DNA of 63,215 bases from contig JAGCUU010000041.1 in NCBI GenBank assembly GCA_017962665.1, positions 1-63,215 on the forward strand, given 5' to 3'. Each line of letters begins with the position of its first letter. The stretch's first letter is position 1. Below the pieces are notes generated by a model that saw nothing but the letters and a program-made list of their open reading frames with translations, was not told the origin of the DNA and searched no databases. Source of the stretch: Bacteroidales bacterium (GTDB lineage: Bacteria; Bacteroidota; Bacteroidia; Bacteroidales; P3). The translations under genes were made by a program, and so were the position numbers. Positions 1 to 63,215 of the stretch are shown in pieces.

Positions 1-340
1 CGCGCTTCGCGCTGGAAGTTAAGGGACAATACAACCCGAGCAAATTCATTTGTCCTTTAACTCCACACCATCTCCATTTAACTTCTCTCTTTAATCTTTA
101 ACCGTTAACCTTTAACCTTTAACCGTTACAATGGGAAGTCAAAGAAGTTAAGGGAAGTTATCGCGCTTCGCGCTGGAAGTTAAGGGACAATACAACCCGA
201 GCAAATTCATTTGTCCTTTAACTCCCCTTAACTCCACACCATCTCCATTTAACTTCTCTCTTTAATCTTTAACCGTGAACCTTTAACCGTTACTTAACTC
301 CCCAAAAATCCCTATAACCTCTCTCTTTAAACGTTAAACT
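1..340. repeat. Tandem repeat, about 161-base period, two copies
   Basis: The block beginning CGCGCTTCGCGCTGGAAGTT at base 1 recurs at 162 with almost no change over roughly 125 bases, the second copy having a short duplication of CCTTAACTC. Each copy ends in a run of short CTTTAACC/AACCGTTAAC units. The unit contains no convincing reading frame. The CTTTAACC units are the reverse complement of the GGTTAAAG motif scattered between genes elsewhere in this window. Confidence 0.85.
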
Positions 341-415
341 ACTTAATCGACTATACACAGAAACAACAAAAACAACTTTTCTTCGTTTTCTTTTGTGAAA
401 AGAAACGATTTATAA

Positions 416-526
416 TCAAATTGGGAAAAGCACTTCCGTAGACCATGCATTCCAATCCCCGAAGGCGTGCAGGGCACCAACCAGACCGATTTGTCACAAT
501 CAGAACTGCCTGAGAATGTATTATAA
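416..526 (+). pseudogene. Short coding remnant, paralogous to 1773-1925
   Basis: An in-frame stretch reading SNWEKHFRRPCIPIPEG and onward, ending at TAA 524-526, has no start codon and follows a stop at 413-415. It aligns without gaps to the peptide at 1773-1925: about 12 of 23 residues are identical and several nucleotide differences fall in third positions, so both probably descend from one gene's 3' end. The family is unknown to me. Its 3' end overlaps the ATG used for the next gene. Confidence 0.45.
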
Positions 527-1499
527 GACATACAGAAACCCACCGAGACGATTTGCTGTTCACCGCCGTGTAACGCGGCGGCACCTGCACAGCGCCGCCT
601 TCGGCAACGCCACAACCATCGGTGCCGCAGTCGTCTGGCTGATAATGTTTTTCAGTATGTGGATACTTATTCTGCGCACTTTTGAAGATAACAGCATTTA
701 CAAATTGTCAATAATGCAGTTGAAAACAGGCAAGTACGCAAACATTCTGATAGATGAATACAGACAGGAGAATGGTGGCAAGTTGCCTGAAAGCCTGGAG
801 GCAATCGGTTTTAGAAAAAGTTACGATGATAACATATACTATTTCCAGCCTTCTGAAGGGTGCTATTGTTATGAATTGGAATATATTCGGTTGAACGACA
901 CGGAATACTGTCTTAATTTTGGCGACGGAATGTGGTTCAAGGGACAGTACCTGTCGACTATAGGTCACTGGAACTACTATTGTACCAAGTTTGATTCTGA
1001 GTCCTGCGATTGGGTAATTGATGAGTCGTGGGGCGAAGATGCTTCTAAGGTCTATCTGTATGAATACGAGTTCCCCGAATGGTTCGACAGCATCAAGGTT
1101 CCGTTGGAATCCATTGTCCGCAGCAACCGTGGACGGCAACAGTATATGCTGCGCATCAGTGACCGCAACAACTCCGTATGCGGATGGATTAACAACGACG
1201 ATACAATCAGCTGCATCAACTACAACTGCGTACTTCACACTTTCGATGCAATGCTGTGGCCCGACATCGACTACTTCCGCGACATTCAGGGATACACTAT
1301 GCTTGGCGACAAGGTCTGCTTTATCATCGACGAAACCAACTCACATCACCTCAGCATATTGAAATACAACGGCAAAGGGCGCGTTTTCAATGTCCCTGAA
1401 AACCGTGGATGTGTCGGTGGCGAACATTATTGGTATCTCGACATCGACGCTGACTATGGTGGCAAAGTGACGCTGAAGGGAGTCAGGGTCGAAGAATAA
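516..1499 (+). CDS. Hypothetical membrane-anchored protein
   Basis: Up to 327 residues, family not recognised. One hydrophobic segment lies at about residues 37-56 and the rest is hydrophilic and rich in Tyr, Trp and Asp. The part just after the membrane segment (KTGKYANILIDEYRQENGG, then KLPESLEAIG) recalls the stalk of pilin-like or pseudopilin proteins, but no prepilin cleavage motif is visible. The start is doubtful: the first 35 or so residues are Arg-rich and overlap the remnant upstream, and the next ATG, at 645, would cut into the membrane segment. It stands alone, 69 bases before another remnant. It is probably a real gene, since the frame is long and clean, but its function is open. 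Confidence 0.5.
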   Translation: MYYKTYRNPPRRFAVHRRVTRRHLHSAAFGNATTIGAAVVWLIMFFSMWILILRTFEDNSIYKLSIMQLKTGKYANILIDEYRQENGGKLPESLEAIGFRKSYDDNIYYFQPSEGCYCYELEYIRLNDTEYCLNFGDGMWFKGQYLSTIGHWNYYCTKFDSESCDWVIDESWGEDASKVYLYEYEFPEWFDSIKVPLESIVRSNRGRQQYMLRISDRNNSVCGWINNDDTISCINYNCVLHTFDAMLWPDIDYFRDIQGYTMLGDKVCFIIDETNSHHLSILKYNGKGRVFNVPENRGCVGGEHYWYLDIDADYGGKVTLKGVRVEE

Positions 1500-1896
1500 T
1501 CAGATATTCAAACCGACAAAAAACAATAACCGCCACTTCAACACGGTTTATAAAAAGCATCGAAAAATGAATTACGAATACACCTACGACAGCCATGGGA
1601 ACTGGATATTACGCAGGGAAGGTAACAAATTAACGCTTCGCCATATAACGTATTACGAATAAACCATCTAATACCCTCTATTTCTCTTGCTTATAGTAAG
1701 CCTCAATAAACATCTTGGGTGTAGCCACTTAAAGTACTGCCCGGAACCTGTATACACGACAGGAACGGCACAATGCCAAGAAACTGGAAAAAGCGCTTCC
1801 GCATGCTCGGAATCCCAATCCACGAGGGGATGCCAGGCATCAACTCGAGCGACATGTCGCGAAGTCCAATTCTCAAAAAAGTGACATTCTATCGAC
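1500..1896. other. Gene-poor gap with two gene remnants
   Basis: No intact gene is supported here. The gap holds the YD-like remnant at 1567-1662 and the start of the remnant at 1773-1925. The rest has no long frame, RNA gene or clear terminator. Confidence 0.6.
1567..1662 (+). pseudogene. Remnant of a YD/RHS-like protein C-terminus
   Basis: A 31-residue frame reads MNYEYTYDSHGNWILRREG and ends in YYE before TAA. The pattern Y-x-Y-D-x-x-x-N-W followed by charged residues and a final aromatic pair is typical of the last repeat in Bacteroidota YD-repeat-like secreted proteins, and a related ending (YVYEYDEDDNW) is seen in the intact gene at 8379-9206. With no signal peptide or preceding repeats, it is best read as the 3' end left by deletion of a longer gene. 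Confidence 0.45.
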
Positions 1897-1925
1897 TCAC
1901 TTCTGTTTCCTCATCCATTTTATAA
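1773..1925 (+). pseudogene. Short coding remnant, paralogous to 416-526
   Basis: A frame of 50 residues starts MPRNWKKRFRMLGIPIHEG and shares NW-x-K-x-FR, IPI-x-EG, G-x-N and D-x-S with the remnant at 416-526. Its last 29 bases run antisense into the end of mtgA, so the natural end was probably earlier and has been lost. It could be a tiny intact gene, but the second broken copy and the nearby YD-like remnant favour decay. Confidence 0.4.
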
Positions 1926-2739
1926 AGTCCCAGAGGGTCTCATCATCTTCTTTTTTGTGCTTTTTTGGCTTGTTTTTCAGGTCTATTCGACCATATTTGG
2001 CCATTCTGCCCTCCACGACGGAGGTCTGCCTCTTGAAATAGGGTGTTTTATGCCCCGGGTTACGCTTGAGAGGAGAAGGGAGTGTCACCGCCAACTGAGC
2101 GGCCTCATGTTTGCTGAGTGTCTTGGCGGAATGACCGAAATAATGCTGCGACGCCGCCTCACAGCCGTAGATGCCGTCGCCGAACTCAATGATATTGAGG
2201 TAGACCTCCATGATGCGTTCTTTACCCCACAGCTTCTCGATACCGATGGTGAAGCCCGCTTCGAAGGCTTTCCGCATATAGCTGCGCTTGTGTGGCAGGA
2301 AAGCATTCTTGGCAGTCTGCATCGATATGGTGCTTCCGCCACGCACGCGGCGTCCACGCTTGTTTTCGCTGTACGACTGCTTCAGCTGGGGAATGTCGAA
2401 ACCCTTGTGACGCATGAAACGACCGTCCTCCGAAGAGATGACCGCCGTCACAAGGTTGGGAGAGATCTCGTCGATGCTGACATAGTCGCGCTCGAAATTC
2501 ACCTTGCGATCCTTGTCGCCCACCTGCTGAAAGAAACGCTGCACCATCAGCGGTGTCAGTGGCGGATTCACCCACTTGTACACCACCAACAGCAGCATCG
2601 GAAGCAATACAAGGATAAGCGCAGTAATCCAGATGACACGCCACAACCGCTTCCAAAACGGTTTTTTGGCTGATTTACGCAAATCCTTGTTTTCTGGTTG
2701 CTCCAGTTCTATAGAATCAATGATATTTTCGTTTTCCAC
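1897..2739 (-). CDS. mtgA: Monofunctional peptidoglycan glycosyltransferase
   Basis: A GT51-family enzyme that polymerises lipid II into glycan strands at the outer face of the inner membrane. The 280 residues comprise a basic cytoplasmic head, one membrane segment at about 36-57 and the GT51 domain. Visible motifs are SSEDGRFMRHKGFD with the catalytic Glu, RGGSTISMQTAKN, and KERIMEVYLNIIEFGDGIYG. No penicillin-binding transpeptidase domain follows, so this is the MtgA type and not a class A PBP. The C-terminus is a basic tail. It appears to be a single-gene unit, since the nearest minus-strand gene upstream ends at its own terminator at 3021-3056. Confidence 0.93.
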   Translation of the reverse strand: MENENIIDSIELEQPENKDLRKSAKKPFWKRLWRVIWITALILVLLPMLLLVVYKWVNPPLTPLMVQRFFQQVGDKDRKVNFERDYVSIDEISPNLVTAVISSEDGRFMRHKGFDIPQLKQSYSENKRGRRVRGGSTISMQTAKNAFLPHKRSYMRKAFEAGFTIGIEKLWGKERIMEVYLNIIEFGDGIYGCEAASQHYFGHSAKTLSKHEAAQLAVTLPSPLKRNPGHKTPYFKRQTSVVEGRMAKYGRIDLKNKPKKHKKEDDETLWDFIKWMRKQK

Positions 2740-2857
2740 AGCACCCTAACTCCTCAACAAAGATATTATTGTTCTCATTAACCCTATCTTGATATTTCTT
2801 TCTCTTGCCTATAGTATGTCCCGCTGAAAAAGCGGATAGCGCCGATTTTTTTTTGAA

Positions 2858-2875
2858 CACGAATTACACGAATCT
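2858..2875. repeat. Nonamer repeat CACGAATTA/CACGAATCT
   Basis: Two adjacent 9-base units of the form CACGAATnn. Related arrays occur at 27756-27773 and 27823-27849, all between genes. Confidence 0.55.
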
Positions 2876-3020
2876 TCTTTCAAAGTCAAGTTACATGAAC
2901 TCTGCCAAGAAGAAACAGCGTAGACGGAGTCAATTTTTACAAAATTTGAGTCAAAATCATACATCCTTTTTCTTTCGGAACACATCGAAGAAATATTGTA
3001 TGAGAATAACTCAACAAGGC

Positions 3021-3056
3021 AAAAAAAAAGCACACCCTGACAGTTAGGATGTGCCT
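3021..3056 (-). terminator. Rho-independent terminator of the receptor operon
   Basis: Read on the minus strand, a stem GCACATCCT / AGGGTGTGC with one mismatch is followed directly by nine T residues. It lies 23 bases beyond the stop of the outer-membrane protein at 3079 and closes the five-gene operon that begins near 8044. Confidence 0.8.
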
Positions 3057-3078
3057 TAAATCATACGTCAAACTTCTC

Positions 3079-5499
3079 TCAATTCTTGCCCATCGGTGAG
3101 TCGGATGCTCCCTGGCGGGCTTTGCTCTCAAGCTCCATCTTGCCGAAGCGTAATGTGAGGCCGAGGCTGACAAAACGCGAGTTGAAGCGGTTGGAGCCCG
3201 TTGTCTGGTACTGCGGTGCGGTGGTGTTGCTGCCCCATTCGCTCCAGCCGAAGATGTCGCTGACATTCAGGAAGAGGCTCATCTTGCGGTTGAAGAAATC
3301 GCTGCTTGCGCCGAAGTCGAAGCGCTTGTTGGCGTTGGTGAGGCTGTAGAGTCCCAGTCGCGGCGAGCTGTAGCTGCCGTTAGCGAAAATCTCGAGTTTG
3401 TTCCAGACCTTAGCCCATACGTTGAGGCGGAAGCTGTAGCTCACCTTGCTGTCGGTGAAATCCTGATAGTTATATCCGTAGTTGAAGAGCGAGGCGTTGA
3501 AGCGCACATTAAAGAAGCCACTGGGGCGGTAGGTGATGTTGGCCTCGATACCTTCGGTGTGGCTGGAACCGATATTGACTGGATAGGTATAATTGACCAA
3601 ATAAGGGCTGAGGACAGGGTCGGAAGTGGCAGCTGTCATATTGCCGATTTCGTTGGTATTGGCACGCCAGTAAGCATTCAAACCGACATTGCCGAACTTC
3701 ATAATATACTTGCTGAAAGCAGCTTCGAGGTTGTGGGTGTAGCACATCAGCAGGTTGGGGTTGCCAGTGCTGAAACTATAGTCCTCGTAGAGACGGAAAA
3801 GCGTATAGTTGGCAAGATTGCCGTCGTGTGTATACCGACGCGTGTAGCTGATGCTGTAGCTCTCGAAGGTCTTGGTCTGGTAGCTCAAGTGGATGCTTGG
3901 AATCAAGCCGAAGAAAAGTGTGTCGAGGCGCATCTGGTCACCAAGGGAATGGTGCTCTATCGTACCACTCTTGAAGTTGTTGTTGTATCGCAAACCCAGT
4001 TTTGCCGTAAAGCCGCCCCAGCGTTTTTGGGCAGTCACATAGACATTGGGTTCGATGGTCAATTGCTCCGCCAAATAAGAGCGGTAAGCCATATTGCTCC
4101 AGTCGCCCGAAGGCAGCAGGCTGTCAAGCGTCTCATTGTTGTAGCTGTAGCCAGCACCCAACTCGCCGCCTGCCTCAATCGTGATGTCGTTTTTCAACGG
4201 CAAGGTGTAATTCACTCCCAGTTCGCCGTTTCCAGACCACATTGAGCCGACCATGTGGCGCTTGAAGTCGGTGAGTGCGGCAGAGCTGAAGTCGCGTATG
4301 TCGTCGGAGTAGCCTCCGTTGGCCCAATAGTTGCCGTTGAAATTCACGCTCAGCTTGCGGCCTGTGGTGTCGTAGCGATGCTCATACCAGGCACCGCCGT
4401 AGGCACCGTGGCTGAAGCCGTGGTTGAGCGTGGTGTCGAGATAGCCGAGATCAACCGTGCCGGCAGCTGTATATTCTTTGTATTCATAGTTGTTGTAGAA
4501 AGAGTTCTGATCCCAGTAGGGGTAGGCTCCCATCCATGCGGAAAGGTTGCGCGTGCTGTCAATCTTCCAGTTGGTGTTGAATCCAAAGTAGCCGCCCTGA
4601 TATGGCATATAATTCTTGTTGTCGTATTTCTGAAAACGGGTCAAGTTGCCGTTAGTGTCATATAGCGAGCTTGTGCCGTCCGATTCCATGTCATGGTTAC
4701 CCATATATCCGCTGAGATAGACGTTGAAATCGACCTTCTCGTTGGCCCAAACGTAGCTTATCCATGGCGAGAGTGAGGGTAGCGTTGAGGCGTTCACGCC
4801 GAGGCAGAGCAACTCGTTGCGTTTGATAGTCTGGTTGGTGACGATGTTGATGACTGCGCCTTTGCTGCTGTAGCGTGCCGAGGGGTTGGTGATGACCTCG
4901 ACGCGGTCGATGGTGTTGGCTGGCATCTGTTTGATGTACTGCTTTAGTGCCTCCTCGTTCATGTGCGACGGGCGGTCGTTGATCCAAATCTCGACGCTCG
5001 TGGTGCCACGGAGAGTGATGTTGCCTTCGGCATCGACCTCAACACCTGGGGCGTTCTGCAGCACATCGCTGGCGGTGCCAGTCTGCACGCTGGGGTCCTC
5101 GGTGACGTTGTACATCTGTTTCTCTCCATCGACGGCATAAAGGGGCTTCTTGGCTGTTACCGTAACCGTATTTAGCGTCGTGGAAGATTTATGTATCAAG
5201 AGTTTGCCAAGATCGACATCGCCTCCGACAGTGACATTATGCCAAAGAGTCTCATAACCGACATAGCTTACACGAAGGAGGTAATCTCCTTTTGCGACTT
5301 GACGGAACACAAAGTCGCCTTTGTCGTCGCTGGTAGTACCATAAGCGAAAGAGCTATCCTGACTTTTGAGAAGTACACAGTTGACGTACATCAACGTCTT
5401 GCCTTCTTTGGCGTCAGACAATTGTCCTTTGACACGATTCTGGGCTGTAGCCGAAAAAGCCAAAGCCATTATTATGAAAAAGAATTCTACTTTCTTCAT
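3079..5499 (-). CDS. TonB-receptor-like outer-membrane barrel
   Basis: An 806-residue outer-membrane protein. A signal peptide (cleaved after about residue 19, FSATAQ) precedes a carboxypeptidase-regulatory-like beta-sandwich at about 22-100, then a TonB plug-like region at about 120-225 (SDVLQNAPGVEVD, IDRVEVITNPSARY) and a long barrel of the OMP_b-brl_3 type. No TonB box is obvious, and such barrels are not always energised importers. It is the last gene of the ABC/YbjQ/GntR operon, four bases after the GntR gene, and is followed by a terminator. Its substrate cannot be told from sequence; coupling to an ABC exporter and a YtrA-type regulator suggests an envelope-stress or antimicrobial-peptide role, which is inference. 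Confidence 0.85.
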   Translation of the reverse strand: MKKVEFFFIIMALAFSATAQNRVKGQLSDAKEGKTLMYVNCVLLKSQDSSFAYGTTSDDKGDFVFRQVAKGDYLLRVSYVGYETLWHNVTVGGDVDLGKLLIHKSSTTLNTVTVTAKKPLYAVDGEKQMYNVTEDPSVQTGTASDVLQNAPGVEVDAEGNITLRGTTSVEIWINDRPSHMNEEALKQYIKQMPANTIDRVEVITNPSARYSSKGAVINIVTNQTIKRNELLCLGVNASTLPSLSPWISYVWANEKVDFNVYLSGYMGNHDMESDGTSSLYDTNGNLTRFQKYDNKNYMPYQGGYFGFNTNWKIDSTRNLSAWMGAYPYWDQNSFYNNYEYKEYTAAGTVDLGYLDTTLNHGFSHGAYGGAWYEHRYDTTGRKLSVNFNGNYWANGGYSDDIRDFSSAALTDFKRHMVGSMWSGNGELGVNYTLPLKNDITIEAGGELGAGYSYNNETLDSLLPSGDWSNMAYRSYLAEQLTIEPNVYVTAQKRWGGFTAKLGLRYNNNFKSGTIEHHSLGDQMRLDTLFFGLIPSIHLSYQTKTFESYSISYTRRYTHDGNLANYTLFRLYEDYSFSTGNPNLLMCYTHNLEAAFSKYIMKFGNVGLNAYWRANTNEIGNMTAATSDPVLSPYLVNYTYPVNIGSSHTEGIEANITYRPSGFFNVRFNASLFNYGYNYQDFTDSKVSYSFRLNVWAKVWNKLEIFANGSYSSPRLGLYSLTNANKRFDFGASSDFFNRKMSLFLNVSDIFGWSEWGSNTTAPQYQTTGSNRFNSRFVSLGLTLRFGKMELESKARQGASDSPMGKN

Positions 5500-5503
5500 G
5501 AGC

Positions 5504-5848
5504 TTATTTCATTTTAATAATGTCATCGAATGTCAGACCGAGCATATTCATCTTCTGAACAAAGGCAGGGAGGTCTTCTTCAATAAATTCCTTGCGGTGG
5601 AGGGCAAGAATTTTGTCGGAGGCGTCGCCGGCGACAAAATAGCCGACACCGCGCTTGTTGAAGATTATCTCATTTTGTTGCAGATAATCGAAGGTGCGCA
5701 TCACGGTGTTGGGGTTGACACCTAATTGTATGGCGACATCGCGCACGCTTGGCATGCGCTCGTCAGCTTTCAGCTCGTTGCCGACGATTCGTTCGCACAG
5801 CGTGTCGGCTATCTGCTGATATATTGATTTTTGCTTCTTGAAATCCAT
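5504..5848 (-). CDS. GntR-family regulator, YtrA subfamily
   Basis: A short GntR regulator of 114 residues. The winged helix spans about 10-75 (IYQQIADTLCERIV, MPSVRDVAIQLGVNPNTVMRTFDYLQ, IIFNKRGVGYFV) with only a small C-terminal helix region. The lack of an effector domain is the hallmark of the YtrA subfamily, whose members usually repress the ABC transporter genes beside them. Here the ABC genes are in the same operon upstream, and a palindrome at 8027-8048 next to the operon promoter is a good candidate operator. The tail could bind a small ligand, but no ligand can be named. Confidence 0.9.
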   Translation of the reverse strand: MDFKKQKSIYQQIADTLCERIVGNELKADERMPSVRDVAIQLGVNPNTVMRTFDYLQQNEIIFNKRGVGYFVAGDASDKILALHRKEFIEEDLPAFVQKMNMLGLTFDDIIKMK

Positions 5849-5849
5849 A

Positions 5850-5915
5850 AAAATACAATTGATCGTTGATAATTGACAGTTGATAATTGATAGTTGTCAG
5901 TTGACAATCTATTCA
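5850..5915. repeat. Degenerate TTGATAATTGACAG intergenic repeat
   Basis: Copies of TTGATAATTGAC/TAG and GTTGACAAT follow one another between the GntR and YbjQ genes. The stretch has no reading frame. Confidence 0.5.
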
Positions 5916-5922
5916 ATAATCA

Positions 5923-6237
5923 CTATTCACTAATCTTTATAGCTGTTCCATAGACCAGTACTTCGGCGGCCTGTGCCATGATGGCCGATGTGGTGTAGCG
6001 GACACCGATGATAGCATTGCCACCCATGTCTGTTGCCTGGTCAATCATACGCTGAGTGGCATTTTCACGTGCTTTTTCCATCATACGAGTATAGGCTTTC
6101 AGTTCGCCGCCAACGACGCCTTTCAGACTTTGTCCGATGTCACTGAACACATTTTTGGCCTGGATTGTGCTACCACTGACAATTCCAAGAACTTCATAAT
6201 TGACATTATTAAGGTTTTCAATTGAATATAGCTTCAT
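5923..6237 (-). CDS. YbjQ/UPF0145 family protein
   Basis: A 104-residue cytoplasmic protein of the DUF74 (YbjQ, UPF0145) family. The ordered features are YEVLGIVSGSTIQAKN, then a helical region (LKAYTRMMEKARENATQRMIDQA) and GGNAIIGVRYTTSA, the family's conserved core. Members form pentameric dodecin-like assemblies and have been called heavy-metal-binding, but their function is not established. Its place between the ABC permease and the GntR gene suggests it is regulated with the transporter. Confidence 0.88.
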   Translation of the reverse strand: MKLYSIENLNNVNYEVLGIVSGSTIQAKNVFSDIGQSLKGVVGGELKAYTRMMEKARENATQRMIDQATDMGGNAIIGVRYTTSAIMAQAAEVLVYGTAIKISE

Positions 6238-6268
6238 GATTTTTTAATATTAAGGGATTATTTCTGGC

Positions 6269-6315
6269 TTTTTCTAGAAGTTCTATTTTTCTAGAGGCTC
6301 TAGCCTTTCTAAAAC
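6269..6315. repeat. CTAGA-rich intergenic repeat
   Basis: A run of TTCTAGAA-like palindromes including CTAGAGGCTCTAG, between the permease and YbjQ genes. A similar run occurs at 39935-39980 next to purE. Confidence 0.5.
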
Positions 6316-6323
6316 TACTATAA

Positions 6324-7121
6324 TTAATACTGCATCTTCTTTAGGCGACGATAGGTGAAGAAGGAGAAGAGGGAAATAACCAGCAAATTAAAGAGCAGGC
6401 TGCCAAAGAAGACAAGATGACGGGCTTTTTCGGCGGTCAAGTTCTGGAAGTAGTCGACGAACCACTGGACATTCCAATGGATGTGGGTGATAATGGGCAC
6501 TGCGACAATGCTTGCCACAAAGGAAATGAGCATAATCCAGAGGACAGTCTTGATAAACTTGTTCTTCTTGAAGATGGTGTTGGCGAACATGAAGATGGAG
6601 GCGGTGCATGCAGCCTTTATCATGGTAGAGCAGAAGGCATCGAGACCGAAAATGTGGGTGGTATAAAAACTCGTGACGTCCGGCACATCTTCAAGTCCAT
6701 TTACCCATTCGGGTTGGTGCCAAATGTAGTTGTTGAACGGGCCGAAAGGCAGAAGCGTCAAAAATGAGTCAACGACAAACCATCCCACGAACACGGCCAG
6801 CGGACTGACAATAAAGCAATAGAACATCATGCTGGCAAATTTCTCACCCAGCGAGGCGGGCATCATGGCAAAATAGTTTCCACGTCCGGGAATGTTGCAG
6901 TTTTTATAGATTTTCATCGACGAGATGGCAGCTGCAAGGACTACAACAAACTGCATGATGCCCAAACGGGCCAGACTGTCGATATTGGGGACTTTGAACG
7001 CAAGGCCGAAGAGCCAGATAAAAACAGGTATACACATCATTATAAGCAGACTCAGTCCAAAAAGCCGGTATGTGCTATTAAAGTCGCGGGCGACAACTTT
7101 TTTGAAACGATTGAAGTTCAT
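6324..7121 (-). CDS. ABC transporter membrane subunit
   Basis: A 265-residue polytopic membrane protein with about six hydrophobic segments (near 22-42, 50-68, 95-115, 160-180, 190-215 and 235-255). I do not recognise a named permease family, but its position 19 bases after an ABC ATPase gene and its ABC-2-like topology make it the partner channel. Such two-gene transporters under YtrA-type control usually export peptides or lipids or protect against antimicrobials; which applies here is unknown. Confidence 0.7.
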   Translation of the reverse strand: MNFNRFKKVVARDFNSTYRLFGLSLLIMMCIPVFIWLFGLAFKVPNIDSLARLGIMQFVVVLAAAISSMKIYKNCNIPGRGNYFAMMPASLGEKFASMMFYCFIVSPLAVFVGWFVVDSFLTLLPFGPFNNYIWHQPEWVNGLEDVPDVTSFYTTHIFGLDAFCSTMIKAACTASIFMFANTIFKKNKFIKTVLWIMLISFVASIVAVPIITHIHWNVQWFVDYFQNLTAEKARHLVFFGSLLFNLLVISLFSFFTYRRLKKMQY

Positions 7122-7126
7122 AATTG

Positions 7127-7152
7127 TTAAGGTTAAAGTTTTAAAGGTTAAA
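7127..7152. repeat. GGTTAAAG-type short repeat
   Basis: Two copies of AAGGTTAAAG in the gap between the ATPase and permease genes, overlapping the ATPase stop codon. Similar units lie at 1-330 (inverted), 15139-15166, 23058-23070 and 29132-29146. Confidence 0.5.
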
Positions 7153-7971
7153 GATATTCTTGATTACTTCACGGTTGCGGAGAACGGCGTTGAAAAGAGC
7201 CTCGATATTGATCAAGCTTTCACCCATACCGTTGTTTGGAAGTACGTTAAGGTAACCGCCGGGCATCATCTCGCTGTATAGTGCGTCGGGGCGTTGCTGA
7301 CCGCCATACTCGAAGAAAAGCTTTTCGGTGATGGTCTCCACGCTGGCATTAAGCATCACACTGCTGTTGGAAATAATGATGATTGGGTCGATAAGATTCT
7401 CCACATCTTTAACCTGATGTGTGGATATTATTATGGTTTGACCATTCCCCACCCTCTCGGTAAGAATGCGACGGAAATCGGCTTTGGATGGGATATCAAG
7501 ACCGTTGGTCGGCTCATCAAGAAGCAGGTAGCGGGTATTGAGAGCAAGCGAGCATACTATCAATGATTTTTTCTGCTGGCCAAAGCTCATCTCCTTGAAG
7601 CGGCGTTTGGGGTCGATGTTCAGTTCTTTTGCCAAACGGTGCATCTCGTCTTCACTGCTGGAGGCATAAAATGCGGCAAGAGCATGGAAAAAGCCTTCCG
7701 GAGTACTGTCGTCGGGCAGTGGCACATCGTCTGGAAGGAAAAAGATGTTTTCCAAAAATTCGGGGTTGCGGTCGAAGGTGACGTCTCCGTCAACGGTGCA
7801 GCTCCCTTTGGTAGGACGAAGCAGTCCGCTGATACATTTCAGCATCGTAGTCTTGCCTACTCCATTCTCTCCGAGCAATCCGTAGATATTGCCCTCTTTG
7901 AACTCTAAATTTATGTTCTCAAAAACTGACGTCAAGCCGTATGAGAACGAAAAATCTTTTAATTCTATCAT
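7141..7971 (-). CDS. ABC transporter ATP-binding protein
   Basis: A 276-residue ATPase. The Walker A is GLLGENGVGKTTMLK (about 32-46), the signature is the variant MSFGQQKKSL, the Walker B is YLLLDEPTNGLD, and the switch His is in ISTHQV. The tail after about residue 215 is a helical extension ending in IFNL, whose last codons and stop lie inside a GGTTAAAG-type intergenic repeat. It is the first gene of the operon running to 3079 and should pair with the following membrane subunit. Its promoter is at 8051-8058. Confidence 0.9.
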   Translation of the reverse strand: MIELKDFSFSYGLTSVFENINLEFKEGNIYGLLGENGVGKTTMLKCISGLLRPTKGSCTVDGDVTFDRNPEFLENIFFLPDDVPLPDDSTPEGFFHALAAFYASSSEDEMHRLAKELNIDPKRRFKEMSFGQQKKSLIVCSLALNTRYLLLDEPTNGLDIPSKADFRRILTERVGNGQTIIISTHQVKDVENLIDPIIIISNSSVMLNASVETITEKLFFEYGGQQRPDALYSEMMPGGYLNVLPNNGMGESLINIEALFNAVLRNREVIKNIFNL

Positions 7972-8026
7972 ATCTGTTGTATTATTAATTAATTTTATTT
8001 CAAATAATTAAACGTATACCTTGTTG

Positions 8027-8048
8027 GTGTATTAGTAAATTAGTACAC
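8027..8048 (-). promoter_or_regulatory. Probable GntR (YtrA-type) operator
   Basis: An imperfect palindrome with outer arms GTGTA and TACAC and inner ATTAGTA units; 16 of 22 positions match the reverse complement. It covers the expected transcription start of the ABC operon, where a bound repressor would block transcription. The likely regulator is the product of 5504-5848. Confidence 0.55.
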
Positions 8049-8050
8049 TG

Positions 8051-8058
8051 CAAAAGTA
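8051..8058 (-). promoter_or_regulatory. -7 box of the ABC/GntR operon
   Basis: On the minus strand this reads TACTTTTG, matching the Bacteroidota TAnnTTTG consensus. It predicts transcription from about 8044, a leader of about 70 bases before the ATPase start at 7971. Confidence 0.6.
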
Positions 8059-8212
8059 CGACTATTTTTGAAAATACCAAATTTTTTAAAAAAAATATTT
8101 TTTTTCACATGGAACAAGATAAAAAAATAAACTGTATCAATATATTAACACTAAGAAAAAACATCAAAAGAAAAAAATGTTTATATACATTTAATAAAGG
8201 AATCATTTTGTA

Positions 8213-8252
8213 GTGAACCCCGAAAGTTGGAAAAAAAAATTTCGGGGTTCAC
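8213..8252. repeat. 13-bp perfect inverted repeat, possible IS end scar
   Basis: GTGAACCCCGAAA and its exact complement flank a 14-base AT-rich spacer. The left side continues as TGTAGTGAACCCCGAAAGTT and resembles terminal repeats of IS3-family (IS150-group) elements. No transposase is present, so it may be a residual or miniature element. A transcription-stop hairpin is the alternative. Confidence 0.5.
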
Positions 8253-8286
8253 TTTTAGTTCCTATCGAATAATTGAGATAAATAGA

Positions 8287-8317
8287 GCAGGCAATAGGTT
8301 TATCGCCCATTGCCTGC
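8287..8317 (-). terminator. Terminator-like hairpin after 8379-9206
   Basis: On the minus strand GCAGGCAATGGG pairs with CCTATTGCCTGC (one G-U pair, seven-base loop), followed by TCTATTTATC. It lies 62 bases beyond the stop at 8379. Confidence 0.6.
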
Positions 8318-8378
8318 GTCAATTTTGTCAGCGTTTCGAGTGAAAGCTACTATAGATGTCGTAGTGTTTTACCTATTT

Positions 8379-9206
8379 TCAGTCTGCCGGGAAAGCGATC
8401 TCACGCTCTATCACCTGGTAGGGAGAATTGTTGCGGTAGATGGTCTGACTCACCCAGTTGTCGTCCTCATCATACTCATAAACATAGCTGTGCTTCCAGT
8501 TTTGATGCTCGTCATAGTTGAAGGACGAAACCTCAACGACATTGTCATGGTCGTCATAATAATAGGTAGTAAGCGCGACAAGGAATTCATCGGCATCGTA
8601 GAAACGCCATTCAATACGGTTGCCACGATTGTCGTATCTGTAAAGATAACGTTGCATCAGGTCTCCCTCAGGGTTATAGAATTCCAGTTCTGTATTATTA
8701 CCCATATTGTCATACTTGTACACACGACGTTCCGTCATCTGGCCATCGGGACCATAGCTCTGCTCCTCCACGAGGCGGTTGTTTTCGTATTTGCTTGTCT
8801 CTTTCTTGCTCATCAGCTCTTTCATATACACGGTACGTTCCACCCTGTTGCCGTTTTTGTCATTGAGATACGCCGTACGCGCTGTCAGGACATTGGCTTT
8901 GTTATACTCATTCCATCCTAATGCATAGCCGTTCACATCAAAATAATAAGAGAAATAGGTATATTCGCCGTTGGTACGACGGATTTTGTCAGCGAAGTTG
9001 CCACGCTTGTCAAAAGTGATGCTGTCTACACAAACCAACTGGCGGCCACCATTCTTGCCGCCATAAAGATTATACGTGTATTCTATCACATAGAGGGCGT
9101 TGCCGTTGATGCCCATTTCGGCACGTGAGTTCTTACGTGGCTTGTTGCCTGCAAAAACACTGGCTGCGACAAGCATCACCAGCATAAAAACAATATTTCT
9201 TTTCAT
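8379..9206 (-). CDS. Secreted YD-repeat-like protein
   Basis: A 275-residue protein with a signal peptide (residues 1-19, VFAG). From about residue 40 it carries roughly ten short repeats of about 20-25 residues with a Y-x-Y-D/N core, for example RVYKYDNMGNNTE, LYRYDNRGNRIEW, YYYDDHDNVVE and YVYEYDEDDNW. This resembles RHS/YD repeats but is far shorter than RHS toxins and has no toxin tip. Such beta-rich proteins are common in Bacteroidota envelopes and have no known function. It follows the CstA gene by 63 bases on the same strand. The remnant at 1567-1662 is related to its last repeat. Confidence 0.75.
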   Translation of the reverse strand: MKRNIVFMLVMLVAASVFAGNKPRKNSRAEMGINGNALYVIEYTYNLYGGKNGGRQLVCVDSITFDKRGNFADKIRRTNGEYTYFSYYFDVNGYALGWNEYNKANVLTARTAYLNDKNGNRVERTVYMKELMSKKETSKYENNRLVEEQSYGPDGQMTERRVYKYDNMGNNTELEFYNPEGDLMQRYLYRYDNRGNRIEWRFYDADEFLVALTTYYYDDHDNVVEVSSFNYDEHQNWKHSYVYEYDEDDNWVSQTIYRNNSPYQVIEREIAFPAD

Positions 9207-9269
9207 TTTGTGAGAATATATCGAATGAATGTTATTGTGAAATAACTATGATTTATTTCTTTTATTGTG

Positions 9270-10718
9270 TCAGTCAATATTTTTTTTGTTTTTTAGAGAA
9301 CGGAGAAAAAGTACCAACAGGACAAGTGTGACAACACCTGCGGCTGCGTATCCAATATTACGGGGAATGAAGCTGCCGAGACCTTCTTTCTGAGCCACGA
9401 AAATGAAGCTGAAAGTCACCATACTCATAAACAATGCGGGGATGAGGGTAATGCAATACCAGAAAGTACCCGGTTTGAGGCGCGCCAAAAAGACAGTGAT
9501 AGCCCACAAGGTCACCATGGAAAGGACTTGATTTGCCCACGAGAAGTAACGCCAGATGACTTGGAAGCCGGCAGTGTCAAGAAGAGAAAAGATTAGCAGA
9601 CCTGCGGCGAGAATGAAAACCGGGAGAGCTACAAAAAGACGATTGCGGACAGGTTTCTGGTCAACGTGCATAAAGTCGGCCACTATGAGACGAGCCGAAC
9701 GAAGAGCGGTATCACCGCTGGTAACCGCAGCACTGATAACACCAAGAATGCAAATCACGGCGATAACCTTGGGGAACCATTCGTTGGCAATGACACCGAC
9801 CATGTCGTTGCCGCTCTTGCCGACGCAGAGTTCAGCCTTATCGTGGAAGAAGTATGTGGCTGCGGCAGCCCAAATCAGAGCGACAACACCTTCGGTAATC
9901 ATAGCGCCATAAAAAATAGGCCGCGCCTGTTTCTCGTTGACCATGCAGCGAGCCATAAGGGGCGACTGGGTGGCATGGAAACCGCTGATAGCACCACAGG
10001 CGATGGAGATAAACATCATCGGGAATATGGGGTTGGTGGCAGCAGCGGGATGCTGGTTGTCAAGACGTTCCCAGACCTCTGGAATAGGCACCTGATATAC
10101 CACGAAGGCCACGAGGATTGCCACCGCCATACCAAGCAAAAGAAAGCCAAAAATCGGGTAAATCTTACCAATAAGCTTGTCGATAGGCAGAAGGGTGGCG
10201 ATAAGATAGTATGCAAAAATAATTATCACCCAGACAAAAATATTCCAGTCGGGAGTGAAGTTCTGATTGAGAAGGACTGCCGGAGTGTTTACAAAGACTG
10301 CGCCGACAAGAATCATCAGAAGGACAGTGAAACCACGCATGAACTGCTTCATGCCGTTGCCGAGATATTTGCCATGAATCTCAGGCAATGAGGCACCATC
10401 CTGACGGATTGATATAAAACCTGCAATGAAGTCATGCACTGCACCTGCGAAAATACATCCGAAAACTATCCATAAGAACGAAGCAGTACCAAACTGAGCA
10501 CCCATAATGGCACCGCAGATGGGACCAACGCCTGCAATGTTGAGAAACTGGATAAGGAAGATACGCCAAGGCTTCATAGGCACATAGTCGACACCATCGG
10601 GATGAACGACGGCAGGAGTCTGGCGGTTGGCATCTACGCCAATAAGACTCTCGACAAATTTGGAATAGACAATATATCCCAGAACGAGTAAAACAATCGA
10701 AAGTACAAATGTTATCAT
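9270..10718 (-). CDS. cstA: Carbon starvation CstA family carrier
   Basis: A 482-residue inner-membrane protein with more than ten membrane segments. The N-terminal half carries CstA landmarks (GVDANRQTPAVVHPDGVDYV, FLNIAGVGPICGAIMGAQFG, FIAGFISIRQDG) and a mid-protein GFHATQSPLMARCM segment. Family members take up pyruvate or peptides with a proton or sodium gradient. At 482 residues it is shorter than E. coli CstA (about 700), as is usual for the Bacteroidota form, lacking most of the C-terminal region. It starts 24 bases after the beta-CASP gene. The substrate here is not shown. Confidence 0.88.
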   Translation of the reverse strand: MITFVLSIVLLVLGYIVYSKFVESLIGVDANRQTPAVVHPDGVDYVPMKPWRIFLIQFLNIAGVGPICGAIMGAQFGTASFLWIVFGCIFAGAVHDFIAGFISIRQDGASLPEIHGKYLGNGMKQFMRGFTVLLMILVGAVFVNTPAVLLNQNFTPDWNIFVWVIIIFAYYLIATLLPIDKLIGKIYPIFGFLLLGMAVAILVAFVVYQVPIPEVWERLDNQHPAAATNPIFPMMFISIACGAISGFHATQSPLMARCMVNEKQARPIFYGAMITEGVVALIWAAAATYFFHDKAELCVGKSGNDMVGVIANEWFPKVIAVICILGVISAAVTSGDTALRSARLIVADFMHVDQKPVRNRLFVALPVFILAAGLLIFSLLDTAGFQVIWRYFSWANQVLSMVTLWAITVFLARLKPGTFWYCITLIPALFMSMVTFSFIFVAQKEGLGSFIPRNIGYAAAGVVTLVLLVLFLRSLKNKKNID

Positions 10719-10742
10719 TGGAAACGAATGTTATTAAACTAA

Positions 10743-12143
10743 CTATATTTCAACAGCCTGACGGAAGTCGGCAACCTCCACCCTCTTGTAACCTTTCTTG
10801 TTGAGAGTTGCCTTGAAATGCTCTTGAGTTTCAGCTTCGCCGTGTACCAGGAATATTTTTTTCAGGCGGCGTTTCTCCTGACACGATATATAGCGCAGCA
10901 ATTCCTCATAGTCACCATGGCCGGATAACGAGTCGATACGCCTTACCTCGGCACGTACCTCATATACATGACCGAAAATCGACACATGATCATCGCCACG
11001 CATTATCTTGGCGCCCAGTGTCGACGGTTCGCAATATCCGACGCAAAGCACCGTAGTCGACGGATTGTCAATATTGTTGGCGAGGTGATGCTTTACGCGG
11101 CCTGCCTCCATCATACCCGAAGCCGAAATGATGATGCATGGCTTGTGGCGGACATTGAGTGCCTTGGATGCCTCCACCGATTGTATATACTGCAGTCTGT
11201 CAAAACCAAACGGATCGGGGTTGTCTTTCATATAGGCGACAATATCGTCGTTAAAACACTCGGTGTGCATACGCATGATATTGGTAGCGTTGACACTCAG
11301 GGGGCTGTCGACGAATACATCTATATCCGGAAGCAGCTTCTTGCTACGCAAACGATCCAGGGCGTATATAATCTCCTGTGCTCGTCCAATGGCAAACGAT
11401 GGTATTATCAATTTGCCTTTCTTCTTGGTACAAGTATCAAGAACAGCCATAAGCAATTCCTGTTCTGCGTTGTCAAGCGTTGTATGCAGACGGTCTCCGT
11501 ATGTGGATTCCATGAGCAGATAGTCGACCTGCGGGAACGGCTCCGGATCTTTGAGGATATGCTTGTCATAGCGTCCCACGTCACCCGTGAAGCCGAGTTT
11601 GATTGTGCGGCGGCCTTCCCTTATCTCAAGGAAAACGAAAGCACTGCCGAGTATATGGCCGGCGTCAAAAAATTCCACCGTCACCTCCCCTTCTATGTTG
11701 AATTTCTTATGATAAGGGACACTGATGAAACTGCCCATGCAAGCCAGCGCGTCCGACTCTGTATAGATAGGCTCAACGGGAGGCAGACCCTGGTTCTGAC
11801 GTTTTTTGTTGAATGTCATGGTATCCGATTCCTGTATACGTCCAGCATCGGCAAGCATTATCGAGCAGAGGTCCCTTGTAGCGGGAGTACAGACTATCAC
11901 GCCGTTAAAGCCAAGCTTATAAATGTAAGGGATCAATCCTGAATGGTCAATATGGGCATGAGAGAGAATAAGGTAATCAATCTCTTTGGGGTCGAACCCC
12001 AAGTCCCGGTTCATAGCATCAGTCTCTAGGCCCTTACCTTGATACATACCACAGTCGAGAAGTATCTTCAATCCCTTTTTCGTTGTAATGAGATGCTTGC
12101 TCCCTGTCACCTCTTTCGCAGCTCCTAAAAACTCTATTTTCAT
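10743..12143 (-). CDS. Beta-CASP metallo-beta-lactamase-fold hydrolase (RNase-like)
   Basis: A 466-residue enzyme of the Ysh1/CPSF-73-like beta-CASP group. The zinc-binding HAHIDH motif (about residues 61-66) and the following GDVGRYDKH segment mark the lactamase half. The beta-CASP domain covers about 210-330 (IIPSFAIGRAQEIIYAL), and the RNA-hydrolase signature follows at SASGMMEAGRVKHHL and LSGHGDYEELL, with VHGEAE near the end. Such proteins are probable RNA endo- or exonucleases in bacteria. There is no KH domain of the archaeal type. It heads the unit with the CstA and YD-like genes. Function in RNA processing is by family only. Confidence 0.9.
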   Translation of the reverse strand: MKIEFLGAAKEVTGSKHLITTKKGLKILLDCGMYQGKGLETDAMNRDLGFDPKEIDYLILSHAHIDHSGLIPYIYKLGFNGVIVCTPATRDLCSIMLADAGRIQESDTMTFNKKRQNQGLPPVEPIYTESDALACMGSFISVPYHKKFNIEGEVTVEFFDAGHILGSAFVFLEIREGRRTIKLGFTGDVGRYDKHILKDPEPFPQVDYLLMESTYGDRLHTTLDNAEQELLMAVLDTCTKKKGKLIIPSFAIGRAQEIIYALDRLRSKKLLPDIDVFVDSPLSVNATNIMRMHTECFNDDIVAYMKDNPDPFGFDRLQYIQSVEASKALNVRHKPCIIISASGMMEAGRVKHHLANNIDNPSTTVLCVGYCEPSTLGAKIMRGDDHVSIFGHVYEVRAEVRRIDSLSGHGDYEELLRYISCQEKRRLKKIFLVHGEAETQEHFKATLNKKGYKRVEVADFRQAVEI

Positions 12144-12692
12144 TTCTTAAAAAAATAACAAGACATTTTTTAAAAAAGCGACAATTGCAGATTTTAATAA
12201 CACACTGGCGGAATAAATCGCCTTAAGGAGTGTTGATATTAAAAATGTATATTACATATTTTCAACAACTTTATAAATAATAAAAAAAAACAAACGCATC
12301 AACCTGCCATGCACAACTTTTTTGCAAAAATCGGAATAATTCTTGACGTGTGCAAGTCTTTTTCAAAAGATATGGTCAATATAAACGATGACACACTGCG
12401 ACACGCTAAATTCCAGTTACAAGCGCAGAATGATTTATTAATCCTCAAAGGCAATAAACATCTGATACTGCGTTGTATATTAATAAACACTTTGTTCTTT
12501 CTTTTGAATAAAAAATAAAATGGAAGAGACGATGTAACCCATCTTACGCGGAATATGATCCAAATATAAGAGAAAGACATCCCCTGAAAAATACCTCGGA
12601 ATCAAAAAGTTTATACCAAAGAAATCTTTTGCTTTAATTGTGGACAGCGACAAGCCACAATTTAAAAAAAATGTATACCTTTGCAATTTGAA
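12144..12692. other. Intergenic region, divergent promoters expected
   Basis: There is no supported gene in about 550 bases. It is AT-rich with several A-runs and should hold the promoter for the beta-CASP gene (minus) and, at 12676-12683, that for the Cys-rich gene (plus). The short frames here have no signal peptide, conserved motif or usable start. Confidence 0.55.
12676..12683 (+). promoter_or_regulatory. -7 box of the metal operon
   Basis: TACCTTTG fits TAnnTTTG and predicts a start near 12690, only a few bases before ATG 12693, so the first gene may be read from a nearly leaderless transcript. No TTG lies at the usual distance upstream. Confidence 0.5.
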
Positions 12693-13046
12693 ATGAGACA
12701 CTTCACGAACATAGCAGCCACACTTACCGCACTGATTATATTAATTATATGCGGTGGGGGAATTAATTTCACCAAATGTGCATGTTCAGGAAAAGTGTTT
12801 CTGATCACTCCAGCCGATATGAACTGTTGCCCCAACGAAGGTGACTGCATGACTGTGACCAGCCTGCATGTGTCGGAAAGCGCATTGTCCAACAACATGG
12901 ATATGCCGGCGCCCTCCATTGTGGCACTTCCGATGGCAGAAGCCACCATTCCCCATTATGAATTTACAACAGGCTGGACAAACCACAGCATTGTGGAGGA
13001 GAATTCTCCTCCAGGCATTTCCCAATCCATGGTAATGAGAGTTTGA
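12693..13046 (+). CDS. Small Cys-rich exported protein, HYC_CC_PP-like
   Basis: A 117-residue protein with a hydrophobic N-terminus (about 8-22) followed by clustered cysteines at 20, 29, 31, 45, 46 and 52 (KCACSGK, NCCPNEGDC). This pattern recalls the small HYC_CC_PP proteins found beside TonB receptors and heavy-metal genes in Bacteroidota, and it lies here upstream of a TonB receptor and an HMA protein. I therefore infer a metal-binding periplasmic or membrane role. The ATG at 12693 is chosen over TTG 12681 because the TTG lies upstream of the predicted transcription start. The C-terminal half has no motif. Confidence 0.55.
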   Translation: MRHFTNIAATLTALIILIICGGGINFTKCACSGKVFLITPADMNCCPNEGDCMTVTSLHVSESALSNNMDMPAPSIVALPMAEATIPHYEFTTGWTNHSIVEENSPPGISQSMVMRV

Positions 13047-13061
13047 GACAATAATGGCACG

Positions 13062-13091
13062 ATTTCATTAAGCCGAATGGCTTAATGAAAT
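13062..13091 (+). promoter_or_regulatory. Perfect 13-bp hairpin between operon genes
   Basis: ATTTCATTAAGCC and GGCTTAATGAAAT enclose the loop GAAT. No T-run follows, so it is unlikely to be a plain terminator; it may stabilise or cut the transcript, or be a protein-binding palindrome between the Cys-rich gene and the receptor. Confidence 0.55.
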
Positions 13092-13101
13092 TAAAACATC
13101 C

Positions 13102-13130
13102 GTCACCACACGCCGTCATCGGTGGGTGAC
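13102..13130 (+). promoter_or_regulatory. Second hairpin in the receptor leader
   Basis: GTCACC pairs with GGTGAC across 17 bases, 34 bases before the receptor start. Together with the hairpin at 13062-13091 it forms a two-stem leader. Confidence 0.35.
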
Positions 13131-13164
13131 ATCTTCCATCATTGAAATTTACAATCTCAAACAA

Positions 13165-15138
13165 ATGAAAAAAACAATTGTTTTGTGCTGTTGCCTGTTA
13201 GGAGGCTTTTCTGTGACAGCTCAAGTAAAAGACACAATAAAAAGCGCCACTATAAAAACCGTAAAGATCAAGGCGCGACGAAATGCAGGATTGAGCCGGA
13301 TGAACGGTGCCGTGGGTGGTGTCAATATCGGACAAGACGAACTATTCCGTGCCGCTTGCTGCAACCTGGGCGAAAGTTTCGTGACGAACCCTTCTGTTGA
13401 CGTGAACTACAATGACGCCGCCGTAGGTGCACGACAGATAAAACTACTGGGACTCAGCGGAGAGTACGTACAAATGCTCGGCGAAGGACTTCCAGCATCG
13501 ACAGGAGCGACCATGCCTTACTCTTTAGGCTACGTGCCGGGGGCGTGGATGAAAAGCATTTCGGTGAGCAAAGGCGCTGCAAGCGTGAAAAACGGACCGC
13601 AGAGCATTACCGGCCAGATTAACGTGGAATACCTGAAACCAGAAGATGATCCCGGCGTATCAGTAAACATATACGGTGACAGCCGACTGAAGACAGAGGG
13701 CAACATCGCCGCAAACATACACCTGAACCATCACCTCAGCACTATCCTGCTTGCACATTATGAGCAGGATTTTGGTCATCACGACGACAATCTGGACCTA
13801 TGGCACGACTCGCCAGCAATAAGACAACTACATTTACAAAATCGATGGAAATACTCAAAAGGACGCTACATTATGCACGCTGGGGCCGGATACCTTCAAG
13901 AGGAACGCGAAGGAGGTCAGATGCTGTCAGTAAACAACCCTTTCAGGGTACTCCTTGACGCACGGCGCGCTGAAGGCTATATGAAACACGCCTTCCTTCT
14001 CAACCGCAGCCACAACACCAACATCGCCTTACTCGCGAACGGATTCATATACGATCTCGACGGTACCTTCGGTCCAAAACTCTACAATGTAGACCAACGC
14101 AACCTCAACAGCCGTATTGTTCTGGAACACGATTTCAGCGAGGATCACAGCCTCTCCACCGGCATCAGCCTCAATGCAGACAAAGTCAACGAAAGACTGT
14201 CCATCAACAATTTCCGCTACGAAAGCGCCGAGTACACCCCAGGTGCATACGCCGAATACAGCTACTCTCCCTCCTACCACTTCACAGCTATGGGAGGATT
14301 GCGCATAGACTACAGCTCCCTGTACAGACGATCTTACATCACTCCGAGGGTACATCTGAAATGGCTGCCAAACGACAACATCACCCTGCGTGCATCGACA
14401 GGCAAAGGATACCGCACCCCCCATTCTCTTGCCGAACATCATTACCTGTTAGCCTCGGGACGCACACTGGAAACCGACAGCATCCTGCCACAGGAAGAAG
14501 CATGGAACAGCGGCATTACGGCACTGTTCTACATCCCCATAGGCAAAAAGAAAATACAACTCAACGCCGAATACTATTACACCGACTTCCAACACCAAGC
14601 CGTTGTGGACTATGACAGCGATCCCACAACAATATCCATCCACGACCTCGATGGACGTTCTTTCTCACATACCGCACAGATCGATGCCAGCTGCGACATC
14701 ACGGAAGAGCTGAACATCCTTGCCGCATTCCGATACAACCATGTGCTGTGCACATACAACGGCATACTGATGGAGAAGCCGTTGCAAAGCCGCTACAAAG
14801 GGCTCATCACCGCAGCATGGAAACCACGCATGGGAATATGGCAGGTAGACCTAACGCTGGCACTCAATGGCGGAGGACGCATGCCCAAGCCTTACACTCT
14901 GGCAGACGGTAGTCCCTCTTGGAACGAGGAGTTCCCTGCATACCCCCAGCTAAACCTGCAACTGACACGCGATTTCCGTCATATCTCCATATACCTCGGA
15001 GGAGAGAACCTCACCAATTATCGTCAACCCAATCCTATCATCAACGCCGGCAATCCATGGAGTCCCGACTTTGAACCAACCATGATATGGGGACCAGTTC
15101 ACGGAATAATGATTTATGCCGGAATTCGAATACATTGA
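13165..15138 (+). CDS. TonB-dependent receptor, probable metal uptake
   Basis: A 657-residue outer-membrane receptor. The start MKKTIVLCCCLLGGFSVTAQ is a standard signal peptide, so ATG 13165 is preferred over 13126. There is no N-terminal carboxypeptidase-like domain; the plug starts at once (KSATIKTVKIKARR, LGESFVTNPSVDVNYNDAAV, ISVSKGAASVKNGPQSITGQ) and the barrel runs to the end, with a terminal aromatic/hydrophobic strand (MIYAGIRIH). Receptors of this plain type beside HMA-domain proteins are thought to move copper or related metals in Bacteroidota. The operon supports that; the exact metal is not shown. Confidence 0.85.
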   Translation: MKKTIVLCCCLLGGFSVTAQVKDTIKSATIKTVKIKARRNAGLSRMNGAVGGVNIGQDELFRAACCNLGESFVTNPSVDVNYNDAAVGARQIKLLGLSGEYVQMLGEGLPASTGATMPYSLGYVPGAWMKSISVSKGAASVKNGPQSITGQINVEYLKPEDDPGVSVNIYGDSRLKTEGNIAANIHLNHHLSTILLAHYEQDFGHHDDNLDLWHDSPAIRQLHLQNRWKYSKGRYIMHAGAGYLQEEREGGQMLSVNNPFRVLLDARRAEGYMKHAFLLNRSHNTNIALLANGFIYDLDGTFGPKLYNVDQRNLNSRIVLEHDFSEDHSLSTGISLNADKVNERLSINNFRYESAEYTPGAYAEYSYSPSYHFTAMGGLRIDYSSLYRRSYITPRVHLKWLPNDNITLRASTGKGYRTPHSLAEHHYLLASGRTLETDSILPQEEAWNSGITALFYIPIGKKKIQLNAEYYYTDFQHQAVVDYDSDPTTISIHDLDGRSFSHTAQIDASCDITEELNILAAFRYNHVLCTYNGILMEKPLQSRYKGLITAAWKPRMGIWQVDLTLALNGGGRMPKPYTLADGSPSWNEEFPAYPQLNLQLTRDFRHISIYLGGENLTNYRQPNPIINAGNPWSPDFEPTMIWGPVHGIMIYAGIRIH

Positions 15139-15200
15139 AAGGTTCAATAAAGGTTAAAGTTTAAAGACATCATAAATCATAAATCATAAATCAAACCTCA
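15139..15200. repeat. GGTTAAAG unit and ATAAATC triplet repeat
   Basis: One AAAGGTTAAAG unit followed by four near-adjacent CATAAATC copies between the receptor and HMA genes. Confidence 0.5.
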
Positions 15201-15221
15201 ACAATTAAACAATTCAACAAA

Positions 15222-15536
15222 ATGAAACATACTATTTTAATCACACTGATGGCTTTGATACTCGGTATCGGAGGAAACGACCTTCGTGTCCTTGTGTTGA
15301 CCCCCACACCACAGATGCACTGTGAGAGTTGCGAGAACAAAATAAAAAGCAACATGCGCTTCGAAAAAGGCGTCAAAAAGATTGAGACAAACCTGGAAAC
15401 ACAGCAGGTCACAATCACCTACGATGCATCAAAGAACACTGTCGAAGGGCTGCAGAAAGGCATGAAAAAAATCGGTTACGACACCAAAGTGGTGAGCGAC
15501 AACGCCGTCAAAAAAGAGGAAAAGAAATCAAAATAG
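15222..15536 (+). CDS. Heavy-metal-associated (HMA) domain protein
   Basis: A 104-residue protein with an N-terminal signal or anchor (about 1-18) and one HMA fold. The metal site is MHCESC (Met32, Cys34, Cys37), the copper-chaperone type, and the domain continues through VKKIETNLETQQVTITYD and KKIGYDTKVV. The tail is Lys-rich. As the third gene of the operon it could hand metal on in the periplasm after entry through the receptor. It is a scavenger or chaperone by inference; a mercury-type function is an alternative. Confidence 0.85.
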   Translation: MKHTILITLMALILGIGGNDLRVLVLTPTPQMHCESCENKIKSNMRFEKGVKKIETNLETQQVTITYDASKNTVEGLQKGMKKIGYDTKVVSDNAVKKEEKKSK

Positions 15537-15541
15537 CTTTT

Positions 15542-16372
15542 TCAGAACATGATGGTGTATCCGGCAGTAAACCATCCGACAAAACCTTTTTCCTGTGTGT
15601 AAGACTTTAGTTTTGTCCCCTCCGCATTGGCATCCACGACCTTGTCATTGACAAAATCTGCCAGAAAAGACACATCAATACTGCTCTTCTTGTCTATTTT
15701 GTACTCAGCACCAATGGCTCCACGCCATCGGTTGATATATACACCATCGAAACCATCAAGGAACCACCCGGCTTCATTCTTGGCAAAGCCGGTCTCCTGA
15801 GAAACCCATTTACCTGTCGTCTCGTTATATGCAGCCTTGATAACGGGAGCGTTTAAAGTGTTTCGCAACTCTACGCTCGCATAAGGCACAAATTGCCTAA
15901 ACCCACGATATTGCAATTTGAGACGGCTCTTTAACGCCAAGGCTGTGCGAGGAGCCTGGTATTCATTTATATCACCTGTACGGCAGGTGGCCTGAAAGCG
16001 TTCCTTGAGAGAAATACGCCATACCCCAAAAGCCAAACTTCCTGTAACGTCTGCCATAAAACGATGGCGAATATTCTTAAAGGCACTGCTGTCTGAATTG
16101 TATGGATTTATCATTACATACCCCAAACCAACTTTCAAATAGCGGTTAACCTTGTAGGTAAGTCCTATTGTGCTTTGCAGACGGTTGAGCGAAGTAAAGC
16201 CGTCGTCCACTCGTACCTCCTCCTCAAAAGCGAGATGCAGTCCTTTGACAAGCTTTTTATCGAGGGAAAAGGCAATGCGTCCGCCCAAATCGGAATCAAG
16301 GTCTACAGAAGTCTGGGCCTTGAGAATAGGTGCCGCAAAAAGCAGCATAGCCAAAATTATCCTGTATTTCAT
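15542..16372 (-). CDS. DUF2490 outer-membrane barrel
   Basis: A 276-residue protein with a signal peptide (residues 1-19, LKAQ) and alternating beta strands throughout, starting LGGRIAFSLDKKLVKGLHL and ending in a typical terminal strand (GWFTAGYTIMF). It matches the DUF2490 pattern of small outer-membrane barrels. It follows the beta-helix lipoprotein by 12 bases and is probably cotranscribed with it. Its 3' end meets the HMA gene tail-to-tail with only five bases between them and no terminator in the gap. Function is unknown. Confidence 0.8.
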   Translation of the reverse strand: MKYRIILAMLLFAAPILKAQTSVDLDSDLGGRIAFSLDKKLVKGLHLAFEEEVRVDDGFTSLNRLQSTIGLTYKVNRYLKVGLGYVMINPYNSDSSAFKNIRHRFMADVTGSLAFGVWRISLKERFQATCRTGDINEYQAPRTALALKSRLKLQYRGFRQFVPYASVELRNTLNAPVIKAAYNETTGKWVSQETGFAKNEAGWFLDGFDGVYINRWRGAIGAEYKIDKKSSIDVSFLADFVNDKVVDANAEGTKLKSYTQEKGFVGWFTAGYTIMF

Positions 16373-16384
16373 TTTTCTTCAATC

Positions 16385-18076
16385 TTACCACCAGCCGCCG
16401 CCACCGCCGCCACTGCTGTACTGCGACAGGGAAACAGTGTTGCCGCCGGTGCATTCAGCATCCTTTTTGACCATGCCGTTGAGAATATCCGTGCCGCTGT
16501 TGACAGTAACTCCGCTTTTAACTTCAGGCTGGCTGGAGCCGGAAACCACCAGCTTTGTGCCACCCGACGACGGAGTCTTGAAGGCATGGACAACGTCACC
16601 CACCGTGATTGAATACCAGACATTCTTGTTCCACGACGATGATTGATAGCAACTCTGTGTAAGCTGGGCTCCGTTTTCAAGACTCCCAATTGCTACAATG
16701 GTGCCACCTTGAACATACAGCCTGAATCCACCCTCGGTATTGGCATCGATAGCCATCTCCGGCGAGTTCTTGCCAATCACATAGATGAAACCGCCTTGAA
16801 TATAACAATTGCCATTGGCGTCGAGGCCATCGTTTCCTGTGGAATGTGCACAAACATATCCACCGGTAATTGTCATTGTCGACGCACTGTTGACAGCGTC
16901 GTCGGAAGAGTATGCATAAACCTCTCCTCCACTGATGGTAACAGTACCCTTGCTCTCAATCGCCTCATGTTTTGATGCGCTTGCATAGACAGTGCCGCCA
17001 TTGAAATATAGGTTTCCGTCGAACTTGATACCCTTTGCCCCCACACTCCTGTTGTTGTTGCCACCGCCACCAGGCCATCCTCCACCACTCGAGCCAAAGT
17101 TGGAACCAGTTACCGTCACCTGAACCGTTCCGCCATTGAAATAACCATCGCCATCGCAACTAATTCCCTTGCCACCCGTGCCGCTGCTGCTTACCGTCAA
17201 AGAACCATCATTCATTTCGAAGAGCTTATCGGCCTTGATTCCCGCAACACGATTCGTATCTCCGCTAACAACAACCGTATTTCCCGTAACGCTTATATTG
17301 GTCACTCCACCATTAAAACGAACGAGTGAATCGCTGCTGAAACCTTTTTTCCCGTTGGCGGAGACATGTACATCTATTGTACCACCATTGACAAGGATAT
17401 AGTCTTTGCCTCGAACGCCATGTCCAGATGATGAATTGACATTAACAATGCATCCATCAAGGAAACCGACGTATTCATCACTGGTTATGCCAGACTTGCC
17501 AGTGGCATTGACCGTCAAACTTCCAGTGCCACTGAAAACAATCTGCCCTTCGCTAAACAAAGCGGCTTTCTCGTCTTCATTTGAAGGGGTAAGGGTATAG
17601 CTGCTGCCATCGGCCAACATGCTGCTGCCAACAAGGACGACATCGGTACGTTTCCCCTTGTTGGGAGTATCACTCAGACCCTGGATATTTATAGCCGCCC
17701 CACGACTGTTTGCAATACTGACGTTGTCGAGACGTATAGTCTGTTTTCTGCCACTATATATCTTCAAATAGCCGTCATTGGCGGTACCCTTTAGCACATA
17801 AAGCACTTTCTCAGAGCCATTGTTTCTAACAACCACATCATTGCCATTAATGGAGACCGTCTGGTTACTGCCATTGCCTGTAACAGTGGCGGAACTGTTT
17901 GCAGAGAACGTCACCGTAACAGTACGTGACGATGTAGTGTCCTGTGTCTCGTCATCCGAACCAGCGGTATCTGACGGGTCTGAAACGACTGTAACAATGT
18001 CGTCTTTGTGACATCCTGCAAAGAGCAGAACCGCACAACAGACAAGTACTCGCAAGAGGAATCTATTTACAATCAT
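16385..18076 (-). CDS. Cthe_2159-like (DUF4353) beta-helix lipoprotein
   Basis: A 563-residue surface or periplasmic lipoprotein. The lipobox LLFAGC lies at about residues 17-22 when ATG 18076 is used, which fits better than the track start at 18097 seven codons earlier. The body is a run of beta-helix turns with repeated G-x-I/V-x-V/I and NGG motifs (IRLDNVSIANS, FNGGVTNISVTG, YFNGGTVQVTV, ITGGYVCAHS), as in the Cthe_2159 family described as binding acidic polysaccharides. A Gly/Trp/Asn-rich insert breaks the helix near residue 340, and the last residues are SSGGGGGGWW. It may bind pectin-like glycans by family analogy only. It forms a two-gene unit with the DUF2490 barrel. Confidence 0.8.
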   Translation of the reverse strand: MIVNRFLLRVLVCCAVLLFAGCHKDDIVTVVSDPSDTAGSDDETQDTTSSRTVTVTFSANSSATVTGNGSNQTVSINGNDVVVRNNGSEKVLYVLKGTANDGYLKIYSGRKQTIRLDNVSIANSRGAAINIQGLSDTPNKGKRTDVVLVGSSMLADGSSYTLTPSNEDEKAALFSEGQIVFSGTGSLTVNATGKSGITSDEYVGFLDGCIVNVNSSSGHGVRGKDYILVNGGTIDVHVSANGKKGFSSDSLVRFNGGVTNISVTGNTVVVSGDTNRVAGIKADKLFEMNDGSLTVSSSGTGGKGISCDGDGYFNGGTVQVTVTGSNFGSSGGGWPGGGGNNNRSVGAKGIKFDGNLYFNGGTVYASASKHEAIESKGTVTISGGEVYAYSSDDAVNSASTMTITGGYVCAHSTGNDGLDANGNCYIQGGFIYVIGKNSPEMAIDANTEGGFRLYVQGGTIVAIGSLENGAQLTQSCYQSSSWNKNVWYSITVGDVVHAFKTPSSGGTKLVVSGSSQPEVKSGVTVNSGTDILNGMVKKDAECTGGNTVSLSQYSSGGGGGGWW

Positions 18077-18124
18077 ATGGCATTCAAGCAAATACACAAC
18101 AACGTCTGTGTAACACAGGATTTA

Positions 18125-18132
18125 CAAAGTTA
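18125..18132 (-). promoter_or_regulatory. -7 box upstream of the beta-helix gene
   Basis: On the minus strand TAACTTTG, about 50 bases before ATG 18076. Confidence 0.5.
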
Positions 18133-18181
18133 AACAAAAAAAAAGCCATTAACAAGAAGCCTCTTTTTATTGTTTCGTCGC

Positions 18182-19972
18182 TTATTTGAATAGAGCGTCG
18201 ATCTGATCCTTGTATGCTGCGGCGACGTTGCGGCGTATGAGTTTCTGTGTCGGAGTGAGGAATTTGTTAGCCTCGCTCCATGTGTCGGCAACAAGCACGA
18301 ACTTCTTCACCTGTTCGGTGACGCCAAGTTCCACATTGTACTTGTCAACAACCTTCTGGAATCGGGCTATGACCTTTTTGTCGGCAATCATCTCTTCCTT
18401 GGTTTCAGCGACAACGCCATGGCGGCCGCACCAATCTTTCAGCATGTCGAAATCCGGCGCGATGACTGCAGCGGCAAATTTTTGCTCAGCGCCCACAACC
18501 ATCATGTCAAGGATGAACGGCGACTGTTTCATCTTCTCCTCAATAACCTCAGGATTGATGAATTTACCCATCGATGTCTTGAACATGCTCTTTGTGCGAC
18601 CAGTGATGAAGAGGTAACCGTCCGGATCGAAGTAACCGGTGTCGCCGGTATGGAACCAGCCGTCACTGTCTATAGCCTCAGCCGTCAGTTCCGGCTGATT
18701 GTAATAACCTTTCATAACATTTCCGCCACGGCACTGAATCTCATTTGTATCGGAATCTATACGTACCTCTATCTCTCGCATGGCGAAACCCACAGAGCCT
18801 ATCTTGCGTCCTTTTTTATTACTGTTCGTCACGGCAATAAGCGGAGAACATTCTGTTATTCCGTAGCCTTCGTAAAGGTCAAGACCAACACAAGAGAAGA
18901 AACGTGTAAGACGCGGTTGTATGGTCGCGCCTCCACTGACGAGCATACCCAAACAGCCTCCCATACCTTCACGAATCTCGCCATACACCAGCTTGTCGGC
19001 AATCTTTTTCTGAAACTTGTACCAGCAACTTAGCTTGCTCTCGTCAAGGTCGTAATCGAAAGCGAGGTCGATTGCCCAATCAAATATCTTCTTTTTCACG
19101 CCTGTCATTTTCTCACCTTTTCGGTATATTTTGTCATATACCTTTTCGATAAATCTCGGCACACAAGCCAACATGTGAGGATGGATTTCTTTGCAGTTAT
19201 CCCCCACCTTGGCTATACTTTCTGCGTATGAAATCTCAAAACAGAGCCACTGGTATAGATAACCCATCATACGCTCATAAATATGACACATGGGCAACCA
19301 GCTTAAGGCACGCGTCCAGCTTGGATCAGGACTGCCTTTAATCTCCTGCACATTCATAATCAAACCCCTGTGGGCAAGCATTACACCCTTGGGGGTTCCC
19401 GTGGTGCCACTGGTGTATATCAGCGTGCAGACATCGTCTGTTGTCAACGAATCCTTAATCTCCTGAAGACGTTTCGCGGCATCGTCATGTTCCTCAAGGT
19501 AGCGTTGTCCCAAAAGATAAATGTCGCTCAACGATTTCACTCCCTCAACAGGAACAATGGTGCAGAGATTCTCCAGATGCGGCAATTTCTCACGGATATT
19601 ACTGATTTTCTTGTAAAGAGCAGGGGTTTCAACCACCAAAAGGCGTACATGGGCATCATTCAGTATATAGAGATAGTCCTCCTCGCTGATTGTGGGATAG
19701 ATCGGCAACAACACCGCACCTGTCTGCTGCACACCAAAATCAACATAATTCCATTCGGGCCGTCCGGCGGAAATAAGACCAATATTCTCGCCTTTACGGA
19801 CTCCCAAGTGCATCAACGCATAGCTTATGAGATTGGATTTTTCAATATATTCATCAATGTAATGGCTTTTCCACTCCCCATTTTCCTTGAATTTAAATAC
19901 TGGACGCTCAGGGTGCAATTCCTTTCGCCAAGGGAGCAAATCGAACAATCGAGTCGGATCCTGCATAATCAA
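18182..19972 (-). CDS. fadD: Long-chain acyl-CoA synthetase
   Basis: A 596-residue AMP-forming enzyme that activates fatty acids as acyl-CoA through an acyl-adenylate. The ATP-binding loop is TLIYTSGTTGTPKGVMLAH (about residues 190-208), the second core motif is GYGITECSP and the third is GWFHTGDTGYFDPDGYLFITGR. Length and motifs fit the bacterial ACSL-type family common in Bacteroidota. The N-terminus may begin at the second Met (19966). It is transcribed alone from the promoter at 19996-20003. Confidence 0.9.
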   Translation of the reverse strand: MIMQDPTRLFDLLPWRKELHPERPVFKFKENGEWKSHYIDEYIEKSNLISYALMHLGVRKGENIGLISAGRPEWNYVDFGVQQTGAVLLPIYPTISEEDYLYILNDAHVRLLVVETPALYKKISNIREKLPHLENLCTIVPVEGVKSLSDIYLLGQRYLEEHDDAAKRLQEIKDSLTTDDVCTLIYTSGTTGTPKGVMLAHRGLIMNVQEIKGSPDPSWTRALSWLPMCHIYERMMGYLYQWLCFEISYAESIAKVGDNCKEIHPHMLACVPRFIEKVYDKIYRKGEKMTGVKKKIFDWAIDLAFDYDLDESKLSCWYKFQKKIADKLVYGEIREGMGGCLGMLVSGGATIQPRLTRFFSCVGLDLYEGYGITECSPLIAVTNSNKKGRKIGSVGFAMREIEVRIDSDTNEIQCRGGNVMKGYYNQPELTAEAIDSDGWFHTGDTGYFDPDGYLFITGRTKSMFKTSMGKFINPEVIEEKMKQSPFILDMMVVGAEQKFAAAVIAPDFDMLKDWCGRHGVVAETKEEMIADKKVIARFQKVVDKYNVELGVTEQVKKFVLVADTWSEANKFLTPTQKLIRRNVAAAYKDQIDALFK

Positions 19973-19995
19973 AGTATTAAATTATGTTAATTTTG

Positions 19996-20003
19996 CAAAG
20001 TTA
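19996..20003 (-). promoter_or_regulatory. -7 box of the acyl-CoA synthetase gene
   Basis: TAACTTTG on the minus strand, giving a leader of roughly 17 bases. Confidence 0.5.
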
Positions 20004-20235
20004 CACATTTTTTTCCAAAACAACACTTTTCTAATACAAAAAATATCAACAATAATTCATAAACAAGCATATATCATACTTTTAGAAATCATCGATCAAA
20101 TTTCAAAAAAAAATTTAGAATCATTTTTTATGATAAAAAGAGGACATTATTAATTTCATAAAAGCAAATTCGGAATCTCTTTGCTATTGTCCACAAATGA
20201 GTATTATGAGGAAAAAATATTTTGTAAAAAAACTC

Positions 20236-20266
20236 TTGCAAGGAAACAAAAAAAATATTATTTTTG
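20236..20266 (+). promoter_or_regulatory. Promoter of the phosphofructokinase gene
   Basis: TTG at 20236-20238, a 20-base spacer and TATTTTTG at 20259-20266 match the Bacteroidota pattern. Transcription from about 20273 shows that upstream in-frame ATG 20197 cannot be the start. The leader contains a GCGG/CCGC hairpin near 20281-20308. Confidence 0.7.
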
Positions 20267-20364
20267 TAGTTTGGAATTTTTGCGGCAAACAACGTTTACC
20301 GCAGTGTATTTCAATTGTTTTTTTACTATTATACAATATATCTTTTATCTCTTTATTTTTTGAT

Positions 20365-21465
20365 ATGGCACTGAAAAGAGTAATGGTTTTGACCGGTGGG
20401 GGCGACTGTCCTGGATTGAACGCAGTTATTCGCGGAATAGTGAAACGTGCCTCGCAGGAAAAGGACTGGGAGGTAATCGGCTGCATTGAGTCGTTCAATG
20501 GAGTATTACGCGAACCAACTGAAATAGAGATATTGGACGAAAAGAGAGTTGAAGGTCTTCAGATTCAGGGCGGTACCATTCTGGGCACCACCAACAAAGG
20601 AGGTCCCTTTGCCTGGCCCGTCAAAAATGCCGACGGTTCATGGAGCACGGCAGACCGCAGTGACGAGATGCTGCGAAAACTGCAATATATGGGAGTCGAC
20701 GCTGTCATTAACATCGGAGGCGATGGATCCCAACGGATTTCCCTCGGACTCTACAATAAAGGTCTTAACATCGTTGGAGTACCAAAGACCATTGACAACG
20801 ACCTTTCAATGACCGACTATACTTTTGGATTCCAGACTGCCGTACAGATATGTACCGATGCCATCGACAAACTGGTGACAACAGCAGCAAGCCATAACAG
20901 GGTCTTCATCATGGAAGTTATGGGTCGCGACGCCGGGTGGATAGCACTCCACAGCGCCATTGCCGGTGGTGCCGACGTATGCCTTATACCTGAAATACCA
21001 TACGACATTGAAAGAATAAAGGCTAAAATTGAAAAAAGATACAACAAACGTCGCGGAAACTGTATCATCGTCATTGCCGAAGGTGCCATGCCTAAGGGCG
21101 GCTCCGTAACAGGCACCGAGACCGGCGAAGTGGGTTACCAGCACATAAAGCTCGGAGGCATCGCCGAAAAGCTTCAAGTCGACCTTAAGGCTGCAGGTGT
21201 CGAACATGACATCAGATGCACCATACTTGGACACCTTCAGCGTGGTGGCACACCTATTGCTTTCGACCGCGTATTGGCCACTGAATTCGGCGTCCGCGCA
21301 ATGGAATTTGTGCTGGAAGGCCGTTTTGGCCAAATGGTGGCATACCATCACCCGGACATTGTCGGCGTTTCCCTTGAAGAGGCTGTACGCACTCCACACC
21401 TGATAGACCCCAACGAACGGCTCGTTCATACCGCAAAAGGCGTGGGAATAGAGATGGGAGGATGA
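20365..21465 (+). CDS. pfkA: 6-phosphofructokinase
   Basis: A 366-residue glycolytic enzyme that phosphorylates fructose 6-phosphate. Motifs are LTGGGDCPGLNAV (9-21), NIGGDGSQ (116-123), PKTIDND (140-146, with the catalytic Asp), and MEVMGRDAGW. At the two positions that separate phosphoryl donors, this protein has Gly121 (E. coli Gly104; Asp in PPi enzymes) and Lys141 (E. coli Gly124; Lys in PPi enzymes), so it is the mixed type and is more likely to use ATP. The start is set by length and by the promoter. The next gene is purH, 48 bases downstream. Confidence 0.93.
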   Translation: MALKRVMVLTGGGDCPGLNAVIRGIVKRASQEKDWEVIGCIESFNGVLREPTEIEILDEKRVEGLQIQGGTILGTTNKGGPFAWPVKNADGSWSTADRSDEMLRKLQYMGVDAVINIGGDGSQRISLGLYNKGLNIVGVPKTIDNDLSMTDYTFGFQTAVQICTDAIDKLVTTAASHNRVFIMEVMGRDAGWIALHSAIAGGADVCLIPEIPYDIERIKAKIEKRYNKRRGNCIIVIAEGAMPKGGSVTGTETGEVGYQHIKLGGIAEKLQVDLKAAGVEHDIRCTILGHLQRGGTPIAFDRVLATEFGVRAMEFVLEGRFGQMVAYHHPDIVGVSLEEAVRTPHLIDPNERLVHTAKGVGIEMGG

Positions 21466-21513
21466 TCAGACAACAGTATTCATCAAATTTGAGAAACAAA
21501 AAACAAAGAACAA

Positions 21514-23052
21514 ATGGAAGCAAAAAAAATAAAATCAGCATTAATCTCGGTTTTCTACAAAGACGGTCTGGAGGATATAGTCCGCGCCCTTGACAAAAAC
21601 GGCGTAACCATTTATTCAACAGGCGGAACTTACAAATTCATAACAGATCTCGGAATCAAGGCCGTTACCGTCGAATCGCTCACTGGCTATCCTTCCATAC
21701 TCGGAGGCCGTGTCAAAACACTGCACCCCAAAGTATTCGGAGGCATTCTTAGCCGCCGTGACATGTTCAGCGACAGCGAACAGCTTAACGAATACGAGAT
21801 TCCCGAAATCGACCTTGTTATTGTCGACCTCTACCCCTTCGAGCAAACCGTCGCAAGCGGTGCCGCAGAACAGGATATCATCGAGAAAATCGACATCGGA
21901 GGCATTTCCCTTATCCGCGCTGCTGCCAAGAACTTCAAGGATGTGGTAATAGTTCCTTCCGTCGAACATTACGCTGAATTCCTGACGATATACAACAGTC
22001 AGGATGGTTGCACAACACTTGAAGACCGTCATAGATTCGCCGCCTATGCTTTCGGCGTAAGCAGCCACTACGACACCGCCATTCATGCCCATTTCGCAAA
22101 GACAGAACCCGACATCAAAAAAACCGAATTCAGTATCCAGTACTCACCATGCAACACGCTACGCTATGGCGAGAACCCACACCAACAGGGATGGTTCTAC
22201 GGCGACCTTGACGCTTGCTTTGACAAACTGAACGGCAAAGAAATATCCTATAACAACCTTGGCGATATCGACGCAGCCTGCAACCTTATTGATGACTTCG
22301 AGCAGACCGCTTTCGCCATTCTGAAACACAATAACGCCTGCGGAATGGCATGCAGGGAGAATATCCTTGATGCATGGAAAGACGCCCTTGCCGGCGACCC
22401 GGTAAGCGCTTTCGGAGGCATACTGATTACCAACCGCAAAGTCACCAAGGAGGTCGCTGAGGAGATGCACAAGATTTTCTTCGAAGTATGCATCGCCCCA
22501 GAATACGACGAGGATGCCCTCGCTATCCTGAAAGGCAAGAAAAACCGCATCATCCTGCGTCGCAAAAGCCAAGGCTGCAACAACACGCTCGTGTTCCGCA
22601 ACGTTTTGAACGGTGTCCTTGTTCAAGACAAAGACAATGTCGTTCCCAAAGCATCTGAACTCACGGAGAGTGTCACCTCTGCCAAGGTTTCCGCTGAGAT
22701 GGCTTCAGACATGGCTTTTGCCACTATTCTTGTCAAACATACAAAAAGCAACGCCATCGTTCTGGCGAAAAACGGACAACTGCTTGCCAGCGGCACCGGT
22801 CAGACCAGTCGCGTGGACGCTCTACGCCAAGCCATCGCAAAAGCCCGTTCCTTCGGATTCGACCTTAACGGTGCTGTCATGGCCAGCGACGCTTTCTTCC
22901 CCTTCGCCGACTGTGTAGAAATTGCCCACGAGGCAGGAATCACTGGCGTGGTACATCCCGGAGGCTCGATACACGACCAAGACAGCATCGACTACTGCGA
23001 GAAAAACGGTATGGCTATGGTCATTACTGGCAAACGCCACTTCAAACACTAA
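21514..23052 (+). CDS. purH: AICAR transformylase / IMP cyclohydrolase
   Basis: The 512-residue bifunctional enzyme for the last two steps of IMP synthesis. The cyclohydrolase (MGS-like) domain covers about 1-195 (YSTGGTYKFI, VKTLHPKVFGGIL, IDIGGISLIRAAAKN). The transformylase domain follows, with RYGENPHQ, KHNNACGMA, DPVSAFGG and GQTSRVDA, and the conserved end SDAFFPFADCVE, GGSIHDQDSI. Its length is normal. It precedes mreB, the usual order in Bacteroidales. Confidence 0.97.
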   Translation: MEAKKIKSALISVFYKDGLEDIVRALDKNGVTIYSTGGTYKFITDLGIKAVTVESLTGYPSILGGRVKTLHPKVFGGILSRRDMFSDSEQLNEYEIPEIDLVIVDLYPFEQTVASGAAEQDIIEKIDIGGISLIRAAAKNFKDVVIVPSVEHYAEFLTIYNSQDGCTTLEDRHRFAAYAFGVSSHYDTAIHAHFAKTEPDIKKTEFSIQYSPCNTLRYGENPHQQGWFYGDLDACFDKLNGKEISYNNLGDIDAACNLIDDFEQTAFAILKHNNACGMACRENILDAWKDALAGDPVSAFGGILITNRKVTKEVAEEMHKIFFEVCIAPEYDEDALAILKGKKNRIILRRKSQGCNNTLVFRNVLNGVLVQDKDNVVPKASELTESVTSAKVSAEMASDMAFATILVKHTKSNAIVLAKNGQLLASGTGQTSRVDALRQAIAKARSFGFDLNGAVMASDAFFPFADCVEIAHEAGITGVVHPGGSIHDQDSIDYCEKNGMAMVITGKRHFKH

Positions 23053-23057
23053 TTTGA

Positions 23058-23070
23058 TAAAGGTTAAAGT
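23058..23070. repeat. GGTTAAAG-type short repeat
   Basis: A single ATAAAGGTTAAAG unit just after the purH stop. Confidence 0.45.
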
Positions 23071-23150
23071 CTTGAGAGTCTTTTCGCTTATTATCAATAA
23101 AATAATCATTACCATTATCACATCTGATTTTTTAATCGTCACTTAACATA

Positions 23151-23158
23151 TATTTTTG
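23151..23158 (+). promoter_or_regulatory. -7 box of mreB
   Basis: TATTTTTG, about 90 bases before the mreB start, so mreB need not depend on purH transcription. Confidence 0.55.
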
Positions 23159-23168
23159 AAACAAAAAC

Positions 23169-23215
23169 AGGCTTTTTACGTAATAGGTAATTACAGAAAT
23201 AAAAAATGCCTTTTT
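23169..23215 (+). terminator. Terminator-like hairpin in the mreB leader
   Basis: AGGCTTTTT pairs with AAAAATGCCT apart from one bulge, then five T residues. It lies after the -7 box and before ATG 23248, so it could either stop purH readthrough or attenuate mreB. Confidence 0.45.
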
Positions 23216-23247
23216 AACAATTAATTCAATCAACCTCGCAATATTTT

Positions 23248-24270
23248 ATGGGACTTTTCTCATTATTTAACAGAGAACTGGCAATGGACCTTGGCACCGC
23301 CAACTCCATTGTGATTTACAACGAACAGGTTGTTATCGACGAGCCGTCGATAGTGGCACTCGACAAAACCACCAACAAGATCATGGCTGTCGGCAAGCGT
23401 GCCCAGCAGATGGACGGCAAAAACAACAAGAATATCGAGACCATTCGTCCGCTAAGAGGAGGCGTTATCGCTGATTTCGAGATGGCACAACATCTCATCC
23501 GCGAACTTATCAAGATGACCAATATCACACGCTCTTTCATGCCTCCGGCACTGCGTATGGTCATCTGCATCCCCTCCGGCATAACCAACGTTGAAGAACG
23601 TGCCGTCCGCGAAAGTGCAGAACAGGCCGGTGCCAAGGAAATAAGGATGATCCATGAACCTATGGCGGCAGCCATCGGTATCGGCATCGACGTCCTTGAG
23701 CCATACGGCAACATGATTGTCGATATCGGAGGCGGTACAGCCGAGATCGCAGTCATCTCGCTGGGCGGAATTGTGTGCAACAAATCCATCAAGGTCGCTG
23801 GCGACGAATTCAACGACAACGTCGTCGAATATATGCGCAAACAACACAATATCGTTATCGGTGTACGCACTGCTGAAAGAGTGAAAATCTCTGTCGGCTC
23901 TGCCATTTCCGAACTCGAGAACCCGCCAGACGACTATGAGACCCTCGGTCGCGACCTACTGACAGGTCTTCCGAAAAACATCCTTGTCAACTACAAGGAA
24001 ATAGCCCATGCCCTTGACAAATCCATCGCACGTATCGAGTCAGCCATTCTCGAAACTCTTGGAGACACTCCTCCCGAACTGGCTGCCGATATCTATAAGA
24101 GCGGTATATATCTTGCAGGTGGCGGCTCCCTGTTGCGCGGACTTGACCAGCGTATCGCCTCGAAGACAAAACTCAAAGTTCATATCGCAGAGGATCCCCT
24201 CCGCGCTGTAGCTCGAGGAACAGGCATCGCGCTCAAGAATTTCAACAAGTTCTCATTCCTTATCAAGTAA
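23248..24270 (+). CDS. mreB: Rod-shape actin homologue MreB
   Basis: A 340-residue cytoplasmic actin-like ATPase that guides lateral wall synthesis. Seen are the phosphate loop AMDLGTANS (about 12-20), IPSGITNVEERAV, the EPMAAAIGIG segment, the second phosphate loop MIVDIGGGTAEIAVI and ILAGGGSLLRGLD-type adenosine motif (YLAGGGSLLRGLD). An N-terminal amphipathic start (MGLFSLFNREL) fits membrane contact. In most Bacteroidales mreC, mreD and pbp2 follow; here a terminator and dtd on the other strand follow. Confidence 0.96.
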   Translation: MGLFSLFNRELAMDLGTANSIVIYNEQVVIDEPSIVALDKTTNKIMAVGKRAQQMDGKNNKNIETIRPLRGGVIADFEMAQHLIRELIKMTNITRSFMPPALRMVICIPSGITNVEERAVRESAEQAGAKEIRMIHEPMAAAIGIGIDVLEPYGNMIVDIGGGTAEIAVISLGGIVCNKSIKVAGDEFNDNVVEYMRKQHNIVIGVRTAERVKISVGSAISELENPPDDYETLGRDLLTGLPKNILVNYKEIAHALDKSIARIESAILETLGDTPPELAADIYKSGIYLAGGGSLLRGLDQRIASKTKLKVHIAEDPLRAVARGTGIALKNFNKFSFLIK

Positions 24271-24313
24271 TCTTTGTCAAGGAGAGTTTTACTAAATCCT
24301 TCAAAGACTATAC

Positions 24314-24346
24314 AAAAAAAGGAGTACCTATCGGTACTCTTTTTTT
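24314..24346. terminator. Bidirectional terminator between mreB and dtd
   Basis: GAGTACC and GGTACTC with loop TATC are flanked by seven A residues and eight T residues, so the stem with a T-run forms on both strands. It serves the convergent mreB and dtd genes. Confidence 0.85.
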
Positions 24347-24351
24347 ATGTT

Positions 24352-24813
24352 TCAGAAGGAATCGCGAAGCTGCGAATCCATAACTATTGTCACTGGTCCG
24401 TCATTCACAAGCGACACCTGCATGTCTGCGCCAAAGACACCGGTTTGCACCGGCTTGCCAAGAAGAGACGAGAGCCGCTGACAGAACTTTTCATACATAG
24501 GCACTGCAAAGTCCGGTTTGGAAGCGCGGATATAACTAGGCCTGTTACCCTTGCGAGTACTGGCCATCAGTGTAAACTGGCTTACCACCAGGATGGCAGG
24601 CTCCACCAAATCAGTAACAGGAATATTCATAACACCTTGAGCATCATTAAATATCCTCATAGACACTATCTTACGACACAAAAAATCAATATCCTCGTCG
24701 CTGTCACGGTCCTCAATACCCAAAAGGACAAGCAACCCCTCTCCTATTTCCGATTTTCTAACACCTTCAATATCTACGGAGGCACTCTTTACACGCTGAA
24801 TCACTATTCTCAT
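24352..24813 (-). CDS. dtd: D-aminoacyl-tRNA deacylase
   Basis: A 153-residue enzyme that hydrolyses D-amino acids from mischarged tRNA. It carries the active-site segment SQFTLMASTRKGNRPSY and the cross-dimer Gly-cisPro segment NDGPVTIVMDS near the C-terminus, both diagnostic. The length is typical (about 145-150). It follows yigZ by 11 bases and is likely cotranscribed. Confidence 0.95.
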   Translation of the reverse strand: MRIVIQRVKSASVDIEGVRKSEIGEGLLVLLGIEDRDSDEDIDFLCRKIVSMRIFNDAQGVMNIPVTDLVEPAILVVSQFTLMASTRKGNRPSYIRASKPDFAVPMYEKFCQRLSSLLGKPVQTGVFGADMQVSLVNDGPVTIVMDSQLRDSF

Positions 24814-24824
24814 AATAATAGCTT

Positions 24825-25469
24825 TTATGACACAATGTCTATCTTTACACCACGTATCAAGGCGACAGAATCATAGAAACGTACACTTACCGACTGCCGT
24901 ACCTCTACTTCAAGGCTGCAATCAAGGTCGAAATGCTGATTTAACGGTGACAGACCATACTCTTTGAGTATACGCATCACGTCGTTAAGCAAAGCATATT
25001 CAAAATGCAGACCATAACGAACATCTATGGTTTTCTCGACAATATCGGCATGTTCAATGGCGTCACGTGCAGCAGCCTTGTAGGCGTTAGCAAGTCCCGA
25101 AGCACCAAGAAGGATACCTCCGAAATAGCGCACAACAACTATCAAGGTGTTGGTAAGGTCTGCCGACAACAGCTGACCATATATAGGCCTGCCGCCTGTT
25201 CCCGACGGCTCGCCGTCGTCGTTGGCACGCCAAGCCTCCTTGTTAGCTCCAAGGATATAAGCATAACAATGGTGACGGGCATCATAATAGTCCTTTCTGA
25301 GAACATCCAGGTGTGCCTTGACTTCATCAACAGTACGCACAGGATATGCAAAAGCAAGAAACTTGCTTCCTTTTTCCTTGTATAGGCCCTCAGAAGGAGA
25401 TTTTATAGTGTTATATGTGTCGTCGAACAATGAACGAGAGAAAAAAAAACCGTACGACAGCAACGCCAT
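24825..25469 (-). CDS. yigZ: YigZ/IMPACT family protein
   Basis: A 214-residue protein with the N-terminal UPF0029/IMPACT domain (KGSKFLAFAYPV, DARHHCYAYILG, DDGEPSGTGGRPI, TNTLIVVVRYFGG, GLANAYKAAA) and a C-terminal DUF1949-like domain (LLNDVMRILKEYGL). It may bind nucleic acid or affect translation, but its function is not settled. The first 15 or so residues are probably an over-long start; SRSLFDDTYNTI may be nearer the real N-terminus. It lies between mutB and dtd, all on the minus strand. Confidence 0.88.
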   Translation of the reverse strand: MALLSYGFFFSRSLFDDTYNTIKSPSEGLYKEKGSKFLAFAYPVRTVDEVKAHLDVLRKDYYDARHHCYAYILGANKEAWRANDDGEPSGTGGRPIYGQLLSADLTNTLIVVVRYFGGILLGASGLANAYKAAARDAIEHADIVEKTIDVRYGLHFEYALLNDVMRILKEYGLSPLNQHFDLDCSLEVEVRQSVSVRFYDSVALIRGVKIDIVS

Positions 25470-25493
25470 ACGGTTAATATCATAGAAAAAAAA

Positions 25494-27647
25494 CTATTTT
25501 CTTGCAGCAAGGAGGAGCTCCATCATCTTGATAGCGCTGACACTGATAACTGTGCCAGGGCCGAAAATGGCGGCTGCACCAGCCTTGAAGAGGAAGTCAT
25601 AGTCCTGCGGAGGGATAACACCACCCACGACAACCATAATATCCTCACGACCAAGTTTCTTAAGTTCTTCAATAACCTGCGGGACAAGAGTCTTGTGACC
25701 TGCTGCCAGTGAACTGACGCCAAGGATGTGGACATCGTTTTCAACAGCCTGTTTTGCTGCCTCGGCAGGAGTTTGGAACAACGGACCCATGTCAACGTCA
25801 AATCCGAGGTCTGCATAGCCGGTTGCGACGACCTTTGCGCCACGGTCGTGACCATCCTGACCCATCTTTGCCACCATGATACGAGGACGACGTCCCTCGA
25901 GTTTGGCGAACTCGTCAGTCATAGCCTGAGCCTTCTTGAAGAGGTCGCTGTCTTTTGTCTGAGTACTATACACGTTGCTAATAAGATTTATTTTTGCTTT
26001 GTAACGTCCATAAACTTTCTCGAGTGCGTATGAAATTTCACCCAAAGAGGCACGTTTGCGGGCAGCGTCGATACTAAGCTCAAGCAGATTGCCTTGACCG
26101 CTTTCCGCACAACGGGTAAGGGCGTCGAGAGCTGCCTGCACTTCGTCGTTATTACGCTCGGCACGCAGTTTGGCAAGACGTTTGAGCTGAGCCTCACGCA
26201 CGGCAGTGTTATCCACCTCGAGGGTTTCAATAGGATCCTCATGGTCAAGACGGTATTTGTTAATACCCACAATTGTGTCGACATTGGAGTCAATGCGGCT
26301 CTGCTTACGTGCCGAAGCCTCCTCAATGCGCATCTTGGGAATACCGCTCTCTATAGCCTTTGCCATACCACCAAGTTTTTCAACTTCCTGAATATGTGCC
26401 CATGCACGATGAGCCAGTTCATGAGTCAACGTCTCAACATAGTAGCTGCCAGCCCATGGATCGACGACACGGCAAATATTGGTCTCTTCCTGAATATAAA
26501 GCTGAGTATTACGAGCAATACGGGCGCTGAAATCAGTAGGCAGGGCAATAGCCTCGTCAAGAGCGTTGGTATGCAGAGACTGGGTATGTCCCAATGCTGC
26601 ACCCATAGCCTCGATACAGGTACGAGCCACATTATTGAAAGGATCCTGCTCAGTCAACGACCATCCTGAAGTCTGGCAGTGGGTACGCAGAGCCAGAGAT
26701 TTAGGATTCTTGGGGTTGAACTGACTGACTATCTTAGCCCACAGCATACGTGCAGCACGCATCTTCGCAATCTCCATAAAGTGGTTCATACCCACACCCC
26801 AGAAGAAACTCAGACGCGGAGCAAAATCATCAATACTCATTCCTGCATTGATACCGGCACGCAAATATTCAAGACCATCGGCAAGTGTATATGCCAGTTC
26901 GATATCAGCGGTAGCACCCGCCTCCTGCATATGGTATCCACTGATACTGATGCTGTTGAACTTGGGCATATGCTTCGATGTGTATTCAAAAATGTCGGCG
27001 ATAATCTTCATCGAAGGCAGAGGAGGATAGATATAGGTGTTGCGCACCATAAACTCCTTGAGGATATCGTTTTGGATGGTTCCCTGCAACTGCTCCTGTT
27101 TCACACCCTGTTCCTCGGCGGCGATGATATAGAATGAGAGTACCGGAAGCACGGCGCCGTTCATCGTCATCGACACACTCATCTTGTCAAGAGGAATCTG
27201 GTCAAAAAGAATCTTCATATCGAGAATGCTGTCCACAGCGACGCCAGCCTTGCCGACGTCACCTACGACACGCTCATGGTCGGAATCATATCCACGGTGG
27301 GTGGCGAGGTCAAAAGCCACGGAAAGGCCCTTCTGACCAGCAGCAATATTACGGCGGTAGAATGCATTACTCTCTTCAGCTGTGGAGAATCCTGCATATT
27401 GACGCACTGTCCAAGGGCGCATCACATACATTGTGCTGTAAGGACCACGTAGAAATGGGGCAATACCAGCTGCATAGTTAAGATGCTCCATACCCGCAAG
27501 ATCTTCCTTGCCATATACAGGCTTCACCTCGATCTGCTCAGGGGTAGTCCAATTCTTATCGATATTATTCTCTTTTTCCCATTGCTCAAAGCTTTCCTGC
27601 TTTTCGTCACGGGTCTTGAAATCGATGTTTGAAAAATTAGGTCTCAT
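25494..27647 (-). CDS. mutB: Methylmalonyl-CoA mutase, large subunit
   Basis: A 717-residue adenosylcobalamin enzyme that interconverts methylmalonyl-CoA and succinyl-CoA, central to propionate production in Bacteroidota. The TIM barrel domain (about 1-560) has [20 protein letters not shown] and the [14 protein letters not shown] region; the B12 domain (about 580-717) has DGHDRG, the cobalt-binding His motif, then [12 protein letters not shown] and GGVIPPQDY. The small subunit mutA is not adjacent. The length also suits a homodimeric mutase. A -7 box is at 27690-27697. Confidence 0.95.
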
Positions 27648-27689
27648 TATCAGTATATTATTATATTTTTATCCCATTCTATTAAATTG

Positions 27690-27697
27690 CAAATATA
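27690..27697 (-). promoter_or_regulatory. -7 box of mutB
   Basis: TATATTTG on the minus strand, giving a leader of about 36 bases. Confidence 0.5.
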
Positions 27698-27755
27698 CAT
27701 AAAATATTTAATAATGCATACACCTCAAAAAAAACAATTATCTTTTCTTTTGTCA

Positions 27756-27849
27756 CACGGATTGCGCGGATATTCCTATTGCGAAAACATCGAAAAACAA
27801 TATGCTAATTCTTTATTCTGAACACGAATTGCTCGAATGACTCGAATCT
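27756..27849. repeat. Two nonamer repeat arrays (CACGAATTG type)
   Basis: CACGGATTG CGCGGATAT at 27756-27773 and CACGAATTG CTCGAATGA CTCGAATCT at 27823-27849 share a 9-base period and the same core as 2858-2875. Confidence 0.5.
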
Positions 27850-27976
27850 TCCGGGAGTCGGCCTTGCGGCCAAAGAACCTCAATTAAATAGTTAAAAAAC
27901 GAAAGTAAACCCAAAGAAAAACAACATTTACTATCACACAATTAACAATATATTTCGGCTAAAAATGTTAAAAAAC

Positions 27977-28007
27977 TTGACTTTTGCCTCAAAAAAACGT
28001 ATTTTTG
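27977..28007 (+). promoter_or_regulatory. Promoter of queA
   Basis: TTG at 27977-27979, a 20-base spacer and TATTTTTG at 28000-28007. A start near 28014 rules out the in-frame ATG at 27984. Confidence 0.7.
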
Positions 28008-28076
28008 CACAATTTTGAGCATTTTCATACCGAAATACATAAAAACACCGTAATGATAAACACGCTTTATTCGACA

Positions 28077-29132
28077 ATGAAACTTTCGCAGTTCAAGTTT
28101 AACCTTCCAAAAGACTTGATTGCAGAGAAACCATCCAAATTACGTGACGAAGCCCGCTTGATGGTGCTTAACCGCAAAACACAAACAGTAGAGCATAAAT
28201 TATTCAAAGACCTCATCAACTATGTAGACGCCAACGATGTGGTAGTTGTAAACAACACCAAGGTGTTTCCTGCTCTTCTACGTGGTGAAAAGGAGAAAAC
28301 AGGCGCTCAAATAACCGTTTTTCTTCTGCGTGAGCTCAACCCGGAGACAAAACTATGGGATGTGGTTGTTGACCCAGCACGCAAGATACGTATAGGCAAC
28401 AAACTCTATTTCGGCGAAAGCGACAACCTTGTTGCCGAAGTGATAGACAACACCACATCACGTGGACGTACCATCCGTTTCCTGTACGACGGTCCCCACG
28501 ATGAATTTATTCGCATCATCAAAAGCATGGGACAAACCCCACTGCCAGACGAGCTACGTGCATTACGCGACATCACCAATGAGGACAAAGAACGATACCA
28601 GACTATATATGCCAAAGTCGAAGGGGCTGTCGCCGCTCCGACAGCCGGACTTCACATTAGCCGCGAACTGATGAAACGCTTTGAAATAAAAGATGTAAAA
28701 TGGGCTGAACTGACACTTCATGCCGGCATCGGAAACTTCAAAGCCATTGAGGTGGAAGACCTCAGCAAACATCGAATGGACTCGGAGGAAATGCATATTG
28801 ACGAAAAATGCTGCAACATTATCAACGAAGCTAAAAATTCAGGACATAAGATTTGCTGCATCGGTACAACAACAATGAAAGCCATCGAGACCGCCGTGAC
28901 CATTCCCGGGAAAATAAGTCCTTTTGACGGATGGAGCAACAAATTCATCTTTCCTCCTCATGATTTTACAATTGCAGACATGATGGTCACCAACTTCCAT
29001 CCCTCCATGTCTTCGATGTTCATTATGGTATCCGCCTTTGCAGGACCGGAATTCCTTATGTCGGCATACCAGACAGCCATCAAGGAAAAATACAAATTCC
29101 ACACCTACGGCGACGCAATGCTGATACTTTAG
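28077..29132 (+). CDS. queA: tRNA ribosyltransferase-isomerase QueA
   Basis: A 351-residue enzyme of queuosine synthesis that adds the ribosyl part of S-adenosylmethionine to 7-aminomethyl-7-deazaguanine in tRNA. Visible features are [14 protein letters not shown] at the N-terminus, [26 protein letters not shown] and [11 protein letters not shown] in the middle, and [10 protein letters not shown], then [19 protein letters not shown] near the end. ATG 28077 (MKLSQFKF) gives the normal length; 28053 is a possible in-frame start eight codons earlier. rarA follows after 51 bases containing a GTTAAAG repeat. Confidence 0.95.
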
Positions 29133-29146
29133 TAAAAGTTAAAGAT
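29132..29146. repeat. GTTAAAG-type short repeat
   Basis: AGTAAAAGTTAAAGA immediately after the queA stop, a variant of the unit seen at 7127, 15139 and 23058. Confidence 0.4.
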
Positions 29147-29183
29147 AAACCGAGGACTTTTACTATTATTTAAGACACTCATT

Positions 29184-30440
29184 ATGACTCCATTGGCAGA
29201 ACTTTTGCGGCCAACAACGCTTGAAAACTATATCGGGCAAAAACATCTTGTAGGTCAAGGTGCTGTGTTGCGAACACTCATTGAAAGCGGCAGGATTCCG
29301 TCAATGATTTTCTGGGGCCCGCCGGGCACCGGCAAGACCACACTGGCAACAATCATAAGCAAAACATTACAACGTCCGTTCTACACCCTGAGCGCCATAA
29401 GCAGTGGCGTGAAGGAAGTGCGTGATGTCATAGAACAGGCGAAAAAAGAAGAGGGAGCAATACTTTTCATCGATGAAATCCACCGATTCAACAAAGCGCA
29501 GCAAGACTCATTGCTGGGAGCTGTGGAGAGAGGTGTCATAACCCTTATCGGTGCCACCACAGAAAACCCATCATTTGAAGTTATCTCAGCCTTGCTGTCA
29601 CGTTGTCAGGTATATGTACTGCAGGAATTCGGCAAAGACGAAATGGAGCAACTAATTGCCTCTGCCGTAAACCACTATGCCTCACAAGGAATAGCCATCA
29701 ACGTAGAGGAAAATGATGCCCTGCTACGCATCAGCGGCGGCGATGCCCGCAAACTACTTAACGCATTGGAACTAGTGGTAAACCGTTCCAACTCTGACAA
29801 ATCTCTGACAATAACCAACAAGAAAGTTGTAGAGGTCATACAACAAAATTTGGCTTTTTACGACCGTCAAGGCGAAATGCACTATGATATTATCAGCGCC
29901 TTCATTAAGTCCATGCGTGGAAGCGACCCCAACGGTGCCGTATACTGGCTTGCAAGGATGATTGAAGGAGGCGAAGACCCTGTCTTTATTGCGCGGCGCA
30001 TGCTAATATTCGCCAGCGAAGACATAAGCAATGCAAACCCAAACGCCCTGCTGCTGGCCAACGCCTGCTTTGAGGCTGTCACAAAGATTGGCTATCCCGA
30101 GTGTCGCATCACCCTCTCGCAGTGCGCCATATATCTTGCTAACTCTGCCAAAAGCAACAGCACATACATGGCACTCAAAAACGCCCAACAGGCGATACGC
30201 CGCACCGGCGACCTCTCAGTGCCGTTACATCTTCGTAACGCTCCTACCAAATTGATGAAGGATTTGGGCTACAGCGACGGATACAAATACGCCCACGACT
30301 ATACAGGCAACTTCGTAGACCAGGAATTCCTTCCCGATGCGCTGCGCGGCACAAAATTCTATGAGCCTGGCGAAAACGCCCGAGAAAACGAGACTCGTAA
30401 ATTGCTCCAGTGGCGCTGGAAAGAAAAATACGGATATTGA
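29184..30440 (+). CDS. rarA: Replication-associated recombination AAA ATPase
   Basis: A 418-residue RarA/MgsA clamp-loader-like ATPase acting at stalled forks. It has Walker A FWGPPGTGKTTLA (about 44-56), Walker B FIDEIHRFNKAQQD, sensor 1 GATTENPSFE and RISGGDARKLLNALE as sensor 2 region, followed by the tetramerisation domain (WLARMIEGGEDPVFIARRM, IYLANSAKSN). Length is normal. Its stop codon TGA overlaps the ATG of the next gene by one base, which suggests coupled translation. Confidence 0.95.
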   Translation: MTPLAELLRPTTLENYIGQKHLVGQGAVLRTLIESGRIPSMIFWGPPGTGKTTLATIISKTLQRPFYTLSAISSGVKEVRDVIEQAKKEEGAILFIDEIHRFNKAQQDSLLGAVERGVITLIGATTENPSFEVISALLSRCQVYVLQEFGKDEMEQLIASAVNHYASQGIAINVEENDALLRISGGDARKLLNALELVVNRSNSDKSLTITNKKVVEVIQQNLAFYDRQGEMHYDIISAFIKSMRGSDPNGAVYWLARMIEGGEDPVFIARRMLIFASEDISNANPNALLLANACFEAVTKIGYPECRITLSQCAIYLANSAKSNSTYMALKNAQQAIRRTGDLSVPLHLRNAPTKLMKDLGYSDGYKYAHDYTGNFVDQEFLPDALRGTKFYEPGENARENETRKLLQWRWKEKYGY

Positions 30441-31036
30441 TGATTACCGACCGACACAGCTACAAGGCTTATCGCCAAGCCGACCTGCAGGCGTACCAGG
30501 TGGAACATCTCACCTTCTATCGCTGGCACTGGATGGATTGTCTGCGGTTCCAACTGCGGTTGCGTAAAATTGAGTATCTCTACAACACCAAAGGCCGCAA
30601 CCCCTTGCGCATACTCCACTGGTTCGTGCTCGAGGTCATCAACCACCGTTTGGGTACCCGTTTGGGATTCTCAATCCCCAAGAATGTATTTGGACCTGGA
30701 CTCTGCATTGTCCATCCCGGCACCATTGTTGTGAACCCTGCAGCGAAAGTGGGCAGCTACTGCCGCATACATCCCGGGACCTGCATCGGTGACTACAACG
30801 GCATTCCCACGCTGGGCGACCATGTCTACATAGGTCCCGGAGCCAAACTCTATGGCAATATCACCATTGGCAACAATGTCGCCGTCGGTGCCAACGCCGT
30901 CGTCAACAAATCATTTCCAGACAATGTGACCATTGCAGGAGTGCCTGCCAAGATTATATCATACACTGGGGCAGTCGAGCAAGGAGTATTTCCAAAGACT
31001 CTATTCATTAATAACAAAACAGAGAATAATGGCTGA
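30440..31036 (+). CDS. Left-handed beta-helix acetyltransferase (CysE-like)
   Basis: A 198-residue acyltransferase. The N-terminal helical half (about 1-75) precedes hexapeptide turns (GPGLCIVHPGTIVVNPAAKV, CRIHPGTCIGDYNGI, IGPGAKLYGNITIGNNV, AVGANAVVNKSF) and a terminal VTIAGVPAK. The His-Pro-Gly motif and helix layout fit the serine acetyltransferase group; colanic-acid or other sugar acetyltransferases with the same fold are possible. A GTG at 30410 could add ten codons, but ATG 30440, overlapping the rarA stop, is more natural. It overlaps the ABC-F gene by eight bases. Confidence 0.75.
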   Translation: MITDRHSYKAYRQADLQAYQVEHLTFYRWHWMDCLRFQLRLRKIEYLYNTKGRNPLRILHWFVLEVINHRLGTRLGFSIPKNVFGPGLCIVHPGTIVVNPAAKVGSYCRIHPGTCIGDYNGIPTLGDHVYIGPGAKLYGNITIGNNVAVGANAVVNKSFPDNVTIAGVPAKIISYTGAVEQGVFPKTLFINNKTENNG

Positions 31037-32876
31037 CGCACTTCTGACAGTTGAGAACCTCACCAAGAGTTTTGGAGACAAGCTGCTGTTTGAAGACATC
31101 AGTTTTGGCATCAATGCGGGACAAAAAACCGCCCTCATTGCCCGTAACGGCTATGGCAAAAGCACCCTGCTGAACATTATCACTGGAAAGGAATTACAAG
31201 ACAGCGGGAAAGTGACCTTACGTGGAGACGTAAAAATGGCCTACCTGCCACAAAGTCCCGATTTTCATTACCACCAGACGGTACGAAGCTTCGTCGAGGC
31301 AGCAGAAAAACCAGAAAATGTGGAATCCTGGGACTTCGAACAGAAAATCGACGAGGTATTGTCGCGTCTTGAAGTTGACAAACTGATGGATCGCGCCATG
31401 GATACCCTCAGCGGTGGTGAGCAAAAGAAAGTGGCTCTTAGCAGAATATTGATAGACGACACCAATCTGCTTTTGCTTGACGAGCCAACAAACCACCTGG
31501 ACATAAGCATGATAGAATGGCTTGAAGACTTTCTCTGCAAGCAGAAACTCGCCATTCTTATGGTAACACACGACCGATATTTTCTTGACAACGTATGTCA
31601 GGACATCATTGAGCTTGACAACAGCCGCCTATACCAATACCGAGCAAACCGCGGCCTCAACGACATGCACAGAGACAGTCCTTTCAACTATTACGTGGAG
31701 AAAAAGGCCGAACGCGAACAAAACGAACGTGCAGAAGTAGAGAAAGCAAAAAGCCAATACCGAAGCGAGCTGGAATGGATGCGCCGAATGCCCCAGGCTC
31801 GCGGAACCAAGGCCCGTGCAAGAATAGATGCTTTCTACGAGTTGGAAAAGAAAGCCCATAAACGATTCGAAGAAGAAAAATCCGAACTCAGCGTAAAAAC
31901 CGAACGTATTGGCGGTAAGATTCTGGAGATGTACAATATATGCTACTCTATCGACTCCAGAAAACTCATTGACGACTTCTCATACACCTTCAAAAAAGGA
32001 GAAAAGATAGGCATTGTAGGCCCTAACGGTATTGGTAAAAGCACCTTCCTTCGCATACTCACCGAACAGCTCCGACCAACGAGCGGACACGTCGTCGTCG
32101 GGCAGACCATACAATTCGGCATGTACTCCCAAAGTGGCATCAGTGCAAAAGACGACAGGAGAGTGATAGACATCATCCGTGACGTCGCCGACGTCATCGA
32201 ACTTGACAATGGCAAAGAGATGTCTGCACACCAATTTCTGAGTCATTTTGGATTCGATGACATGACACAGTACAACTACCTTGGAAACCTCAGCGGAGGA
32301 GAACGGAGACGGCTCTACCTGTTGACTGTGCTTATGGCCAACCCCAACTTCCTCATCCTCGACGAGCCCACCAACGACCTCGACATCTACACGCTCTCCA
32401 TACTTGAGAAATTCCTCAAGGGGTACAAAGGATGCCTTGTCATTGTCAGTCACGACCGCAGCTTCATGGACAACTTGGTAGACCATATCTTCGTTTTTGA
32501 GGGCGACGGTCACATACGCGACTACCATAGCAATTACACCGAATACCGCAAAGAGACCGAGCTGAAAAACCGTGCCGAACAAAAGCAACGCAAAGAGGCG
32601 CGCGCCGCCGAACTTGAAGAGGAAGCACGTCGCCGTACAAAACCTGATACAGGCAGCAAACCCAAAGCCACCTACAAGGAAAAAAAAGAATACGAACAGC
32701 TCGAAACAGAAATTGCCGACCTAAACAAAGAACGTGCCGAAATCGAAGAACTGTTGTCATCAGGCACTGAAACCGACCCCAAGAAAATCACCGCAGCCTC
32801 TGAACGTATCGGGGAACTCATAGCAATTCTTGACGAAAAAGAGATGCGATGGCTGGAATTAGATGAAAAAATGTGA
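31029..32876 (+). CDS. ABC-F family ATPase
   Basis: A 615-residue soluble twin-ATPase with no membrane domain; family members act on ribosomes. The first domain has ALIARNGYGKSTLL, LSGGEQKKVALSR and LLLDEPTNHLD; the second has GIVGPNGIGKSTFL, LSGGERRRLYLL and LILDEPTNDLD. The inter-domain linker (about 235-310) is charged and helical. The C-terminus (about 540-615) is a coiled coil of the Uup-like type (YEQLETEIADLNKERAEIEELL). ATG 31029 (MADALLTVENL) is chosen; the longer frame has no support. Antibiotic protection is not implied. Confidence 0.92.
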   Translation: MADALLTVENLTKSFGDKLLFEDISFGINAGQKTALIARNGYGKSTLLNIITGKELQDSGKVTLRGDVKMAYLPQSPDFHYHQTVRSFVEAAEKPENVESWDFEQKIDEVLSRLEVDKLMDRAMDTLSGGEQKKVALSRILIDDTNLLLLDEPTNHLDISMIEWLEDFLCKQKLAILMVTHDRYFLDNVCQDIIELDNSRLYQYRANRGLNDMHRDSPFNYYVEKKAEREQNERAEVEKAKSQYRSELEWMRRMPQARGTKARARIDAFYELEKKAHKRFEEEKSELSVKTERIGGKILEMYNICYSIDSRKLIDDFSYTFKKGEKIGIVGPNGIGKSTFLRILTEQLRPTSGHVVVGQTIQFGMYSQSGISAKDDRRVIDIIRDVADVIELDNGKEMSAHQFLSHFGFDDMTQYNYLGNLSGGERRRLYLLTVLMANPNFLILDEPTNDLDIYTLSILEKFLKGYKGCLVIVSHDRSFMDNLVDHIFVFEGDGHIRDYHSNYTEYRKETELKNRAEQKQRKEARAAELEEEARRRTKPDTGSKPKATYKEKKEYEQLETEIADLNKERAEIEELLSSGTETDPKKITAASERIGELIAILDEKEMRWLELDEKM

Positions 32877-32900
32877 CAGTATATCAAAACATACGGAACA

Positions 32901-34223
32901 ATGGACATACTATCTTTGGAAAAACTGAACGAAATGCTTAAAGATCTGATGCCCGACGAAAGCAACAGCATCATTGTCGACAGTGCATCAAGTATCCGAC
33001 GCCATGAATACTGCTTTATCAATGCATACGCACAACGAATGGAACACCACTCAGAAGTCATTGCCGTAGCTTTGACCAAAGAGTTGGAGGAACAGATGAG
33101 CGAAGCTCTTCAGGCACAAAACGACAAAGAACCTTATGTCCGCATGGATGGTGAATTCCTTGAAAAAATGAAAGCAGCCCCATCGATAAGCACGAAAGGA
33201 CTTTTCAGCCGCATCGGGCTGAAGATGAACGAATTTATCAACGGTGGCAGATATGTAGACCATCACCATATACTGCTAAACGAAGAGGATGGCAAACTTG
33301 CAAAGAATCAACCCATATACGCTGTCAAAGCCGAAAGCAAACAGTGCAACTGCCTTGTTTGCAAAGGCACCGGCAAAGTTGGACATGAGAATAAAAGCGG
33401 TTACCTCATGCATGAACAATGTCCTGAATGCAAAGGTTCAGGACGGGTAGGCTTACTCACCTGTTTCGAAACAACAGTGACAGAAAAACAAGCCACCATC
33501 ACACGCTGCCTCGACAAAGAGGTGAACAATCTCGACATCAAAACAGTCATGAGTCACAAAGTTGATGTTGAGACCCGCAAACGCATGCTTACCCGATACA
33601 ACGGAATAGAAAAGATAAATTACGACAGAGAGATAGAGCCATACTTGGATATTATTCACGACAAGATTGGCGAGGACAACGCCATTGAGGAAATCCACTA
33701 CCAAATAATTCCATGCTACTCTTTTGAGTACCATAAGGTACTTTCCGGAGAGACTTACACCGGTGTAGTTATTGATCCCCTTGAAAAACCAGAAATTATA
33801 TTAGATCTTGACGGAATAGGAAGCAAGCTGTTCAGCGGAATGCGCGACTCGATAAAAGGCATCAATCGCCTGCTGGGTAATATTGCCAAGTCAAACACCT
33901 TTAAAGACAGCGAAGACCTGCGTCGGACAACACGTCTGCTTATTGCTGTGGCTGTAGCCGACGGTAAGGTGACCGAAGATGAGAAGCTGACTATGACTCA
34001 GACAATCCGAGGAATCGACCATTTCACCACCAACGAAAAAGAAGCACTCGTCAAACTGCTAAACAAAGAAAGCAGTGATTTCCTTACCGACGACGACTAC
34101 AAGTTCCATTCGGCAGACAATGCAAAAGAGACATTGAAAAAAATGCAGGATTTGGCTATAGCTGACGGCGATTTCGACAACAAAGAACGTGAAATCATCG
34201 AAAAGTTGCGTCTTACCGTCTGA
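32901..34223 (+). CDS. Zinc-finger and TerB-like domain protein
   Basis: A 440-residue cytoplasmic protein not matching a named family as a whole. An N-terminal region of about 140 residues has no recognised domain. At about 148-190 lie two DnaJ-type zinc-finger motifs, CLVCKGTGKVG and CPECKGSGRVG, with Cys pairs at each end. After a linker, about 335-440 forms a TerB-like all-alpha domain (IAVAVADGKVTEDEKLTM, LAIADGDFDNKEREII) with the acidic loop motifs that bind metal in TerB. It follows the ABC-F gene by 24 bases. A stress-linked role is inference. Confidence 0.7.
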   Translation: MDILSLEKLNEMLKDLMPDESNSIIVDSASSIRRHEYCFINAYAQRMEHHSEVIAVALTKELEEQMSEALQAQNDKEPYVRMDGEFLEKMKAAPSISTKGLFSRIGLKMNEFINGGRYVDHHHILLNEEDGKLAKNQPIYAVKAESKQCNCLVCKGTGKVGHENKSGYLMHEQCPECKGSGRVGLLTCFETTVTEKQATITRCLDKEVNNLDIKTVMSHKVDVETRKRMLTRYNGIEKINYDREIEPYLDIIHDKIGEDNAIEEIHYQIIPCYSFEYHKVLSGETYTGVVIDPLEKPEIILDLDGIGSKLFSGMRDSIKGINRLLGNIAKSNTFKDSEDLRRTTRLLIAVAVADGKVTEDEKLTMTQTIRGIDHFTTNEKEALVKLLNKESSDFLTDDDYKFHSADNAKETLKKMQDLAIADGDFDNKEREIIEKLRLTV

Positions 34224-34250
34224 ACGTTGACTGTAGAGAAGCTTATCTAA

Positions 34251-35552
34251 TCAGAAATTATATTTGACCAAGGCGCAGATGCGGTGATTGGACACTTGAT
34301 GCAAATTTGCGTTGTCTGACACGGCACCATCGGAAAGAATGTCGCCATAGGTAGCTGCAGTCCACTCGTATTCAATGCCGACATTAAAGAGTTTGGTATT
34401 GAAGCTTATAGAGGGGGCAATGCGGTAGATACTGTTGAGATTGATGAAATTCTCACCTCCCTTCATATATATACGGTACTTCACTACGTCAGGGTCTGCA
34501 TCAAAGTCATAGAGCTCCTCCCCTGCGCCAAGATTTTTCATATAGCCAAAGAAAAGATTGGCACGCACCTTCTTACCATAGGCTATATTGAAGTAACTAA
34601 TGCTATTGCGGATGGGAGCATAGTTCCACGAACCATCGTCGTTGACACCCGTGACGGCATAGCCGCACAACTGGTTGAGGTGGCTGGTGTTTTCAGCAAG
34701 CAGGGTGCGGAACTTAATGCTCCATTTGTCTGCAACATATTGTGCATAGAGCGTCGGGGTGAACGACTCGACGGTCTCGTTGACTTTTTGGTATACGCCA
34801 CCCACATTGGCATAGTTGCGGGGACGCAGCATCTGCGCATCGACACCTAACTGGGTGTACCAGGCACCCTGTTTAAAGTTGAAGCCAATGAAAGCCTCGG
34901 GCAAGAGGGCATTGTTGGCAAAGTCGGTGCTGTTGGATGAGACATAGTCATTCTTACTGTTGTCCCACACCGGTCCATTGTTCATATACTGCAACTGATA
35001 TAGCAGTGCAACAGTACAGCCGAACGAGCCCCAATAGTTTATGGTACGCACCTGCGGGGTACGGCTGTGGGGACGGAAGGGCGCACCGGCGGCCATACCC
35101 AGCACTTCGGGCATGATATCGCCTGAGAGTGGATGCCAATCCTGACCAAAAACGAGTTGTGAGTTTTGTTTTCCCAGCTTTATATATGCCAGTCGCAACC
35201 GCAGTACGGTGTTGTTGGTGCCGAAACCGCCGAAGTCGCCCTCCAGCTTGGCACTGCTGTTCCAACCCCATATCCGGGGACCTGTGACATCAACACCGAA
35301 GCGCGAAGTAAGTGCCTGCAGCCGCAAGGAAGCGATATCGTTGAGGTCTTCGCTATGATCCTCGTTCCACAGCTCATCATAGGGCTGCATGTTGTACTCG
35401 CCACCGACGACCGAATATGTCTTGCGGGAGTCAAAGGTGAGGTAGTTGCGGATGAAGCCATAGAGCTTGATGGACACCTTGTTGGTGTCCTGTGCTTGAA
35501 CAAAAGGCAGCGTTGCCAAAAGCATTGCTGCCATAATAATCATTTTTTTCAT
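34251..35552 (-). CDS. Outer-membrane porin-like protein
   Basis: A 433-residue outer-membrane barrel. The signal peptide MKKMIIMAAMLLATLPFVQA fixes the start at 35552; longer in-frame starts lie inside the carrier gene. Strands include IKLYGFIRNYLTFDSRKTY, AKLEGDFGGFGTNN and a terminal VSNHRICALVKYNF, resembling DcaP-like porins of Bacteroidota. Its ATG overlaps the carrier's stop (ATGA), so the pair is translationally coupled and probably moves one substrate across both membranes. By context (OTC and carbamate kinase) I infer citrulline, ornithine or arginine. It is the last gene of the unit and meets 34223 tail-to-tail. Confidence 0.75.
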   Translation of the reverse strand: MKKMIIMAAMLLATLPFVQAQDTNKVSIKLYGFIRNYLTFDSRKTYSVVGGEYNMQPYDELWNEDHSEDLNDIASLRLQALTSRFGVDVTGPRIWGWNSSAKLEGDFGGFGTNNTVLRLRLAYIKLGKQNSQLVFGQDWHPLSGDIMPEVLGMAAGAPFRPHSRTPQVRTINYWGSFGCTVALLYQLQYMNNGPVWDNSKNDYVSSNSTDFANNALLPEAFIGFNFKQGAWYTQLGVDAQMLRPRNYANVGGVYQKVNETVESFTPTLYAQYVADKWSIKFRTLLAENTSHLNQLCGYAVTGVNDDGSWNYAPIRNSISYFNIAYGKKVRANLFFGYMKNLGAGEELYDFDADPDVVKYRIYMKGGENFINLNSIYRIAPSISFNTKLFNVGIEYEWTAATYGDILSDGAVSDNANLHQVSNHRICALVKYNF

Positions 35553-36745
35553 GCCAATAAGACAAGCAGCTGTGCTGTAAATATTCTCAGAAACATGGTG
35601 AGGGGGTAGACAGTGGCGTAGCCTGTGTTTGGCAGCTTGCAGCCCTCGGGGGCAATATTGTTGGCGAAAGCCAGCGTCGGCGGGTCGGTGTGCATTCCAC
35701 CGATAACACCCATAAGGGTGTAATAGTTGGTCTTCAGTACCAGACGACAGAAAAGGCCGAGGATAATTGGCGGGATGACGGTGATAATCAGTCCGTATAG
35801 AATCCACATATATCCGCCAGCCTGGATGGTGCCGACGAAGCTGCCGCCAGCGCCAAGTCCTACGCCGGCAAGGAATAGGGCTATGCCAACTTCACGCAAC
35901 ATCCAGACACCATGCGAGTCAGTGAACTCCGTGGTAAACCAGCCTTTTTTGACGCCAAGCCAGCTGCCTATCAGAGCAGCCACAAGTGGTCCTCCAGCAA
36001 GGCCTAACTTGACAGGTGCCGACATGCCAACAGGAATAGGTATGCTTCCCAGAAGGATACCCAATGCGATGATGACAAAGATGGGTATCAGGTTGACTTT
36101 GTGGCGTTGCGACGTAGGCGTGGCTGTCTTTTCTGTTTTTTCGACAAGCGTCTCTTCAGATGATGGCTCATTCTTTATGTCGATGCGGCAAAGGGGACGC
36201 AGAATGATGCATGTCATAATCATGCCGACCACTGCCAGGGGATAGGCCACTGCGTAGCCGTTGGCGAGGCGGTCGGCAGTGTCGGCCATTCCAAGGTCGC
36301 GCACTGCCTGTTGGGCAGCGGAAAGTCCAGGCGTGTTGGTCACGGCACCAGTGTACACTCCCGCCATGTCGTAGAGGCTCTCGCCTGCCAGCTTGGAGAC
36401 GATGACAGTGATGACAACACCAAGGGCTACATTAGTGAGCGCAATCAGATTGAGGGCGAGACCACCTTTCTTGAATGTGCGGAAGAATCCGGGTCCCACC
36501 TGCAGACCGACGGCAGTGACAAAGAGTATCAAGCCGAACTCCTTGATGATGTGCAACATGTCGTGATTGCAGCTGATGCCGAAAGCACTGAGGATAATGC
36601 CCACAAAAAGCACCCAGGTGATACCCAGCGAGATGCCTTTAATCTTGAACTTCCCCAGAAACAAACCAGCAAAAATTGAAACGGAGAGCATGAGCACGGT
36701 GGTTCCGACACCGCCATTGGTTAGAAGGGAAATAAACCAGTTCAT
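35549..36745 (-). CDS. AspT/YidE-type antiporter, short form
   Basis: A 398-residue inner-membrane carrier with two copies of the AspT/YidE/YbjL duplication: MNWFISLLTNGGVGTTVLML to the FGLILFVTAVGLQVGPGFF region, and the later LREVGIALFLAGVGLGAGGSFV region, each followed by a re-entrant NTPG/TDPPTLAFAN-like segment. Usual members are about 550 residues with two TrkA-C domains in the middle; here only a short hydrophilic loop (about 195-220, KNEPSSEETLVEKTEK) stands there, so regulation must differ. ATG 36745 is preferred; 36790 adds no membrane segment. AspT exchanges aspartate for alanine; other substrates are likely here. Confidence 0.8.
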   Translation of the reverse strand: MNWFISLLTNGGVGTTVLMLSVSIFAGLFLGKFKIKGISLGITWVLFVGIILSAFGISCNHDMLHIIKEFGLILFVTAVGLQVGPGFFRTFKKGGLALNLIALTNVALGVVITVIVSKLAGESLYDMAGVYTGAVTNTPGLSAAQQAVRDLGMADTADRLANGYAVAYPLAVVGMIMTCIILRPLCRIDIKNEPSSEETLVEKTEKTATPTSQRHKVNLIPIFVIIALGILLGSIPIPVGMSAPVKLGLAGGPLVAALIGSWLGVKKGWFTTEFTDSHGVWMLREVGIALFLAGVGLGAGGSFVGTIQAGGYMWILYGLIITVIPPIILGLFCRLVLKTNYYTLMGVIGGMHTDPPTLAFANNIAPEGCKLPNTGYATVYPLTMFLRIFTAQLLVLLA

Positions 36746-36829
36746 CTGTTCTTTGTTTAATAACAGAAAATTGAGAATTCGGCAGAACATGCCAAATTCT
36801 CAATTTTCAATTTTCAATTATCAATTGAA

Positions 36830-37831
36830 TTAGTCGCCTAATGTTGCAACCATAACGGCTTTGATAGTGTGCATGCGGTTCTCAGCCTCGTCGAAGACGA
36901 TGCTGTTCTCGCTCTCGAAGACATCTTCGGTCACCTCGATGCCGTTCAAGCCGAATTTCTCGTATACATCGCGACCAGCCTTGGTCTCCAGATTGTGGTA
37001 TGAAGGCAGACAATGCATGAACTTGCACTTAGGATTGCCGGTCTTCTTCATCAGGGCTGCGTTGACCTGGTAGGGCATCAACATCTTGATGCGCTCTTTC
37101 CACACGCTGTCGGGTTCGCCCATGCTGACCCAGATGTCGGTGTAGATGAAGTCGAGGCCCTTCACGCCCTTCTCAACGTCGTCGGTGACGGTGAGCTTGG
37201 CACCGGTCTCTTTGGCGATCTCCTGACACTTCTTGACAAGATCTTTCGCAGGTTGGAGTTTCTTGGGGGCGATGATGCGGATATCCATGCCCATCTTCAC
37301 GCCGCCGACCATCAGGCTGTTACCCATATTGTAGCGGGCATCACCTATATAAGCGAACTTCACCTGGTTGAGGGGTTTGTCGGTATGCTCCTGAATGGTC
37401 ATGAAGTCGGCCAGGATCTGGGTGGGGTGAGCCTCGGCGGTAAGACCGTTCCACACGGGCACGCCGGCGTATTTGGCCAATTCCTCGACTGTAGCCTGGT
37501 CAAAGCCACGATACTCGATGCCGTCGAACATGCGACCCAGCACGCGGGCGGTGTCCTTCATGCTCTCCTTGATGCCAATCTGGCTGCCGGTGGGGCCCAA
37601 ATAGGTAACATGGGCACCCTGGTCCTTTGCGCCGACCTCGAAGGCACAGCGTGTGCGGGTGGAGGTCTTCTCGAAAATAAGGGCGATGTTTTTACCGGTA
37701 AGGGTAGGACGCTCGCAGCCGGCATACTTGGCGCGTTTCAGATCGCGAGCCAAGTCGAGCAGATAGTTAAGTTCCTTCGGGCTGAAGTCTAAAATCTTCA
37801 GGAAATTGCGGTTTCTTAAATTGTAAGCCAT
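36830..37831 (-). CDS. arcB: Ornithine carbamoyltransferase
   Basis: A 333-residue enzyme that interconverts ornithine plus carbamoyl phosphate and citrulline. It has STRTR (carbamoyl-phosphate loop, about 56-60), [13 protein letters not shown] and MHCLP. Bacteroides-type N-succinylornithine transcarbamylases have a different substrate loop; this one is the standard OTC of ArcB/ArgI length. Next to carbamate kinase and a carrier, the likely flow is phosphorolysis of citrulline, so I use arcB, though argF/argI cannot be ruled out. An AATTTTGAATTATG-rich repeat separates it from the next gene. Confidence 0.9.
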
Positions 37832-37869
37832 GTTTATTAATTTTGAATTATGAATTTTGAATTTCGATA

Positions 37870-38298
37870 CTATTCTTCTTCAAATATTTGGTCGTCGGAA
37901 TGTTTTTTGTAGTAACGCAAATACCATAGCCACGCTATGGCGCAAACCACCAATGTCCCAAGTCCTACTATCAACAGGGAGTTGCCGCCAGACCAATGCA
38001 TTATCATAAACAGCAAGCCGACAATGGCAGCTGCTGAAGCATAACCCGTCAGCGTCATTGCAAACTTCCATATAGCCATACCGCAAAGATAAGGACAGGG
38101 GAAGATACTACCCAAGAAAAACGCCACAAGGGCAAGCGTACCCATACCTGTTATGAGCAAACTGTCGCCTGTATGCACAACAAGCAGTTTCAAAACAACA
38201 CCTACCACAGTCCCTGCTACGCCTATCAAGGCCAACGTCTTCATAAAGGATTTGAACTGCGGTGAATCCGTCACCTTATTCGTCAGTTGTGTACCCAT
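37870..38298 (-). CDS. Small four-helix membrane protein
   Basis: A 142-residue protein with four membrane segments (about 17-35, 43-62, 72-92 and 98-118) and an acidic end (DDQIFEEE). I do not recognise the family. It sits between carbamate kinase and OTC with gaps of 30 and 38 bases and is probably cotranscribed, but nothing in it points to a role in transport or catalysis. Confidence 0.65.
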
Positions 38299-38328
38299 AA
38301 TCTGTTGTTTTGGATTAATACAGCCTCG

Positions 38329-39279
38329 TTATCGAACAATCCTCGTTCCGCAGTGTGGGTTGTCCAACTGGCCAGCCTCGGTGATTATACACTCCGCTTT
38401 CCTGCCAATTTTGGCCTGATGTTCCACAAACATGATGGCGGCGCGTATTTTGGGTGCCATACTGCCTTCTGCGAACTGCCCCTCTTCGAGGTATTTCTTG
38501 GCCTCGTCGATGGTAATGGTGTCGAGAGCCTGCTCGTTCTCCTTGCGGAAGTTAATATAGACCTTGGGGACATCGGTAAGAATGAAGAACTCATCGGCTC
38601 CAATCTCTATAGCACAGAGAGCACTGGCGAGGTCCTTGTCGATGACGGCCTCAACGCCCGTCACACGGTCGCTCTCCTCCACGCATGGAATGCCGCCGCC
38701 GCCGACGGTGACAACGATGTTGCCAGCCTTGGCGAGTTTCTCTACCACCTTGATATTGTTTATTCTTACAGGACGGGGGGAAGCCACAACTTTACGCCAA
38801 CCATTTCCTTTAGGATCTTCCTTATATTTTGCACCCGTCTCGGCAGCAAACGCTTCCGCCTGTTCCTTGGTGTAGTAAGGACCTACCGGTTTGGTGGGAT
38901 TCTGGAACATCGGATCGAGTTTGTTAACGGCCACCATCGTGACAAGTGTAACCACATTACGCTGTATATCATTACGGGCCATCACGTTACGCATACCCAT
39001 TTCAATCATATATGCTATAGAGCCCTGTGTCTCTGCAACACAAAAATCCATTGGCATCGCCTCAATGCCTTTGGCTCTACCAGCTTCATGCTGAAGCATA
39101 ACATTACCGACCTGGGGTCCGTTACCATGTCCAATAACGACATTATAGTTGCGTTTTAATAGGTTACAAAGGCTCTCACATGTCTGTTCGACGTTGGCAA
39201 GCTGTTCTCTGTATGTACCCTTTTGTCCGCTACGAAGCAGGGCATTACCGCCGAAAGCAACTACTGCAAGTTTTTTCAT
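38329..39279 (-). CDS. arcC: Carbamate kinase
   Basis: A 316-residue amino-acid-kinase-fold enzyme that makes ATP from carbamoyl phosphate and ADP. It shows AFGGNALL near the start, GHGNGPQVG (about 50-58), RPVRI, the nucleotide loop TVGGGGIPC and the Lys-bearing VIDKDLASALCA, ending KIRAAIMFVE. It is the first gene of a minus-strand unit with OTC, the AspT-like carrier and a porin. No arginine deiminase lies in the window, so the substrate entering the pathway may be citrulline itself. A palindrome near the promoter suggests regulated expression. Confidence 0.95.
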   Translation of the reverse strand: MKKLAVVAFGGNALLRSGQKGTYREQLANVEQTCESLCNLLKRNYNVVIGHGNGPQVGNVMLQHEAGRAKGIEAMPMDFCVAETQGSIAYMIEMGMRNVMARNDIQRNVVTLVTMVAVNKLDPMFQNPTKPVGPYYTKEQAEAFAAETGAKYKEDPKGNGWRKVVASPRPVRINNIKVVEKLAKAGNIVVTVGGGGIPCVEESDRVTGVEAVIDKDLASALCAIEIGADEFFILTDVPKVYINFRKENEQALDTITIDEAKKYLEEGQFAEGSMAPKIRAAIMFVEHQAKIGRKAECIITEAGQLDNPHCGTRIVR

Positions 39280-39310
39280 TTGTATATATTTATCTTATTA
39301 TCAAAAAAAT

Positions 39311-39341
39311 GCACTTTCTTTCATTTACAGAAAGAGAGTGC
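39311..39341 (-). promoter_or_regulatory. Inverted repeat at the arc operon start
   Basis: GCACTTTCTTTC and GAAAGAGAGTGC (one mismatch) flank seven bases. It touches the -7 box and covers the predicted transcription start, a position suited to a repressor. It does not resemble a standard ARG box. Confidence 0.5.
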
Positions 39342-39369
39342 AAATATACAACTTTTCAATGAATTACAA
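39341..39369 (-). promoter_or_regulatory. Promoter of the arc operon
   Basis: On the minus strand, TATATTTG (39348-39341) with TTG (39369-39367) 18 bases upstream. Confidence 0.6.
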
Positions 39370-39407
39370 TTATTCTCGCAGTTTTTTTTCAGTCAGATAA
39401 CAAAAAA

Positions 39408-39914
39408 TCAAACCTTGAACTTGTATTCCAACTTGGATAGTTCTTCATTGGCTTTGACGATTTTCTTTTTCAGACCGGATTTATATGTTACCAATTTATG
39501 CATCAACGTATCGTCTCCGAGGGCGAGCATCTGCATCGCGAGGATGGCAGCATTTTGGGCACCGTTTATGGCTACTGTCGCCACTGGGATTCCAGGAGGC
39601 ATCTGAAGTATGGCCAGTGTGGCATCGAGACCTTCAAGGCATGAGCCTTTTATGGGCACTCCGATGACCGGCAGAGGCGTTTCGGCGGCTATGACGCCCG
39701 GCAGGGCAGCTGCCATACCTGCGCCGGCAATGATAACACGTATACCTCGCGATTGTGCATTGCGTGCGAAATCACTGACTTCGGCTGGTGTGCGGTGTGC
39801 GGACAGGGCGTTAACCTCGAAGGGTATCTCCATCTCCTCAAAGAACTGACAGGCTTTCTCCATAACTGGCAGGTCGGAGGTGCTGCCCATAATTATGCTG
39901 ACAATAGGATTCAT
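39408..39914 (-). CDS. purE: N5-CAIR mutase PurE
   Basis: A 168-residue purine enzyme converting N5-carboxy-AIR to CAIR. It has IIMGSTSDLPVM at the start, LSAHRTP (about 38-44), IAGAGMAAALPGVIA and VPIKGSCLEGLD, MPPGIPVATVAINGA: the complete PurE core and length of the class I form. The gene ends its own minus-strand group with the gate-domain gene 70 bases upstream. Confidence 0.96.
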   Translation of the reverse strand: MNPIVSIIMGSTSDLPVMEKACQFFEEMEIPFEVNALSAHRTPAEVSDFARNAQSRGIRVIIAGAGMAAALPGVIAAETPLPVIGVPIKGSCLEGLDATLAILQMPPGIPVATVAINGAQNAAILAMQMLALGDDTLMHKLVTYKSGLKKKIVKANEELSKLEYKFKV

Positions 39915-39934
39915 GGTTATTTTTTTTAAATTTT

Positions 39935-39980
39935 TTCTAGAATGTCTAGATTCTCTATATTTTCTAGAGTGCCTAGAATT
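39935..39980. repeat. CTAGA-rich intergenic repeat
   Basis: Repeated TCTAGAA/TCTAGAT/CCTAGAA units before purE, like those at 6269-6315. Confidence 0.5.
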
Positions 39981-39984
39981 AAAA

Positions 39985-41244
39985 CTATAAAATAATTGAC
40001 AAAAGCACGTACAGCCAGTGGGCGGCCACGCCGGCGCAAAGGCCTCCGATGGTATGGGCTCCGATAGCTTTGCCTATGAGTTTGCGGTAGCCAAGGCTGT
40101 CGAGCATTGCCGTATGTGTGCTGAGATATCCACTCCAGCACATTCCCATAGCTGTGAACACAGCAATGGCGTTGTTGGTGATGATGCCCATGGCATCGAA
40201 CGTAGGCACCAGACCGATGGCGGCGCCAACGGCACCCAAGGCGGTGATCGGGAAGCCCACCAGGGCTCCGTTATCGAAACCGAACAGCCAATAGAATATG
40301 AAGTTAATCTTGTCGGCAAGCCATGTAATTACGGGGACACCCTCGTATGCCTTACCCAAATATTCTCCATGTTCACCAGCAGGACCGAATGTGAGCATCA
40401 TCACGATGGTGGAGATGCAAAGCACACCAGGGATGATAGCTACGCCAATACCGACTCCACTCTTTCCACCGTCGAGCATAGCATTGAGAAATCGCTGGAA
40501 GATACTGCCTTCACTTTTGAACGAGATGTTCTGTTCAGTACCTTCTTCCTCAGTGACAGGACTATCCATTTCTGGATAGCTTTTCAGCGTGAATCGTTGC
40601 ATTAGCCGAGTTGAGACGATGCTGCCAATCACTGCACCCATCAGTCCTACCAATGCACCACTGCCATAACCTTTTCCAGTCATGAAGGCTATCACCACCA
40701 AACCCATGCCGAAAGCAGTGCCGAAGTTGGTAAGGCTTACCAACTGGTATTTTTTGAAATACCGAGAGAAATTATTATCCTTGGCCAGCGAGATAATGGC
40801 AGGATTGTCGCTGAGGAAGGTCATCACAGCACCGAGGGCAGCCACGCCAGGCAGGTTGTAGAGCGGTTTCATCAGTGGGCGCAGAATATTCTCCATAAGT
40901 CGCACCACACCGAACTCGGTAAGCAATTTTGATATGGCACCCATAAGAACGCATATAGCCATTATGTAAAACACCGTCTCAAGCAGCAGGCTGTATGCTG
41001 TCTGCATGAATGTATTGAGCATGTTTGGCAGCGTCATCCTATAGGCCAAAAAACCGAAGAAAGCAAAGAAACATATCAAAAAGATAATAGCCTCGAAACT
41101 ACGAAGTGTAGTGAATTTAAAACGGCTGAGCTTGCGTGGTTTGTCTTTGTCTGTTTTTTTATCCACAGTCTCATGGTGACGGAACACCTCAAAAGGGTTC
41201 AAAACAGAGAGGAGGCTGTGACGTTTGTTGTTGTTTTCGTCCAT
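39985..41244 (-). CDS. Gate/nucleoside-recognition domain membrane protein
   Basis: A 419-residue inner-membrane protein with a hydrophilic N-terminus of about 45 residues and 8-10 membrane segments. The two gate-like halves are seen at about 90-200 (LMENILRPLMKPLYNLPG, TFLSDNPAIISLAKDN, NFGTAFGMGLVVIAFM) and 285-415 (GKSGVGIGVAIIPGV, FGFDNGALVGFPITALGAVG). This fits the CD0519/CD1768 family of unknown transporters. A conserved pair of NPA and NGA-type segments may line a pore. The neighbouring porin at 41301 suggests they import one substrate together; which is not known. Confidence 0.75.
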   Translation of the reverse strand: MDENNNKRHSLLSVLNPFEVFRHHETVDKKTDKDKPRKLSRFKFTTLRSFEAIIFLICFFAFFGFLAYRMTLPNMLNTFMQTAYSLLLETVFYIMAICVLMGAISKLLTEFGVVRLMENILRPLMKPLYNLPGVAALGAVMTFLSDNPAIISLAKDNNFSRYFKKYQLVSLTNFGTAFGMGLVVIAFMTGKGYGSGALVGLMGAVIGSIVSTRLMQRFTLKSYPEMDSPVTEEEGTEQNISFKSEGSIFQRFLNAMLDGGKSGVGIGVAIIPGVLCISTIVMMLTFGPAGEHGEYLGKAYEGVPVITWLADKINFIFYWLFGFDNGALVGFPITALGAVGAAIGLVPTFDAMGIITNNAIAVFTAMGMCWSGYLSTHTAMLDSLGYRKLIGKAIGAHTIGGLCAGVAAHWLYVLLSIIL

Positions 41245-41300
41245 AGGGATTAGTAAATAGTAATTGGTGAATAGTGATAAGTGAATGGGTCAATAACTCT

Positions 41301-42410
41301 TTATAATCCACGTTCGAGGAACATGCGATGGATATTCATGTGCCAGGTGATGCCGATATTGGCCGTGAAGCTGTCATTGCGAAGCGAGGTGTTGGTGTAG
41401 TTGTTTTCGACCTTGGTGTTGCGGTTTGCCACGAAACCATGCAGTCGCACATCCTTGCAAAAAGAGGGATTGTATTCAAAGCCAACGCCGTAAGTGATAA
41501 TGCTATTGCCTGCAGGAGTAAGGCAGTCGAGTCCGATTGTGCTGACGAGGTCGACATCGGAGTGGTTCTGTTCGTAAGCTCCCTTGACAAACATATTCAA
41601 CTCGCCGGAGATATGGAAGTTCAAGCAACTTACAAGAGCATAGTTTTTGCCCCAGTCGTCAGAAGCAAGTGCGTGGTGGATAAGGTCAAGATAGATATCC
41701 CAGCGGTCATACAGAAGCTTATGTCCCAGCGCTATATAATTCATATATCCATTGTCTGAACGCTCAAACATGTTGACCGAGTAGAGTGTCCTAAAGTGAC
41801 CGAATTTACCAGACCAAAAAAGGCTGTATGCCAGCAGGCCGCTACGCCATTCCGAGCCACGGGACTGTCCAATGGAGGCTCCATAGTAGACGTATGGCGA
41901 ATTGGCCACCTGAGCCAAAAACAGATGGTTGCCATCAGTGCTGTTGTAGCCGGCAGCGGCACCGAGCTGGAAACAGTAAAAATTATCCCAGTAGTTGGTG
42001 CTGAACAGCACGTCGATGGGTGCCGCATCGTACTCAAAGCCGCCCACAGCCAGAGCATCCTTGCCCAGACGGAACATCCACTTCTTATTCGGACGATATG
42101 TCAGGTAGAGGAAGTCGGTGTTGTCGAACAGCGACACGTGCCCCGGCGAAGCAATAATGCGCTGGCGGAAGAAATAGCTGAATTTCTCGCCAAGATCGCC
42201 TCCAACCACAAAGTTGAAATATTTGCCGTGAAAGCCATAATCGTCGTCAGTGGTGCCGTTGTTGTCCATATGTATAAAGTCGAAGTCGGCGCGGGCCTCG
42301 AGGCTCACCTGTGTGAACACCGGCGAGAAAACAACCTGTGCCTTGGCTTTGCCACAGAAAAAAAATACAGCGGCTCCAATCAAGCTAAGTATTATACTTT
42401 TTGTTTTCAA
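41301..42410 (-). CDS. Outer-membrane porin
   Basis: A 369-residue barrel beginning with a signal peptide (KTKSIILSLIGAAVFFFCG, KAKAQ). The start is TTG 42410: the longer ATG at 42458 lies upstream of the predicted transcription start (about 42441), so it cannot be used, and no other start precedes the signal peptide. Strands such as ARADFDFIHMDN, FSYFFRQRIIAS and KKWMFRLGKDALAVGG resemble OprO/OprP-like porins of Bacteroidota. The specific function is unknown. It precedes the gate-domain gene by 56 bases. Confidence 0.75.
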   Translation of the reverse strand: MKTKSIILSLIGAAVFFFCGKAKAQVVFSPVFTQVSLEARADFDFIHMDNNGTTDDDYGFHGKYFNFVVGGDLGEKFSYFFRQRIIASPGHVSLFDNTDFLYLTYRPNKKWMFRLGKDALAVGGFEYDAAPIDVLFSTNYWDNFYCFQLGAAAGYNSTDGNHLFLAQVANSPYVYYGASIGQSRGSEWRSGLLAYSLFWSGKFGHFRTLYSVNMFERSDNGYMNYIALGHKLLYDRWDIYLDLIHHALASDDWGKNYALVSCLNFHISGELNMFVKGAYEQNHSDVDLVSTIGLDCLTPAGNSIITYGVGFEYNPSFCKDVRLHGFVANRNTKVENNYTNTSLRNDSFTANIGITWHMNIHRMFLERGL

Positions 42411-42447
42411 TGTATTAAAATTTGAATTAACATATTGTTCGGAAGTG

Positions 42448-42455
42448 CAAAAATA
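42448..42455 (-). promoter_or_regulatory. -7 box of the porin/purE unit
   Basis: On the minus strand TATTTTTG. It implies a start near 42441 and a leader of about 30 bases before TTG 42410. Confidence 0.6.
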
Positions 42456-42517
42456 CATCTATTTAACGTAATTTCAAAAAAAACATAAAAAAAAGAGGCT
42501 GAACGGAAAAAAAATAC

Positions 42518-42525
42518 TATCTTTG
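42518..42525 (+). promoter_or_regulatory. -7 box of the TIR/CHAT operon
   Basis: TATCTTTG, giving a transcription start near 42532 and a short leader to 42560. No TTG sits at the ideal distance, so it may need an activator or be weak. Confidence 0.55.
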
Positions 42526-42559
42526 CCAACAAAATAAAAACACTACAACTATGCATAAA

Positions 42560-43294
42560 ATGAGTACAATCAAAAAATTATGGATTGCCGGACTCTTTAT
42601 TTCCGCCGCTTTCGCAGCCAATGCACAATTAACACATTTGGAGCAGTCCATCTTCTTGAACTTTAATGCCCCGATGGCTTCATTCAATGATGATGCAGCA
42701 AAGAACGGATTGAACGACTACATTCCAATGACCCGTTTCAATGTCGGAACAAACGCCGCAATAGGCGTAGGTATCGGATATCGTGTATGTTACCGCTTTG
42801 ACGTAGGATTTGGCGAAGTGTCCCCCTACCTCCATGCCGACCTCCAATGGAACCGCATCAAATCCGACACCCGTGACCTATACCTGCAAGCAGGCAACGG
42901 CAGTGCTCCAAACTACTTCAACATTCCCATCTTTGTCGGTGTAAACTACCGCTACCAGCTTACCGACATCTTTACCCCATTTGGTGAGTTCGGATTAGGC
43001 CCTGACTTTATGATTTGCACAAAGGAATCAGGCACTCTTCCATCTGCCGGTGGCAAATTCGAGATGAAATATCGTCCCACTTGTGAGGTTGCCTGGCAGA
43101 TAGGTGCCGGATGCTATTTCGGACAGCATGTAAGCGCAAGTCTGCACTACAATGGTTTTGGAAAACATGCCATTGAATACACAAGTTCCACCACAGTGCC
43201 GGAAGGCACCCTTCAGCTGGCTGACGCGTCAAGCCCGGCCACAAAATCCCGCAACATCGGATTACTATCGCTTCGCATCGGATTCCATTTCTGA
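42560..43294 (+). CDS. Outer-membrane beta-barrel protein
   Basis: A 244-residue barrel with signal peptide MSTIKKLWIAGLFISAAFAANA; this second Met (42560) gives a better signal peptide than 42551. Strands include ARFNVGTNAAIGVGIGYRVCY-like and VNYRYQLTDIFTPFGEFGLG sections, and the terminal strand is IGLLSLRIGFHF. It is about the size of an eight- or ten-stranded barrel of the OmpA/OprF-like type. First gene of the eight-gene unit; the TIR gene follows by 20 bases. It may anchor the system in the outer membrane (inference). Confidence 0.75.
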   Translation: MSTIKKLWIAGLFISAAFAANAQLTHLEQSIFLNFNAPMASFNDDAAKNGLNDYIPMTRFNVGTNAAIGVGIGYRVCYRFDVGFGEVSPYLHADLQWNRIKSDTRDLYLQAGNGSAPNYFNIPIFVGVNYRYQLTDIFTPFGEFGLGPDFMICTKESGTLPSAGGKFEMKYRPTCEVAWQIGAGCYFGQHVSASLHYNGFGKHAIEYTSSTTVPEGTLQLADASSPATKSRNIGLLSLRIGFHF

Positions 43295-43314
43295 TTTAGG
43301 GAAGTGGCGCACTG

Positions 43315-44613
43315 ATGGAACAAAAATACGACATCTTCATCAGCTACCGCAGAGAAGGCGGTGCCCAGTATGCAAGAATATTGCAGCTGATGCTGAAACA
43401 GCGTGGCTACGCTGTTTTCCTGGACTACGATGAGCTAAGGGACGGTACGTTCTCCGAAAAAATCGTCGAAGCCATTAAGGGTTCGCGCATTTTCATGTTA
43501 GTCCTCTCCAAAGGAGCCTTCGACCGTTGTTCAAACGAAGACGACTGGCTACGCATTGAGATAGAGCTGGCTTTAAAGGAGAAGAAAAAGATTATCCCTG
43601 TAGACCCCGACAAATCCTTTGACGGTATTCCCAAAGATGCCCCTGAGTCAATTCAAACCGCTGCAGGTGCCAACCAACATTCGGAGATACATTTCGGACA
43701 GATTCTCGGTGTCACGATTGACTTGATGATAAAGGAGCGCATCGTCCCGGAAATCGGAGACCGCACTCCACAAGGCCAAGTGGATGAGAGCTTTGACCAA
43801 GCCAAGGATTCTCTTAACCGACTGGCCACCCACAACCGCTTTGTGCGTCGTGCTGTGACAATAGTCGCATTTTTCTGTGTACTGGCAGTCCTGGCAACAT
43901 GTTTTTATTTTATCACTCTACAGAGAAAAACTGAAAACAATAAAGATAGAATTGAGCATCTGGTTAAAAACCACAGCCAGATGCATTTAGACATCAGCGA
44001 CGAGGCCACAGAAATGCAACTGGATGCCATAGACGAACTGCTGAAAAGCATGAAACCGCTAATCAATGACTCTATCTGGATTTGTCGCTACGAGATGACT
44101 CAAGGAATTTGGAATGCCGTTCTTGGAGTATCATGCAGCGATGAAGAGCGCCACTACCCCGTGACCAATGTCTCATTCGACGATATCTACGAATTTATTT
44201 TCACTCTGAACTCTCTCACCGGTTTGAATTTCGAACTGCCATCGGCAGAGGAATGGGAGTATGCCGCCAGAGGCGGTGAAAACAACGAGACAACGGCATA
44301 CGCCGGCAGCAATGACATAGATATGGTAGCTTGGTACGGACGCAATTCCGGCGGCACCGTTCACGCCAGCGACGGGAACCAGGGCAAAGGGTGCAACAGT
44401 TTAGATCTTTTTGATATGAGCGGGAATGTCAGCGAGCTCTGCAACACCCCCTTTGACACAGGAGTCGACGGGGGACGCTGGACAGCATGCGGAGGCAACT
44501 ACCTTTCAGAGGCAGAAGATGTCACCGTCGCTTCACGAAGCGGAGTGCCGGACGGAACGAAAGAGTCAACAATAGGATTCCGACTAATACTCCGTCAAAG
44601 CAGACCCCTGTAA
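43315..44613 (+). CDS. TIR-transmembrane-FGE/C-lectin-like protein
   Basis: A 432-residue inner-membrane protein. The cytoplasmic TIR domain (about 4-135) opens with KYDIFISYRREGG; box-like segments are FLDYDELRDG and IFMLVLSKGAF, and Glu82 and Glu84 in WLRIEIELAL occupy the place of the catalytic Glu in TIR NAD hydrolases. A membrane segment spans about 179-203. The periplasmic part holds a FGE-sulfatase/C-type-lectin-like domain (about 255-428: YEMTQGIWNAVL, LPSAEEWEYAARGG, LFDMSGNVSELCN, IGFRLIL). Such domains often bind ligands, so this looks like a transmembrane sensor with an NAD-active or scaffold effector. Enzyme activity is not shown by sequence alone. Confidence 0.85.
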   Translation: MEQKYDIFISYRREGGAQYARILQLMLKQRGYAVFLDYDELRDGTFSEKIVEAIKGSRIFMLVLSKGAFDRCSNEDDWLRIEIELALKEKKKIIPVDPDKSFDGIPKDAPESIQTAAGANQHSEIHFGQILGVTIDLMIKERIVPEIGDRTPQGQVDESFDQAKDSLNRLATHNRFVRRAVTIVAFFCVLAVLATCFYFITLQRKTENNKDRIEHLVKNHSQMHLDISDEATEMQLDAIDELLKSMKPLINDSIWICRYEMTQGIWNAVLGVSCSDEERHYPVTNVSFDDIYEFIFTLNSLTGLNFELPSAEEWEYAARGGENNETTAYAGSNDIDMVAWYGRNSGGTVHASDGNQGKGCNSLDLFDMSGNVSELCNTPFDTGVDGGRWTACGGNYLSEAEDVTVASRSGVPDGTKESTIGFRLILRQSRPL

Positions 44614-44625
44614 TATGCCACACCA

Positions 44626-45279
44626 ATGAAAAGAAAATTATCTTTCGCGCTCCTGTTTATCCTGTTCTGCTCATTAAATGCCCTGAGCCAAAACAATCAG
44701 GACACCGTATTTGAAACCGTTTTCAACGCATGTGTTTCTATGAGAGATGCCGCTGCCACTCACGACACCGCAGCACTGCGACAAGCTGCTGGCATGCTGA
44801 GAAAGTGCAATGTGGCAAAGTTACAACTCCGACCGCTCCAAGAGTATGACGGGACTCTTGATGGCCATCTGCTTTTTGACGAAGACTTTGCCGACAGCCT
44901 GATAGCCGACACTACATTTATGTCGCGTTCCGAATCCTTTGTCAAATCCATAGAGCAAGACCGAAGCCAACGAGGAGGGAGTTCTGCAAAAGCAGTAACT
45001 TGTTTTGCAAAAGCAGAGAAAACATATAAATACAGTTTCCGTGCTTCCGGGCCTCAGAAAATCGCCGTAGTGGCAGAATCCGGAGGTCTTGTAACACTAA
45101 AAGTTCACGTCACAAACCGCGACGGTCTTGATGAAAGATATGACGATCAAGACGACGTATGGAAAGGTCGCCCCTATAGGAGGGTCTCTTTCAACCTGCC
45201 AAACAAGGCAAACACTATTGAATTGGAAATTATCAACTGCAGCAAGAAAGATATTAGTTTTCACATTATCAGCAATTAA
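44626..45279 (+). CDS. Secreted protein with a beta-sandwich end
   Basis: A 217-residue protein with a signal peptide (about 1-21, LNALSQ). The first half is helical and rich in Ala and Arg; the end (about 125-215, YKYSFRASGPQKIAVVAESG and RVSFNLPNKANTIELEI) is a compact beta domain that resembles bacterial pre-peptidase C-terminal domains. I know no named family. It lies 12 bases after the TIR gene and five before the next. It is a candidate ligand or partner of the sensor domain. Confidence 0.6.
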   Translation: MKRKLSFALLFILFCSLNALSQNNQDTVFETVFNACVSMRDAAATHDTAALRQAAGMLRKCNVAKLQLRPLQEYDGTLDGHLLFDEDFADSLIADTTFMSRSESFVKSIEQDRSQRGGSSAKAVTCFAKAEKTYKYSFRASGPQKIAVVAESGGLVTLKVHVTNRDGLDERYDDQDDVWKGRPYRRVSFNLPNKANTIELEIINCSKKDISFHIISN

Positions 45280-45284
45280 CAATA

Positions 45285-45923
45285 TTGAAAAGTATCATCC
45301 TCTTCCTAATCCTGACATTTTGCACACTCCTACCAGTCATCAACGCACAGGAGGTGCAAAAAGAGTTGCGGCAGTATCGTTGGAAACAAATCGACCGCTA
45401 CCACATCTCTACAGGATTTGGAATTGGCGCGAACAAAAATATCACCACCTCCGCACAACTCTCAATAGGTACCGGCAGTTTTCGCAATCTCTTGATTTTT
45501 GACATCGGTATAAGATATGAAAAACTACGAATGTTAAAATCTCCATCTGAGAACATCCGTATCTCCAGAATTCCCCTTTTTGTCTCAGCAGGAATCAACT
45601 TTGTCCGTTGGGACAACGGATGCCTCTATCTTGGAGGAGAAATCAGCGAAACCTTCAATCTACGCGCATTACACCACACTGAATTCAACGATGTTACCAC
45701 TTCCGACATTGAAGCCTCCAAACGACACGCCTCCGTTGAAGGCAAGATGGGATTCCGCATCGACAAATGGGACTGTTGCATCTTCTACTCATACGACATG
45801 GCTCCAGCCTTCAACCAAAAGCACATATATGAAACTGTGGATTATGACTATGAACTGCTTCACGATAATATCTTTGAACGAGACAGAGTAGGCATTCGTA
45901 TTATCTATCATTTCACGCTTTAA
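45285..45923 (+). CDS. Small outer-membrane barrel protein
   Basis: A 212-residue protein read from TTG 45285 (no ATG precedes its signal peptide KSIILFLILTFCTLLPVINA). It has alternating aromatic strands (YHISTGFGIGANKNITTS, FDIGIRYEKLRML, FVSAGINFVRWDNG) and ends in RVGIRIIYHFTL, a barrel terminal strand. Function is unknown. The use of TTG five bases after the previous stop suggests low or coupled translation. Confidence 0.65.
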   Translation: MKSIILFLILTFCTLLPVINAQEVQKELRQYRWKQIDRYHISTGFGIGANKNITTSAQLSIGTGSFRNLLIFDIGIRYEKLRMLKSPSENIRISRIPLFVSAGINFVRWDNGCLYLGGEISETFNLRALHHTEFNDVTTSDIEASKRHASVEGKMGFRIDKWDCCIFYSYDMAPAFNQKHIYETVDYDYELLHDNIFERDRVGIRIIYHFTL

Positions 45924-45957
45924 CCCGGCACAAACCGTTTGTCACCTTGAGAAAAGA

Positions 45958-46824
45958 ATGAAAGCTCACCATATATTTCAATATATCATCATACCGTTAC
46001 TGGCATTCCTGTCTGTATCCTGTGAAGCAGACTTCGACGAGCTGCAAGACACTGACCAAAGGTATATTACATTTCGTTTCGAAACTACTGGACTGCTTGA
46101 CGATGTCTTCACTTTCAACAACGGCTCCGGTGGCTATGGAGCTTCTCTTCCCTGCAATAAGCGTCTGCGTATCAACACCTACTGCTTTGACAAAAACGGC
46201 AAACTTAAGGACCGCACCACACTTTTTGTCAATGAGGGCGACAGTGCTTCAACCACACTGCGCCACCTAATCAAAGATACACCTTATAGGTTTCTCTTCC
46301 TCGCCGATGTCGTCGATTACCAAAACGACGAAACATTCTTTGAACGCTGGTTCCAGATGAAGACCTACGACCTAAGTCTTATGTATCTTGTCTCTTTCGA
46401 CTGGGATGCGGAAGCCTCATGCAACTATGTATGGAGAAACTCTATGCTATGCGAAGTTGAAAACCAGTCGGTCGATATTGTCTTCAGCCCAATTATGTAC
46501 AACGGTTTCATCGTCTACCGCAACATAAAGAATCTTAGCGACCTGGAAGTAAGAGTCGCCCGCTTTATGAAACTGAGTCCAGAACCTTTACGGGGCCTCA
46601 GCAGGGGCAACAAGCCTTTTGAATTCGACACTCCACTACCCGACAGCGTTGTCATCCCCGTGAGCATGCCCATTGTCGACGACACCATAAGGTTCAAGAC
46701 CACGAGATGGCTAACCGCCACTCAAGGTTCACGTGAGCATAACATTCTAAACTACAGCCACAAGCCATTCATCATCCACGTTGACGGTGTAAGCATGAAC
46801 GTGGAGCAAAGCAAATTCTTCTAA
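45958..46824 (+). CDS. FimB/Mfa2-like lipoprotein
   Basis: A 288-residue lipoprotein with signal sequence and lipobox LLAFLSVSC (Cys about 21). The body is beta-rich: YITFRFETTGLLDDVFTF, RLRINTYCFDKNGKLKD, TTLRHLIKDTPYRFLFLADV. This layout resembles FimB/Mfa2-type minor fimbrilin or anchor proteins, which sit at the cell surface, though the similarity is of pattern only. It may display or tether the system at the surface. No other fimbrial gene is present. Confidence 0.55.
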   Translation: MKAHHIFQYIIIPLLAFLSVSCEADFDELQDTDQRYITFRFETTGLLDDVFTFNNGSGGYGASLPCNKRLRINTYCFDKNGKLKDRTTLFVNEGDSASTTLRHLIKDTPYRFLFLADVVDYQNDETFFERWFQMKTYDLSLMYLVSFDWDAEASCNYVWRNSMLCEVENQSVDIVFSPIMYNGFIVYRNIKNLSDLEVRVARFMKLSPEPLRGLSRGNKPFEFDTPLPDSVVIPVSMPIVDDTIRFKTTRWLTATQGSREHNILNYSHKPFIIHVDGVSMNVEQSKFF

Positions 46825-46836
46825 TACAAAGCCAAC

Positions 46837-47568
46837 ATGTTCAGGAACAAAACAATTACACCGACAATAATCCTCGCCATGGCTACTGCTCTCCTGCTTT
46901 CTGCCTGCAAAAAAAAACATAATTTATTCTACTCCGAAGATACTGGGGCCGAGTTCAATCTGTACGACTATTATATTGACAATTATGGCAACGAGGGAAT
47001 TGTTGCATACGCCAGCCCTAATGACAGCAACAAATATTTCATCATCCTTTCACTCGACGAGACAGAGGCACAGTGGGGACCGACAGGAATGCAGGTTTTC
47101 AACGGGTCGTCTCCCGACAATTATACAAGTTCCCGATTCGGACTCGCGATGCTATACTGCATGTATTCCATGGGTATGGAACGCTTCCCCGCCCAGCAGT
47201 GGTGTTTCTCCAAAAACTTAGACGAAGCCTATCCACGTGCCGGAAGCTGGCGACTGCCGACACTTACTGACTGGTGGTATATTAACGGTTTAACCGTTTA
47301 CCCTGACAGCAACATTGCCCGGCTCAACATACACATACAAAACTACGGAGGGACTCCCCTTTCCCCCGAGTCAAATTATTGGTGCTGTGAAGAGGATTAT
47401 GAAGGTTACTCTGAATTTGTGGATTTAGAATCAGATTTCGACCCAGAGAACAGAGCAGTAATAACCACTCCACGATGGACAGCATCAGCAGACAAGGATG
47501 AATGGATAAAGAAAAACAGTCATAAAGTACGAGCAATAAAGTATATATTCAGGAAATTCGAGGAATGA
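46837..47568 (+). CDS. Lipoprotein with a FGE/DUF1566-like domain
   Basis: A 243-residue lipoprotein (lipobox LLLSAC, Cys about 23). The core (about 55-170) reads like a DUF1566/FGE-type C-lectin-like fold: WGPTGMQVF, AQQWCFSKN and GSWRLPTLTDWWYINGL, and a late SNYWCCEEDYEG. The RLPT-x-x-x-W segment is common to that group. It may bind the same ligand as the TIR protein's outer domain. The next gene overlaps its stop by four bases (ATGA). Confidence 0.6.
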   Translation: MFRNKTITPTIILAMATALLLSACKKKHNLFYSEDTGAEFNLYDYYIDNYGNEGIVAYASPNDSNKYFIILSLDETEAQWGPTGMQVFNGSSPDNYTSSRFGLAMLYCMYSMGMERFPAQQWCFSKNLDEAYPRAGSWRLPTLTDWWYINGLTVYPDSNIARLNIHIQNYGGTPLSPESNYWCCEEDYEGYSEFVDLESDFDPENRAVITTPRWTASADKDEWIKKNSHKVRAIKYIFRKFEE

Positions 47569-48260
47569 GAAAAACCGTTGCCATATTACTGTTGTTGTTT
47601 ATGTCGCTGACCGCCGCCGGCCAGCATGCTATAGACACTTTGCAACCAATAAGGCAACGCATGCCATTCCGAAACGCCACAGACTTGTTGTTCTATTTTG
47701 GAGGAGGAAGATTTCAGGCAGAGGACCTCAACATTTATGGTTCAGCAACGAACAACGGATTTACCGACAAAGAGGAAATGCCATATTATATCACCATACT
47801 CGACATAGGTCTCGCAAAAGCCGAGTACAACGACAAGATAATGCAGCTTACATATTGTCTTGGCTACAAATACTACAACATCGCTCTCAAGCAGGATTTG
47901 GGTACAGGAATGGGCGTTAACACCCATTGGCTTTCATTAGAGGTCAACTTTGATATGTTTTTTAATATAGGACTACGAGCCGATTTCCTGCTCTTTTGCA
48001 ACACACGCACAAGCAACAGCTGGAGCTACGAAAGCATCCACAAAGGATGTTTCAACGAATCATCCTATGGAATCTATTTCGGAATGAAGTTTTTTTTGCC
48101 GAATATCATTATCGAGCCGCGATTTGGCAGCTCATTTAAACCAATGATAAACATCGATAAATACCATTACTACAATGGAACAAAATACGCAAAATATGAG
48201 ATCTATTTTGAATTAAGAATGAGTGTCCGTCTTTTTACAACTGGGAAGATACTGAATTAA
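47565..48260 (+). CDS. Outer-membrane barrel protein
   Basis: A 231-residue barrel with a signal peptide (MRKTVAILLLLFMSLTAAGQ). Strands such as TDLLFYFGGGRFQAEDL, MQLTYCLGYKYYN, IGLRADFLLFCN and a terminal FELRMSVRLFTTGKILN support an outer-membrane fold. It is the third barrel of the operon, translationally coupled to the lipoprotein by a four-base overlap. Function is unknown. Confidence 0.65.
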   Translation: MRKTVAILLLLFMSLTAAGQHAIDTLQPIRQRMPFRNATDLLFYFGGGRFQAEDLNIYGSATNNGFTDKEEMPYYITILDIGLAKAEYNDKIMQLTYCLGYKYYNIALKQDLGTGMGVNTHWLSLEVNFDMFFNIGLRADFLLFCNTRTSNSWSYESIHKGCFNESSYGIYFGMKFFLPNIIIEPRFGSSFKPMINIDKYHYYNGTKYAKYEIYFELRMSVRLFTTGKILN

Positions 48261-48267
48261 TGGCGTG

Positions 48268-50559
48268 ATGAAAACAAAAGCATTGATATTACTATTGTTA
48301 TTAGCTCCTTTTGCCCTACATGGACAGAATGGCGACACCAAACTGCCACGACTGATAGAGGAGTATTACCGGCAGCCACTCAATCTTGACCAAGACTACG
48401 ACTACCAAGCCCAAGTTATTAATGAGTGGAAATCCCGTGGAATCAGGAGATTCTTCGATAATTTTTTTCTATCATTCCTCCCTGACAAAACAGGCAAAAA
48501 CAACTATATACCAATTGATTCATCCTATTTTTCACAACTCAACCAACTCATCAAAAAATACAACAAAATATATGGTTCACAGAGTAAAGAATATGCTGAA
48601 TCCGTCTTGTATTTTGCAATGATATGCTGCGATTACAAAGACTATGTGCAGGCAGAAAGGTTCCTTGACAGAGGTGTGTTTCTACTGAAACAAAACGGTG
48701 ACGGTCCTTTTCAAGGCAGGGACACCATTTCCGAGATATTCATGCTCGACGTCAAAAGCAAGATAGAGTATGCCACCGACAGCCTGTTCTTTGCCCTTAA
48801 GAGACACAAACGGGCATGTAAACTCAAAAAGCAATATTTTGGTGATCAAAGTGTGCCTTACTTGGGCAGTGTGCTTGGACTCTCCAGGCTTTATGGGGAG
48901 AGAATGAGATATGGCAAGTCAGTACAGACCCACAACGAGGGCTTCCAATCATACGTCCAACTGCTGAAACACGAATTCTGCCAGCAGACCGAGTCGGAAC
49001 GAAGCAACTACTGGCAGACGGCACGCCCATATATCAGCCGTACCCTTGATGTCGCCTACCAAACCTCGCACAGCCGCATGCGCCGAAGCGTGAAAGGTAT
49101 GGCAAACGCCACATACGATGCCCTGCTCCTCTCAAAAGGTATACTGCTCAACACCACCCGTAGCTTTGAGGATTACGTTTTATCGTCAGGCAATGAAGCC
49201 GCCATCATGCTTCTTGAAGAGAAAAAGAACATTTCAAATAAAAATGCCGACGCCATACTCCTCGACTCAATCGACAGGGTGATTCTCAACATGCTCGCTG
49301 AAAACAACAAGAGCTATACCATTCCCCATCTTTCAATAACATGGCGAGATGTGCAGGAACAGCTTCATCCTGATGACGTGGCGATAGAGTTTTTTTGTGA
49401 CAGTCGCCACAACTACGGTGCCGTCATCATACGTCGCGACTGGAAATCACCGATACTTGTTCCATTGAAAAACAGAACCAACGGCAACTCTCTCGACAAT
49501 CTTCTTAAATCATCCACCTCAGACAACGGACAAACAGCAAATCTGGAAGAGCTATGGACGCTCAGCAAAGCCATCTGGACAGACGAACTACTTAAACATT
49601 TCCCCAAAACAGACACGGGACATGTTTATTTCTCCACAGATGGCGAATTACAAGTAATAGGGATAGAGAACCTACCGTTTGTATCTCCAAAGCGACAAGG
49701 AAACGACAGCGTACTACACTACACTTTTGCAGACATTTATCCAATGTATCGACTCTCATCCACCAGAGAGCTGGTCACTGCTAAAAGAAGCAGACAAATG
49801 AATAAAGCCGCCATCTATGGAGGTTTGATTTATGATATGGATCTCGGTGCCGAAAGCTGTTCAGTTCCGAACACAAATATACGTTCAAACCGAGAAGCGC
49901 TACATTCTATACCCTATCTGGCAGGAACAAAAAAAGAGGCTGACGACATCATTGCCATACTCCAAAAAGACAGGCAGACACAGATCTCTCCTTTCACCAG
50001 CACGAATGGAACAGAGGAGTCGCTGAAACAACTTGGCGGACAAAAGTACAACCTGCTACATATCGCCACACACGGCTTTGCCTATAGTGCTTCCGATTCC
50101 GCCATAATCAGCCGCCTGCAACTTGGAAGCAACGCATTGTCCCACACAGGACTGTTGATGGCCGGAGCAGACAGCAAATGGTTTGGCGACTACATTCCTG
50201 AAGGCAAAGACGACGGATTTGTGACGTCGCTTGAAATATCCTCCATAGACTTCAACGAAATGGACCTTGTGGTGCTTAGCGCCTGCGAGACAGGGAAAGG
50301 AATGATTGCCGATGACGGCGTCTTCGGACTGCAGCGCGGATTCAAGATGGCCGGTGTCAACAGCATTCTTATGTCGCTGTGGAAAGTTGACGACGATGCA
50401 ACATGCACGCTAATGACTGAGTTCTATAGAAACTGGACATCAGGCATGGAGAAGCACGACGCACTTGAGAGAGCAAAACAGACTGTCCGAAACACTCCCA
50501 AATGGAAAGATCCTAAATACTGGGCGGCGTTTATACTGCTTGATGCTATTGACAAATAG
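48268..50559 (+). CDS. Secreted CHAT-domain (caspase-like) protease
   Basis: A 763-residue protein with signal peptide MKTKALILLLLLAPFALHG, TPR-like helices at about 90-330 (YAESVLYFAMICCDYKDYVQ, AERFLDRGVFLL), a linker and a CHAT peptidase from about 460. The catalytic pair is His602 in HIATHG and Cys673 in LSACETGKG, the standard separase/caspase arrangement. ATG 48268 is used; a GTG one codon earlier is less likely. A periplasmic CHAT protease is unusual, as known prokaryotic ones (such as Craspase TPR-CHAT) act in the cytoplasm. It ends the operon. Its target could be a neighbouring lipoprotein or secreted protein. Confidence 0.85.
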   Translation: MKTKALILLLLLAPFALHGQNGDTKLPRLIEEYYRQPLNLDQDYDYQAQVINEWKSRGIRRFFDNFFLSFLPDKTGKNNYIPIDSSYFSQLNQLIKKYNKIYGSQSKEYAESVLYFAMICCDYKDYVQAERFLDRGVFLLKQNGDGPFQGRDTISEIFMLDVKSKIEYATDSLFFALKRHKRACKLKKQYFGDQSVPYLGSVLGLSRLYGERMRYGKSVQTHNEGFQSYVQLLKHEFCQQTESERSNYWQTARPYISRTLDVAYQTSHSRMRRSVKGMANATYDALLLSKGILLNTTRSFEDYVLSSGNEAAIMLLEEKKNISNKNADAILLDSIDRVILNMLAENNKSYTIPHLSITWRDVQEQLHPDDVAIEFFCDSRHNYGAVIIRRDWKSPILVPLKNRTNGNSLDNLLKSSTSDNGQTANLEELWTLSKAIWTDELLKHFPKTDTGHVYFSTDGELQVIGIENLPFVSPKRQGNDSVLHYTFADIYPMYRLSSTRELVTAKRSRQMNKAAIYGGLIYDMDLGAESCSVPNTNIRSNREALHSIPYLAGTKKEADDIIAILQKDRQTQISPFTSTNGTEESLKQLGGQKYNLLHIATHGFAYSASDSAIISRLQLGSNALSHTGLLMAGADSKWFGDYIPEGKDDGFVTSLEISSIDFNEMDLVVLSACETGKGMIADDGVFGLQRGFKMAGVNSILMSLWKVDDDATCTLMTEFYRNWTSGMEKHDALERAKQTVRNTPKWKDPKYWAAFILLDAIDK

Positions 50560-50628
50560 ACACAATAATTCTTTAAAATAGACGTTGTTTACAACACGCA
50601 AAAACAAAACTAAAGTATTTTTCGCACA

Positions 50629-51657
50629 ATGATTACTATTGGAATCACCGGAACCCTCGGTGCAGGCAAAGGCACCATCGTCGACTACCTTGTCAAAAAC
50701 CGTGGCTTTGTCCACTATTCAGTAAGAGCTTTCCTCACCGAGGAAATCAAACGGCGCGGGCTGGAAGTGAACCGCGATTCCATGACCATGGTAGGCAACG
50801 ACCTGAGAGCCCAGCATAGCCCGTCGTGGATTGTCGAACAACTCTACGAACAGGCATCAGCATCCGGATGCAACTGCATCATCGAGAGTGTCAGAACCCC
50901 TGGCGAAGTTGCAGCCCTACGCGGCAAACCAAGTTTTTTCCTCTTTGCCGTTGACGCAGATCCAAAGGTTCGTTATGAGCGTGCCGTACTTCGTGGCTCG
51001 GAAACCGACCACATAGACTACGAGACCTTTATTGCAAACGAACAGCGCGAGATGAACAACACGGACCCAAACAAGCAGAACCTCGGAGTGTGCATCCAAC
51101 AGGCCGACTTCCGTTTCGACAACGGAGGCACCATTGAGGATTTGAACCGCCAAGTCGAAGAGGTATTGTCAAAAATACTATACCATCGCCCATCATGGGA
51201 CGAATACTTTATGGAACTCGCCGACACCGCCGCAAAACGTGCCACCTGCGACCGTGGACGCTCCGGATGTGTCATTGTCAAAGACAAACAGTTGTTAGTG
51301 ACCGGCTATGTCGGCTCGCCGACCGGCCTCCCGCATTGTGACGAGGTGGGTCATCTGTTCCACAAAACCATCAACCCCGATGGTACAATAAGCAACCATT
51401 GTGTCCGTACAGTACATGCTGAACAGAACGCCATCTGCCAGGCTGCACGGCGAGGAATATCTCTCGACGGGGCTACACTATACTGCCGCATGACTCCATG
51501 CCGCACCTGTGCCATGCTCATCATCAATTGCGGCATCAAGCGTGTGGTATGCGAATATAAATACCATTGCGGACAAGAAAGCGAGGAGATGTTCCGTCAG
51601 GCAGGCATCCAGCTTGAATTCTTCCATGACGAAGTGGTACAATACGCGAACCAATAA
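50629..51657 (+). CDS. P-loop kinase / deoxycytidylate deaminase fusion
   Basis: A 342-residue protein with two enzymes. The N-terminal P-loop NMP-kinase-like domain (about 1-185) has TGTLGAGKGTIVD at 7-19. The C-terminal zinc deaminase (about 190-342) has the catalytic HAE at 263-265 and PCRTC with Cys291 and Cys294, and HYSCD-like surroundings typical of dCMP deaminases. This domain pair occurs in housekeeping dCMP enzymes and also in anti-phage dCTP deaminases, which are usually longer. Located 70 bases after the CHAT gene, it may have its own promoter. Function is therefore uncertain between metabolism and defence. Confidence 0.85.
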   Translation: MITIGITGTLGAGKGTIVDYLVKNRGFVHYSVRAFLTEEIKRRGLEVNRDSMTMVGNDLRAQHSPSWIVEQLYEQASASGCNCIIESVRTPGEVAALRGKPSFFLFAVDADPKVRYERAVLRGSETDHIDYETFIANEQREMNNTDPNKQNLGVCIQQADFRFDNGGTIEDLNRQVEEVLSKILYHRPSWDEYFMELADTAAKRATCDRGRSGCVIVKDKQLLVTGYVGSPTGLPHCDEVGHLFHKTINPDGTISNHCVRTVHAEQNAICQAARRGISLDGATLYCRMTPCRTCAMLIINCGIKRVVCEYKYHCGQESEEMFRQAGIQLEFFHDEVVQYANQ

Positions 51658-51687
51658 AACCCACCGCAAGTAAAGGCCACTGAGCAT

Positions 51688-53037
51688 TTACTTTCCGATG
51701 CAGAAACGACTGAAAACAGACGAAAGCACTTCGTCAGAAGTCACCTTTCCTGTAATGGTACCTAAATGATACAGCGCATCGCGAATGTCGATAACCATGA
51801 GGTCTGTTGGCAATTCCGAATCCATACCTTTCTCCACTTCAATCAGTGCTGAAAGGACTTTGCCCATTGCTTCATAATGGCGTGCATTAGTGAGTAATAC
51901 ATCACCCTGATCCGTCATCTTTTCCCTGAAAGCCTTAATCATCGACTGTTTTAACTCATCAACGCCAAGACCAGTCTTTGCAGAAACAGTCAAGCCATCT
52001 GGATAGGGCGGTAGCACGAGGTCACATTTGTTGTGGACAAGGAGAATGATTCTGTCAGTCTGCGACACATCAGCAAACATGGCCTCCGCTTCCTCGTCCG
52101 GTCCCGCACTGACATCGTGTACCACAATCACAATCTGAGCCTTTTCTATTGCTTTTCTGGATCGTTCAATGCCGAGTTTCTCAATACTGTCGTCGCTGTC
52201 ACGCAGACCTGCCGTGTCGATAAAACGGAACATGATACCATCTATGGAGAGAGTCTCTTCGACGGTGTCTCGGGTTGTCCCGGGCACTGGACTGACAATG
52301 GCACGGTCTTCTCTCAGCAACGCATTGAGCAATGACGACTTGCCCGCATTAGGAGCTCCGACAATGGCAACGGGAACACCGTTTTTTATCGCGTTGCCCA
52401 TCCTGAAACTGTCAATAAGTCGCGATACCTTTTGTTTAAGAGCATTCACAGTATCCCTTATTCGTCGGCGATCGGCAAATTCCACCTCCTCATCGCTAAA
52501 ATCAAGTTCCAACTCTAAAAGTGCCGCAAGATCGACAAACTGCTGTCGCAATTCTTCCAACTCTCTTGCATATCCGCCCCTCATCTGACTGACGGCCAGA
52601 CCGTGCGAAGCCTTTGACTGGGAATCTATGAGGTCGGCGACAGCCTCGGCCTGCGACAGGTTGAGACGTCCGTTGAGAAAAGCGCGGAGCGTGAACTCCC
52701 CCGGCTCAGCCATACGTGCACCTCCGTCACATAACAACCGCAACAAACGTTCCTGCACATACAAAGAGCCATGACATGAAATCTCCACAACATCCTCACC
52801 CGTATAAGAATGAGGCGCAGCAAAAAAAATCACAACAACCTCATCGACAAAATCGTATCCGTCACATAAACGACATACTTTTGCGCGTCGGTCATGCAAT
52901 GTAACAGCCTTACCCTTCAGAGAGCACAGATGATGTTCACTTATCACTTTGGCTTCTCGTCCCGAAATCCTTGCAACAGCAATCCCCCCCTTCCCTACCG
53001 GAGTACTTATAGCACAGATTGTATCTCTCTTTTCCAT
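51688..53037 (-). CDS. mnmE: tRNA modification GTPase MnmE
   Basis: A 449-residue GTPase that, with MnmG, makes 5-carboxymethylaminomethyl-type uridine at wobble positions. The N-terminal folate-binding domain (about 1-120) starts MEKRDTICAISTPVGKGGIA; the G domain (about 215-375) has GAPNAGKSSLLNALL, DTAGLRD and HNKCDL; the C-terminus ends FCIGK, where the conserved Cys lies. Everything needed is present. It sits tail-to-tail with the deaminase fusion (30 bases). Confidence 0.97.
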   Translation of the reverse strand: MEKRDTICAISTPVGKGGIAVARISGREAKVISEHHLCSLKGKAVTLHDRRAKVCRLCDGYDFVDEVVVIFFAAPHSYTGEDVVEISCHGSLYVQERLLRLLCDGGARMAEPGEFTLRAFLNGRLNLSQAEAVADLIDSQSKASHGLAVSQMRGGYARELEELRQQFVDLAALLELELDFSDEEVEFADRRRIRDTVNALKQKVSRLIDSFRMGNAIKNGVPVAIVGAPNAGKSSLLNALLREDRAIVSPVPGTTRDTVEETLSIDGIMFRFIDTAGLRDSDDSIEKLGIERSRKAIEKAQIVIVVHDVSAGPDEEAEAMFADVSQTDRIILLVHNKCDLVLPPYPDGLTVSAKTGLGVDELKQSMIKAFREKMTDQGDVLLTNARHYEAMGKVLSALIEVEKGMDSELPTDLMVIDIRDALYHLGTITGKVTSDEVLSSVFSRFCIGK

Positions 53038-53092
53038 ATAGTAAAGGTAAAATGTGCAAAAAATGATGATTTATTTTTTTAATTGTCAAACA

Positions 53093-53575
53093 CTAAGAAT
53101 AATTAGAAAACAATTCCTTCATCTGTTCATTGTTAAGCCCAAGGTCGCTCTTGATCTTGAACATGTTCGGATAATCGAGTACTAACGTTACGAATAGCAG
53201 AAGAAGCAGCATTATCATTGTATTCTCATGCGTTATAACCACAAATGCACAAACAAGAAATACTACAAACAGGGTACAATAAAAAACAGAACGGACAAGC
53301 GATGTGTATCGGCTGATTTTTTCATCGACATCGTCTATTGAACGTATCTTTGGAATCTGCCTTCGCATAGTGAAAAGGACCATCGCTATATCGACAACGG
53401 AAAGGATAAGGCCGACAACAAGAAACAGGTGATGTGTATATTCGTTTGTCGTTATTTCCCTAACCCACACATATTTGTCAAGGAAATGCTCTGCAACAGT
53501 AAGAATACAGAGCAGCAAGGTGCCATATAAACCTATATTTGCCGCACGGTGGATGGATTTCAGTTTTGGATGCAT
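53093..53575 (-). CDS. Small polytopic membrane protein
   Basis: A 160-residue protein with four hydrophobic segments (about 13-30, 47-66, 93-113 and 117-136) and a hydrophilic end (DLGLNNEQMKELF). I recognise no family. It lies between uvrA (26 bases) and mnmE (55 bases) on the same strand and may be cotranscribed with uvrA. Confidence 0.6.
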   Translation of the reverse strand: MHPKLKSIHRAANIGLYGTLLLCILTVAEHFLDKYVWVREITTNEYTHHLFLVVGLILSVVDIAMVLFTMRRQIPKIRSIDDVDEKISRYTSLVRSVFYCTLFVVFLVCAFVVITHENTMIMLLLLLFVTLVLDYPNMFKIKSDLGLNNEQMKELFSNYS

Positions 53576-53601
53576 ATTCTGTCTTTTGATTATTCAAATC
53601 A

Positions 53602-56457
53602 CTATAATAATTTATTTTTCAAATATTTTGCAGTATACGAATTGTCACACTTCAGCAACTCCTCGGGAGTTCCGGCAAAGACGACATTGCCCCCCTCGTT
53701 ACCTCCTTCGGGACCCATGTCGATAATCCAGTCCGCCTGTTTTATGATATCGGGATGATGCTCTATAACTACGATACTGTGGCCGTTGGCGACAAGCGTG
53801 GAGAAGGAGGCAAGCAGTTTCTGGATATCATGGAAGTGCAAGCCTGTCGAGGGTTCATCAAAGATAAACAGAAGCGGTTTTTCATGTTCTCCTCTAATAA
53901 GAAACGAAGCCAATTTGATGCGCTGCGCCTCACCGCCACTAAGCGAGCTTGAACTCTGTCCCAGTTTCAAATATCCTAAACCTACATCTTGCAGAGCTTT
54001 CAAGCGTGACACTATCTGACGGCATACAGCTTTCATCGACTGCTCGGCCTCTTCCGGAGTAAAGAAATCGATTGCCTGATCCACCGTCATGTCCAAAACA
54101 TCACTTATATTCTTACCTCGGTACATCACTTCTAATGTCTCGGACTGGAAACGTGTTCCGTGACATTCGTCGCAGACCAGATGTACATCGGCCATAAACT
54201 GCATACCGATAGTCACGTACCCCTCACCTTGACAAGCCTCACAGCGCCCACCCTCTACATTGAACGAGAAATAGCCAGACTTGTAGCCTCGTGCTTTGGC
54301 CAGAGGCTGCATGGCATACAGCTGACGTATCTCGTCATACGCCTTGATATATGTCGCAGGATTGCTTCGTGTGGAGCGCCCTATAGGATTTTGGTCCACA
54401 AGCTCCACTCCGCTGATACGGGAAAAGTCCCCACCGACAGCACGACATTTGCCCACATACTCGTCATTGCCGTCGAAACGTTTCTGCATGACATCATACA
54501 GTACCTGCTTTACAAGACTTGTCTTGCCTGAGCCAGAGACTCCGGTAACCACAGTGAAGACACCTATAGGAATATCTACATCAACGTTTTTCAGGTTATT
54601 GCAGTAAGCCCCCTTCAGCTGTATACGGTCGCGCCAAGGCCTGCGGCTATTTGGCACAGCTATGCTCATCTCACCGAGAAGATACTGAGCTGTAAAGGAA
54701 TTATTTATATCGTATTTTGAACTATGTATTTGTTTATTGTCTATTCCGTTGCCCTTGTTCTCTATCTCCATTACTACCTCGCCACCAAGACGTCCAGCGC
54801 CAGGGCCTATATCAATGATGTAGTCTGCAGAACGGATAATATCCTCGTCATGCTCAACGACGATGACCGTGTTGCCAAGGTCACGAAGTCTGCGCAATAC
54901 CGAGATAAGTTGGTCCGTGTCACGCGAATGAAGGCCTATCGACGGTTCATCGAGAATATACATTGAACCCACCAATGAGCTTCCAAGCGACGTAGCCAGG
55001 TTTATGCGCTGACTTTCACCACCGCTAAGGGTATTGGAAAGCCTGCTCAGAGTAAGGTAACCCAATCCTACATCCATCAGGTAGCCAACGCGGTTGTGGA
55101 GTTCTTTGGTAATTCTATTGGTAAGCTTGGACTCATAATCCGTAAGCCGCATATCATTGAGGAACGCCGAAAGATCTTTGACAGGCATATCGGCAAGTTC
55201 GGAGATTGTCTTTCCACAGACCCTGACATATTGCGCATCAGGGCGCAGACGGGAGCCATGGCATATTGGACAGGCGGTCTTGCCACGGTAGCGGGACAGC
55301 ATGACACGGTATTGAATCTTATAACTCTGCGACTCCACCCAATTGAAGAAACCGTCGATACCTTCCCATATTTCGTTTCCTTCCCAAAGAATACGTCGTT
55401 CGGCTTCGGTTAATTCACAATAAGGTTTATGTATGGGGAAATTGAGCTTGGTGGACAGACGAATAAAATGTTGCTTATATTCCGACATTTTCTCACCACG
55501 CCAACAGACCACAGCATCTTCGTAAATAGAGAGTTGCTTGTTGGGGACAACAATATCCTCGTCGATGCCTATGACACTTCCATATCCCTGACAACGTGGG
55601 CAGGCTCCATACGGATTATTGAAACTGAAAAAGTTAGGATTAGGTTTCTCAAACACTATTCCGTCAGCCTCAAAGCGGTTGGAGAAAATGTGTAACTTCG
55701 GTTCCTCATTCTCAGACACCACTTGTATACAACATTTGCCTCGTCCCTCAAAAAAAGCGGTCTGCACAGACTCGGCAACACGTGCCGACTGGCCATCGTC
55801 AGCATGACGGACAATGATACGGTCGACAAGCAACATAGGATCCGAATATGTCCTGTTCTCTTCACAGGTAGGCAGGAAATCCTCTATACGCAACACTGTT
55901 CCGGCAACAGAGACTCTCATGAAACCCTCCTGATGAAGAATCTGCAACTGGGCTTTGAGAGGACGCTCTTCAGCCACCTCCAGGGGTGCAAGAAGCATAA
56001 TCTTGGTATCCTCCGGCAGGGCATAAACAAAATCCACCACATCGGAGACGCTGTGCCGGCGTACCTCCACACCCGACACTGGAGAATATGTGCGGCCTAT
56101 TCGGGCAAACAATAACTTCAGGTACTCGTATATCTCTGTAGATGTACCAACCGTAGAACGAGGGTTGGATGTATTGACCTTCTGTTCAATAGCTATAGCT
56201 GGCGAAATGCCGAGAATATAATCCACCTCAGGCTTGCTCATTCGCCCCATAAACTGACGGGCATAGCTGCTCAAGCTCTCCACATAGCGACGCTGACCCT
56301 CGGCATAGAGCGTGTCGAACGCCAACGACGACTTGCCACTGCCGCTCAAACCGGTAATGACAACAAGCTTGTTGCGCGGAATGCGTACGTCAATATTCTT
56401 CAGATTGTTGACCCGCGCCCCCTTTATGATTATATAGTTGTCTTCCTCTTTTTTCAT
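53602..56457 (-). CDS. uvrA: Excinuclease ABC subunit A
   Basis: A 951-residue DNA-damage recognition ATPase. Two ATPase sites are seen: [29 protein letters not shown] (split across the UvrB-binding insert) with [11 protein letters not shown] and [10 protein letters not shown]; and [12 protein letters not shown] with [12 protein letters not shown] and [10 protein letters not shown]. Zinc sites are [14 protein letters not shown] and [14 protein letters not shown]. The UvrB-interaction insert after about residue 130 is present. The length is normal. A second copy elsewhere in the genome is possible, so the paralogue class is not fixed. Confidence 0.96.
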
Positions 56458-56510
56458 TGTTTAGGGACAACGCGACAACACACTATTTATTGCCAAAGCG
56501 TGATAAAAAA

Positions 56511-58040
56511 CTATTGCAGCAGAATTATCTCCGACACGCAGAGATCGTCGTACTTGGCGCCGGGTTTGACTTTCAGCACATCGACGATGATTTCCTTCAC
56601 CTTGGGCCTGTCTTGCTTATACTCCCACGGGAAATCGAACTCCATCTCTATATCGGCTACCGGAAGCCTGATGGCGGCATCGGTAAGGCCCTGCCAGGTA
56701 TACTCAGTTGGTTTGCTGCCACGAAGCAAAATTTCGTCACCGTATCTGTAATCGGCATTGTTCCAAATGTCTGGTCCGGTCCCGTCCCAAACAATGTCAA
56801 ACGAGAGACTGTCGATGCGGCTGTTGTTGCGGTATGTATCTGCATCCTTTGTGTAGCCGTTGTAAATCAGCAATCCCGTGACTGTAATCGGCTCTTTCAG
56901 CACAATCCTTATCGTGGTGTTGCCTTCAGCGTCAGGCTTCAGCACGGCAGTGGTCGAAAGATCCATATCGTCAAGATTCGACACAGGATACTTCGCCACA
57001 CCGCCCGACAGATGGACGCTGTATTTGTCAGGGCTTATGCGACGGCTCAGCAACGAAGGCAAATCCTCCTTTTCACCGTATGCCACATAATCCACAATCA
57101 ATGGCTTGGAAGCCGCATAATCAAAATCGCGCGTCTCATAGACAAGTCCGTTCCCTTGCCTTTTGACTTCAAGACCTCTTACTCTGTATCTCTTGTCCGG
57201 TATGGACTCGTATTGCAACTTGCCGTCCACAATACCGTCGTCAATCCACACTCTGAAACGCTGTGCTTTGCCGTCGCCCCAGTATGCCGCAGGCGAGAAA
57301 TCATACTCAAAAGTATTATGCTGCCATTGCCCCGTGTGGAAAACGCGACCCGCATCAGACAAGTTAAACGAAGTCGTATTCTCAACGCAGTATCTTACAA
57401 CAAGTTCGACCGTCTGCCCAGCCGCGATGTCAAGTTCCGTATAGTACCAGCGGCGGCAGAGGGCGTCGCTATTCACCAGTATCCTATCACCGTATTTTTC
57501 AACCAACTGGCGGGTGCGCTTAGCCGTGTACAGTCCATAGGCACTGTCAGGGGTGACAAGGGGGTCATCCCCATCCACTCCATCCATTTCAAAAAATAAC
57601 GATTGTGTGAGATATGATGCCGACGGTTCAAGTATTGTGTCTGCCGAGTGGCGCCATGTCAGGTCTCTGCCATTCAGAAAGAAACAGACATTGCGGACAT
57701 AGTTGTCGCGCCAGCCGATTTCCTTCTCACTCTCTGTAAAATAATCCACACTTGCCCACCTTGCCTTGCCCTCGCCATACCAGTCTATGGGGAAACCATA
57801 TGGCAAGGCCTTGAAGTCCTTGTCGCTCTGGTTGTATAGCAGATAGCGCACTTCGACTTCTGTATAGCCGTCGCGAAGGACAAACCTGCAGCTTTCATCG
57901 AGCATCTTCACCTCGGGGATATGCACCGCCACAGGGGTACGCGACAGCGTCATAGCAGAGCGAATTGCAACAGGGTCACCGTTGGCATTGACAATAAGGG
58001 TTGCAGCAAGAAGAATAATAAGCAGAACAATTCTTTTCAT
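56511..58040 (-). CDS. Secreted protein with a discoidin-like end
   Basis: A 509-residue secreted protein (signal peptide about 1-19, LIVNANG). The first 340 residues form beta-rich modules without a clear family (AVHIPEVKMLDESCRFVL, VEVRYLLYNQSDKDF). The last part (about 345-505) has SRRISPDKYSVHLSGG, TTIRIVLKEPITVTGLLIYNGY and a run of strands that match the discoidin-like 'NADase-type glycan-binding' domain. It may attach to sugars. It precedes galK by 20 bases on the same strand. Confidence 0.6.
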   Translation of the reverse strand: MKRIVLLIILLAATLIVNANGDPVAIRSAMTLSRTPVAVHIPEVKMLDESCRFVLRDGYTEVEVRYLLYNQSDKDFKALPYGFPIDWYGEGKARWASVDYFTESEKEIGWRDNYVRNVCFFLNGRDLTWRHSADTILEPSASYLTQSLFFEMDGVDGDDPLVTPDSAYGLYTAKRTRQLVEKYGDRILVNSDALCRRWYYTELDIAAGQTVELVVRYCVENTTSFNLSDAGRVFHTGQWQHNTFEYDFSPAAYWGDGKAQRFRVWIDDGIVDGKLQYESIPDKRYRVRGLEVKRQGNGLVYETRDFDYAASKPLIVDYVAYGEKEDLPSLLSRRISPDKYSVHLSGGVAKYPVSNLDDMDLSTTAVLKPDAEGNTTIRIVLKEPITVTGLLIYNGYTKDADTYRNNSRIDSLSFDIVWDGTGPDIWNNADYRYGDEILLRGSKPTEYTWQGLTDAAIRLPVADIEMEFDFPWEYKQDRPKVKEIIVDVLKVKPGAKYDDLCVSEIILLQ

Positions 58041-58060
58041 ATTTCAGATTGTTTATGAAT

Positions 58061-59197
58061 TCAAAGTCGTCTGGCACCGTCGCCTATCACCACTGGAATT
58101 ATCTGGCAATCTACACCGAAGCGGATCTTGTAGCTCTTTTCCACCTCTGCCACGAAATTGTCATAAAGGCTTTCCTTCACCAGATTGATGGTACATCCGC
58201 CAAAGCCGCCACCCATGATACGGCAACCAGTGACGCCAAGTCGTCGTGCCTCGCCAACCAAGAAATCAATCTCCTCGCAACTCACCTCGTAGTCTTTTGC
58301 CAACCCCTCGTGGGTCATATACATCTTTTTTCCAACAGTCTCGTAATCGTCATTTTGCAAGGCATCGCACACAGCAAGCACACGGTCTTTCTCGCCCAAC
58401 ACATAGCGTGCACGGCGATAGTCCTCGTCACTCAAACGCGGACGCAATTCTTCCAACTGCTGCCATGTGCAGTCGCGAAGAGTCTCCACTCCGGCCATTG
58501 CGGCCACACGCTCACAGCTGCGACGGCGGTCGTTATAAGGAGAGCCTACCAATTCGTGCTTCACGCAACTGTTCACCAACACCAGACGATAGTCGGCAGG
58601 ATTCCAAGGGAAATACTCGAACTCGCCATTGCGGCAGTCAAGCCTCATCAACGAACCTTCACGTCCGTGCATAGAGGCAAACTGGTCCATTATGCCGCAC
58701 ATTACCCCCACATACTTATGTTCCGTAGCCTGCCCGATTTTGGCCAGCGCCATACGGTCCAAGCGTCCATCACCGAAAATGTCATTCAAAGCATAAGCAA
58801 AACAGCATTCCAACGCTGCCGACGAACTCATACCGGCACCAAGAGGAACATCACCGCCATAGACAACATCAAATCCTCCGACGGCAACACCGGCAGCAGC
58901 CATCTCTCGCACAACACCATAAACATATCGCAGATGCACCGCCTCAGGACCTTGCGAATCATTGATGCGAAACGAGTCCGCAAGCCTCAAATCAAATGCG
59001 TATGCATTCACCTTATCGCTACCATTAGGACTAATGATAGCCGAAATCGACTGTTCCACGGCACCCGGAAAAACAAAACCTCCATTGTAGTCAGTATGTT
59101 CACCGATAAGGTTGATTCGACCTGGTGCGACATAGGCCACGCCGTTTCTTCCAAACCTGTTCAGAAACTCATTTCGCAAAACGTTGACATCTATCAT
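58061..59197 (-). CDS. galK: Galactokinase
   Basis: A 378-residue GHMP kinase that phosphorylates galactose. It has APGRINLIGEHTDYNGG (about 23-39), PLGAGMSSSAALE (nucleotide loop) and IMGGGFGGCTINLV near the end. ATG 59197 fits the family; upstream codons belong to galM. Galactose from the medium would enter through the Leloir route after GalM. galM overlaps it by 29 bases, so they are coupled. Confidence 0.96.
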   Translation of the reverse strand: MIDVNVLRNEFLNRFGRNGVAYVAPGRINLIGEHTDYNGGFVFPGAVEQSISAIISPNGSDKVNAYAFDLRLADSFRINDSQGPEAVHLRYVYGVVREMAAAGVAVGGFDVVYGGDVPLGAGMSSSAALECCFAYALNDIFGDGRLDRMALAKIGQATEHKYVGVMCGIMDQFASMHGREGSLMRLDCRNGEFEYFPWNPADYRLVLVNSCVKHELVGSPYNDRRRSCERVAAMAGVETLRDCTWQQLEELRPRLSDEDYRRARYVLGEKDRVLAVCDALQNDDYETVGKKMYMTHEGLAKDYEVSCEEIDFLVGEARRLGVTGCRIMGGGFGGCTINLVKESLYDNFVAEVEKSYKIRFGVDCQIIPVVIGDGARRL

Positions 59198-60245
59198 TGT
59201 GCAAAAAATTAAATATTGTCGTACTTTCAAAAGGCCTGTCGGGCGTAAGCCTGCCCGTCGATTCCGGCCAGCAGTGGTTGGGCGAGTCCGGATACTGCTG
59301 CGTCTCAAGGCATACAGCGCTGCGATGCCCATATCTCACCTTCCCTTTCCCCTCCACGCCATCAAGAAAATTGCCTGTATACACCTGCATTCCTGGAGCG
59401 TCGGTGTACACCTCAAGCATTATGCCTGTCAAAGGGCTGCCAAGCACTGCCGCCCGACTATTTATGTCGCGAGGCTGACTAAGCACCCAGTTGTGGTCAT
59501 ACCCACTGCCGATATGGAGCTGCTCAAAATCGGACTCAATATCTCTTCCAATCTCCTTTGGGGTACGAAAATCCATGGGAGTGCCCTCCACACAGTCATG
59601 ACACCCTATCGGTATAAGTGTCTCGTCAACCGGGGTGTATTGGTCAGCATCTATGAAAAGTGTGTGGTTCAAAATCGGACTGCATTGGTCACCGTTTAGG
59701 TTCCAATAGGTATGGTTGGTCATGTTTATTATCGTAGTCCTGTCGGTAACAGCGCGGTAGTCAATGCGAAGACGGTTGTCATCGTCAAGCGTGTAGACCA
59801 CCGTCACCCTCACATTGCCCGGAAAACCGTTGTCGCCGTCAGGACTCAGCAGCGACAGTTCCAGACGTCTATCTGTAGCCTCCACCACATCATACACCGC
59901 ATACTGCCAACCCATCGGACCACCATGCAGGCAGTTTGGCCCATTGTTTTGCGGCAGCTGGTATTCACTTCCTTCAATAGAGAATCGTCCTCCAGCAATA
60001 CGGTTGGCGTAGCGGCCTATCACGGCACCAAAGTCCGAGCTGTGGCTTTCCGGAAAATAATCCTCCACCCTGTCGAACCCCTGCACCACATCACGAAGAC
60101 TACCTTCTTTGTCAGGAACAAACAATGAGACAATACGTGCACCAAAATTAGTTATTGTCGCACACATACCATTTCCGCTGACAAGCTTATGCAGGACAAC
60201 AGGTTTGCCTTTGTATTCCGAGACTATATTATTATTGGAAATCAT
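59169..60245 (-). CDS. galM: Galactose mutarotase
   Basis: A 358-residue aldose 1-epimerase supplying alpha-galactose for GalK. Visible are ITNFGARIVSLFVPDK, YANRIAGGRFSIEG, NNGPNCLHGG with the conserved substrate Asn/His, NMTNHTYWNLNG with the catalytic His, and LGSPLTGIMLEVYTDAPG with catalytic Glu. No signal peptide is seen with ATG 60245, so it is likely cytoplasmic. The longer in-frame start is not supported, as it lies across the fucosidase start. Confidence 0.94.
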   Translation of the reverse strand: MISNNNIVSEYKGKPVVLHKLVSGNGMCATITNFGARIVSLFVPDKEGSLRDVVQGFDRVEDYFPESHSSDFGAVIGRYANRIAGGRFSIEGSEYQLPQNNGPNCLHGGPMGWQYAVYDVVEATDRRLELSLLSPDGDNGFPGNVRVTVVYTLDDDNRLRIDYRAVTDRTTIINMTNHTYWNLNGDQCSPILNHTLFIDADQYTPVDETLIPIGCHDCVEGTPMDFRTPKEIGRDIESDFEQLHIGSGYDHNWVLSQPRDINSRAAVLGSPLTGIMLEVYTDAPGMQVYTGNFLDGVEGKGKVRYGHRSAVCLETQQYPDSPNHCWPESTGRLTPDRPFESTTIFNFLHNDRCQRFAK

Positions 60246-60307
60246 ATCGATAAAACGATGGAACAAACGGAATATTGTACCAAGGACAACAATCCTTTTT
60301 TTTTTCG

Positions 60308-60315
60308 TAGATTTG
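60308..60315 (+). promoter_or_regulatory. -7 box of the fucosidase gene
   Basis: TAGATTTG, an exact match to TAnnTTTG, 25 bases before ATG 60340. It rules out the in-frame upstream start. No TTG lies at the usual distance. Confidence 0.6.
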
Positions 60316-60339
60316 CATTTTGAAACAACAGTTTTTTCA

Positions 60340-62148
60340 ATGAAAAAGATACTATTTTTTACAGCATTACTGGCATCCTCGATATCTATTTGTGCACAGC
60401 ATATTGAACCGACTTGGGAGAGCCTCAACGCGAGGCCATATCCGCAGTGGTTCAGCGATGCCAAGTTGGGCATATTCATCCACTGGGGTCTCTACTCGTT
60501 GCCGGCCTACGCCAGCAAGGAAGGCTACGGCGAGTGGTTTTATCGCGGCTTGATGAATGGCGACGCGGATCGCAGAGGCATCATGAGCCTTTACGCCGAC
60601 ACCACATTGCCCATCTTAGACCAATACAAGAAACTGACGGACCACTGGCATGCCGAGCTGTGGAACCCTCGGGGATGGGCACGGATGTTCAGGGATGCCG
60701 GCGCGAAATATGTAGTGTTAGTGACAAAACATCATGATGGCTACTGTCTATGGGACAGCCCTCAACAGCCTGAATGGAACAGCAACGTCAGCGGCCCTAA
60801 GCGAAACATCGTGGAGGAACTGACCGAGGCTGTCCGCAGCGAAGGGCTCCGCATGGGTTTTTACTATTCGCTGCCCGAATGGACGAACCCGCGCCATATC
60901 TGGATGAAGGATCCCGACAGCACCATCGTCGACTATGTCGACAACTATATGGTGCCACAGTTCAAGGAACTTGTCACACGCTACAAACCCTCACTTATCT
61001 TCGCCGACGGTGACTGGCAAAACAGCGCCGAGCAGTTCCGTTCGAAGGAACTTATCGCCTGGTATTACAACCTCGTAGGCAACGACGCCATCGTTAACGA
61101 CAGGTGGGGCAACGGTACACAGCACGGATTCAAGACACCGGAATACAGCGCAGGATTAAATATTAATGGTTCCTCCCCTTCACAAAGGGAGGGGGACCCT
61201 AAGGGTGGAGGAGTTCGTCCCTGGGCGGAGTGCCGCGGTATCGGTCGCAGTTTCGGCTACAACCGCAACGAGGACCTTGACAATTTCCTCACCGACCGCG
61301 AGTTGATACAGCACTTCTGCGAGCTGGTGGCCCATGGTGGCGGTCTGACACTCAACGTGGGTCCCATGGCCGACGGCACCATCCCCCTTATCCAGCAGGA
61401 ACGACTCCACGCCCTCGGCCACTGGCTGGAGGTCAACGGCGAGGCCATCTATGGGGCACACCCTTACTCCACGTCTGGTGGGGTCGTTACACCCTGTCAG
61501 CGCACACGCAACACTGCCGAACTTCCAGTAAGCGGCACCATCAACTACGACTGGGTGCGCAACGCACCGCTTAAGGGAATGCCAGTTGACAACTATGAAA
61601 TCCACTGGCATGGCATCTATGATGCTCCAGAGAAAGGCTGGTACCAGTTTAAAGCCGTGGCCGACGATGAAATGACGGTCGTCTCCGCCGGCGACACCCT
61701 CCTCTACTATAATCATGCGTGGGCCGAGAACAAACCCGGTACTATGGTATTATTGAAACAAAACGAAGCCATAGAACTGGATGTATGGTACCACGAGAAA
61801 GACCTTGAGGCCAGCGCCGTGCTCTATGTCGGCAAGGATGGAAAGGACTTTGTGCTGGCTGACGGCGAATGGCATGGCACCGCAACCTGGGACCGCACCC
61901 TACGTTGCTTCACCACCAAAGGCGACGACCTCTACATCATCGAATTTGAGCGCCCAGGCCAGACACTTACCATTCCCGATATGCCCAAGCTGAAGAAAGG
62001 CACCCAAATCACGCTATTAGGTACCACGGGAACCATCAAGTGGAAACAAAAAAAGGATGATACCATCATCCTCGACCTCGGCATGATAGACCCCAAGGAA
62101 CTCAATGTCCTTGAACACGCCTGGGTATTTAAAATAATAATGCACTGA
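60340..62148 (+). CDS. GH29 alpha-L-fucosidase
   Basis: A 602-residue secreted enzyme cleaving alpha-linked L-fucose from glycans such as host mucins. Signal peptide [19 protein letters not shown]. The GH29 barrel has [37 protein letters not shown] and [11 protein letters not shown] with the nucleophile Asp, then [12 protein letters not shown]. After about 400, a PA14-like sensing domain and a small beta domain follow. In the barrel, residues encoded by 61171-61213 ([14 protein letters not shown]) form an inserted loop not expected in the family. It is divergent from galM; no fucose-use genes lie nearby. Confidence 0.93.
61171..61213 (+). repeat. Palindromic repeat inside the fucosidase frame
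   Basis: A purine/pyrimidine palindrome TCCTCCCCTT...AAGGGAGGGG followed by ACCCTAAGGGT and GGAGGAG. Its ends TCCTCC/GGAGGA pair, as do ACCCT/AGGGT. It resembles Bacteroidota intergenic palindromes of the CTCCCCTTCACAAAGGG type and is read through in frame. Confidence 0.6.
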
Positions 62149-62164
62149 GATTCAGTGCATTATT
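62136..62164. terminator. Bidirectional hairpin after the fucosidase
   Basis: AATAATGCACTGA and its complement with loop GAT form a 13-bp stem that overlaps the stop codon. T-rich ends are short on both strands. It separates the convergent fucosidase and tRNA-Ser genes. Confidence 0.65.
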
Positions 62165-62165
62165 G

Positions 62166-62250
62166 CGGAAAGAGAGGGATTCGAACCCCCGGACCCTCGC
62201 AGGTCAACGGTTTTCAAGACCGCCGCATTCGACCGCTCTGCCATCTTTCC
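62166..62250 (-). tRNA. tRNA-Ser (anticodon UGA)
   Basis: An 85-base tRNA with acceptor GGAAAGA/TCTTTCC, G discriminator, and a long variable arm as in Ser tRNAs. The anticodon TGA is encoded at 62216-62214, in the loop CTTGAAA. CCA is not encoded. It is transcribed from the box at 62262-62269. Confidence 0.95.
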
Positions 62251-62261
62251 GATTGAGGATG

Positions 62262-62291
62262 CAAAAATACAAACTTTTTATCATGTGACAA
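62262..62291 (-). promoter_or_regulatory. Promoter of tRNA-Ser
   Basis: Minus strand: TATTTTTG (62269-62262) with TTTTG upstream, at a 19-base spacing. Confidence 0.65.
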
Positions 62292-62573
62292 AATTTTTCT
62301 AATACCCCCTGTCCCCTATTGGATAATAATAATATACAAACAATCACATATACAACAAATTACACACAGTAATCAAACATATCTGACTCTATCATAATAA
62401 CACGGCAGAATAAACAATTATTGCAACTTTTTTCAAGACAATTTTTTGTTTTTCTACTTTTTTCAATAACTTTTTTACGCCTGATATGATACCAAGTAGC
62501 CCCAAGCACATCAACAAAATACACCAACATATCAAACAATTACACTCATAAAGGAATATTTTTGGAAAAAAAT

Positions 62574-62604
62574 TTTGTCATATCACAAAATTAGAGTACT
62601 TTTG
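62574..62604 (+). promoter_or_regulatory. Promoter of the tRNA-Asn pair
   Basis: TTTG (62574-62577), a 19-base spacer and TACTTTTG (62597-62604), some 28 bases before the first tRNA. Confidence 0.65.
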
Positions 62605-62631
62605 CAACCGATTTCGCAACGACGTAAACAT

Positions 62632-62705
62632 TCCTCAATAGCTCAGTTGGTTAGAGCACCTGACTGTTAATCAGGGGGTCGCAGGTTCAAGTCCTGCTTG
62701 GGGAG
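62632..62705 (+). tRNA. tRNA-Asn (anticodon GUU), copy 1
   Basis: A 74-base tRNA with acceptor TCCTCAA/TTGGGGA (one G-U pair), G discriminator, and GTT at 62666-62668 in the loop CTGTTAA. No encoded CCA. Confidence 0.95.
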
Positions 62706-62722
62706 CAAAAGGGAAAACAGAT

Positions 62723-62796
62723 TCCTCCTTAGCTCAGTTGGTTAGAGCACCTGACTGTTAATCAGGGGGTCGAAGGTTCAAGTCCTTCAGGGGGAG
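62723..62796 (+). tRNA. tRNA-Asn (anticodon GUU), copy 2
   Basis: A second 74-base tRNA-Asn, 17 bases downstream. D and anticodon arms are identical to copy 1, but the acceptor is TCCTCCT/AGGGGGA and the T-stem is GAAGG/CCTTC in place of GCAGG/CCTGC. Anticodon at 62757-62759. Confidence 0.95.
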
Positions 62797-62800
62797 CAAG

Positions 62801-62830
62801 AGGCACTGATAATCAGTGCCTTATTTTTTT
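62801..62830 (+). terminator. Terminator after the tRNA-Asn pair
   Basis: AGGCACTG/CAGTGCCT with loop ATAAT and then TTATTTTTTT. It shares the GCACTGA...TCAGTGC core of the hairpin at 62136-62164. Confidence 0.8.
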
Positions 62831-63215
62831 GTACCCAAAATGTAACCGAATACCATAAAGTGTTAGGATTCAGGAATTTGTGGTTATAGCACGATACACT
62901 ATTCAATTTATCCCCAAAGATAATCTTCTATAACTCAATTATTTAAAAATCGATAGATTCAATACCACTTGGGGGTTGTACCTTTTCTTTTCATTTTATA
63001 ATACATTAGAGTCCCATTCCGCGCAATGGGGGTGCTTCTGTTTTGCAAGTTTCTTTCCGCCAATCCAATTTTTCTTCGTATCTTTCCTCTAAAAATATCC
63101 TATGATCATCTTGTAAATGTACTGTAATTCAAATATATAACTATATAGCAAGCAAAAGAGTAGCCGTGAAAGCCATAGTTAACTTTCACTTAATCAAACC
63201 ACTATTTCTTCAAGC
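62831..63215. other. Right-end gene-free stretch
   Basis: No gene, RNA or clear repeat in 385 bases after the tRNA terminator. There is no direct repeat of the tRNA-Asn 3' end here that would mark an integrated element. Confidence 0.5.

Follow-up and report, generated by a model that had tools for sequence, protein, structure and literature searches.

The eight plus-strand genes at positions 42518 to 50559 raise the question whether TIR and CHAT domains belong, together with barrels and lipoproteins, to one envelope-spanning system and, if so, which of the neighboring genes are part of it. We analyzed the whole stretch of DNA in which they lie, referred to as the window (63,215 nt, forward strand of contig JAGCUU010000041.1, assembly GCA_017962665.1), which derives from a Bacteroidales bacterium (Bacteroidota; Bacteroidia; Bacteroidales; P3).

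Gene layout and boundary of the cassette

Gene calls come from a crude script that takes the longest open frames. In agreement with the original prediction the eight genes, w37 to w44, are separated by at most 34 bases; the gaps measure 20, 12, 5, 34, 12, -4 and 4 bases, the negative value being the ATGA overlap between w42 and w43. Judged by this spacing, co-transcription is likely. Scanning for internal sigma-70-type promoters, a search that does not cover Bacteroidota promoters, yielded 16 in the scanned sequence compared to 13.6 expected by chance, and terminators were found 8 times compared to 8.9 expected; neither kind of signal exceeds chance noticeably.

The assumption that all eight genes constitute one unit had to be abandoned. 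The first gene, w37 (42551..43294, +), is an outer-membrane barrel-like gene with an OMP_b-brl match at E 6.6e-5, below the curated Pfam cut-off. It adjoins the divergent porin gene w36 in 8 of the 16 stretches fetched from relatives, whereas best matches to w38–w44 were found in none of the 16. A promoter-like box, TAnnTTTGC at 42518..42526 (+), had been noted ahead of the eight genes. The box exists but belongs to w37: it is kept in seven of the eight relatives having the w36–w37 pair with no cassette behind it, the start of w37 in the eighth being called too far upstream for the box to be judged. Across the whole window the plus strand contains 12 copies of the motif TAnnTTTG[CT]. Because the w36–w37 pair is found in relatives lacking the cassette, w37 and its box represent a resident locus. 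The cassette itself comprises the seven genes w38–w44 (43315–50559, +), in the order TIR-TM-FGE protein, w39, putative barrel, two lipoproteins, putative barrel and CHAT protease. The w37 box may drive it by read-through. On both sides the cassette is flanked by ordinary chromosomal genes, as assessed with Pfam for w36 and w45 and by eye for the others.

The TIR-TM-FGE protein and the CHAT protease

The predicted combination of TIR, transmembrane segment and FGE domain in a single protein was borne out for w38 (43315..44613, +). Pfam identified TIR_2 (E 7.9e-13) and FGE-sulfatase (PF03781, E 6.8e-19, covering profile positions 85–254 of 255). A sequence search of the PDB returned SARM1 as the nearest solved structure for the TIR domain (E 1.1e-20), and TvpA and SUMF2 are among the neighbors of the FGE part. 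Residue E82 is invariant in 6/6 aligned orthologues and aligns with the glutamate of the SARM1 motif DWVHKEI, which we take to be catalytic. A hydrophobic segment separates TIR and FGE in all six orthologues (residues 182–200 in the window); the charges flanking it leave the topology undecided. The G578 copy has an additional marginal hydrophobic segment at 53–71, within TIR. Among the four closest copies identity amounts to 65–75% in TIR and 38–47% in FGE, a contrast suggesting that TIR is the kept effector and FGE the changing sensor. We therefore regard w38 as a putative cytosolic NADase carrying a putative periplasmic sensor.

FGE/SUMF1 enzymes possess an active-site cysteine pair. When the alignment of six w38 sequences was compared by eye with the motif of this pair, the GG motif was not seen to be followed by a conserved cysteine. 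We also looked for DGR diversification of the FGE part and did not find it: the single RT match in the window's genome lies on another contig and looks retron-like by eye, and its surroundings do not match the w38 FGE gene, an absence that is not final as the genome is 77% complete.

The last gene, w44 (48265..50559, +; start GTG at 48265 or ATG at 48268), encodes a CHAT caspase-like protease (Pfam, E 2.8e-50) with a His-Cys pair, H603 and C674, invariant in 5/5 aligned CHAT proteins. It had been described as secreted. By eye its N terminus resembles a signal peptide and the protein is apparently exported, but it falls below a simple hydropathy threshold, which the N termini of the other four aligned proteins pass. 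TPRs are predicted in several CHAT relatives. In a five-sequence search the small protein found next to CHAT genes appeared fused with CHAT, with a good match in G088 (E 5e-17) and a hint only in the window (E 4e-4).

A linking family connects TIR and CHAT

Between these genes and directly behind w38 lies w39 (44626..45279, +), a protein of 217 aa that marks the TIR-CHAT pair. No convincing Pfam match was obtained for the six members of this new family, and sequence searches revealed no convincing PDB relative for w39, w41 or w42. The predicted secretion of w39 is supported by a signal-peptide-like N terminus as seen by eye; by a simple hydropathy threshold, which one of the six members passes, the window copy fails. 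One might guess that the C-terminal half is beta-rich.

The original prediction that TIR and CHAT genes stay together in other genomes was confirmed. The six w39 loci found represent no fewer than three families, and each of them has both TIR-TM-FGE and a CHAT gene of the same orientation. w39 directly adjoins TIR-TM-FGE in five of them, and in G103 one CHAT gene lies in between. Searches with w39 or w42, which are blind to TIR and CHAT, recovered all loci other than the window's own (5/6), and those of G578, G361 and G499 were first found in this way. As a control, 26 CHAT stretches lacking a clear w39 were fetched, and TIR-TM-FGE of the w38 type was absent from all of them; they come from the 24 family genomes with CHAT matches, in some cases several per genome, and one of them (G114) holds a weak w39-like gene. 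CHAT was likewise absent from 6/6 fetched TIR stretches without w39, picked from strong TIR matches among the matches listed; all fetched stretches span about 9–20 kb, some being ended by contig ends. Divergence of TIR-FGE and of w39 is correlated (Spearman 0.66, a value reached by 9 of 720 exact permutations).

TIR-FGE and CHAT can each stand alone, since TIR-FGE occurs in L078 and L080 with neither CHAT nor w39 nearby and CHAT genes without TIR exist as well. The TIR-adjacent CHATs of G063, G361 and G499 cluster together (99/97), apart from the set containing w44. This split is not strict, because the TIR-adjacent CHAT of G103 falls into the w44 set.

The barrel-lipoprotein block

The four genes w40–w43 are an accessory of the TIR-CHAT cassette, present in three of the six w39 loci and additionally in G088, which has neither TIR nor w39. 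In all four genomes with the block, window included, it is followed by CHAT. In the three others this CHAT is 44–48% identical to w44 and follows directly or past one small gene. The G088 arrangement means that CHAT must have another output there. In G578, w42, w43, the small protein and CHAT are duplicated as a unit.

Both genes predicted as barrels lie where expected, but their assignment remains putative. w40 (45285..45923, +, TTG start) would be a small outer-membrane barrel; it has a hydrophobic N terminus (residues 3–21) and no Pfam family support. w43 (47565..48260, +) also has a hydrophobic N terminus, and its barrel status stems from one weak match, OMP_b-brl_2 at E 0.026. Orthologues with kept gene order exist for w40 in G063, G088 and G578 and for w43 in three genomes.

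In both lipoprotein families the lipobox cysteines align. In w41 (45958..46824, +) the cysteine is aligned in 4/4 members and is followed by an acidic stretch, C-EADFDE in the window and C-QDDFDE in G063. These stretches resemble lipoprotein export signals as given in excerpts of PMC5080379, and w41 is possibly surface exposed. In w42 (46837..47568, +) Cys24 is invariant in 5/5 members, and the predicted DUF1566 likeness turned out to be distant: Lcl_C (PF07603) is matched by two of the five, at best with E 1.7e-4, and neither of these is the window copy. Out of six weak w42 matches outside the window's genome three were compared with Pfam, two of which gave Lcl_C. One of the G578 copies of w42 has an atypical lipobox.

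Bacteroidota surface lipoprotein operons of the Sus-like or fimbrial type place lipoproteins beside barrels. The block resembles them in this respect and in the acidic stretch after the cysteine of w41, for which a fimbrial likeness may be guessed. No Pfam match of w40–w43 to SusC/SusD or fimbrillin families was detected.

Distribution and mobility

Within the family 3 of 189 genomes contain w39 and within the order 3 of 393; both counts include the window's genome. Carriage by phages or plasmids was rejected, as w39 had no match in plasmids, phages or viral contigs and w42 none in viral contigs. The cassette shows no compositional shift (G+C 45.9% versus 47.1% for the window). Mobile-element ends and an RNA boundary were considered and dismissed, since no convincing repeats flank the cassette and all Rfam and tRNA matches in the window fall within 62.2–62.8 kb. 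In our reading the cassette is a variable chromosomal one placed behind an unrelated gene, and it may have spread horizontally.

Possible function

Tentatively, and with somewhat less than even confidence, we read w38–w44 as a two-compartment, envelope-spanning conflict (suicide) system, in which CHAT would activate TIR via w39 or the FGE domain. Its core would be a membrane-anchored TIR-FGE receptor together with its partner w39 and a CHAT protease, the latter two exported, with w40–w43 as an outer-membrane or surface sensing block tied to CHAT. The block would read envelope disturbance, such as phage adsorption, contact attack or damage, whereupon CHAT would be activated and attack a periplasmic target, most likely w39 or the FGE domain. 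Clustering of the cytosolic TIR domains would then lead to destruction of NAD+ and stop the cell. Surface sensing, signaling to TIR and phage defence are each plausible. The sequence agrees with a signal running from the protease to TIR, with the reverse or with two parallel arms. Against the suicide reading count the purely general TIR-effector models given by PADLOC, the ordinary flanking genes, the absence of any sign of mobility and the occurrence of TIR-FGE and CHAT apart from each other. Taken further, the cassette would represent an undescribed class of trans-envelope immunity, an analogue of transmembrane death receptors in which surface lipoproteins and barrels would detect attack and a periplasmic protease, acting through w39 and FGE, would make a SARM1-like TIR on the other side of the inner membrane deplete NAD+; this we consider rather unlikely.

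The occurrence of TIR-FGE alone and of w40–w43 with CHAT alone, together with the separate clustering of three TIR-adjacent CHATs, would suit two parallel arms, in which TIR-FGE senses periplasmic ligands by itself, CHAT and the outer-membrane block form a separate periplasmic protease system, and a shared defence or stress repertoire explains their co-location. We hold this to be doubtful: w39 ties TIR and CHAT in every locus where it occurs, TIR is missing from the CHAT stretches without clear w39, and the G103 CHAT blurs the proposed split. A role in envelope homeostasis or stress signaling and not in immunity, with the lipoproteins and barrels as damage reporters, CHAT as a processing enzyme for periplasmic proteins and TIR as a scaffold or signal maker that does not kill, is unlikely. 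An MscS-type channel gene upstream of TIR-FGE in G578, with a homologue in G063, would fit such a role. So would genes that look regulatory in other CHAT loci of the family, one for a caspase and one with a weak sigma-70-like match. However, the patchy presence of w39, the place behind an unrelated gene and the kept SARM1-like catalytic glutamate agree better with a conflict system.

Even less credit, in our opinion very little, is due to contact or self-recognition, by which surface lipoproteins would detect neighboring cells and TIR/CHAT would stop the carrier after non-self contact. The lipoproteins, with the export-signal-like stretch of w41, and the lower conservation of FGE compared to TIR are in line with it, yet no exported toxin or immunity gene was recognized in the cassette, and the carrier itself appears to be the target of both effectors. 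Returning to the suicide system, TIR, w39 and CHAT make up a defined three-gene core. Its SARM1-like TIR is membrane-anchored, its CHAT is apparently exported, and their pairing through w39 is conserved, which would extend suicide immunity to envelope sensing.

Comparison with known systems

Bacterial TIR and CHAT immune effectors have, to our knowledge, mostly been described inside the cell. Thoeris and TIR-SAVED are bacterial TIR NADase immune effectors. w38 shares the TIR domain and the position of the catalytic glutamate with SARM1 and bacterial TIR NADase effectors, but differs from SARM1, Thoeris and TIR-SAVED in that its TIR is joined via a transmembrane segment to FGE. Among the eight window proteins PADLOC recognized no SAVED or ThsA/ThsB partner, giving weak ThsB similarity (best E 0.0056), no ThsA model and, as candidates for a known defence model, general TIR-effector models only. 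With the TPR-CHAT of Craspase and other bacterial CHAT proteases w44 has the CHAT domain and its His-Cys pair in common. In contrast to Craspase, w44 has a signal-peptide-like N terminus, is probably located outside the cytosol and has no recognized CRISPR effector or gasdermin beside it; gRAMP/Cas7-11 was not matched by the eight window genes (Pfam), and neighboring genes were compared with one another and, for some of them, with Pfam.

No description of the layout TIR-TM-FGE, w39, barrel-lipoprotein block and CHAT was recognized among the literature matches listed. VMAP/vWA-MoxR, STAND and DGR-diversified systems combine FGE/C-lectin domains with TIR and caspase-like effectors, as is the case here (passages from PMC7159879, PMC8195603, PMC10907252). 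According to these passages a single protein, a DGR target of Thiohalocapsa, carries both a CHAT and a TIR domain, and TM domains occur among the targets of that paper. Compared with the systems as covered there, the cassette lacks NTPase, MoxR and DGR, and it has separate genes for TIR-FGE and for the apparently exported CHAT, whose products would be distributed across the envelope. None of the eight window genes matched the MoxR ATPase or the vWA core. Near the G499 and G116 loci, vWA-like genes were noticed by eye.

Linkage and distribution of TIR-TM-FGE, w39 and CHAT

We examined how the parts of the cassette w38–w44 (43315–50559, plus strand) are distributed among related genomes. With a profile of w39, the 217-aa protein encoded behind the TIR-TM-FGE gene w38, 3 of 189 genomes of the family, 3 of 393 of the order, including two from other families (G361 and G499), and 1 of 326 of the phylum (the window itself) were matched. 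This gave six w39 loci: those of the window's genome (G000), G103, G063, G578, G361 and G499, representing at least three families, with the family of G578 not counted. The original prediction that TIR and CHAT genes stay linked in other genomes was borne out: both are encoded on the same strand as w39 in all six. In the direction of transcription the order is TIR-FGE, w39, w40, w41, w42, w43, small protein, CHAT, w42’, w43’, small protein, CHAT’ in G578; CHAT, TIR-FGE, w39, 447-aa gene, w40–w43, small protein, CHAT in G063; CHAT, TIR-FGE, w39, CHAT in G361; TIR-FGE, w39, CHAT, second TIR in G499; and TIR-FGE, CHAT, w39, TPR, CHAT in G103. G088 carries w40–w43 and CHAT without TIR or w39; here CHAT carries, fused at its N terminus, the small protein that is its neighbor in G063 and G578 (L071 9097–11697, E 5e-17 in a five-sequence search).

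Controls were scored with one profile for each part. This TIR was found in none of the 26 CHAT stretches lacking a clear w39, and CHAT in none of the six TIR stretches without w39. One of the 26, from G114, contains a weak w39-like gene (E 6e-7) immediately before CHAT and no TIR, which hints at w39 as a partner of CHAT and counts against a strict triad. The identity matrices of TIR-FGE and w39 correlated with a Spearman coefficient of 0.66, a value reached in 9 of 720 permutations; coming from six related loci, this agreement offers modest evidence.

Near-full-length single matches to the TIR-FGE query were present in 3 of 190 family genomes (window, G103 and G063) among the matches listed, where G026 and G184 showed TIR and FGE as two matches within one frame. 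CHAT relatives occur in 24 of 190 family genomes. The lipoprotein w42 was matched in 3 of 189, and scanning a collection of 84,980 species for it yielded three loci: G088 (RUG10805), G063 (Horse_feces131) and G578 (RGIG8190, from water buffalo rumen).

A tree built from 40 CHAT domains places w44 with both cassette copies of G578 (support 100/97), inside a set of seven (95/97) that also includes the G063 cassette copy and the CHATs of G103, G116 and contig C27 of G000; the G088 CHAT is placed just beyond it. A separate set (99/97) unites the TIR-adjacent CHATs of G063, G361 and G499; that of G103 lies inside the w44 set. Two CHAT types thus serve these loci, which is the main support for TIR-FGE on the one hand, and CHAT with the outer-membrane block on the other, being separate, co-located systems, which we consider rather unlikely.

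The window locus and its first gene

The window is the entire contig C23 of a 1.88 Mb genome that is 77% complete. The eight predicted plus-strand genes w37–w44 (42551–50559) were found in place, with intergenic gaps of 20, 12, 5, 34, 12, -4 and 4 bases. In w38, Pfam searches identified TIR_2 at E 7.9e-13 together with FGE-sulfatase at E 6.8e-19, and in w44 CHAT (E 2.8e-50); w37 gave a barrel match under the cut-off, and w39, w40 and w41 had no Pfam match.

The assignment of w37 to the operon had to be given up. We looked for w45, the gene downstream of the cassette, in 119 genomes from the genus; 110 gave a match, and 16 of these places were fetched. w37 adjoins the divergent porin gene w36 in 8 of the 16, and best hits to w38–w44 were found in none. 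A TAnnTTTGC box upstream of w37 is kept in 7 of the 8 w36–w37 relatives, all that could be judged. Since pair and box are kept in relatives without w38–w44, the cassette sits behind a resident gene. It starts 20 bases past the w37 stop codon and may borrow the w37 promoter. In G026, for example, w37 and w45 lie on opposite sides of w34–w36, whereas in the window w45 comes after the cassette; the block order is therefore unlike that of the window. G+C content is unremarkable (45.9% for the eight genes, 47.1% for the window).

Predicted properties of the encoded proteins

The solved structure nearest to the w38 TIR is human SARM1 (E 1.1e-20). E82 of w38, unchanged in all six TIR-FGE proteins, aligns with the Glu of SARM1 DWVHKEI, which we take to be the catalytic Glu642. 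The FGE part matches the solved structures of SUMF2 and of TvpA, a variable protein linked to DGR. The copies of the window, G103, G578 and G361 are the four closest, sharing 65–75% identity in TIR and 38–47% in FGE; the TIR of G063 and that of G499 are more distant. A hydrophobic segment parts TIR and FGE in 6/6 proteins, and the charges around it do not settle the topology. Since no signal peptide was seen by eye in TIR-FGE, a TIR on the inner side of the membrane is favored.

H603 and C674 of the w44 CHAT are invariant in 5/5 aligned proteins. Both w39 and w44 have an N terminus that appears signal-peptide-like by eye; a hydropathy threshold was passed by 1/6 w39 and 4/5 CHAT proteins, those of the window being below it. 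w42 shows distant likeness to Lcl_C, and the assignment of w40 and w43 as barrels is unsupported or weak. For the proposed suicide mechanism we infer compartments, activity, order of steps and trigger. The lipoprotein w41 reads C-EADFDE and its G063 orthologue C-QDDFDE, with lower acidity in the G088 and G578 copies. According to PMC5080379, surface-export signals of Bacteroidetes consist of polar or positive residues followed by acidic ones, downstream of the Cys (SDDFE, for example); the acidic stretch of w41 resembles such signals, making its exposure at the cell surface plausible.

Relation to known conflict systems and neighboring modules

NTPase-centred and DGR conflict systems are known to pair FGE/C-lectin sensors with TIR and caspase-like effectors, and one DGR target combines CHAT and TIR within a single protein (PMC7159879, PMC8195603, PMC10907252). 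The cassette is without NTPase, MoxR or DGR. Its layout was not recognized in any description among the literature matches listed. Linkage, domains and residues of w38–w44 are direct observations; judged from sequence, the cassette is probably a form of bacterial TIR/CHAT conflict system, with w39 as a candidate undescribed core family.

A second recurring module comprises a gene of ~490–510 aa without Pfam match, a gene with a weak trypsin-like match, another with a weak protein-kinase C-lobe match, and CHAT. In RGIG8190 (L088 14078–20212) this module lies downstream of the TIR-CHAT cassette, in the same orientation; in G000 (L068 10126–16248) it lies on C27, a contig other than the window's. 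C27 also encodes M48-TerB and C39-RyR domain proteins and, near the contig end, a protein with 14 WD40 stretches adjoining a CHAT gene (L069 12025–14394, L068 5744–8399). A further CHAT locus that recurs in the family consists of a caspase-type gene, a weak sigma-70-like gene (E 1.7e-4), a 219–223-aa gene and then CHAT; it was seen in L101, L102, L105, L107, L108, L109, L110 and L113, Pfam names being from the L102 genes only. A protein encoded near the G499 w39 locus (L124 9828–12551) combines transglutaminase, protein kinase and a weakly matched TIR, and has a homologue near the w39 locus of G103 (L065 12281–15223, E 3.9e-205). An MscS-type channel gene lies upstream of TIR-FGE in G578 (L088 148–1236), as does its homologue in G063 (L067 9473–10636). 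The sole reverse transcriptase match in G000, on contig C18 (L100 5762–6877), appears by eye retron-like, not DGR-like, and adjoins a gene that looks KaiC/DnaB-like.
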